From a virus: 27,717 nucleotides of DNA. The stretch is taken from the IMG/VR virus record IMGVR_UViG_3300042321_001003, positions 1 to 27,717 of that record; one strand, 5' to 3'. A model generated the notes under the pieces. It had not been told where the DNA came from. It saw only the letters and a list, made by a program, of their open reading frames with translations, and made no database searches. This document shows positions 1 through 27,717 of this stretch, piece after piece. The translations under genes were made by a program, and so were the position numbers. The first letter of the stretch is position 1. Every line of letters starts with the position of its first letter.

Positions 1-64
1 GGTGCGCCTCGAAACCACACACGCACCCCTGCTGGAGACCACCAATGCCAACCCCGAAGCCTGA
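1..64 (+). CDS. Portal protein, C-terminal fragment (first copy)
   Basis: This is the last 20 codons plus stop of the portal gene, read from base 2 and cut by the start of the window. It is identical to the end of the complete portal gene at 26774-26836. The protease start codon at 45 lies inside it in another frame, so the two genes overlap by 20 bases. It is not a broken gene: it exists because the window goes slightly more than once around a circular map. Confidence 0.9.
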   Translation, partial: VRLETTHAPLLETTNANPEA

Positions 65-575
65 AACCCGTGCCCTCGGCACCCTCGCCCCCGCCGCCGA
101 CCTGAAGGTGCGCGGCTACGCCGTCGTATGGGAACCCGCCTACGACATGGGTCGCGAGATGGAGCGGGTCGATCCCAACGCCTTCGCGCGCTCGATGGAA
201 GAGCCCGGCGACATCGCCCTGCTCTGGAACCACGATACCGGCAAGCCGTTGGCCCGGGTGCGCGCCGGCAACCTGCGCCTGTTCACTGACGCCACGGGCC
301 TCGGCTTCGAGGCCACCCTGCCAGACACCGCGACGGCCCGCGAGGCCCACGCCCTGGTCGAGAGCGGCGTGGTGACGCAGTGCAGCTTCGGCTTCATGGT
401 GCGGGCCGAGAAGTACGAGAAGGGCGTGGACAAGCCCACGCGCGTGATCCTCGACGCCGACCTGCTGGAGATCAGCCTCGTGACCTTCCCCGCGAACCCG
501 GCGACCAGCGTCGAGGCTCGCGAGGCGCAGGCCGAGACCGTGCGCCGCACGATCCGGCTCCTGCCGCCGCGTTGA
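45..575 (+). CDS. HK97-family prohead protease (allele 1)
   Basis: This 176-residue serine protease would cleave capsid scaffold domains inside the prohead during maturation. The expected catalytic residues of the HK97 gp4 family are visible: His63 in LLWNHDTGKP, Ser114 in TQCSFGF and an acidic Glu142 in LLEISLVTFPANP. The length is normal for the family. A GGAG lies upstream of the ATG, and the start overlaps the portal end, so translation is probably coupled. The gene recurs at 26817-27347 with about two dozen base changes, of which only two alter the protein (R99H and T165A). That pattern indicates purifying selection between two real strain alleles. Its substrates are probably the two capsid proteins that follow. 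Confidence 0.93.
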   Translation: MPTPKPETRALGTLAPAADLKVRGYAVVWEPAYDMGREMERVDPNAFARSMEEPGDIALLWNHDTGKPLARVRAGNLRLFTDATGLGFEATLPDTATAREAHALVESGVVTQCSFGFMVRAEKYEKGVDKPTRVILDADLLEISLVTFPANPATSVEAREAQAETVRRTIRLLPPR

Positions 576-590
576 CCCCCCGCCCTTGCA

Positions 591-770
591 TCGCGTTTTT
601 TTGACGCGACAATGGCGGCCAATTGAATACCTGCCGCGCGTGGGTGCCCCTGCCTAGTGCATGCACACCACCGCGCGAGACAGACCTCCGTGCTTGCCCT
701 CGTGGCGCACTGGCCTGCATGCGGACGTTGAACTGGAAGACAACGAACCGCCGGGCTAGTGCGCCTTTTT
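591..770 (+). ncRNA. Candidate structured RNA upstream of the capsid gene
   Basis: Three stem regions can be drawn. P1 pairs 591-596 with 604-609. P2 pairs 635-640/641-643/644-647 with 672-677/668-670/663-666, giving 13 pairs with single-base bulges at 667 and 671. P3 pairs 704-715 with 754-765 and encloses P4 (721-724 with 748-751, and 726-730 with 741-745). In the second allele the P4 pair C726-G745 becomes U-A, and the P2 pair G642-C669 becomes G-U, so both substitutions keep pairing. Linker bases change freely, including small insertions and deletions. Whether this is a separate small RNA, a regulatory leader or a processing signal is unknown. I do not recognise it as a named family. Confidence 0.6.
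704..770 (+). terminator. Intrinsic terminator with nested hairpin, before capsid gene 1
   Basis: Bases 704-715 pair with 754-765 over 12 positions, with one G-U at 712/757. Five T follow at 766-770. The inner loop folds into its own hairpin (721-751) closed by a 10-base loop. The second allele (27476-27541) keeps the outer stem and T-run unchanged. It lies only 31 bases before the capsid start, with no obvious promoter between, so capsid expression would need read-through, antitermination or processing. Confidence 0.65.
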
Positions 771-801
771 CGTCGCACCCCGGCGCTAACCGGAGACTGC
801 G

Positions 802-1827
802 ATGGAGAAGAAGAACCAACTGGATCGAAATGGCGAGGAGTACCGCGGGCTGTTCCAGCGCTACCTGCAGCACGGTCAAGGACGCATGACCGATGCGGAA
901 GTGCGCGCCCTGAGCAACAGCGGCACCGGACTCGGCAACGTCATCGCCCCCACTGGCTGGAGCGATTTCATCGAACTGTCGATGCGCCAGGACACCATCC
1001 TGAGCCGCGTCCGCAAGGTGAATACCGCCGGCAAGTTCACGCAGATCATCAACGTGACCGACGCGACGGTCAACACCAACCAGACCGAAACCAACATCGG
1101 CACCGAGTCGTGGACTTCCGGCACGGCGCTCGCACTGCCCCAGCAGGGCTTCGGCGGCAGCACGACCTACACCTTCAGCCTGAAGAAGATCACCGCCTGG
1201 ACCAAGGTCACGAACGAGCTGCTGGAGGATTCAACCGCCGCCGCGAGCATCGAGGAGTTCATCCGGGCCGAACTGGTTGCCGAACTGATCACGCAGATCA
1301 ACTCTCAGATCCTGATCGGCGACGGCAGCACCGGATGCCAGGGCGCGTTCAACTCGGCCAGGGCATACAGCCGCACCGCCAGCACTGGCGTGGCGACGAC
1401 CAACAAGCCCAGCGACATCCTTGCCGCAGCCTGGGCATCGACGAACAGCGCGCAGTCGCCGCTGGCATTTGAGTCGTGGAAGAACTCGGTCGCGGTCATC
1501 AACAGCCGCCTGACCGGATCGTTCGACAGCACCTTCTTCCCGCCACTGTTCCCGCTGTTTGCCGGAAACATGGAGACCGGGACATCTGTCGAAGGTCTGC
1601 CCACCATCTATCACCGCCTGTCCGCCACCACCCCGGCAGCCGGCGACACGCTCGTGATGTTCTTCGATCCCAGCAAGTACCTGCTGGCGACTTCGATGCG
1701 CGACTTCACCGTCACGCGTCTGACCGAGACTTTTGCAGCAAACGACCAAACGGCATTCGTCGCCAGCGTGCGAGCGGACGGTTGCCTCCTTCACACCAGT
1801 GGCGTGCTCAACGTGAACCGCGCCTGA
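802..1827 (+). CDS. HK97-fold major capsid protein 1 (short delta domain)
   Basis: This 341-residue protein looks like an HK97-family capsid subunit. After a short N-terminal segment it has RALSNSGTGLGNVIAPT (residues 35-51), nearly matching RALSEGGTGLGDIVAPT in the next gene. It continues with P-domain and A-domain type sequence, such as LKKITAWTKVTNELLEDS and ILIGDGSTGCQG. Only about 38 residues precede the presumed cleavage site, whereas the second capsid protein has about 130 with a helical delta domain. If both are cut at the matching site, the mature lengths are about 303 and 307 residues. A CGGAG ribosome-binding site lies 6 bases before the ATG. It could be a second shell subunit, a minor or vertex capsomer, or a duplicated copy. 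Family assignment is firm; role is inferred. Confidence 0.88.
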   Translation: MEKKNQLDRNGEEYRGLFQRYLQHGQGRMTDAEVRALSNSGTGLGNVIAPTGWSDFIELSMRQDTILSRVRKVNTAGKFTQIINVTDATVNTNQTETNIGTESWTSGTALALPQQGFGGSTTYTFSLKKITAWTKVTNELLEDSTAAASIEEFIRAELVAELITQINSQILIGDGSTGCQGAFNSARAYSRTASTGVATTNKPSDILAAAWASTNSAQSPLAFESWKNSVAVINSRLTGSFDSTFFPPLFPLFAGNMETGTSVEGLPTIYHRLSATTPAAGDTLVMFFDPSKYLLATSMRDFTVTRLTETFAANDQTAFVASVRADGCLLHTSGVLNVNRA

Positions 1828-1853
1828 CCACTCCGCACGAAAGGAAAGACACC

Positions 1854-3167
1854 ATGAAGAACTACAAGGAACTGCGCGAGGGCAACGACGCCCGCTACCG
1901 CGCCATGCAGGAAATGATCGAGTCGGCAAACGCCAACGGCGGCGACATGAGCGCCGAAGAGACCAGCAAGTTCGACGCGCTGAACGCCGAGTACCGCAAG
2001 GTGCAGCAGCAGATCGAGCGCAACCACACGCTGATGGGCCTCGCTGCCAAGGACAAGGACGCGGCCTTCATCGACGTGGGTCCAGACGCACCCGAAGTGC
2101 GTCGCGCACCCGCAGCTCGCGAGACCGCTCAGCGCGCCCCGCGCTTCGGCGACTTCCGCTGCAGCGATGATTTCATGCGCGCCTACGAGACCTACCTCAA
2201 GCGCGGCGAGCACACCCCGATGGCCGAAATGCGCGCTCTCTCTGAGGGTGGCACTGGCCTCGGCGACATCGTCGCCCCGACTGAGTTCCAGAGCCGCATG
2301 TCCGAACTGCTGCAGAAAGTGGTGACCCTGCGCAAGATCGCGACCGTGATGCCGCTGGGCTCGTGGAAGCGCGACATCGCAATCGAAAGCGCCCTTGCGA
2401 GCGTCAACTGGACGACCGAAGGTTCCTCAATCACCGACTCGCTGGCGACCAACCCGACGTACAGCAACGTGGTCCTGCAGCCCAAGAAGCTCGCCGGCCG
2501 CGCCGTTGTGAGCCGCGAACTGATCGACGATGCACCTGCTCGCGGTCCTGGCTTCTCGATCGAGAACGTGATCACGAACAGCTTCGCGAAGGCGTTTGCG
2601 CAGACCGAAGAGGACGGCATGCTGAACGGCACCGGCGCGTCTGGACAGCCCACGGGCATCCTGACCATCGCGTCCAGCGGCCCCAGTGTGGGTAAGCAGC
2701 TGGCAGCGAATACGGCAATCACTTCCGCCGAGGTGATCGATTTCGTGTACAGCCTGGGTCGCGAGTATCGCCAGCATCCCAGCGCTGCGATTCTGCTGTC
2801 CGATACGGCTCTCGGATACATCCGCAAGGCCGCAGCGACTGGCGCCACCACGCAGCTCGGCTACTTCTGGCAGCCCAGCGGCGTCCTCGGCGAGCCCGAC
2901 CGCATCCTGGGCATCCCGGTGTACGCCTCGGCCTACGTCCCCGCGCCGGCCACCACGTCTCAGGGCTACGCCAGCGGCGGCGGCATCTGCGGCATGATCG
3001 GTGCATTCGACTACTGCGTCATCGGCGAGCGCTCCGGCTACAGCCTGCGCGTGCTGAATGAGCTCTATGCCGCGAATGACCAGGTGGGATTTGTGTGTAC
3101 GAACAGGCTCGACGTGAAGCTGACGAACATGTCGGCGTTCAAGTACCTGCGCGGAGCGGCCAGCTAA
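1854..3167 (+). CDS. HK97-fold major capsid protein 2 (full delta domain)
   Basis: This 437-residue protein has classic HK97 capsid architecture. Residues 1-65 form a charged, helical delta (scaffold) domain, followed by an Ala/Arg linker and the presumed cleavage region at MAEMRALSEGGTGLG (residues 123-137). The mature domain contains hallmark sequences such as VNWTTEGSSI, LQPKKLAGRAVVSRELIDD and LNGTGASGQPTGIL. The ATG at 1854 was chosen because AAAGGAAAG lies just upstream and the gap to the previous stop is 26 bases. An upstream extension in the same frame would overlap capsid gene 1 and lacks such a site. This is the better candidate for the principal shell protein, because only it carries a normal assembly domain. 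Confidence 0.93.
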   Translation: MKNYKELREGNDARYRAMQEMIESANANGGDMSAEETSKFDALNAEYRKVQQQIERNHTLMGLAAKDKDAAFIDVGPDAPEVRRAPAARETAQRAPRFGDFRCSDDFMRAYETYLKRGEHTPMAEMRALSEGGTGLGDIVAPTEFQSRMSELLQKVVTLRKIATVMPLGSWKRDIAIESALASVNWTTEGSSITDSLATNPTYSNVVLQPKKLAGRAVVSRELIDDAPARGPGFSIENVITNSFAKAFAQTEEDGMLNGTGASGQPTGILTIASSGPSVGKQLAANTAITSAEVIDFVYSLGREYRQHPSAAILLSDTALGYIRKAAATGATTQLGYFWQPSGVLGEPDRILGIPVYASAYVPAPATTSQGYASGGGICGMIGAFDYCVIGERSGYSLRVLNELYAANDQVGFVCTNRLDVKLTNMSAFKYLRGAAS

Positions 3168-3187
3168 TCGGCTGACACTGCAACAAC

Positions 3188-3215
3188 CCCCGTGGGAGGG
3201 AAACCTCCCACGGGG
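3188..3215 (+). terminator. Perfect 12-bp hairpin with GAAA loop after capsid gene 2
   Basis: Bases 3188-3199 pair perfectly with 3204-3215 around a GAAA (GNRA) tetraloop at 3200-3203. The tract after it is only ATTTC, so termination may be partial. It could equally protect the 3' end of abundant capsid mRNA. It lies 20 bases after the capsid stop and 15 bases before the next start. Confidence 0.7.
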
Positions 3216-3230
3216 ATTTCAAGGAGTCGC

Positions 3231-3434
3231 ATGCGAGTCAAGATGCTGCAAACGGTCGGGACTGCAGACGAGGGCTTCGGCGAGGGCCAGGTCTATGACC
3301 TGAGCGAATCGCGTGCAATTGAGTTCATGTCTCTTGGATGGGCCGAGCGCGCCGACGTTCACCCAGACCAGCCCGAAGCGTGCGTGAAGCCGGAGTGCTG
3401 CAAGGCAACAAAAAAGGGAGCAAAGCGATGCTGA
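3231..3434 (+). CDS. Small hypothetical protein between capsid and SGNH genes
   Basis: This 67-residue protein starts at ATG 3231 behind AAGGAG, 4-5 bases away, directly after the capsid hairpin. The N-terminal part (residues 1-45) looks like a small folded domain, with the sequences VKMLQTVGTADEGFGEGQ and YDLSESRAIEFMSLGWAE. The C-terminus is cysteine- and lysine-rich (VKPECCKATKKGAKRC). The stop overlaps the next gene's ATG at 3428. Short proteins at this place in HK97-like phages are often head-associated, but I see no motif that assigns a function. Confidence 0.75.
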   Translation: MRVKMLQTVGTADEGFGEGQVYDLSESRAIEFMSLGWAERADVHPDQPEACVKPECCKATKKGAKRC

Positions 3435-4843
3435 TCACATGGCGACGCGAGTCACGCAGAACAGGCCCGGGCGTTTACGGTTCAGAAACAGCGTGCCGGT
3501 TCATCAAAGACCTGGCATCCGGAACCGATTCGCTCGATCTCGTCATCATCGGAGATAGCAACACGGGTTTCGCACCCGCTGGCATGTGGGGCTACAACAG
3601 CGGCTTCCAAGAAGCACTCAAATTGAAGGGCTGGACATGCTACGGAACGCCTGTGCTTCCGATCATGGATGACTACACCAGCAACTACAACTTGAATGTT
3701 GGGAGCGGTGAAATTTCTATAAAGGTGGCAAACGGCAACTGCCTGAACGGAAATACATCCGGCGGCTCTACTGCGTTTGCTGGCTGGACTCCAAGCGTCA
3801 GCGGCTCTCTCACATATGTGCGCTATGGGAGCACCAGTAGTACACCTGTGTACAAACAGGCATGGGCATACATCTCATCGACATCCTCAAACGCATATCA
3901 GGATCATTATCACGGCATGACGATTAACTCCTCGCACCCGCTGACGAGCAACGCCTTGACCATTTGGTACCGAGTTCGATTCGGCACTTTTGCTACTGGA
4001 TCTGGGAAGTTCCAGCCAAATGTGCGAGGCGAACTTGAGGCAGCACCTTGGACCGTTACAAACATCGCTCGTTCAAGTGTTGTAAATACAAACACAGGCG
4101 CGTCATCGTTTGCAGTTACGGAGCATTCGTTCACCCCAAGGAGTGGTGAATCTCAGCGCGCGTCACCGTTTGGAGATGGCAACTCCCAAAGCGTCGGGCC
4201 AATCGCAATTCATTCCCAATCGATGTATTGCAAGCGCAAGGGGTGGGCTGTTCATTCTCACGGATACTTCGCGGGATACACCAGCACAGAAATTGCCTCG
4301 CAGATTTCTGCGACTGGCAGCACCCTGCTGCAAACACAATTGCAGGAATTGCGCGAGCGTCAGATTGCTGCCGGAGGAACTGGGCGCGTTCTGATTTTGA
4401 TGCACAGCGGTATCAACGGAAATGATACAAGTTCAACATGGACCGCGGCGCATATCAGCGTTTGGAACACCTACAAGGCGGCGTGGACTGCGCTCGGGTA
4501 TCCCGCATCAGACCTTGCAATCGTTTCGTGGGTTGGAGTACCTCGCAATTCTGATGACAGTAGTTCATCCGGTTCAGCTGGAAACCTCGTCGCTGTTCGT
4601 GCTGCTGCGAACGAAATGGTGCAAACCAACACCGACATGACGGTGGTGGATGTCAAGCAGTTCCTGAACTATGCGCAATGCAATCGGGGAACAGGCGGCA
4701 CCAGGACTTACTATTCCACCGCAAACACCGTGCATCTGAGCGGCGGATATTTGTCCGGCTCGTTCCCAACTGGCACAAAGGACACCAGCGATGGCTACAC
4801 CATTGCCGCGGATTTGATTCTCAACGCATTGGTGACTGCATGA
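3428..4843 (+). CDS. SGNH/GDSL-hydrolase-like protein, AT-rich insertion in head module
   Basis: This 471-residue protein carries the spaced blocks of an SGNH hydrolase. Ser44 lies in IIGDSNTGFA, glycines in HSHGYFAGY (residues 276-284) could serve block II, Asn332 lies in LMHSGINGND, and His436 lies in TANTVHLSGG. The usual Asp of the DxxH block is replaced by Asn433. Known SGNH enzymes remove acyl or acetyl groups from polysaccharides, lipids or peptidoglycan; the substrate here cannot be read. The ATG at 3428 has AGGGAGC upstream and overlaps the previous stop. The gene uses many A/T-ending codons, unlike its GC-rich neighbours, and interrupts the normal capsid-to-connector order, which suggests acquisition by transfer. 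It may be a virion-borne decoration enzyme or a lysis or depolymerase factor. Confidence 0.7.
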   Translation: MLITWRRESRRTGPGVYGSETACRFIKDLASGTDSLDLVIIGDSNTGFAPAGMWGYNSGFQEALKLKGWTCYGTPVLPIMDDYTSNYNLNVGSGEISIKVANGNCLNGNTSGGSTAFAGWTPSVSGSLTYVRYGSTSSTPVYKQAWAYISSTSSNAYQDHYHGMTINSSHPLTSNALTIWYRVRFGTFATGSGKFQPNVRGELEAAPWTVTNIARSSVVNTNTGASSFAVTEHSFTPRSGESQRASPFGDGNSQSVGPIAIHSQSMYCKRKGWAVHSHGYFAGYTSTEIASQISATGSTLLQTQLQELRERQIAAGGTGRVLILMHSGINGNDTSSTWTAAHISVWNTYKAAWTALGYPASDLAIVSWVGVPRNSDDSSSSGSAGNLVAVRAAANEMVQTNTDMTVVDVKQFLNYAQCNRGTGGTRTYYSTANTVHLSGGYLSGSFPTGTKDTSDGYTIAADLILNALVTA

Positions 4844-5424
4844 AAACCAACCTGACCGACGCAGGCGCAGTTACCGCGGCCGTGAGCACCAGCGACCTGA
4901 AGACGCACGCGCGTGTCTATCACGCGCAGGACGACACATACATCGCCACGCTCGTGCTCACGGCCACGCAGTGCATCGAGAACGAGACCCGGCGTGCCCT
5001 GATCACGCGGGCGTTCTCCTACCAGCTAGAGGAGTTCCCAGCGTCTGGGCAGATCATCCTGCCCCGCTCGCCCTGGCTGAGTGTGTCCAGCATCACCTAC
5101 ACCGACGCAGCCGGCGCGACGCAGACGCTGGCGAGCAGCGAGTACCACGCCTACAGCGTGGACAACATCGGCCGCGTCGTGCTAAAGAGCACCTCCTCCT
5201 GGCCGGGCACGCTGGGCACTGGCGCGCTCGACGTGACGGTGAACTTCACCGCAGGCTATGGCGCGTCGAGCGCGAGCATCCCCGCCGCCCTTCGCCACGC
5301 CGTGCTGCTGCAGGCTGCGCACCTGTACGACAACCGCACCGCCGTCGGCCCGACGCAGCTCTACGAGATCCCGCGGACCGTCGAGCGCCTGATCGTGCAG
5401 TATCACTCGGGGGACTACCAGTGA
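4840..5424 (+). CDS. Head-tail connector protein, gp6-like
   Basis: This 194-residue protein resembles HK97 gp6-type connector proteins, which form the ring under the portal. Typical features are the early helical segment TSDLKTHARVYHAQDDTYIA, a second helix leading to IENETRRAL, the middle beta region with LPRSPWLSVSSITYTDA, and the late FTAGYGASSASIPAALRHAV helix. The ATG at 4840 overlaps the previous stop as ATGA. The coding style returns to GC-rich here, unlike the gene before it. Its place right before a head-closure-type gene supports the call. Confidence 0.82.
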   Translation: MKTNLTDAGAVTAAVSTSDLKTHARVYHAQDDTYIATLVLTATQCIENETRRALITRAFSYQLEEFPASGQIILPRSPWLSVSSITYTDAAGATQTLASSEYHAYSVDNIGRVVLKSTSSWPGTLGTGALDVTVNFTAGYGASSASIPAALRHAVLLQAAHLYDNRTAVGPTQLYEIPRTVERLIVQYHSGDYQ

Positions 5425-5771
5425 ACCCGGGCTACATGCGCACCCCGCTCGAGCTGCTCGGCGCGTCCACCGCGACCGACGAGTACGGCCAGCCTGTGCG
5501 CACGGTGAACGCCGCAGGCAGCGGCACGGTGCTCTTCGCCGCGATCAACGACGCGAGCGCAGACGAGAAGATGAATCACCGCCAAATGAATCAGACGGTG
5601 ACGCATCGCATCCGCATGCGCTGGCACCCCACCGTCAGCCACCGCAGCCAACTGCGCACCGTTAGCGACGAGCAGGGCATGGTGTCGCGCACATGGGAGG
5701 TCGTGACGGTCGTGGACTGGCAGGAGCGCCGGCAGTACCTCGACCTGATGTGCCGGGAGATCGTGACCTGA
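5421..5771 (+). CDS. Head closure / head-tail adaptor protein
   Basis: This 116-residue protein starts at GTG 5421, overlapping the previous stop as GTGA, with a GGGGG stretch upstream. An ATG at 5436 is the alternative start but lacks a binding site. Its content fits the SPP1 gp16-type adaptor family: a short beta-rich protein with TATDEYGQPVRTVN, THRIRMRWHPTVSHRSQLR and a C-terminal RTWEVVTVVDWQERRQYL. Such proteins close the head after packaging and join it to the tail. The genes on both sides (connector and gp10-like) support the assignment. Confidence 0.78.
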   Translation: MNPGYMRTPLELLGASTATDEYGQPVRTVNAAGSGTVLFAAINDASADEKMNHRQMNQTVTHRIRMRWHPTVSHRSQLRTVSDEQGMVSRTWEVVTVVDWQERRQYLDLMCREIVT

Positions 5772-6304
5772 TGGGCTACTCAAACGTGCACAAGGCAGTC
5801 GCCGTGCAAGGCGTCGAGCAGGTCAACAAGGCCATGCGCGAACTCGGCACCACTGTGCTCAAGCAGCTCACCGAGGAGATCATGACCGAGGCAATGGAGC
5901 CCGTGCGCCTGGGCCTGCTCTCGGAGTTCTCCGCACGCGGCGGCAAGTACGACAGCCAGAAGCCGTCGAAGACCGGGCGCTGGAATCGCTGGATGTTCAA
6001 GAACTACAAGACAGGCTCGGCGCCCGGCTTCTCGCGTGCGCAGGTGAAGCGCGCGTTCACCATCAAGGGCTTCGGCTTTCACTTCTGGACCGACAAGCGC
6101 GGCAACTTCCGTTCCCGAACGAAGGCGTGGGCGCCAGGCATCTGGATCATCGACGCCGGCCGCTACTCGGGCCTCGCCACCTACCCCGGCTGGCGCGTCA
6201 TCCTCAACCTGTACAAGCGCCTCACCGGCGGAATCAATGCGCACATGGCGACCGAACTGCCGCGGCGCATCCTGCTCGAAGCAGCGAAGCGAGGGCTTTC
6301 GTGA
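5771..6304 (+). CDS. HK97 gp10-like neck / tail-completion protein
   Basis: This 177-residue protein starts at ATG 5771, overlapping the previous stop, with GGGAGA 11 bases upstream. The N-terminal half has the pattern of gp10-type proteins: GVEQVNKAMRELGTTVLKQL followed by a helix and a basic aromatic stretch (KTGRWNRWMFKNYKTGSAPG). The C-terminal half is basic and aromatic and longer than usual for the family. In siphophages these proteins act at the neck between connector and tail terminator. The position supports the assignment more strongly than sequence alone. Confidence 0.65.
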   Translation: MGYSNVHKAVAVQGVEQVNKAMRELGTTVLKQLTEEIMTEAMEPVRLGLLSEFSARGGKYDSQKPSKTGRWNRWMFKNYKTGSAPGFSRAQVKRAFTIKGFGFHFWTDKRGNFRSRTKAWAPGIWIIDAGRYSGLATYPGWRVILNLYKRLTGGINAHMATELPRRILLEAAKRGLS

Positions 6305-6762
6305 GCAGCCAACTGATCGTCGCAGCCGTCCGCGATGCCTTGACGCAATCTGCCAGCGTCACGGCGCTGGTGTCCACGCGCATCTTCACCGCGTTCCGCG
6401 ACACCACCACGCTCCCCGCCATCGTGCTCACCACCGGGCAGGATGCGAACGTCTCGCCGACCTTCGGCCGCACCGACTGCCTGCGCAAGTTCACCGTCGA
6501 GGTGGACTGCATCGCCTCGACGCTGAAGGTGTCGCGACAGATCGCCGAAGCCGTGCGCGTCAAGATGCACGGCGCAAGCGGCCAAGCCCGGAGCGTGACG
6601 ATCTTCGAGATCCGCGAGACCGGGATCACCAGTCAGTACGACGTGGGCAGCGAGGCCACCGAGACCGGCATCCACGTCACGACTGTCACGCTGGAAGCGA
6701 CGTACCGCTCCAGCTCCGTTTCACCCACGACCATCACCGAGCCCGGTGGTGGCGTTCCTTGA
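6301..6762 (+). CDS. Tail terminator / tail completion protein (DUF3168-like)
   Basis: This 153-residue protein starts at GTG 6301, overlapping the previous stop as GTGA. The opening SSQLIVAAVRDALTQSASV, followed by RIFTAFRDTTTLPAIVLTTG and FTVEVDCIASTLKVSRQIAE, resembles DUF3168-type tail completion proteins. These cap the tail tube and dock it to the head. It is immediately followed by the tube protein, the usual order. The C-terminal 20 residues are Ser/Thr/Pro-rich and probably disordered. Confidence 0.75.
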   Translation: MSSQLIVAAVRDALTQSASVTALVSTRIFTAFRDTTTLPAIVLTTGQDANVSPTFGRTDCLRKFTVEVDCIASTLKVSRQIAEAVRVKMHGASGQARSVTIFEIRETGITSQYDVGSEATETGIHVTTVTLEATYRSSSVSPTTITEPGGGVP

Positions 6763-6779
6763 TCTAGGAGGATCACCCC

Positions 6780-7199
6780 ATGCCAGCCATTACCGCAGCG
6801 GTGCCCACGTTCGGCACCACCATCACCTTCAACTCGGCCGCAGTCGCGGAAGTTCTCAGCCTGAACATCGACGGCCTCAAGCTGAACACGATCGACGTGA
6901 CCACGCTCACCGACCGTCATCGCAAGTTTGTCGCGGGCCTGATCGACAGCGGCACGATCTCGATGGAGGTCAACATCCTCGGCGCGCACAGTGCACTGTG
7001 GGATCAGCTGGACAACACCGCCGCGACGACCGCCCCGAGCGCCCAGACGTTCGCGCTCTCGTTCGGCGTGACTGGCGGCCAGGTTCACACCGCATCCGGC
7101 AGCTGCTTCGTGACCGACTATTCGGTGAAGGCTGGAATGGATTCGGCGCTCACCGCGTCGTTCACCATGAAGATCACTGGCGCCGTCACCCTGAGCTGA
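6780..7199 (+). CDS. Major tail tube protein
   Basis: This 139-residue protein begins behind one of the strongest ribosome-binding sites in the window (TAGGAGG at 6765-6771, 8 bases from ATG), as expected for an abundant structural protein. It is beta-rich and lacks long helices, with GTTITFNSAAVAEVLSLN, IDVTTLTDRHRKFVAG and a C-terminal MDSALTASFTMKITGAVTL. This is the pattern of lambda gpV/TP901-type tube subunits, in a compact form without an added Ig domain. It sits between the tail terminator and the G/GT chaperones. Confidence 0.85.
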   Translation: MPAITAAVPTFGTTITFNSAAVAEVLSLNIDGLKLNTIDVTTLTDRHRKFVAGLIDSGTISMEVNILGAHSALWDQLDNTAATTAPSAQTFALSFGVTGGQVHTASGSCFVTDYSVKAGMDSALTASFTMKITGAVTLS

Positions 7200-7202
7200 T
7201 CC

Positions 7203-7559
7203 ATGAGCGAGATCAAGGACAAACTGCTGGGCCTGAAGTCGAAGGTGCCATCTGAAACCGTGTCCATCCCCGGCGTCGGTGAGGTCGAAGTGCGTGGCCT
7301 CACCGCCGCCAAGCGGGACAGGTGGGAGATGGAGACCTTCAGCAACAAGGGCAACACCGTTCGCAACATCCGAGCCAGCCTGGTGTCGTTGTGTCTGTAC
7401 CACGACGGCGCCCCGCTGCTCGGACCCGCTGACGTTGACGCCCTCGGAGAACTTCCCGCCGGCCTCGTCGATCACCTGTACGACATCGCGAGCCGCGTCA
7501 GCGGCCTGGGCGTCAAGGATCGCGAAGTGCTGGAGGGAAACTCCGAAAGCGTCAGCTGA
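7203..7559 (+). CDS. Tail assembly chaperone, G-like
   Basis: This 118-residue acidic protein, with a basic central patch, lies in the position of lambda G, between the tube and tape measure genes. The phage chaperone pattern includes SETVSIPGVGEVEVRGLTAA and a helix-rich C-terminal half with LPAGLVDHLYDIASRVSGLG. It ends LEGNSESVS. The slippery heptamer GGGAAAC overlaps its last codons in the correct phase, so a minority of ribosomes should make the longer G-T product. Chaperones of this type bind the tape measure protein during tail assembly and are absent from the virion. Confidence 0.82.
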   Translation: MSEIKDKLLGLKSKVPSETVSIPGVGEVEVRGLTAAKRDRWEMETFSNKGNTVRNIRASLVSLCLYHDGAPLLGPADVDALGELPAGLVDHLYDIASRVSGLGVKDREVLEGNSESVS

Positions 7560-7870
7560 GACAGTTCATGTTTCGGCTGGCGCTGGCGTTGGGTAGGACG
7601 GTGGCAGAACTAGAGGAGACCATGAGCAGCCACGAACTGAGCGAGTGGATGGCCTTCGAGGCGATCGACGGACCGATCGGAAACCAGCGCGCCGACATGC
7701 GCGCCGGGATCATCGCCGCCACGATCGCCAACTGCCACCGCACCGCGAAGTCGAAGCCGTTCAGCCATCTCGACTTCATGCCATACGCGGAGAAGCCCAA
7801 GCCCTCGCAGGAACAGATGGCCGAGATGTTGGCGAAGGCGTTCGGCGTGAAGCCGAAGTGGAAGGAGTAA
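7203..7870 (+). CDS. Predicted G-T fusion chaperone by -1 frameshift
   Basis: Zero-frame reading to AAC at 7539-7541 followed by a slip of one base back gives GGG AAA and then CTC CGA AAG, entering the frame that ends at 7870. The predicted fusion is about 222 residues: 113 from G and 109 from T. The T part carries ALALGRTVAELEETMSSHEL and the basic, Pro-rich C-terminal KPKWKE, like the lambda T and DUF4035-type proteins. There is also an internal ATG at 7568 in the T frame, but no good ribosome-binding site before it, which favours frameshifting over separate initiation. Conservation of this mechanism across long-tailed phages is established; use here is inferred from the site. Confidence 0.78.
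7535..7541 (+). promoter_or_regulatory. Programmed -1 frameshift slippery site GGGAAAC
   Basis: The heptamer is X XXY YYZ with the G-frame codons GGA (7536-7538) and AAC (7539-7541). The shift leads from frame 0 into the T frame that opens before 7541 and closes at 7870. The stop of the zero frame follows 16 bases later (7557-7559). Confidence 0.82.
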
Positions 7871-7873
7871 GCC

Positions 7874-9385
7874 GTGGCAAGTTCAAGCATCAAAATCGCG
7901 CTGGAGATGACGGGCGTGCAGGCTTATGCCAACGCGACCGAGCGGGCGGCGCAGGCAAACGAGAAGCTGGCCGAGCGGTCGAAGAAGTCGATCGCCGGGA
8001 TCATGTCCTCCACCCAGCGCATGGTGGACATGGCGACGAAGTCGAAGGAGCAGATGACGCTGGAGAAGCTCTCGGCCAGCGGAGCGTCGCCAGAGCAGAT
8101 CGCCCAGGTGAAGGCCCGGTTCGCCCAGGTCGAGCAGGTGCGGGCAGCCGAGAAGGCGGCCGCAGCGGCAAAGGCGGCCGAGGAGCAGCGCGCGAAGGAT
8201 CAGGCGATGGCGCAGGCTGCGGCGGCAAAGGAGGCCGCCGAGGCTCGGCGCGCCGCCGAGGTCGCTGCAGCGCAGAGATCGAAGGAGACGCAGCTCAAGA
8301 TCCACAAGCAGCTGATGGCCGAGAAGGCGGCCGCCGAACAGAAGTACCAGCGCACGCAGCAGTACGCGGAGAGCACGAAGAGCGGGCCCATGTTCGGCAA
8401 GACCCTCGGCCCACTGCTGAAGGGATTCGTGGGATTCAAGGCGGTGGATTTTGGACTGGGTGCGATGGCAAACGCGCTCGACCAACTCGCCAGCGGCGGC
8501 AAAGTTGACAAGCTCAAGGTGTACAGCGACACCATGATCGGATTCGTGAAGGGCTTGCCGGCTGGCGATCACATCATGGGAATCGCCAAGGGCGTGCACG
8601 CACTCCTCGGCTGGGGTGGCGGGCCTGACGCCATTGACGCCCAGACCCGAGCCATCGAGGCGCAGACCGCCGCCATGTCGAGGCGCCTGACCGCAGAAGA
8701 ATCATTCCGCCAGAAGATGGAACAGATTCGCCGGGATCGCAGCAAGGTCGGCAAGTCAGAAGACGAGATCGCGCGCCTTGACCGTGAAGCAGAACTGGCA
8801 GACCAGCGACAGAACCTGATCGGCAAGGGCATGGGGGGACAAGAAGCCGACAAGAAGATCGCCCAGATGCGTGCGGCGATGGCGGGACTCGACCAGGCGA
8901 AACTTCGCGCCGAAATGTTGAACCAGGCCAACCGAGCCGACCCAGCGCTGCACCTGTCCATGCTGCAGGAGCAGCAGCGCATCGCGCACGAACTGGTCAC
9001 ATCCGAACGAGACCTGTACGCCGAGAAGACGGCGCAACTTGTGCTTGAAGGCCGAATCACCGAAGCGCAGGCGAAGCAGCTGCGCGACGCCTACGACAAG
9101 ACCGCAGCGACGCGGGCTGAAGTCGAACAGCGGAAGAAGTCGGAAGAGAGCATGAAGCAGCAGGCGGAACTGGCGAAGCAGATGGAACAGCAGGCCACCG
9201 ACCGGGCCGGGCGCATGATGAACTTCGGCAACGCCGAGAGCCTCAGCACAGCCATCGGTGGCGTGAAGGTGGCGGGCATGACCTCCTTCAGCCTGGAGCG
9301 AATGATGCCGACGCAGGATGCCATCAAGCTTGCCGTGCAGCAGATCGCAAAGAACACCGCACCCCTCGCAGCAGGAGCACCCTGA
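7874..9385 (+). CDS. Tail tape measure protein (short)
   Basis: This 503-residue protein follows the chaperone genes and has the composition of a tape measure protein. It has long helical coiled-coil stretches rich in Ala, Gln, Glu and Lys (about 60-165 and 265-450). Between them is a hydrophobic, glycine-rich region (about 180-250, with GPLLKGFVGFKAVDFGLGAM and GIAKGVHALLGWGGGP) that could insert in the membrane during DNA delivery. It starts at GTG 7874 behind AAGGAG. Using the usual rule of roughly 0.15 nm per residue, the tail would be about 75 nm, short for a siphovirus. No lysozyme or peptidase domain is visible. Confidence 0.82.
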   Translation: MASSSIKIALEMTGVQAYANATERAAQANEKLAERSKKSIAGIMSSTQRMVDMATKSKEQMTLEKLSASGASPEQIAQVKARFAQVEQVRAAEKAAAAAKAAEEQRAKDQAMAQAAAAKEAAEARRAAEVAAAQRSKETQLKIHKQLMAEKAAAEQKYQRTQQYAESTKSGPMFGKTLGPLLKGFVGFKAVDFGLGAMANALDQLASGGKVDKLKVYSDTMIGFVKGLPAGDHIMGIAKGVHALLGWGGGPDAIDAQTRAIEAQTAAMSRRLTAEESFRQKMEQIRRDRSKVGKSEDEIARLDREAELADQRQNLIGKGMGGQEADKKIAQMRAAMAGLDQAKLRAEMLNQANRADPALHLSMLQEQQRIAHELVTSERDLYAEKTAQLVLEGRITEAQAKQLRDAYDKTAATRAEVEQRKKSEESMKQQAELAKQMEQQATDRAGRMMNFGNAESLSTAIGGVKVAGMTSFSLERMMPTQDAIKLAVQQIAKNTAPLAAGAP

Positions 9386-10323
9386 TGCCCAGCACAATCG
9401 TCATCTCGCAGCGCGCCGGCGGCACCTCTATTCAGTTCGACCGCGGCAAGTGGAGCGGCTCGTCGTCCTATGTGATCACGGACAGCACCGGCGCGAAGCT
9501 GACCGCCGCGGGCATCCTTGCCGATTCGGCCGTGGTGGCGAAGCTCTTCCCCACCGAGTACGGCGGCAGCGGCGGCGCCATCACTGACCAAGGCGCATAC
9601 TTCTCAGGGCTGGTGACTTCGCCGACCTTCGACCTGAAGATGGTGGATGACGGCGGATTCGTGTGGGAAGCGACGGTCAACTTCGCGAGCCAGACCGGAG
9701 ACAACGGTGGCGCAACGACCGACAACAAGGTCGAGCGAGAGGTGGGCTTCATTGCGATCGAGTATTCCCTCAGCGGCGAGCCCGTGGATATCTGGCGGGC
9801 GAATACCAACGTGCCACCGATCAGCGGCGGCTCGATCGCCGACCCTGGAGACAACGACATCGGCGGCACGAAGGTCGATTCGGCCGGCGAGCCGATCAGC
9901 ACCTTCGTGAACGTGGCTCGGATCACGGTGCGCAACGTCATTTCCGGCCGGCCCGGCAGCGCTGGTAAGCCGATCATCCCGCTGGCGTACATCAACCGAC
10001 GCAACGACGCGAACTTCTCGATCGGCCCCTACTCCTTCCTGAAGGACACGCTGCTCTTCACGGGCTGCAACATCAGCCGCGTGGGTCCGAGCACCTACGA
10101 GATCGTGTACTCGTTCTCCTACGACTCGAAGTACCACCTGCGGCAGATCGCGAAGAAGAACGCCGACACTGGGCAGATCGAGTGCTCCAAGTCGACGGAC
10201 ACATGCACGAGCTCGTTCACCGCGGTCGGCACGGGTGAAACTGCGCGAGCGCGCTGCGTGTACTGGCGGCAGCCGTTCCCCGGTTCGGCAGATTTCACCA
10301 TGCTCGGAATGACCACGACATGA
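9385..10323 (+). CDS. Putative tail protein, unassigned (312 aa)
   Basis: This 312-residue protein starts at ATG 9385, overlapping the tape measure stop. It is beta-rich, with many Gly, Ser, Thr and Asp residues, and lacks a signal peptide or membrane segment. The mid-region contains repeated short strands (ITDQGAYFSGLVTSPTFDLK, FVWEATVNFASQTGD). The C-terminal part has three cysteines in ECSKSTDTCTSS and ARCVYW. The position just after the tape measure gene is where distal tail or tip proteins are usually encoded, so a tail-tip role is likely. I do not recognise the family. Confidence 0.7.
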   Translation: MPSTIVISQRAGGTSIQFDRGKWSGSSSYVITDSTGAKLTAAGILADSAVVAKLFPTEYGGSGGAITDQGAYFSGLVTSPTFDLKMVDDGGFVWEATVNFASQTGDNGGATTDNKVEREVGFIAIEYSLSGEPVDIWRANTNVPPISGGSIADPGDNDIGGTKVDSAGEPISTFVNVARITVRNVISGRPGSAGKPIIPLAYINRRNDANFSIGPYSFLKDTLLFTGCNISRVGPSTYEIVYSFSYDSKYHLRQIAKKNADTGQIECSKSTDTCTSSFTAVGTGETARARCVYWRQPFPGSADFTMLGMTTT

Positions 10324-10853
10324 TCCGCGTCGCAGGCAACTGGAAGCACTCGGTCGGGCCGTGGTCGCCCAGCATGATCAAGGTCATCGCCGACGCGGTG
10401 AACTCGGCAAGCGAACGCCAAGACACCACCGCGCCGGCGCAGCGATCTGCGCCGATGATCTTTCTCGCCCGCATCACGGGCTCGACACCCGTCTCTGGCA
10501 AAACGGCCGTATACGGCGGAAACCCTTCCGCGCGCCCTGTCGCATGGACCTACGACTGGGAAGAGGTGAGCCTCAACACGGGTGGCACCTACGAGACGGC
10601 GAAGGCTTACCGCCGCACCAGCACACTCGCAGGCACGAAGGGCAAGGCGTTCAACGGCTGCGAGGGCGTGCAGATGATCGGTGCCACCACCACGCTCGGG
10701 CCCGGCATCACGACCGCGAACATCCCGAACGGCTTTACCTTCAAGGAGATCGCCACGAACACGGTGGTGCTCATGTACGCGCTCTCGCGCGACAACGGTG
10801 AGCCGCTGTTCTTCTTCTCCGTCCCCAACGCCGTGACAGGAACATGCTCGTGA
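10320..10853 (+). CDS. Putative tail or virion protein, unassigned (177 aa)
   Basis: This 177-residue protein starts at ATG 10320, overlapping the previous stop as ATGA, so the two are probably translated together. The first 45 residues look helical (WSPSMIKVIADAVNSASERQ). The rest is beta-rich with Gly/Thr loops, including TYDWEEVSLNTGGTYETAKA and GATTTLGPGITTANIPNG. The ending LFFFSVPNAVTGTCS is hydrophobic but too short for a clear membrane span. A structural tail role is inferred from position only. Confidence 0.65.
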   Translation: MIRVAGNWKHSVGPWSPSMIKVIADAVNSASERQDTTAPAQRSAPMIFLARITGSTPVSGKTAVYGGNPSARPVAWTYDWEEVSLNTGGTYETAKAYRRTSTLAGTKGKAFNGCEGVQMIGATTTLGPGITTANIPNGFTFKEIATNTVVLMYALSRDNGEPLFFFSVPNAVTGTCS

Positions 10854-11137
10854 GCCCCACCCCTATCGGCCCGAGGCACCAGACCCACCCGCAACTGGCG
10901 ACTGCTATAAGCGTCATGCAGCTCTTCGTCCTTGTGATCGGCGTCGCCGGCGTGTTCATCACGCTCGGCCGCAAGGACGCGATCCTCGACCGACAGGACC
11001 GCGACCTGACCGAGCTGCGCAGCATCGTGGGCGACCTTGTGAAGTCGCAGGTGCTGGGCGCCGCGAACGACCAGAAGCACGGGGAGTCGCTGCAGCAGGT
11101 CGCGAACCGTCTGGACCGTCTGGAGGGGCGGCGGTGA
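10850..11137 (+). CDS. Membrane-anchored coiled-coil protein, i-spanin- or holin-like
   Basis: This protein of about 95 residues has one membrane segment near the N-terminus (SVMQLFVLVIGVAGVFITL) and then a charged coiled coil to the C-terminus (LDRQDRDLTELRSIVGDLVK, QQVANRLDRLEGRR). GTG 10850 was chosen because AGGA lies 8 bases before it and it overlaps the previous stop as GTGA. ATG 10844 sits too close to that site. An N-terminal anchor plus periplasmic coiled coil is the layout of an Rz-type inner-membrane spanin, and a lipobox protein follows at once. A small structural membrane protein or a holin remain alternatives. Confidence 0.6.
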   Translation: MSPTPIGPRHQTHPQLATAISVMQLFVLVIGVAGVFITLGRKDAILDRQDRDLTELRSIVGDLVKSQVLGAANDQKHGESLQQVANRLDRLEGRR

Positions 11138-11652
11138 TCAGGTCGCTGCTGTTCCTGCTCCTCGTCGCCCTGGCGGCCTGCAGCCCCAGCCGGCAGATCG
11201 CCGTCTCGGCGACCGACGCGCAAGCCCGGGCGGGCACCATCGCCCGGCTCGCCACCCACATCGGCAGCGTCTCAACGCAGCCCGACGTGGTGGCCGACGC
11301 CGCGACCATCGTGATCGAGGCCCAGAAGATCGAGCACGCAGCTGCGTCGATCCACGAGGCGCTGCCCGGCGTCGAAGACCAGACGCCTTACTGGGCGATT
11401 TTGATGGGCTGGGGCTTCGCTGCGGTGATCGTGGTGGCCGCCGTGGTGCTGCTGTGGCAGACGGGCATCGGGCAGGCGCTACGGGCCGCTGTGGGCCTGA
11501 TCCCGCGCGCCGCGCGCACCGAGGCCGCCCTGGCTGCGGCCACCCTTGACCCGGCCAAGACTGAGAACGTACGCGAGTGGATCAGCGCCAAGCGCGCCGC
11601 CGACCCGCTCTTCGATGTCGCATTTCGCGCGCAGCAGGAGAAGCGCACATGA
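11134..11652 (+). CDS. Lipoprotein with internal membrane segment (spanin-like candidate)
   Basis: This 172-residue protein starts at GTG 11134, overlapping the previous stop. Its N-terminus is a textbook lipoprotein signal, LLFLLLVALAAC, with the lipidated Cys at position 16. A second hydrophobic span follows at about residues 86-111 (AILMGWGFAAVIVVAAVVLL), then about 60 mostly helical residues. A lipid anchor plus a later membrane span recalls unimolecular spanins, although here the span is not at the extreme C-terminus. As an Rz1-like partner of the preceding gene it would be unusually long. Envelope location is well supported; a lysis role is inferred. Confidence 0.6.
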   Translation: MIRSLLFLLLVALAACSPSRQIAVSATDAQARAGTIARLATHIGSVSTQPDVVADAATIVIEAQKIEHAAASIHEALPGVEDQTPYWAILMGWGFAAVIVVAAVVLLWQTGIGQALRAAVGLIPRAARTEAALAAATLDPAKTENVREWISAKRAADPLFDVAFRAQQEKRT

Positions 11653-11786
11653 TCATCCTCGCCACCATTGAAAGCCTCGTCGGTTCGACCTGGGCCGCCA
11701 TCGCCATGCTCGCCATCGGCTACATCGCCGGCCACCTCGTGAGCGTGACCCGCATCGCTTCGTGGATTCCGGGCAAGAAGGACTGA
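11649..11786 (+). CDS. Small membrane protein, 45 aa
   Basis: This short gene starts at ATG 11649, overlapping the previous stop as ATGA, and is immediately followed by another gene. The product is mostly one hydrophobic segment (GSTWAAIAMLAIGYIAGHLV) with a basic C-terminus (WIPGKKD). Size and topology are compatible with a very small holin or a lysis accessory protein, but no sequence signature proves it. The dense overlap with both neighbours supports it being translated. Confidence 0.55.
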   Translation: MIILATIESLVGSTWAAIAMLAIGYIAGHLVSVTRIASWIPGKKD

Positions 11787-11789
11787 CCC

Positions 11790-12458
11790 GTGAGCATGAT
11801 GCAGGCGGGCTGCTGCTGCAGTGGTGCATGCTCGTGCCCGAGCGGGACGACCCTGCCGTCCTCCGTTACTGTCACCGTGACCGTAACGGGCTGCCAGGGC
11901 ACCACCGCTGTGCTGACTGCCGTGGCTGTTCTGAATGCGTCCGCCACATGCGAGGTCGGAGCATGTTTGTGCCAGAAATACAGCTTCAGCGCTGGAACCA
12001 CGACCGCCGGAGGCTGCAGCCCGAACGTCCTCTGTGACATGCCGTACGACAGTTTTGACTCATGCTCAACCGGCTCGCCGGGTGACATTCTGATCGGCAT
12101 CTCAAACATCGGCATCGGCACGAACGGCGTCGGTTTCAATTCCGACCCCTACACCCTGTGCGACCTGTGGAGCGCGCGGATTGTGTTTGTTCTCGGGGGC
12201 AACCCGTTGTACCCCGCTGAGCAGGCCGCAAGCAATGCGTGCAGCCCTTGTTCTTGGTGGATTCACGGCGCGCCTTGCATCTCCAGTTCTCAAACGGTGG
12301 ACACGGCGTACTGCAAGGCGGCAGGCACATCGCCTCTCGGCACCTACGAGGACTGCGCCGGCATGCCGCATGAAGTCTGTGGAGTGAATGCGCCGGGCTG
12401 CGACGGATGCTATTCGCCGAGCGTCGGAATCATCGTCAACGACATCACCATCGCATGA
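11790..12458 (+). CDS. Cysteine-rich protein, 21 Cys in 222 residues
   Basis: This unusual protein starts at GTG 11790 behind AAGGA at 7 bases. It contains about 21 cysteines spread along its length, beginning with AGCCCSGACSCPSG, with further pairs at GACLCQ and GCDGCYSP. Between them are Ser/Thr/Gly-rich strands, including a VTVTVTVT run encoded by near-repeated codons. There is no signal peptide. Such a cysteine density suggests metal binding or a disulphide-stabilised, extracellular virion part, for example a tip or receptor-binding component. I do not recognise a family. It overlaps the next cysteine-rich gene by 4 bases. Confidence 0.7.
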   Translation: MSMMQAGCCCSGACSCPSGTTLPSSVTVTVTVTGCQGTTAVLTAVAVLNASATCEVGACLCQKYSFSAGTTTAGGCSPNVLCDMPYDSFDSCSTGSPGDILIGISNIGIGTNGVGFNSDPYTLCDLWSARIVFVLGGNPLYPAEQAASNACSPCSWWIHGAPCISSSQTVDTAYCKAAGTSPLGTYEDCAGMPHEVCGVNAPGCDGCYSPSVGIIVNDITIA

Positions 12459-12964
12459 TCGACTGCGACCACTGGAGCGAGTGCAAGGTGCTGGGCGGCG
12501 GCTGCTGCGCCGCGGGTCACTACGGCGGCCGGCCGAGCCTCGGCGTCTGTGGGCAGTGCCCGCACCGCGTGGTGCGAGGCGAGCAGCCCATCGGCACCAG
12601 CATCACCTACGGCTTCATGGATCGCGCGAAGGCGTACCTGGCTGCTGAGGCGCGGCACGCGGCGCAAGGCCCGGCGAGCGTCCAAGTGCAGGCCGAGCGT
12701 GCGGCCATTTGCCGAGCGTGCGACGGCCGCGCCGACGAGATGGAAGGCAAGGCAGACCCGGGCGGCGTGGGCTTCTGCACCAAGTGCGGATGCACCAGCA
12801 AGCGCGCAGCGCTGTCCGTGAAGCTGACGCTGGCCGGCGCCACCTGCCCGCTCGCACGGTGGCAGCCAGTGACGGGCGAAGGCGGCAGCGTCGCCACTGC
12901 GATCGAAGCGATCGGTGGTGTGGCCGGCACGGTAGCGGACCAGGTGAAGCGGCTGCTGGGCTAG
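12455..12964 (+). CDS. Second cysteine-rich protein with zinc-ribbon-like CxxC pairs
   Basis: This 169-residue protein starts at ATG 12455, overlapping the previous stop as ATGA. It contains 12 cysteines. The N-terminal group reads DCDHWSECKVLGGGCC and then VCGQCPHR; the second group is ICRACDG, FCTKCGCTSK and a final Cys. The CxxC pairs look like one or two zinc ribbons. The C-terminus (AIEAIGGVAGTVADQVKRLL) is an amphipathic helix. It ends convergent with the minus-strand gene; the two stops share the palindrome CTAG at 12961-12964. Function is unknown. Pairing with the preceding gene suggests a shared structural or assembly role. Confidence 0.7.
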   Translation: MIDCDHWSECKVLGGGCCAAGHYGGRPSLGVCGQCPHRVVRGEQPIGTSITYGFMDRAKAYLAAEARHAAQGPASVQVQAERAAICRACDGRADEMEGKADPGGVGFCTKCGCTSKRAALSVKLTLAGATCPLARWQPVTGEGGSVATAIEAIGGVAGTVADQVKRLLG

Positions 12965-13188
12965 CGGCTGCTGATGGCAAACACCACCAGAAGCAGAACT
13001 ACCAAGCCCCAGAATCCGTAGAGATACACGCGAACGCGCGACTTTCTCGAAGCCCGCGCGGCATCCATTTGAGATTCCGCGACCTCCTGCATCAGTTTGG
13101 CCTTCGCGAAAATTCTCTCACGCTCTTCCGCGTGTATGCGGCGCTTTTCTGCTTCGCTCAGGCCACCGTCTTCTTGCACTGTTGCCAT
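12961..13188 (-). CDS. Small tail-anchored membrane protein, only clear minus-strand gene
   Basis: The product is 75 residues: an acidic then basic, helical cytosolic part (LSEAEKRRIHAEERERIFAK) and one C-terminal membrane span (YGFWGLVVLLLVVFAIS) ending in SSR. The ATG complementary to 13186-13188 was chosen because GGAGGAG precedes it by about 6 bases; the frame stays open further upstream but has no other good start site. It faces the integrase gene across a control-like gap. Genes in this orientation in temperate phages are often expressed from the prophage, for example as exclusion proteins. Nothing in this sequence proves that. Confidence 0.65.
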   Translation of the reverse strand: MATVQEDGGLSEAEKRRIHAEERERIFAKAKLMQEVAESQMDAARASRKSRVRVYLYGFWGLVVLLLVVFAISSR

Positions 13189-13347
13189 GTGGGGCTCCTC
13201 CAGAAGCGCGCACGATAGTGCTCGCGAGGCACGGCGACAAACAGAAGAATCTGCTGCGTTTTTCAGGCTTTTATGATGGCTTGCGCGATTGTGAATAACT
13301 TTCCGCGTCACCAAATCAAGGTACGTTCCGCACTAGTTTTGCTTGGA
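13189..13347. promoter_or_regulatory. Divergent intergenic region between membrane protein and integrase
   Basis: This gap should hold promoters for both neighbours. It contains imperfect palindromes at 13218-13232 (GTGC TCGCGA G GCAC) and 13242-13256 (CAGAAGAATCTGCTG, 12 of 15 positions symmetric). The 12-mer at 13242-13253 recurs exactly at 20090-20101 in the dyad of the replication region. The region is visibly more AT-rich than its surroundings. No strong sigma70 promoter is evident for the integrase direction. Confidence 0.45.
13292..13319 (-). promoter_or_regulatory. Weak candidate promoter for the minus-strand gene
   Basis: On the minus strand, TTGATT (13319-13314) and TATTCA (13297-13292) are 16 bases apart and would drive transcription toward the gene starting at 13188. 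Each box matches consensus at only about four of six positions, so this is a low-grade prediction. Confidence 0.25.
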
Positions 13348-14715
13348 ATGAAGGTCCGGGTGACGTTCGAGTTCGATCTGGGTGATACGGTGCATGCGGA
13401 GCCATGCTTGGAGACGCCTCGTGTCATTACCCCCCCCCCCCCCGTTTTTAGCGCAAAAACAGGGGTAGACCTTCTCACGCAGGTCGATGCGTGGATCGTT
13501 GCCACCCGCGAGCTCGACGGGCAGGCCGAGATGCACGTCCGCCAGGCTGCGCGCTGGGTGCGCGACTGGCTGGAGCATGTGAAGGCGAACGCCCGCGAGA
13601 TCGGCCCAGCCTCCTGCATCGAGTGGCTGCGCGATATGACCCGCGAGGCCACGCTCGCACCGCAGACAATTCGCAACCGAATGAGCGCGTGCAGGCGCTT
13701 CGCCGGCTGGCTGCTGATTCAGGGGCTCATCGACTCGAACCCGTGGGCGCACGTCCCCAGCCCGCGCGGGCGCGCTGGTCAAGGGCGCGACGCATTCACC
13801 GACGCTGAGGTCGAGCGCCTGATCGCCCACGCGCGCGAACAATCGACGAAGGGCGCGTCGCCAGCCATCCGCGCGAGCGCGCGCAACAGAGCGAACCTGT
13901 ACCGATTCCTCAGCCTCACCGGCCTGCGCCGCGGAGAAGCGCATGCGCAGCTGTGGGCCGACGTGGACCTCGATGCTGGCACGCTGGTGGTCAGCCTGGA
14001 CAAGGCCCGCCGGCGCGACAACATCCCGCTGGCGAGCGCCGCGGTGGAACTGCTGCGCGAGATGCGCAAGGCGAAGGACGGGCCGAAACTGTTCAAGCGC
14101 ACCGTTTCCTACAAGGGGCTCGCGACCGATCTGGCGGCTGCAGGGCTGTCCGGGCGCTACGGATTCCACAGTTTCCGCTGCGGATACATCACGGAATCCT
14201 TCGAGAACGGCACACCGCCTGAACTTATCCAGCGCCTGGTCCGGCATCGCTCTATCGACCAGACACACCGATACTTGCGTCACCGGGAGCCCCGCCTGCG
14301 GGAGGCGGCGGAGAGCCGCTCAGGAAATTTTGAGAAATTGGGGACCACGAAACCTAGTGCGGCCGATAGGTTTCACTCGGAATCAACGATGGCCTACGGC
14401 GCATCCAACACTGCGAACACTTCGACGACCAGCGCGAGCTACGCGCCCGAGGCCGTTGATTCCATCTCTCGCGCTGGTCTTCGAGCTGCTCGCAGCCGTT
14501 CGGTCCCGTCTGCTGAAAAGTGGGCGCTACAGGATTCGACCCGTTGCCCCCACCTACGGGCTGAACGGCTTCTGGAAGCGGCGCTGATGCTAACGCAGGC
14601 GGGTCACCGTGAAGGTGCCCTCGTGCTGATGCACCACGCCCAGATGCTGCTCACGCAGCAGGGAGCCACTGATGGAACAGGCGATGGAACGCCTCCGATG
14701 GGGGCAGGTCGTTGA
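13348..14715 (+). CDS. int: Tyrosine recombinase / phage integrase with poly-C tract
   Basis: The catalytic set of a tyrosine recombinase is complete: Arg in SLTGLRRGEAH, Lys in SLDKARRRDNIPL, His and Arg in YGFHSFRCGY, His in VRHRSIDQ and the Tyr nucleophile in THRYLRHRE. An N-terminal SAM-like core-binding domain precedes it (VRQAARWVRDWLEHVKANA). From ATG 13348 the product is 455 residues; ATG 13273 would add 25, and neither start has a strong binding site. The frame crosses 14 consecutive C at 13430-13443, so a one-base change there would destroy it. About 115 residues follow the catalytic Tyr, far more than usual, and this tail covers a tRNA-like sequence. The enzyme would integrate the phage at a host attachment site. 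Confidence 0.82.
   Translation: MKVRVTFEFDLGDTVHAEPCLETPRVITPPPPVFSAKTGVDLLTQVDAWIVATRELDGQAEMHVRQAARWVRDWLEHVKANAREIGPASCIEWLRDMTREATLAPQTIRNRMSACRRFAGWLLIQGLIDSNPWAHVPSPRGRAGQGRDAFTDAEVERLIAHAREQSTKGASPAIRASARNRANLYRFLSLTGLRRGEAHAQLWADVDLDAGTLVVSLDKARRRDNIPLASAAVELLREMRKAKDGPKLFKRTVSYKGLATDLAAAGLSGRYGFHSFRCGYITESFENGTPPELIQRLVRHRSIDQTHRYLRHREPRLREAAESRSGNFEKLGTTKPSAADRFHSESTMAYGASNTANTSTTSASYAPEAVDSISRAGLRAARSRSVPSAEKWALQDSTRCPHLRAERLLEAALMLTQAGHREGALVLMHHAQMLLTQQGATDGTGDGTPPMGAGR
13430..13443 (+). repeat. Homopolymer of 14 C inside integrase coding region
   Basis: The run encodes part of ITPPPPVF between the start region and the recombinase domains. Replication slippage here would switch the frame. 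The next in-frame ATG after the run is at about 13530, inside the core-binding domain. Confidence 0.9.
14521..14545. other. tRNA-T-arm-like sequence, candidate attachment core
   Basis: ACAGG (14529-14533), a 6-base loop ATTCGA and CCCGT (14540-14544) resemble the reverse complement of a tRNA T-arm, with one mismatch in the stem and one base missing from the loop. Many phages keep the 3' part of a tRNA gene as attP next to the integrase gene. The rest of a tRNA cannot be folded here, so this is only a candidate. Confidence 0.35.
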
Positions 14716-15043
14716 GGATTGTGGCGTTGCGGTTCAGGATCTCCTGAACGCAGGCCGAGCACTGGATGCGATGCGGGTGCGGCTGGTGCTCCTGCACAAC
14801 CTGAACGAGACCGTGTCACTTCTGATTGAAACCCACAAGGCTGGGCGCATCGAGGCGCCGGCGGTCGTTGCCGCGGTCGATGCCATCCTGAACAAGCCCG
14901 TGCAGGTGCCGCTGGTGTCGCTCGGCCAGGGCGACTACCGCCGCGACTACTTCGAGGCCGAGGTGGTCAAGACCGAGGTGAAGAAGGCTGAGGGCCGGGG
15001 CTGGCTGCGCGAGCTGTGCGCTCGGATTGGGGGCACCCGATGA
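14672..15043 (+). CDS. Hypothetical protein after integrase (123 aa)
   Basis: This 123-residue protein begins at ATG 14672 with GGGAG 7-11 bases upstream, and its start overlaps the integrase end by 44 bases. It is helical: a first half with VVEDCGVAVQDLLNAGRALD and LLHNLNETVSLLIETHK, then a small turn, then a basic C-terminus (WLRELCARIGGTR). No signal, membrane or catalytic motif is visible. It leads into the recombination genes, with an ATGA overlap to the next start, and may be an early gene. Function unknown. Confidence 0.68.
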   Translation: MEQAMERLRWGQVVEDCGVAVQDLLNAGRALDAMRVRLVLLHNLNETVSLLIETHKAGRIEAPAVVAAVDAILNKPVQVPLVSLGQGDYRRDYFEAEVVKTEVKKAEGRGWLRELCARIGGTR

Positions 15044-15225
15044 CGCAGCAGCAGGTGGCAGACGTGCTCGGCGTGAGCCGCTCGGTGGTCAAGAAGCAGG
15101 AGCGCATCGCCCTGTCAAAGTTCGCAGACGCGATCGTCGAGCTGGCGCTGGCGGACGAGCGCTTCATGGACATGCTGCAGGGTGCATTCCGATGCACGCG
15201 GGAGGCTTGCGATGAGTCTCGCTGA
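15040..15225 (+). CDS. Small helix-turn-helix protein (61 aa)
   Basis: The ATG at 15040 was chosen because it overlaps the previous stop as ATGA and has a run of G about 6 bases upstream; a GTG at 15016 is a weaker option. Residues 2-25 (TQQQVADVLGVSRSVVKKQE) read as a helix-turn-helix of the type found in sigma-factor region 4 and small regulators: a first helix, Gly turn, and a recognition helix SRSVVKKQ. The remaining residues form one more helix. It could regulate the recombination operon that follows at once. It is too short to be a classical CI repressor. Confidence 0.68.
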   Translation: MTQQQVADVLGVSRSVVKKQERIALSKFADAIVELALADERFMDMLQGAFRCTREACDESR

Positions 15226-16066
15226 CCTGCTCGCAACCCGCGTCGTCGAGAACATGCCGGCGGCCGAGTATCACGCGGTCGATGCGCTGGGCTCAAGCAC
15301 GCTGCGCAAGGTGCTCTCGGCGTCCCCCGCTCACGCGATGGCCGCGCTGCGCAACCGCGAGGAGACCGCCAGCCAGCGGCTGGGGACGGCCCTGCATGCT
15401 GCGCTGCTGGAGCCGGCGAAGTTCGAGGCCCAGATCGCCATCGCCCCCGAGTGCGACCGCCGCACGAAGGACGGCAAGGCGACGTGGGAGGCGTTCCAGC
15501 TGCAGGCCGAAGGCCGCACCGTGATCACCGCCGACCAGGGCGAAAGCCTGCGCGGCATGGTCGAGGCGGTGCGGGCGTCGAAGGCAGCTGCCGGGCTGCT
15601 GCGCATGGCCGACAAGCGCGAGGTATCGCTGTTCGCCGCGGACCCCCTGACGGGCCTGCCGATCAAGGCACGCCTGGACGCATGGGCGCCGGGCGACCGC
15701 GGCGAGTTCATCGTGGACATCAAGACCACGAGCGGGCTAGCGTCGCGCAGCGAGTTCGAGCGCACGCTCGCCTCTTACGGCTACGGAGCGCAGGCCGCGT
15801 TCTACATGCGCGTGGCGCGTGCTGCCGGGCTGAAGGTGTCGGAGTTCATCTTCATCGCGGTCGAGACCAGCGACCCCTACGGCGTCGGCTGCTACGCGCT
15901 CGACGAGGAGATCGTCGCGCTGTTTGAGCCCGAGGTCGATCGTGCGATCGGACTGTGGGCCGAGGCTGCACGGTCGCGCGTGTTCCGGGCCTACCCCGAC
16001 GAAGTGCAGAAGCTGGGCGCGCCGAAGTGGCTGCGCCGTCAACTGGAAGAAGGAGTCGCAGCATGA
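15212..16066 (+). CDS. PD-(D/E)XK exonuclease, RecE/YqaJ-like
   Basis: This 284-residue nuclease probably degrades one strand of double-stranded ends, giving the single strands used by the Bet protein encoded next. Visible core elements are His62 in GTALHAALLEP, Asp156 in IKARLDAW and the Asp169-x-Lys171 pair in FIVDIKTTSG, followed by the helix with Gln in SYGYGAQAAFYMR. This arrangement is typical of phage PDDEXK exonucleases of the RecE C-terminal and YqaJ groups. ATG 15212 lies behind GGGAGG and overlaps the previous gene by 14 bases. The length is normal for the family. Confidence 0.85.
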   Translation: MSLADLLATRVVENMPAAEYHAVDALGSSTLRKVLSASPAHAMAALRNREETASQRLGTALHAALLEPAKFEAQIAIAPECDRRTKDGKATWEAFQLQAEGRTVITADQGESLRGMVEAVRASKAAAGLLRMADKREVSLFAADPLTGLPIKARLDAWAPGDRGEFIVDIKTTSGLASRSEFERTLASYGYGAQAAFYMRVARAAGLKVSEFIFIAVETSDPYGVGCYALDEEIVALFEPEVDRAIGLWAEAARSRVFRAYPDEVQKLGAPKWLRRQLEEGVAA

Positions 16067-16860
16067 GCCTGGCAACGATCGACACCGAGACGCGCGCGCT
16101 GCTGGAGTACGCGATCCCGCGCGGGACCGACATGGACAAGATGGCGATGCTGCAACTGATGCGGAGCATGGACCTCAACCCGCTGCGCCGGGAGGTCTAC
16201 GCGATCCCCTACCAGGGGAAGCTGCAGATCGTGATCGGCGTGGACGGGTGGCGCAAGGCCGCGCACGCGACTGGGCGCTACCTGAGCGGCGAAGCGGTCT
16301 ACGGCGAGGACGAGTGCGGCGTGTTCTGTACCTACACCGTGCTCACGACTGGCGGCGGGCGCTTCTCGGCGACCTGCTGGCTGAGTGAGTTCAAGGGCGG
16401 CAGCCCGCTGTGGAACCGGATGCCGCGCCACATGCTCGCCGTGAAGGCCGAGGTGCACGCCCTGAAGCGCGCGTTCGGCTTGGCTGGACCCACCGAGTGG
16501 GATCACGACGACGGCCGGGAGACCATCGTGGGCGAGCCCCTGCGCGCTGCGCAGGATGACCGGCTTGCCGCGATGAATCGGCTCTTGACATCCAGCGCGG
16601 ACCTCCCGACGGAGGTGTCCGCGGTGGCTCCCCAGGCAGCGCCGGCGGTGGAGCAGCCGCCGGCGCCTGCTGTGGAGCCGCTCGAAGTGCTGGCTGAGCA
16701 GGTCGCCGAACTGGCCCGCTCACAAGGACAGAAGCGCACCGCGATGCAGGCGCTCGCAGCAGCGAAGAAGAAGGGCAAGGACGAAGCAGGCACCCGTGCG
16801 GTGCTTGAGGAATGGCACGAGGCACTGAGCAACACCAACAACAAGGAGAACATGACGTGA
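16063..16860 (+). CDS. bet: Bet/RecT-type single-strand annealing protein
   Basis: This 265-residue protein has the signature of phage Bet recombinases: a helical N-terminus, then MDLNPLRREVYAIPY, GKLQIVIGVDGWRKAA and later WNRMPRHMLAVKAEVHALKR. Such proteins bind the single strands exposed by an exonuclease and pair them with complementary DNA. The annealing domain covers about residues 1-155. A Pro/Ala/Val linker follows, then a helical C-terminal tail (AMQALAAAKKKGKDEAGTR). ATG 16063 lies behind AAGGAG and overlaps the exonuclease stop. Together with the neighbours it forms a lambda-Red-like module. Confidence 0.9.
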   Translation: MSLATIDTETRALLEYAIPRGTDMDKMAMLQLMRSMDLNPLRREVYAIPYQGKLQIVIGVDGWRKAAHATGRYLSGEAVYGEDECGVFCTYTVLTTGGGRFSATCWLSEFKGGSPLWNRMPRHMLAVKAEVHALKRAFGLAGPTEWDHDDGRETIVGEPLRAAQDDRLAAMNRLLTSSADLPTEVSAVAPQAAPAVEQPPAPAVEPLEVLAEQVAELARSQGQKRTAMQALAAAKKKGKDEAGTRAVLEEWHEALSNTNNKENMT

Positions 16861-17330
16861 AGCTGATCTGGGATAGCGGCGAAGAGAAGGCACGCAAGGA
16901 ACCCACCACCGTCTCGCAGGAAGTGCTGCCGGCTGGGGAGTACGACGCCGAGGTCGTGAAGAGTGAGCAGCGGCAGTCCACCCAGTCGTGGATGAAGACC
17001 GACGCCAACCCAGAAGGCTGGGAACTGACCCTGTGGCTTGACGTGCACGTCAACGGCAAGCGCTTCCGCGTGTTCGATGGCATCCCTGCCACGCACACCG
17101 AGCGGACCAAGACAGTGCTGGCGTCTGCCGGGCTTCCCGTGCCAGCCAAGGGCATGAAGGAGTGGAATGAGGAGGTGCTGCTGGGCACCACGGTGCGCAT
17201 CCGCACCTACCTCAGCAAGACCACGGGCAAGGCGAAGGTCGGCGACTACATCGCTTCAAAGTCTGTGATCCCCGTCAAGAAGCCGGGAACTGGCAAGGTG
17301 AAGGTCGATGCGAGCGACATCCCGTTCTGA
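16857..17330 (+). CDS. SSB-like / DUF669-type single-strand DNA-binding protein
   Basis: This 157-residue protein starts at GTG 16857, overlapping the Bet stop, with AAGGAG upstream. Its early sequence (VLPAGEYDAEVVKSEQRQS) and the following beta-rich region (WELTLWLDVHVNGKRFRVFD, TTVRIRTYL) resemble phage DUF669/SSB-like proteins with an OB-type fold. It ends KVDASDIPF, matching the acidic DIPF tip by which bacterial SSB proteins recruit partner proteins. It probably protects single strands made by the exonuclease and works with Bet. The tail motif is the strongest single clue. Confidence 0.78.
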   Translation: MKLIWDSGEEKARKEPTTVSQEVLPAGEYDAEVVKSEQRQSTQSWMKTDANPEGWELTLWLDVHVNGKRFRVFDGIPATHTERTKTVLASAGLPVPAKGMKEWNEEVLLGTTVRIRTYLSKTTGKAKVGDYIASKSVIPVKKPGTGKVKVDASDIPF

Positions 17331-17496
17331 GCACCCGGAAGGCCGGGGCGGTGGCGCAAGCCCCGCCCTGGCTACTTCCCCAACCGTCGGAGAAATCACC
17401 ACCTTCTGGCTTGGCTTCGCCCTGGGCGCGTTCGCGCCTGCGGCGTTCATCGTCGGTGCGTGGAGCAAGGAGGCACTGCTATGGATGATTCCGTGA
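17308..17496 (+). CDS. Possible small membrane protein
   Basis: The frame gives 62 residues with a disordered, Gly-rich start and one hydrophobic span near the C-terminus (FWLGFALGAFAPAAFIVGAW). The only ATG is at 17308, inside the SSB-like gene, with AAGGT upstream. It overlaps the next gene by 16 bases. It fills an otherwise empty gap of 150 bases between the neighbours. The hydrophobic pattern looks real, but the start is poor and no family is recognised. Confidence 0.4.
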   Translation: MRATSRSEHPEGRGGGASPALATSPTVGEITTFWLGFALGAFAPAAFIVGAWSKEALLWMIP

Positions 17497-17768
17497 CCTG
17501 CCCGCCGCGAGCGCGGCTACTGCTGAAGGCCGCCGACACTGTGGTCGAGCGTGGACGGCACTACGGGCCACCGCGCGAACACTTCGAGCGCACCGTGCGC
17601 GCTCTGCTCGCGCTCATGCCTGACCTGTTTGCGCGAACCCCAGAGCCCGAGGACTGGGCCAAGATGATGATCATCGACAAGCTCGCGCGCGACGCCGAGG
17701 TGGCGAAGGAAGACAACGCCATCGATATCGCTGGCTATGCGGCGTGCATGCACGAGGTGCGGGCATGA
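17481..17768 (+). CDS. DUF6378-domain protein (95 aa)
   Basis: ATG 17481 lies behind AAGGAGG. The product matches the DUF6378 pattern known from many phage genomes: LLKAADTVVERGRHYGPPRE with the conserved YG and F, then EDWAKMMIIDKLARDAE and a final DNAIDIAGYAA helix. The domain covers nearly the whole protein. Its biochemical role is not established in any phage I can name; it generally sits among replication or nucleotide-metabolism genes, as here. The stop overlaps the next ATG. Confidence 0.75.
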   Translation: MDDSVTCPPRARLLLKAADTVVERGRHYGPPREHFERTVRALLALMPDLFARTPEPEDWAKMMIIDKLARDAEVAKEDNAIDIAGYAACMHEVRA

Positions 17769-18058
17769 GTGGCACCAACATCATGCAACTTCGACAGCAG
17801 GTGTCGAATTTGCAGGCAAAACTTGATCGGATCATGGAAGGGCTGGAAGGCACCTGCATGACCTGCGAGCCTGTCGGCGTTCGCAATCAGCAGATGACGC
17901 AGCACATCAAGACTCTGCAAGCCGAGCGCGACGAGGCGAGGCGGGAAGTGTGTGCGTGGCAGGGCGCAACCTCCGCAAAATCATTCCGAGACATTGCAAT
18001 CGTGCGCGGCTGGGACTGCTTTTCGGATCAAACTGCAGACACATCTGAACATCTGTAG
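17765..18058 (+). CDS. Coiled-coil hypothetical protein (97 aa)
   Basis: This 97-residue protein starts at ATG 17765, overlapping the previous stop as ATGA. It has two coiled-coil stretches, MQLRQQVSNLQAKLDRIMEG and HIKTLQAERDEARREV, separated by a CMTC pair. The C-terminus contains RDIAIVRGWDCFSDQ. The base composition is slightly less GC-rich than its neighbours. Proteins like this occur near replication genes in many phages, but no function can be assigned. Confidence 0.65.
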   Translation: MSGTNIMQLRQQVSNLQAKLDRIMEGLEGTCMTCEPVGVRNQQMTQHIKTLQAERDEARREVCAWQGATSAKSFRDIAIVRGWDCFSDQTADTSEHL

Positions 18059-18085
18059 CGGATTTGATCCGCCGGCAAGGACGCC

Positions 18086-20029
18086 ATGACCACAACCGAC
18101 ACCGCAGCCGCAGCCATCGAGGCCGCGTACCAGCTGCTCGGATTCATCTTCGACGCCGACGACCTGATCGAGTTCCGCACGCTCGGCAAGGTCGTCGGCT
18201 CGACCTGGGCGAAGCAGCGCGACGCCGCGCAGGCCATCGCGAAGCTCGCGACGCTGGGGCACGGCACGCAGGTCTACTTCGGCGCCAACCCGCGCAAGCG
18301 ACGCGGCGGCAAGGCCGACGACGTGGGTTTGGCGAGGTGCCTGTTCGCAGACTTTGATGGCGGCACCACCGTCGAGCAGGCACGCATCCGCTGGAGCGAG
18401 GCGTGCATCCCAGAGCCCACCGTGATCGTGATCACGGGCGGCGGCGTGCATGCGTGGTGGAGGCTGCAGGAGCCGATGGAAGACTTGGCCCTGTGGACGC
18501 AGCACCAGAAGGCGCTCGCCCGCCGGCTGGGCTCTGACCAGTCTGTGACCGACGCGCCGCGCATCATGCGCCTGCCGGGCTTCGTCAACTGGAAGTATCA
18601 GCACCAGCCCCTGTGCGTGGTCGAGAACTGCGACCCCGACAACGCCTACAGCCTCGACGAGTTCCCCGACCCGACGCAGTTCGGCGAGCCGGCGGCGGCA
18701 CCCGTCGAGCCTGAGCCCGTCACCGCGGGCACCCTGAGCGACCTGTCGCGGCGGTTCTTGGAGAGCGGCTACCTGATCCCCGGGCGTGGCCGGCGGGACA
18801 CGATCTACACGGTCGCCTGCGACATGCGGGCGCGCCAGTGGCGCCAGGGCGACGCCGAGGCGGCGATCCTGAACCGCGCACGGGCGCTGGGCCTGACCGC
18901 CGACGACCTGCTCGACCTGCCGAGGCAGATCGGCAACGCCTTCGCGAAGGAGCGCACGCCGATCCTCGGGCGGGCTGAGGAGGCGCAGGTGGTCGTCGAT
19001 CAGCCGCCAGAGACGCCGCCCGTGGGCATCCGCGAGCTGCTGCAGCGCAACCCGAAGGTGCGCCGACCGATCGTGCACGACCTGCTGCGCTCGGCCGAGA
19101 CCATGAACATCATCGCCGCGCCGAAGACTGGCAAGTCGTGGATGGTGATGGACCTCGCCCTGTGCGTCGCGACGGGCCGCCCGTGGTTCAATCGGTTCAA
19201 GGTCGAGCGCTCGCCCGTCCTCCTGATCGACAACGAGCTGCACGAGGAGACACTCGCCGACCGCCTCCAGCGCGTCGTACAAGCCAAGGGGATCGCTCTG
19301 GACGATCTGGACGGGTGGCTAGAGGTGAAGAGCCTGCGCGGTGCCCTGAAGAGCTTCAAGAGCCTCGTCGAGGACGAGGACGGCAAGAAGGGCATGCTCT
19401 GCGCCGAGAAGGTGAAGCCCGGCCAGTACGGCATGGTGATCTTCGACGCCTTCTATCGGTTCAACTGCGACGACGGGGCAGACGAGAACGACAACGCCTA
19501 CATGGCGCAGACCTACAACGGCTTGGACAGGCTCGCCAAGCGCCTCGACGCCTGCCTGGTCTGCATCCATCACACCTCGAAGGGCAACCAGTCGGACAAG
19601 GCGGTGACGGACGTGGGAGCCGGCGCAGGGTCGATGAGCCGCGCCGCGGACACCCATCTGGTGCTCCGCGAGCACGAACTGGCCGGGCACCTCGTGATCG
19701 ACGCCGCGACGCGGTCGTGGAAGCCGCTGGAGCCAACTGTGGTGCGTTTCGAGTACCCGCTGTTCCATCCGGAGCCCCTGCTGGCCCCGACCCTGAAGAA
19801 GAAGGCCAAGAAGGACGACGGCTGGAACGTGGAGCGGTTCGTGGACGAGGTGGTCGGCACCTCGGAACTGAGCACCGACGAGATGCTGGCACGAGGCAAG
19901 GAGCGCGGCCTGAGCGCCTACCGGGTGAAGGAGTTCCGGCGCGAGGCGACGGCTGGAACTGGCAAGCGCGGACCCCTGCTGGAGGTGCTCGGCGAAGCCC
20001 GAAATGTCACCTACCGGAGGTCACGATGA
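18086..20029 (+). CDS. Primase-helicase fusion (AEP-like primase + RecA-like ATPase)
   Basis: This 647-residue protein probably starts and unwinds replication forks. The N-terminal part has primase-polymerase landmarks: the metal-binding FADFDGG (Asp89, Asp91), ITGGGVHAWWRL with His122, and DAPRIMRLPGFVNWK (156-170). A middle linker with a small helical domain follows (220-290). The C-terminal part is a RepA/DnaB-type ATPase with Walker A APKTGKS (345-351), LLIDNEL (379-385), the Walker-B-like VIFDAF (451-456) and CIHHTSKG (493-500). A winged-helix-like tail closes the protein. ATG 18086 has AAGGA upstream. No separate helicase, primase or DNA polymerase gene is recognisable elsewhere. Confidence 0.85.
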   Translation: MTTTDTAAAAIEAAYQLLGFIFDADDLIEFRTLGKVVGSTWAKQRDAAQAIAKLATLGHGTQVYFGANPRKRRGGKADDVGLARCLFADFDGGTTVEQARIRWSEACIPEPTVIVITGGGVHAWWRLQEPMEDLALWTQHQKALARRLGSDQSVTDAPRIMRLPGFVNWKYQHQPLCVVENCDPDNAYSLDEFPDPTQFGEPAAAPVEPEPVTAGTLSDLSRRFLESGYLIPGRGRRDTIYTVACDMRARQWRQGDAEAAILNRARALGLTADDLLDLPRQIGNAFAKERTPILGRAEEAQVVVDQPPETPPVGIRELLQRNPKVRRPIVHDLLRSAETMNIIAAPKTGKSWMVMDLALCVATGRPWFNRFKVERSPVLLIDNELHEETLADRLQRVVQAKGIALDDLDGWLEVKSLRGALKSFKSLVEDEDGKKGMLCAEKVKPGQYGMVIFDAFYRFNCDDGADENDNAYMAQTYNGLDRLAKRLDACLVCIHHTSKGNQSDKAVTDVGAGAGSMSRAADTHLVLREHELAGHLVIDAATRSWKPLEPTVVRFEYPLFHPEPLLAPTLKKKAKKDDGWNVERFVDEVVGTSELSTDEMLARGKERGLSAYRVKEFRREATAGTGKRGPLLEVLGEARNVTYRRSR

Positions 20030-20208
20030 GCACTGATAACTATCTGTCGGTGAATCTGTCGGTGCAGACAGATACTCAAACAGATCGGGCAGAAGAATCT
20101 GTCGGTGCGTCCCTAAAGGGAACGCACCGACAGATTCGTTCTGCTGCCTGGGTGGACGAACAGATCGACCGACAGATCCGCCTCGGACAGAAAGCGGACC
20201 TTCGATGA
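20026..20208 (+). CDS. 60-residue protein whose gene carries the dyad and repeats
   Basis: The ATG at 20026 overlaps the primase-helicase stop as ATGA and has an excellent CCGGAGG site 5 bases upstream; its stop overlaps the next start. The protein is polar, rich in Gln, Asp, Ser and Thr, with short repeats (LSVNLSVQTDTQTDR, DEQIDRQIR) that merely mirror the DNA repeats. No fold or motif is recognised. The DNA seems constrained for its own sequence, so translation may be incidental or may serve to keep the operon coupled. Less GC-rich than its neighbours. Confidence 0.55.
   Translation: MSTDNYLSVNLSVQTDTQTDRAEESVGASLKGTHRQIRSAAWVDEQIDRQIRLGQKADLR
20043..20191. repeat. Iteron-like TCTGTCGGTG repeats, possible replication origin
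   Basis: TCTGTCGGTG occurs at 20043-20052, 20055-20064 and 20098-20107. Its reverse complement CACCGACAGA is at 20125-20134, with one-mismatch GACCGACAGA at 20167-20176 and a weaker CTCGGACAGA at 20182-20191. The cluster begins 14 bases after the primase-helicase gene ends. Repeated protein-binding sites near or within a replication gene are typical of phage origins. Confidence 0.6.
20089..20144. repeat. 56-bp dyad symmetry (large hairpin)
   Basis: Bases 20089-20094 pair with 20139-20144, 20095-20110 with 20122-20137, and 20111-20113 with 20118-20120. There are single unpaired bases at 20121 and 20138 and a loop of about four bases (TAAA). Two of the TCTGTCGGTG repeats form the central arms. 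It could extrude as a cruciform, be bound by a dimer, or act in RNA as a strong hairpin. It is not followed by a T-run on the + strand. Confidence 0.8.
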
Positions 20209-20516
20209 CCCGCCCACACCCCACCGCCGTCGTCCGCGCCCTGTGCTCGCTGGAGACGGGCAAGAGCCAGGGCAACGCCATGCGCTCGTGGCTGGCGAAC
20301 CTGTCCAGAGACAGAGAGCAGCTCGTGATGGCCGTGTGGGTGATCGTGGTGGTCTGCGATGCCGACCCCTGCGACGCCTGCCTGAGCCTCGGGCAGCGCG
20401 ACTGCATGGTCTGCATGGCGCGGCTGAAGTCGAACCCAGTCGAGGATGAGAACCTGCTGGCGATGGTCGCCTTGGTCTACGACGCGCTCGGCGTTCCGCC
20501 GGGGGGTAGACGGTGA
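20205..20516 (+). CDS. Hypothetical protein with CxxC pairs (103 aa)
   Basis: This 103-residue protein begins at ATG 20205, overlapping the previous stop as ATGA. It has a helical N-terminus (SQGNAMRSWLANLSRDREQL), a hydrophobic stretch (LVMAVWVIVVVCD) and then two cysteine pairs, CDAC and CMVC, that could bind zinc. The last 30 residues are helical. The hydrophobic segment is short and near cysteines, so a buried strand is as likely as a membrane span. Family unknown. Confidence 0.62.
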   Translation: MTRPHPTAVVRALCSLETGKSQGNAMRSWLANLSRDREQLVMAVWVIVVVCDADPCDACLSLGQRDCMVCMARLKSNPVEDENLLAMVALVYDALGVPPGGRR

Positions 20517-20540
20517 ACGATCCCGTGAGACGATGCACCC

Positions 20541-20783
20541 ATGACCGAGACGCAGCTGCGCTGGGGACCGTGCGACGGCGATCGCCTGACCATCGAGGAC
20601 GGCGTGCGGGAGGTGCGCGTGCCTGTGGTCTGCGGAGTGTGCCTCGACGAGCTGCCGGCCAACCTCGGGCGCGACGTGTACACCGAGGCGATCTACCTGC
20701 CCGACGAGGCTGGGGTCTGGTGGTACGCGGGCCGGATGCGATACAGCGATGCCGGCGGGAGCGCGTACTGGTCGCCCGCCTGA
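20541..20783 (+). CDS. Hypothetical protein (80 aa)
   Basis: This 80-residue protein starts at ATG 20541. The sequence upstream is a poor ribosome-binding site, but codon use and content look genuine: many aromatic residues in a compact beta-type fold (EAIYLPDEAGVWWYAGRMRY) and a VCGVCLDELP pair of cysteines. An overlapping longer frame starting at 20513 is Arg-rich and looks like a shadow. A 14-base motif shared with the region after the protease gene follows its stop (20785-20798). Function unknown. Confidence 0.6.
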   Translation: MTETQLRWGPCDGDRLTIEDGVREVRVPVVCGVCLDELPANLGRDVYTEAIYLPDEAGVWWYAGRMRYSDAGGSAYWSPA

Positions 20784-20784
20784 G

Positions 20785-20798
20785 CCCCCCGCCCTTGC
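20785..20798 (+). repeat. Post-stop motif CCCCCCGCCCTTGC
   Basis: This 14-mer begins two bases after the stop of the preceding gene. The same 14-mer directly follows the protease stop at 576-589 (and 27349-27362). The copy here includes a tiny CCGC/GCGG hairpin (20789-20800) without a T-run. It may be a remnant of a terminator or a repeated control element. Confidence 0.45.
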
Positions 20799-20828
20799 GG
20801 AGCGCATTTCCCGTGGGAGAGTGTGCGC

Positions 20829-21197
20829 ATGGGTAAGGCCAGCCGGCAGAAGGGGAAGCGCGGCGAGCGTGAAGCCGCTGCCCAACTTGCGCACCACTGG
20901 AACGCACGCGATGCCCGTCGCAGTGTCCAGTTTTGTGGTCGCGTTGGCGATGCCGACCTGAGCGGCGTTCCCGGCATCCACGTCGAGGTCAAGCGATACG
21001 CCGCGATCAGCGCGCTGCGATTCTTGAAGCAGGCCGAGAGCGACGCAGTGCCTGGCGCCGTGCCCGTCGTGGTGATGCGCGAGGACGCGGCGACAGAGTG
21101 GACGGTGATGCTGCGCGTATCTGACGCGCCAGAGTTCGCGCGCCGGCTCGTGCAGCTGCTGGGCGAGGCGACCGTGCCCGTGGAGGTGAAGCAGTGA
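20829..21197 (+). CDS. Hjc-like PD-(D/E)XK nuclease, candidate Holliday junction resolvase
   Basis: This 122-residue protein has the compact nuclease core of archaeal Hjc-type and related phage resolvases: GKASRQKGKRGEREAAAQL with Glu14, Asp43 in VGDADLSGVPG, and Glu53-x-Lys55 in IHVEVKRY. A helix and strand follow. ATG 20829 is preceded by GGGAGA at about 9 bases. Resolvases cut branched DNA produced by recombination or replication before packaging. No RusA-type gene is seen, so this may be its replacement. A different nuclease activity on DNA is possible. Confidence 0.72.
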   Translation: MGKASRQKGKRGEREAAAQLAHHWNARDARRSVQFCGRVGDADLSGVPGIHVEVKRYAAISALRFLKQAESDAVPGAVPVVVMREDAATEWTVMLRVSDAPEFARRLVQLLGEATVPVEVKQ

Positions 21198-22153
21198 AGC
21201 GACTCAGCGAACGCAAGCGCGTCGAAGATCCGCTCGCCAGCCACCACTGGCGCGAAGGCGCATCGCCGGGCTCGAAGTGGACCGTCGAGAAGATGGGCCG
21301 CAACATTCACCGCGTCACCATGCTGGCCGATACGCCGCATGCGTTTGAGTGGAACGGGCTGCTGGCATCCGACCGCCACCACGACAACAGCCATACCGAC
21401 CAAGACCTTGAGCGCAAGCACCTCGACGAACTGGTGAGGCGCAAGGGCGGCGTGATCGACTGCGGCGACCTGTTCTGCTGCATGCAGGGCAAGTGGGACC
21501 CGCGAGCCGACCGCAGCGCATGCAGGCCCGAGCACCAGTGTGGCGACTACCTCGACGCGCTTGTGCGCGAGGCGACCGAGTTCTACAAGCCATACGCCGA
21601 CCGATTCGTCGTGATCGGCCGCGGGAACCACGAGACCGCGATCACGAAGCGCCACGAGACCGACCTGACCGAGCGCCTGTGTGCCGGACTCAGTGCGAGC
21701 GCGCCCTGCCCTGTGTACTCGGGCGGCTACGGCGGCTATGTCCTGTTTCGACTGATCACAAGCAAGGGCGGCTCGTTCTCGTTCCGTGTGCGCTACTTCC
21801 ACGGCGCAGGCGGCGGCGCGATGATGACGCACGGCGTTCTCGACACGCGCCGGCATGCGTCGTTTTGGCCTGATGCAGACATGGTGATCACCGGACACTC
21901 GCACCACCACTGGACCGTGCCCATCGCACGCGAGCGCCTGCGCCAGTTCAACGGGCAAGCCGAGGTGGTGATCGACGAGCAGCTGCATGTGCGCATCGGC
22001 ACCTACAAGGACGAACACGGCGACGGCTTCGGCGGGTGGTCTGTCGAGCGCGGCATGGCACCGAAGTCGAAGGGCGCGGTGTGGATGCGTCTGCACATTG
22101 CAGGCAAGCAAGGCGAGTACCGACTCGCAGCGGAGGTGACCCGTGCGCAGTGA
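21194..22153 (+). CDS. Calcineurin-like metallophosphoesterase
   Basis: This 319-residue protein carries the metal-binding motifs of the family in order: SDRHHDN (Asp60, His62), IDCGDLF (Asp92), GRGNHE (Asn145, His146), FHG (His203) and TGHSHHHW (234-240). These proteins hydrolyse phosphate esters using two metal ions; the substrate (DNA ends, RNA or nucleotides) cannot be read. GTG 21194 overlaps the previous stop and has GGAGGTGA upstream. A cysteine-containing insert sits at about residues 90-116. The context of nucleases and packaging suggests work on nucleic acid. Confidence 0.85.
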   Translation: MKRLSERKRVEDPLASHHWREGASPGSKWTVEKMGRNIHRVTMLADTPHAFEWNGLLASDRHHDNSHTDQDLERKHLDELVRRKGGVIDCGDLFCCMQGKWDPRADRSACRPEHQCGDYLDALVREATEFYKPYADRFVVIGRGNHETAITKRHETDLTERLCAGLSASAPCPVYSGGYGGYVLFRLITSKGGSFSFRVRYFHGAGGGAMMTHGVLDTRRHASFWPDADMVITGHSHHHWTVPIARERLRQFNGQAEVVIDEQLHVRIGTYKDEHGDGFGGWSVERGMAPKSKGAVWMRLHIAGKQGEYRLAAEVTRAQ

Positions 22154-22427
22154 GTTCCGCAGCAAGATCGCGGGCCGTACCTGGCGCATCGTGTACGAGG
22201 ACGCGAAGACGATGGGCAAGGACTGGGGCCGATGCTGGCTGCCCGCTGGCCGGCACCCGCTCATCCAGCTGCGGCGCGCCCTGCGCGGCTACCGGGCGAT
22301 GGACGTGCTGGTGCATGAGGTGCTGCACGCTGCACGCCCTGAGCTCGACGAGCAGGCAGTCGAGGCCACGGCCACGGCCATCGCGCGCGCGCTGTGGAAG
22401 GCCGGCTATCGGAGGATGGATCAGTGA
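22143..22427 (+). CDS. Small HExxH metalloprotein
   Basis: This 94-residue protein has a zinc-binding HEVLH motif (residues 58-62) in MDVLVHEVLHAARPELDE, with Glu74 twelve residues after the last His as a possible third ligand. GTG 22143 lies behind GGAGGTGA, and the start overlaps the previous gene by 11 bases. It resembles a minimal zinc-protease core, such as the ImmA/IrrE or SprT groups, but without their other domains. It may cleave a host or phage protein or may only bind metal. Its stop overlaps the HNH start. Confidence 0.7.
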   Translation: MRSEFRSKIAGRTWRIVYEDAKTMGKDWGRCWLPAGRHPLIQLRRALRGYRAMDVLVHEVLHAARPELDEQAVEATATAIARALWKAGYRRMDQ

Positions 22428-22783
22428 GGCAGCGCCCGCCCAGGCTGCGCGTGGGCAAGCCGCGCGAGATGCCGAAGGCTGTTGCCCCCGAGCGCGCGCC
22501 GGGCTCGACGCATGAACGTGGCTATGGGTGGAACTGGCAGCAGGCTCGGCGCGTCGCGCTCAACCGTGAGCCGCTGTGCCGCTACTGCATGGAGCGTGGC
22601 ATGGTTACGGCTGCGACTGAAGTCGATCACATCCGCGCGTTGCGCGACGGCGGCGACAACGCGCTGGACAATCTCGCCCCGTGTTGTCATGAATGTCACC
22701 TGCGGAAGACGATGCGCGACGTGTCTGGAAGGAAACGGCGTCAGACCGGGGGGGGTGGCGATTCTGGCCCGCTATCGGCATGA
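22424..22783 (+). CDS. HNH endonuclease, packaging-associated
   Basis: This 119-residue protein has a standard HNH core: CRYC (52-55), VDHIRALRDGGDNALDNLAP with His69 and Asn83, and CCHECH (87-92) with Lys95 nearby. A basic Arg/Pro-rich N-terminus precedes it. Small HNH proteins next to terminase genes are known to help terminase cut phage DNA in HK97-like phages. GTG 22424 overlaps the previous stop and has GGAGGA upstream. The C-terminus is encoded by an eight-G run and is Gly-rich (TGGGGDSGPLSA), so its exact end is the least certain part. Confidence 0.85.
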   Translation: MRQRPPRLRVGKPREMPKAVAPERAPGSTHERGYGWNWQQARRVALNREPLCRYCMERGMVTAATEVDHIRALRDGGDNALDNLAPCCHECHLRKTMRDVSGRKRRQTGGGGDSGPLSA

Positions 22784-23005
22784 CCAACCTTCGGCCCTCA
22801 ACACACGCGGCTCCCAGTTTGCCGCATGGGGTTCTAGGGGCCGCCAGGATGCGTTGCGTGGGGGGTGCGTGCGCCGTTGGCGGTGTTTTTTGCGCGCGTG
22901 GCTTGTAGGCGATCGTAGCGGCCGCGGCTTTTTTGTATCGGACATTTGACGGCATTTGCGGCCGTAGAAACGCAGGCATCGACAGCCTGCAGACAGGAAG
23001 CATTC
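22784..23005 (+). other. Untranslated region before terminase, possible packaging site
   Basis: No plausible gene is seen in these 222 bases. The stretch holds three related GC-rich blocks: GGCCGCC near 22840, GCGGCCGCGG near 22918 and GCGGCCG near 22960. It also holds G-runs, two T6 tracts and the AGGAAG site for the small terminase. Short hairpins before the T-tracts are too weak to call terminators. The position between HNH and small terminase is a common place for pac or cos recognition sites. Confidence 0.4.
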
Positions 23006-23482
23006 ATGGGCAAGAGAGGACCAAAACCAACGCCGACGAGCGTGCTGAAGTTCCGAGGAAGTGAGAAGGGCATGGCGCGCGAGGCTGAACCCGAGGGCAG
23101 CGACGGCCCCCCGCTGCTGCTGCCGTTCGTCGCCAGCGACGAGGTGGCGCGCCGCTACTTCGACCGCCTGATCGACGACCTGCGCCGGCTCGGTCTGTAC
23201 GCCGCAGAGGACTACCAGGCGCACAACGCGATGGCGCATGCGTCGGCCGAGTTTGAGCGGGCACAAGCTGCAGTGCAGGAAAAGGGGCTGGTCCTTGAAA
23301 CGCCGCATGGGTCTGTTATCAATCCGATGAAGAAGGCGCGCGATGATGCGAGGGCTGAGGTCGCGCGCCTGTCTCGCTGCTTCGGCTTGACGCCGAGCGA
23401 TCGTGTGGGCCTTGTGTCTTCCAAGAGAGCGAAGGGGGATGCCAGCGGGATCGAGTCGATCCTCAAGTCGAAGACGGCCTAA
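23006..23482 (+). CDS. terS: Terminase small subunit, P27 family
   Basis: This 158-residue protein begins GKRGPKPTPTSVLKFRGSEK, the typical opening of P27-family small terminases (GRxPKPT followed by LK and a G motif). The following helices (EVARRYFDRLIDDLRRLGLY, YQAHNAMAHASAEFERAQAA) form the DNA-binding and oligomerisation region. The small subunit recognises phage DNA and hands it to the large subunit. ATG 23006 was chosen because ACAGGAAG lies 5 bases upstream; the frame stays open upstream without a better site. It overlaps the large-subunit gene by 44 bases. Confidence 0.9.
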   Translation: MGKRGPKPTPTSVLKFRGSEKGMAREAEPEGSDGPPLLLPFVASDEVARRYFDRLIDDLRRLGLYAAEDYQAHNAMAHASAEFERAQAAVQEKGLVLETPHGSVINPMKKARDDARAEVARLSRCFGLTPSDRVGLVSSKRAKGDASGIESILKSKTA

Positions 23483-25076
23483 GCTCGCGCCCGTCGCGGG
23501 CTTCAACGCATCGGCAAACGCCGCGAAGGGCGACTGGTTCGACGTGGACGAACTGGCGCGCATCGACAAGTTCTTCGGCCTGCTGTCGCACCAAAAGGGA
23601 ATCTGGGCGGGCAAGGCGTTTGAGCTGCTGCCTTGGCAGCGTGATCTGCTCGGCTCGCTGCTGTGCTGGAAGCGCGCGGACGGCACCCGGCGCTTCCGCC
23701 AGGCGTACATCGAGGTGCCGCGTAAGAACGGGAAGAGCACGCTGGTCGCCGGCCTCGCGCTGTGGCTGCTGCTCGCCGATCGCGAGCCCGGCGCCGAGGT
23801 CTACTGCTGCGCGAGCGCGCGCGACCAGGCTGCGATCGTGGGCGACGCCTGCCGGCAAATGGTGCAGTCGAACCCGGCGCTCGCGAAGGCGGTCGAGGTG
23901 TTCCGCAACGTGATTACCTTCGGCAACAGCAAGCTTGAGATTTTGAGCAGCGACGCTGGCACGAAGCACGGCAAGAACGCGAGCGCGGTGATCTTCGACG
24001 AGGTGCACACCTTCGCAGATCGCGACCTGTACGACGCGATGGTGACCTCGATGGGCGCGCGCCAGCAGCCGCTGATCGTGTCGATCACGACGGCGGGCCA
24101 CGACCGCGAGAGCCTGTGCTGGGAATTGCATGCCTACGCCGAGAAGGTGCGCGACGGTCTGGTCGAGGATCACGCCTTCTACCCTGCGGTGTTTAGCGCA
24201 CCGATCGACGCAAACTGGAAGAGCCCGAAGGTCTGGCACAAGGCGAACCCCAGCCTGGGCGTGACCGTCACCGAGGCTTTCCTGCAGGGTGAGTGCGACA
24301 AGGCGAAGGAGCTGCCCGCCTACGAGACGACCTTCCGCCAGCTGTATCTGTGCCAGTGGACGGAGTCGAAGAAAGCATGGATCAGCACCGACGCCTGGGC
24401 GGCGTGCGCATCGAGCGATGCGACCGCCGAGCGCCTTGCCGGCCGCGAGTGTTACGGCGGGCTCGATCTATCGACCACCACCGACCTGTCGGCGCTGTCG
24501 CTGATCTTCCCGTGCGACGACGGCAGCGTGGACGTTCTGTCGTGGTCGTGGTGCCCCGAGGAGGGCATCCGCCGGCGCAGCCGCAGCGACCGCGCGCCGT
24601 ATGACGTGTGGGCCTTGAAGGGCTTCCTGCACCCCACGCCGGGCGCTGTGGTCGATTACGACTTCATCGCCGAAACGATCCGCCAGTGCTGCAAGCGCTT
24701 CGCGGTGAAGTCGATCGGCTTCGACCCGTGGAACGCGACGCAGCTCGCGAGCGGGCTGTACGGCGAGGGCGTGCCGATGATCGAGGTGCGCCAGGGCTAC
24801 CGCACCCTCAGCGAGCCGGCGAAGAAGCTGGAGTCGCTGGTGGTGTCGCGAAAGATCCGGCATCCGAACAACCTGCTGCTGAACTGGTGCATCTCGAACG
24901 TGGTCTGTGAGTCGGACCCAGCCGGGAACCTGAAGCCCAGCAAGGCGAGCAGCACCGAACGAATCGACGCAGCTGCGGCGCTGGTGACGGCGCTTGCGAC
25001 ATGGCTGCACCAGAAGCAAGACGCGACTGGACCGAGTGTCTACGAACAACCCGAAAGGACTATTACATGGCTCTGA
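23439..25076 (+). CDS. terL: Terminase large subunit
   Basis: This protein of about 545 residues is the packaging motor and nuclease. The ATPase domain has Walker A PRKNGKST (94-101) and Walker B VIFDE (184-188), preceded by an adenine-binding LLPWQRDLL stretch. The C-terminal RNase-H-like nuclease has acidic residues in GGLDLSTTTDLSAL, SIGFDPWN and ERIDAAAALVTAL. These match Terminase_1/HK97 gp2 proteins, and the length is normal. ATG 23439 has a purine-rich GAAGGGGG before it; a GTG at 23403 is the upstream alternative. It overlaps the small subunit and, by 10 bases, the portal gene. Confidence 0.93.
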   Translation: MPAGSSRSSSRRRPKLAPVAGFNASANAAKGDWFDVDELARIDKFFGLLSHQKGIWAGKAFELLPWQRDLLGSLLCWKRADGTRRFRQAYIEVPRKNGKSTLVAGLALWLLLADREPGAEVYCCASARDQAAIVGDACRQMVQSNPALAKAVEVFRNVITFGNSKLEILSSDAGTKHGKNASAVIFDEVHTFADRDLYDAMVTSMGARQQPLIVSITTAGHDRESLCWELHAYAEKVRDGLVEDHAFYPAVFSAPIDANWKSPKVWHKANPSLGVTVTEAFLQGECDKAKELPAYETTFRQLYLCQWTESKKAWISTDAWAACASSDATAERLAGRECYGGLDLSTTTDLSALSLIFPCDDGSVDVLSWSWCPEEGIRRRSRSDRAPYDVWALKGFLHPTPGAVVDYDFIAETIRQCCKRFAVKSIGFDPWNATQLASGLYGEGVPMIEVRQGYRTLSEPAKKLESLVVSRKIRHPNNLLLNWCISNVVCESDPAGNLKPSKASSTERIDAAAALVTALATWLHQKQDATGPSVYEQPERTITWL

Positions 25077-26836
25077 TCGACATCCTGCGCCGATACCTCG
25101 GCCCCACCCCGCCGCGCTCCGACTTTGAGGACACCGTGCCCATCGGCCAGCCGACAAGCGGCAGCGTGCAGTCTTACGTCCAGTCGTACTCCTACACGGG
25201 CGAGAGCATCACGCCGGCACGCGCGCTCGAAGCGCCGACCGTGTTTGCGTGCGTGCGCCTGATCGCCAGCAGCATCAGCCGCCTCGACTGGCAGGTTCTG
25301 CGGGAAACGCCCGAGGGCAAGGTCGCGGACAGCGAGCACCCGCTCTACAACCTGCTGAACTACGAGGCGTCAGACGACATCGGCGCGATCCAGTGGCGCG
25401 AAATGGCGCTGACATCGGCGCTGCTGACGGGAAACTTTTACGCCTACATCCACCGCGACAAAGCGGGCCGCCCGGTCGCGCTGGAGCCCCTGCGCAGCGA
25501 CTACGTCGCCATGTACCGCGACGGGGATAACCAGCCCTATTACCAAGTGTGGACGGGCAAGTACACGGGCAAGAACGAAGAGAAGGCCATGCGCCGCTTC
25601 CGCGGCTACGACATGTTCCACCTCGTCGGTCCGACCACGTTCGAGGGCATGCTCGGCGTTCCATTCATCCATCAGATGCGCGACCTGATCGGGCTGGAGC
25701 TGGAGGTCACGGAGTTCGTGACGCGGTTCTTCGCCCAGGGCGCAGTGCCCGGCGGCGTGCTGAAGATGCCGGGTCGCCTGAGCCCCGAGGCCAGCAAGCG
25801 CCTGCGCGATGCGTGGCAGGCGGCGCACGGTGGCGCGAGCCGCGCTGGCCGCGTCGCTGTGCTGGAAGATGGCCTGACGTATGAACCCATCACGCCGACG
25901 GCCCGCGATAACGAGCTGATCGAGATGCGGAAGTATTGCCGCCAGCAGATTGCGGCGGCGATGGGCGTGCCCGCGCACAAGGTCGGCGATACGGAAAGCC
26001 AGTCGTATTCCTCGAACGAGCAGGCCGACGCAGAGTTCGTGAAGCACACGCTGGCCGGCTGGGCGGCTCGACTGGAGCAGGAAGCCAGCCGCAAGCTTCT
26101 CCAGCGCGGCGAGCGCTACTGCACGCGGATCAACTTCGACAGCCTGCTGCGGGCCGACATGAGCACCCGCTACGCCGCCTACGCGGTCGCCGTCACCAAC
26201 GGCATTCTGACCCCGAACGAGATCCGCGCGCGCGAAGGTCTGCCGGCGGTCGAGGGTGGCGACAGCATCCGCCTGCCCATGAACACCGAGGCGCCCGGGC
26301 AGCCCGCTCCAGCGCCGAGCGAGCCCGCTGCGCCATCGGATGGCGTGCCCCCGTCTGTGGACGTGGAGCCCGAGGCGGTCGCTCCCAGCGTCGATCTCGA
26401 CGCGCAGGACGAGGCGTACAGCGCGGCGCGCGCGGCGGCGTCTGCGATGGCGGCCGTGCGTCCCGCGGTGGAGGGCGCCTTCCGTCGCCACCTCCAGCGG
26501 GTGTCGGACTACCTGCTGAAGCAGCGCACGCAGGCCAAGATCGACAAGTGGGAGCCGCCCATCGACTGCATCGACGACGACCTGCGCGCGACGGTGCGGA
26601 CGCTGGGCGGCCTTCTGGGCAACGAGGAGCGCGCCACGAAGGCGCTCGACGCGGCCCTCCTGCGCCATGCCCGCCACCTGCGCAGCGCGGTGACGGCCAT
26701 CGGCACCCTGTCTGAAACGATCGACGGCTGGCGCGACCTTCCCCAACTGGCGGCCGACGAGCTGCTGGAGATGGTGCGCCTCGAAACCACACACGCACCC
26801 CTGCTGGAGACCACCAATGCCAACCCCGAAGCCTGA
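25067..26836 (+). CDS. Portal protein with extended C-terminus
   Basis: This 589-residue protein has the core of HK97-type portals: ESITPARALEAPTVFACVRL, SSISRLDWQVLRETPEG, MALTSALLTGNFYAYIHRDK, and the late IAAAMGVPAHKVGDTESQSY clip/stem region. It forms the twelve-subunit ring through which DNA enters and leaves. It is longer than HK97 gp3 because of a Pro/Ala-rich linker (about 405-445) and a helical C-terminal domain of about 140 residues. That addition could help recruit scaffold or protease. ATG 25067 lies behind AAAGGA. It overlaps the terminase and protease genes. Confidence 0.93.
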   Translation: MALIDILRRYLGPTPPRSDFEDTVPIGQPTSGSVQSYVQSYSYTGESITPARALEAPTVFACVRLIASSISRLDWQVLRETPEGKVADSEHPLYNLLNYEASDDIGAIQWREMALTSALLTGNFYAYIHRDKAGRPVALEPLRSDYVAMYRDGDNQPYYQVWTGKYTGKNEEKAMRRFRGYDMFHLVGPTTFEGMLGVPFIHQMRDLIGLELEVTEFVTRFFAQGAVPGGVLKMPGRLSPEASKRLRDAWQAAHGGASRAGRVAVLEDGLTYEPITPTARDNELIEMRKYCRQQIAAAMGVPAHKVGDTESQSYSSNEQADAEFVKHTLAGWAARLEQEASRKLLQRGERYCTRINFDSLLRADMSTRYAAYAVAVTNGILTPNEIRAREGLPAVEGGDSIRLPMNTEAPGQPAPAPSEPAAPSDGVPPSVDVEPEAVAPSVDLDAQDEAYSAARAAASAMAAVRPAVEGAFRRHLQRVSDYLLKQRTQAKIDKWEPPIDCIDDDLRATVRTLGGLLGNEERATKALDAALLRHARHLRSAVTAIGTLSETIDGWRDLPQLAADELLEMVRLETTHAPLLETTNANPEA

Positions 26837-27347
26837 AACCCGTGCCCTCGGCACCCTCGCCCCCGCCGCCGACCTGAAGGTGCGCGGCTACGCCGTCGTT
26901 TGGGAACCCGCCTATGACATGGGTCGCGAGATGGAGCGCGTCGATCCCAACGCCTTCGCGCGCTCGATGGAAGAGCCCGGCGACATCGCCCTGCTCTGGA
27001 ACCACGACACTGGCAAGCCCCTCGCCCGGGTGCGCGCCGGCAACCTGCGCCTGTTCACTGACGCCACGGGCCTCGGCTTTGAGGCCACCCTGCCAGACAC
27101 CGCGACCGCCCACGAGGCCCACGCCTTGGTCGAGAGCGGCGTGGTGACGCAGTGCAGCTTCGGCTTCATGGTGCGGGCTGAGAAGTACGAGAAGGGCGTG
27201 GACAAGCCCACGCGCGTCATCCTCGACGCGGACCTGCTGGAGATCTCGCTCGTGACCTTCCCTGCGAACCCGGCGACCAGCGTCGAGGCTCGCGAGGCGC
27301 AGGCCGAGGCGGTGCGCCGCACGATCAGGCTCCTGCCACCGCGCTGA
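26817..27347 (+). CDS. HK97-family prohead protease (allele 2)
   Basis: This is the second copy of the gene at 45-575, with the same 176-residue length and the same catalytic His63, Ser114 and Glu142. It differs by about two dozen bases, nearly all at third codon positions; the protein changes are R99H and T165A. It begins inside the complete portal gene. In the actual circular genome only one protease gene is expected, and this is the version linked to the portal sequence assembled here. Confidence 0.92.
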   Translation: MPTPKPETRALGTLAPAADLKVRGYAVVWEPAYDMGREMERVDPNAFARSMEEPGDIALLWNHDTGKPLARVRAGNLRLFTDATGLGFEATLPDTATAHEAHALVESGVVTQCSFGFMVRAEKYEKGVDKPTRVILDADLLEISLVTFPANPATSVEAREAQAEAVRRTIRLLPPR

Positions 27348-27363
27348 CCCCCCCGCCCTTGCA

Positions 27364-27541
27364 TCGCGTTTTTTTGACGCGACAATGGCGGCCAATTGAA
27401 TACCTGCCGCGCGTGGGTGCCACTGCCTAGTGCATGCACACTACCGCGCGAGACAGACCTCCGTGCAGCCCTCGTGGCGCACTGGCCTGAGAAGCGGCTG
27501 TTGAACTGGAAGACAACACCGCCGGGCTAGTGCGCCTTTTT
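27364..27541 (+). ncRNA. Structured capsid-leader RNA, allele 2
   Basis: This is the same element as at 591-770. The terminator arms lie at 27476-27487 and 27525-27536, and the T-run at 27537-27541. Compared with allele 1, the P4 top pair is U-A in place of C-G and its internal loop has changed. One P2 pair is G-U, and linkers contain one- and two-base insertions or deletions. The P2 loop complementarity to the terminator arm is unchanged. Confidence 0.6.
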
Positions 27542-27572
27542 CGTCGCACCCCGGCGCTAACCGGAGACTGCG

Positions 27573-27717
27573 ATGGAGAAGAAGAACCAACTCGATCGAA
27601 ATGGCGAGGAGTACCGCGGGCTGTTCCAGCGCTACCTGCAGCACGGTCAAGGACGCATGACCGATGCGGAAGTGCGCGCCCTGAGCAACAGCGGCACCGG
27701 ACTCGGCAACGTCATCG
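27573..27717 (+). CDS. Major capsid protein 1, N-terminal fragment (allele 2)
   Basis: This is the first 48 codons of the capsid gene seen whole at 802-1827, cut by the end of the window. Only one base differs from the first copy (position 27593, a silent change in the seventh codon, CTC for CTG). The CGGAG ribosome-binding site and the RALSNSGTGLG cleavage-region motif are the same. Confidence 0.9.
   Translation, partial: MEKKNQLDRNGEEYRGLFQRYLQHGQGRMTDAEVRALSNSGTGLGNVI

Follow-up and report, generated by a model that had tools for sequence, protein, structure and literature searches.

A tandem pair of HK97-family capsid genes, one with and one without a delta domain, in small uncultured phages

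The capsid locus and its two proteins

Two capsid genes stand in tandem, 26 nt apart, downstream of the prohead protease gene in the 27,717-nt stretch of viral DNA analysed here (the window). Gene A (positions 802..1827, + strand) starts with ATG and encodes a second HK97-family capsid protein of 341 aa. Gene B (1854..3167, + strand) encodes a canonical major capsid protein (MCP) of 437 aa; its mechanical open reading frame begins earlier, at a GTG, and the ATG at 1854 was used. The protease (45..575, + strand) is a Peptidase_S78 (PF04586, E 2e-40; PHROG head maturation protease). The genes for the portal protein (25001..26836, + strand; PF04860, E 2e-95) and the terminase large subunit (23403..25076, + strand; PF20441 and PF03354) lie at the opposite end of the window because the window ends repeat. 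A self-comparison found positions 1-946 and 26773-27717 to be 96% identical over 946 bp, and this repeat holds the end of the portal gene, the protease gene (second, near-identical copy at 26817-27347) and the start of A. Very probably the record represents a circle of ~26.77 kb whose closure spans two strain variants; on this map the portal gene lies directly upstream of the protease gene.

Upstream of A is a 226-bp non-coding stretch (576-801) with a small inverted repeat (CGCGT-TTTTTTG-ACGCG), which recurs in the terminal copy (27348-27572). The capsid genes may have their promoter or leader here; Rfam had no match to this stretch, and scans for Rfam families, tRNAs and promoters yielded nothing of relevance. 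Between B and the head-tail genes lies a 471-aa ORF (3428-4843, + strand) whose GDSN...G start is reminiscent of SGNH hydrolases and for which neither Pfam nor PHROG gave a significant match. In L025, L027, L029, L088 and L104, all near relatives, the DNA runs directly from 3430 to 4840 without this ORF, which is thus a gain or loss among close relatives. The window also carries integrase and exonuclease VIII-like genes (13273-14715 and 15182-16066) and a primase/helicase-like gene (18086-20029), from which we consider the phage probably temperate. A near-palindrome of 56-58 bp (20089-20144) gave an opposite-strand match in self-BLAST.

Both proteins match PF05065 (Phage_capsid) over nearly the full model: A with E=4e-22 and 79.2 bits (model 2-275/280) and B with E=1e-42 and 146.8 bits (model 1-279/280), at a cut-off of 24.2 bits. 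Other A clades likewise match PF05065, and A and B both match PHROG major head proteins. These matches bear out the two tandem HK97-family capsid genes proposed in an earlier note made from the DNA letters. Single-chain AlphaFold models were poor (pLDDT 44.7 for A and 55.8 for B, from shallow alignments) and were used for fold-level matches only. The top Foldseek matches of the weak A model were HK97-fold proteins (E 5e-6, TM ~0.3), and the moderate B model gave an HK97-type match with E 1e-11.

Profile-profile comparison aligned A with B at a probability of 99.6% (E 5.6e-24, 24% identity over 299 columns), spanning the mature domain and the final stretch of the propeptide. As the earlier note had read, the two proteins share the pattern RALSxxGTGLGxxxAPT (AEVRALSNSGTGLGNVIAPT in A, AEMRALSEGGTGLGDIVAPT in B). 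In A, the putative cleavage-region motif RALSNSGTGLGNVIAPT occupies residues 35-51 (904..954, + strand) and is the core of the segment that co-varies with B; in B, the corresponding motif RALSEGGTGLGDIVAPT occupies residues 127-143 (2232..2282, + strand). There are 34 residues before the R of RALS in A and 126 in B. Counting to the end of RALS reproduces the ~38 and ~130 residues that the earlier note had placed before the motif, and a cut after RALS would yield exactly the predicted mature lengths of 303 and 307 residues, both of 32.2 kDa. When HK97 chains are aligned with B in the PDB search, extrapolation puts their mature N-terminus at about residues 128-131 of B, i.e., at RALS.

The proteins differ in what precedes the motif. 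The B propeptide (residues 1-126; 1854..2231, + strand) corresponds to the helical delta (scaffolding) domain that had been predicted: in the model, helices span about residues 2-27 and 34-69 (local pLDDT about 68-81) and have no counterpart in A. The A propeptide (residues 1-34; 802..903, + strand) is short and strongly conserved (L7, D8, R9, Y14, Y21, L22, G25, E33), aligns solely with the last part of B's propeptide and forms two short helices in the low-confidence model. A is thus without the helical delta domain present in B and typical relatives. A YL-x-x-G ahead of the motif is found in both proteins, as the earlier note had said. Its second pattern, M-x-x-x-RALS, is exact in B only; in A five residues separate the Met from RALS (M-x5-RALS), and relatives do not conserve this Met.

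Fourteen reference MCPs have long N-terminal extensions, and RAL-type related sequences are visible at the same place in several of them. By this comparison the motif is a family-wide signature, ordinary by itself, and B is the canonical form of the family.

Conservation and origin of the pair

Relatives were collected from IMG/VR using either protein, or an alignment of either, as the query. Counting each contig once, 130 contigs (window included) carry A and/or B. The two genes are adjacent in 115/115 distinct viral contigs that cover both positions (96 from a first set, including the window, and 19 found later and tallied by contig name). The remaining 15 contigs (4 with A only and 11 with B only) end within 124 bp of the partner's expected place. 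The order portal-protease-A-B holds, as far as present, in all 95 related contigs of the first set, and the later loci are alike. Searches led by B, which did not presuppose A, always recovered A too, and B identities within the set fall to about 40%. Scans of bacterial genomes returned no relative of A and, for B, only a distant Rhodobacteraceae capsid; among annotated phages and plasmids, none was found with the A/B pair.

A is an open frame in every contig covering it. Its dN/dS is 0.02-0.22 across 13 close or moderate pairs, and that of B is similar except in two pairs with exchanged B. A is an intact gene under purifying selection as strong as B's. Alternatively, A could be an assembly artefact or a redundant or decaying second capsid gene, decay being an outcome that the earlier note had thought would speak against its reading. 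The repeated window ends might hint at an artefact, but A extends past the end of the repeat and is not a product of it, and neither conservation in every contig with the pair, nor the open frames, nor the dN/dS values show any decay; we give this explanation practically no chance. In one contig (L144), B, portal and protease all appear frame-broken, and a sequencing error is the likelier cause of the broken B because the other two genes are broken too.

Phylogenetic analysis used a mixture model meant to resist long-branch artefacts, with the 14 reference MCPs, all from single-MCP loci, picked by likeness to B. A formed one clade (100/100) and B another (98/94), and A and B together stood apart from the references at 93/83; a further tree with these references was similar. 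The branch to A is long (1.1-1.5 changes per site vs about 0.3-0.5 for B). On this tree the A/B split is older than the whole group, and the pattern fits an ancient duplication before the group's radiation, with delta-domain loss in A followed by fast change. Loss in A is the more parsimonious course, given that the long N-terminal extension is shared by B and the references and that A and B group together. The scaffold loss that the earlier note had suggested is supported in this respect; the duplication, if there was one, would be ancient, and the family-wide motif gives no sign of a recent duplication. A may instead have been acquired from a related phage rather than duplicated in place, since some Heliusvirales MCPs score about as well against its profile (up to 75 bits) as B does (about 40-90 bits); the 93/83 grouping is not decisive between the two origins.

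Exchange of mature domains and co-variation at the junction

Comparison of close relatives revealed mosaic capsid genes. In L029, L084-L087 and L104, portals and proteases are 95-98% identical to those of the window and B propeptides 87-88%, but identity falls to 30-34% in mature A and to 49-51% in mature B. The DNA of L104 is 92-94% identical to the window up to position 915, just inside A's motif; past it the A body is not alignable, B is about 70% identical, and identity is 94.7% from position 4840. These identity profiles indicate that mature A and B were swapped, at boundaries close to the maturation site, between genomes that are nearly the same elsewhere, and that the propeptides stayed with portal and protease. 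Across 54-55 contigs, distances of mature A and mature B correlate when portal and protease are controlled (r 0.41-0.46, p 0.001). The partnership is not strictly one-to-one, since one A body type occurs with different B types; L025 and L027 combine a divergent A type with a window-like B.

The exchanges also bear on the possibility that A is an HK97-fold assembly factor or a subunit of the portal vertex, in low copy number or confined to the prohead. The position of A near portal and protease, and its short and conserved propeptide, are compatible with such a role. However, mature A is exchanged between genomes and the portal is not, and with B and protease controlled, mature A and portal distances are uncorrelated in the same 54-55 contigs (r -0.03). 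We consider this role for A quite improbable.

We compared own-genome with other-genome A/B identity in sliding windows across 27 representative genomes. Windows at the propeptide-mature junction had an own-genome excess of +0.05 to +0.08 (p 0.0005, the lowest value that this test can return), and the largest excess outside the junction was +0.028. Over 24 junction columns, own-genome identity was 0.529-0.539 vs 0.431-0.456 for other genomes. The junction block kept p values of 5e-5 to 3e-4 when the set was thinned from 27 to 9 deep lineages; as contigs are not independent, thinning and permutation reduce shared ancestry, part of which stays in these Mantel/permutation p values. Neither the remaining propeptide (p 0.97-0.99) nor the mature domain (p 0.40-0.85) had an own-genome excess, from 27 down to 9 representatives. 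Own-genome A/B likeness is clear in one region only, the ~24 residues around the motif.

A's motif varies together with B's motif (partial r 0.455, with protease, portal and A's own body controlled) and, after controls, with B's mature domain (partial r 0.494). Its correlation with the protease is null after controls (r 0.009), and that of B's motif with the protease is weak (r 0.213). Examples include RVLN-GTGGS in both A and B of L053, RAIS in both of L191, an identical two-residue deletion in A and B of L019, L042 and L048, and GTGLG in both proteins of the window. L025 and L038 have A bodies that are alike (dN 0.08), near-identical proteases and differing B types, and here the A motif follows B (SAGLGD with TAGLGD; SATGGA with TSGSGD). 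The N-terminus of the protease itself, ETRALGTLAP, was considered as a self-cleavage copy of the motif and rejected, as in relatives it does not change along with the A/B motif.

Co-variation at the junction inside genomes is what the idea of the same protease and the same shell predicts. We take it as pointing to a functional coupling of the A and B junctions, either as substrates of one protease or through N-arms that meet in the same shell. The shell-contact part is favoured because the protease is nearly constant between L025 and L038. The co-variation could come from N-arm contacts, or from old local conversion, rather than from protease specificity.

If local conversion between the two genes were responsible, likeness of the motifs within a genome would say nothing on joint function. 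Short runs of shared codons (CGC GTG TTG AAC in both genes of L053 and CGC GCA ATC AGC in both of L191) suggest conversion, as does the location of swap boundaries between phages near the junction segment. At identical residues, however, the own-genome codon excess is equal in the motif (0.505 vs 0.455) and in the mature domain (0.448 vs 0.396), so the motif has no special likeness at the DNA level, and the A and B motifs of L025 agree at the protein level but not at synonymous sites. The codon-level comparison gave no support to gene conversion as the sole cause, and we regard conversion as an unlikely source of the signal.

A proposed two-protein shell and its place among known capsids

Given the conservation of the pair and the co-variation at the junction, we think it quite likely that A and B both belong to one mature shell. 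Our preferred explanation as a whole, which we hold with somewhat less assurance, is that they are paralogous subunits of one capsid, both trimmed, with A likeliest at the vertices. B would be the main subunit, and its fused helical delta domain would scaffold the prohead. A, whose delta domain appears from the tree and the references to have been lost, would be carried into the prohead via contacts with B. The single S78 protease would trim both proteins at the conserved E-x-R-[AV]-[LI] junction, as the motif, its conservation and the homology to HK97 suggest, with A losing about 34-38 residues and B about 126-130. The products would be two ~32 kDa subunits with matched N-arms, the matching being seen as co-variation. 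By analogy with T4 gp24 among gp23 hexamers, A would be placed at the five-fold vertices; that it is specifically the vertex protein has, in our estimate, slightly less than an even chance.

All evidence for a mixed shell is shared by a reading in which A is not the penton but takes particular lattice positions (mixed hexamers, caps vs body of an elongated head, or additional positions) and gives the shell an unusual size. Genomes of 13.2-24.5 kb have been associated with T=4 and a 42-kb peak with T~7 (PMC7762592). The genome here (~26.8 kb with the 946-bp overlap removed) is above the T=4 range and well below the T~7 peak, and our own interpolation gives T about 5, which is not a classical quasi-equivalent number. 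Such a reading also draws support from one A clade (L011, L012, L014, L018, L036, L037), in which A alone has a ~75-aa insert at the presumed E-loop position, absent from B. The insert has two GSGYTSAPTVxFxGGGGSGATATA-type repeats, is beta-repeat-like, matches no Pfam family and looks like a built-in decoration domain. However, 27-kb genomes could also fit T=4, T=7 or elongated shells of one protein, and we judge a non-penton A to be rather unlikely.

Most tailed phages use one capsid protein at all positions, and the large and complex T4 is the textbook exception. In T4, gp23 and gp24 are about 20% identical, gp24 has a shorter propeptide and sits at the vertices, one protease trims both, and the pair is attributed to gene duplication (PMC9958956). 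A and B are likewise a paralogous HK97-family pair (24% vs about 20% identity) that always occurs together, A having the shorter propeptide as gp24 does. Unlike the large lytic myovirus T4, whose scaffold core is separate, the phages described here have ~27 kb, bear an integrase and fuse the delta domain to the main capsid protein. They also differ in combining an S78 protease with PF05065 capsid proteins; the putative vertex role of A is drawn by analogy. A and B match PF05065 only, and no gp23/gp24 was among the PDB sequence matches. The pair may be T4-like in its working, and is not a member of the T4 family.

The portal-protease-MCP order, the S78 protease, and the delta domain and cleavage-region motif of B are as in HK97 gp5/gp4, and profile and fold searches recovered HK97 chains for B. 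Unlike HK97-type phages, in which one capsid protein makes hexamers and pentamers, these phages have two capsid proteins. By sequence, B's nearest solved structure is the capsid of the Rhodobacter capsulatus gene transfer agent (Rcc01687; profile E 1e-31). A matches it weakly by profile (E 5e-6), and it is among the top fold matches for both; the R. capsulatus agent, however, has a single capsid protein. The nearest annotated MCPs to B are those of Heliusvirales and Streptococcus temperate phages (e.g., Dorea phage NatCom_31361, Javan261), at about 30% identity, and the nearest to A are those of Heliusvirales, at about 27%. The Heliusvirales and Streptococcus phage loci that we inspected have one MCP gene between the protease and head-tail genes, in contrast to two here. 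For other HK97-type phages with two MCPs, the open-access literature yielded T4 and T4-like cases, and also a Bacillus phage whose annotation names 'two distinct major capsid proteins', in a passage of its source that gives no structural proof (PMC12786184).

In a bolder reading, which we hold somewhat less likely than not, small integrase-bearing phages of a widespread and uncultured lineage make an HK97 shell that always needs two proteins, a scaffold-bearing subunit and a riding paralog. The mature pair would be exchanged as a module while the propeptides stay with portal and protease, and the shell size may fall between T=4 and T=7. The recombination pattern indicates that capsid shells are swappable with boundaries near the maturation site. 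If the shell does contain both proteins, these phages would provide a second, independent two-subunit case beside T4, in ~27-kb genomes with a fused delta domain. They would also offer a simple system for asking why two subunits are used and how a scaffold-less subunit is counted into the prohead, and for following the separate evolution of propeptides and mature shells.
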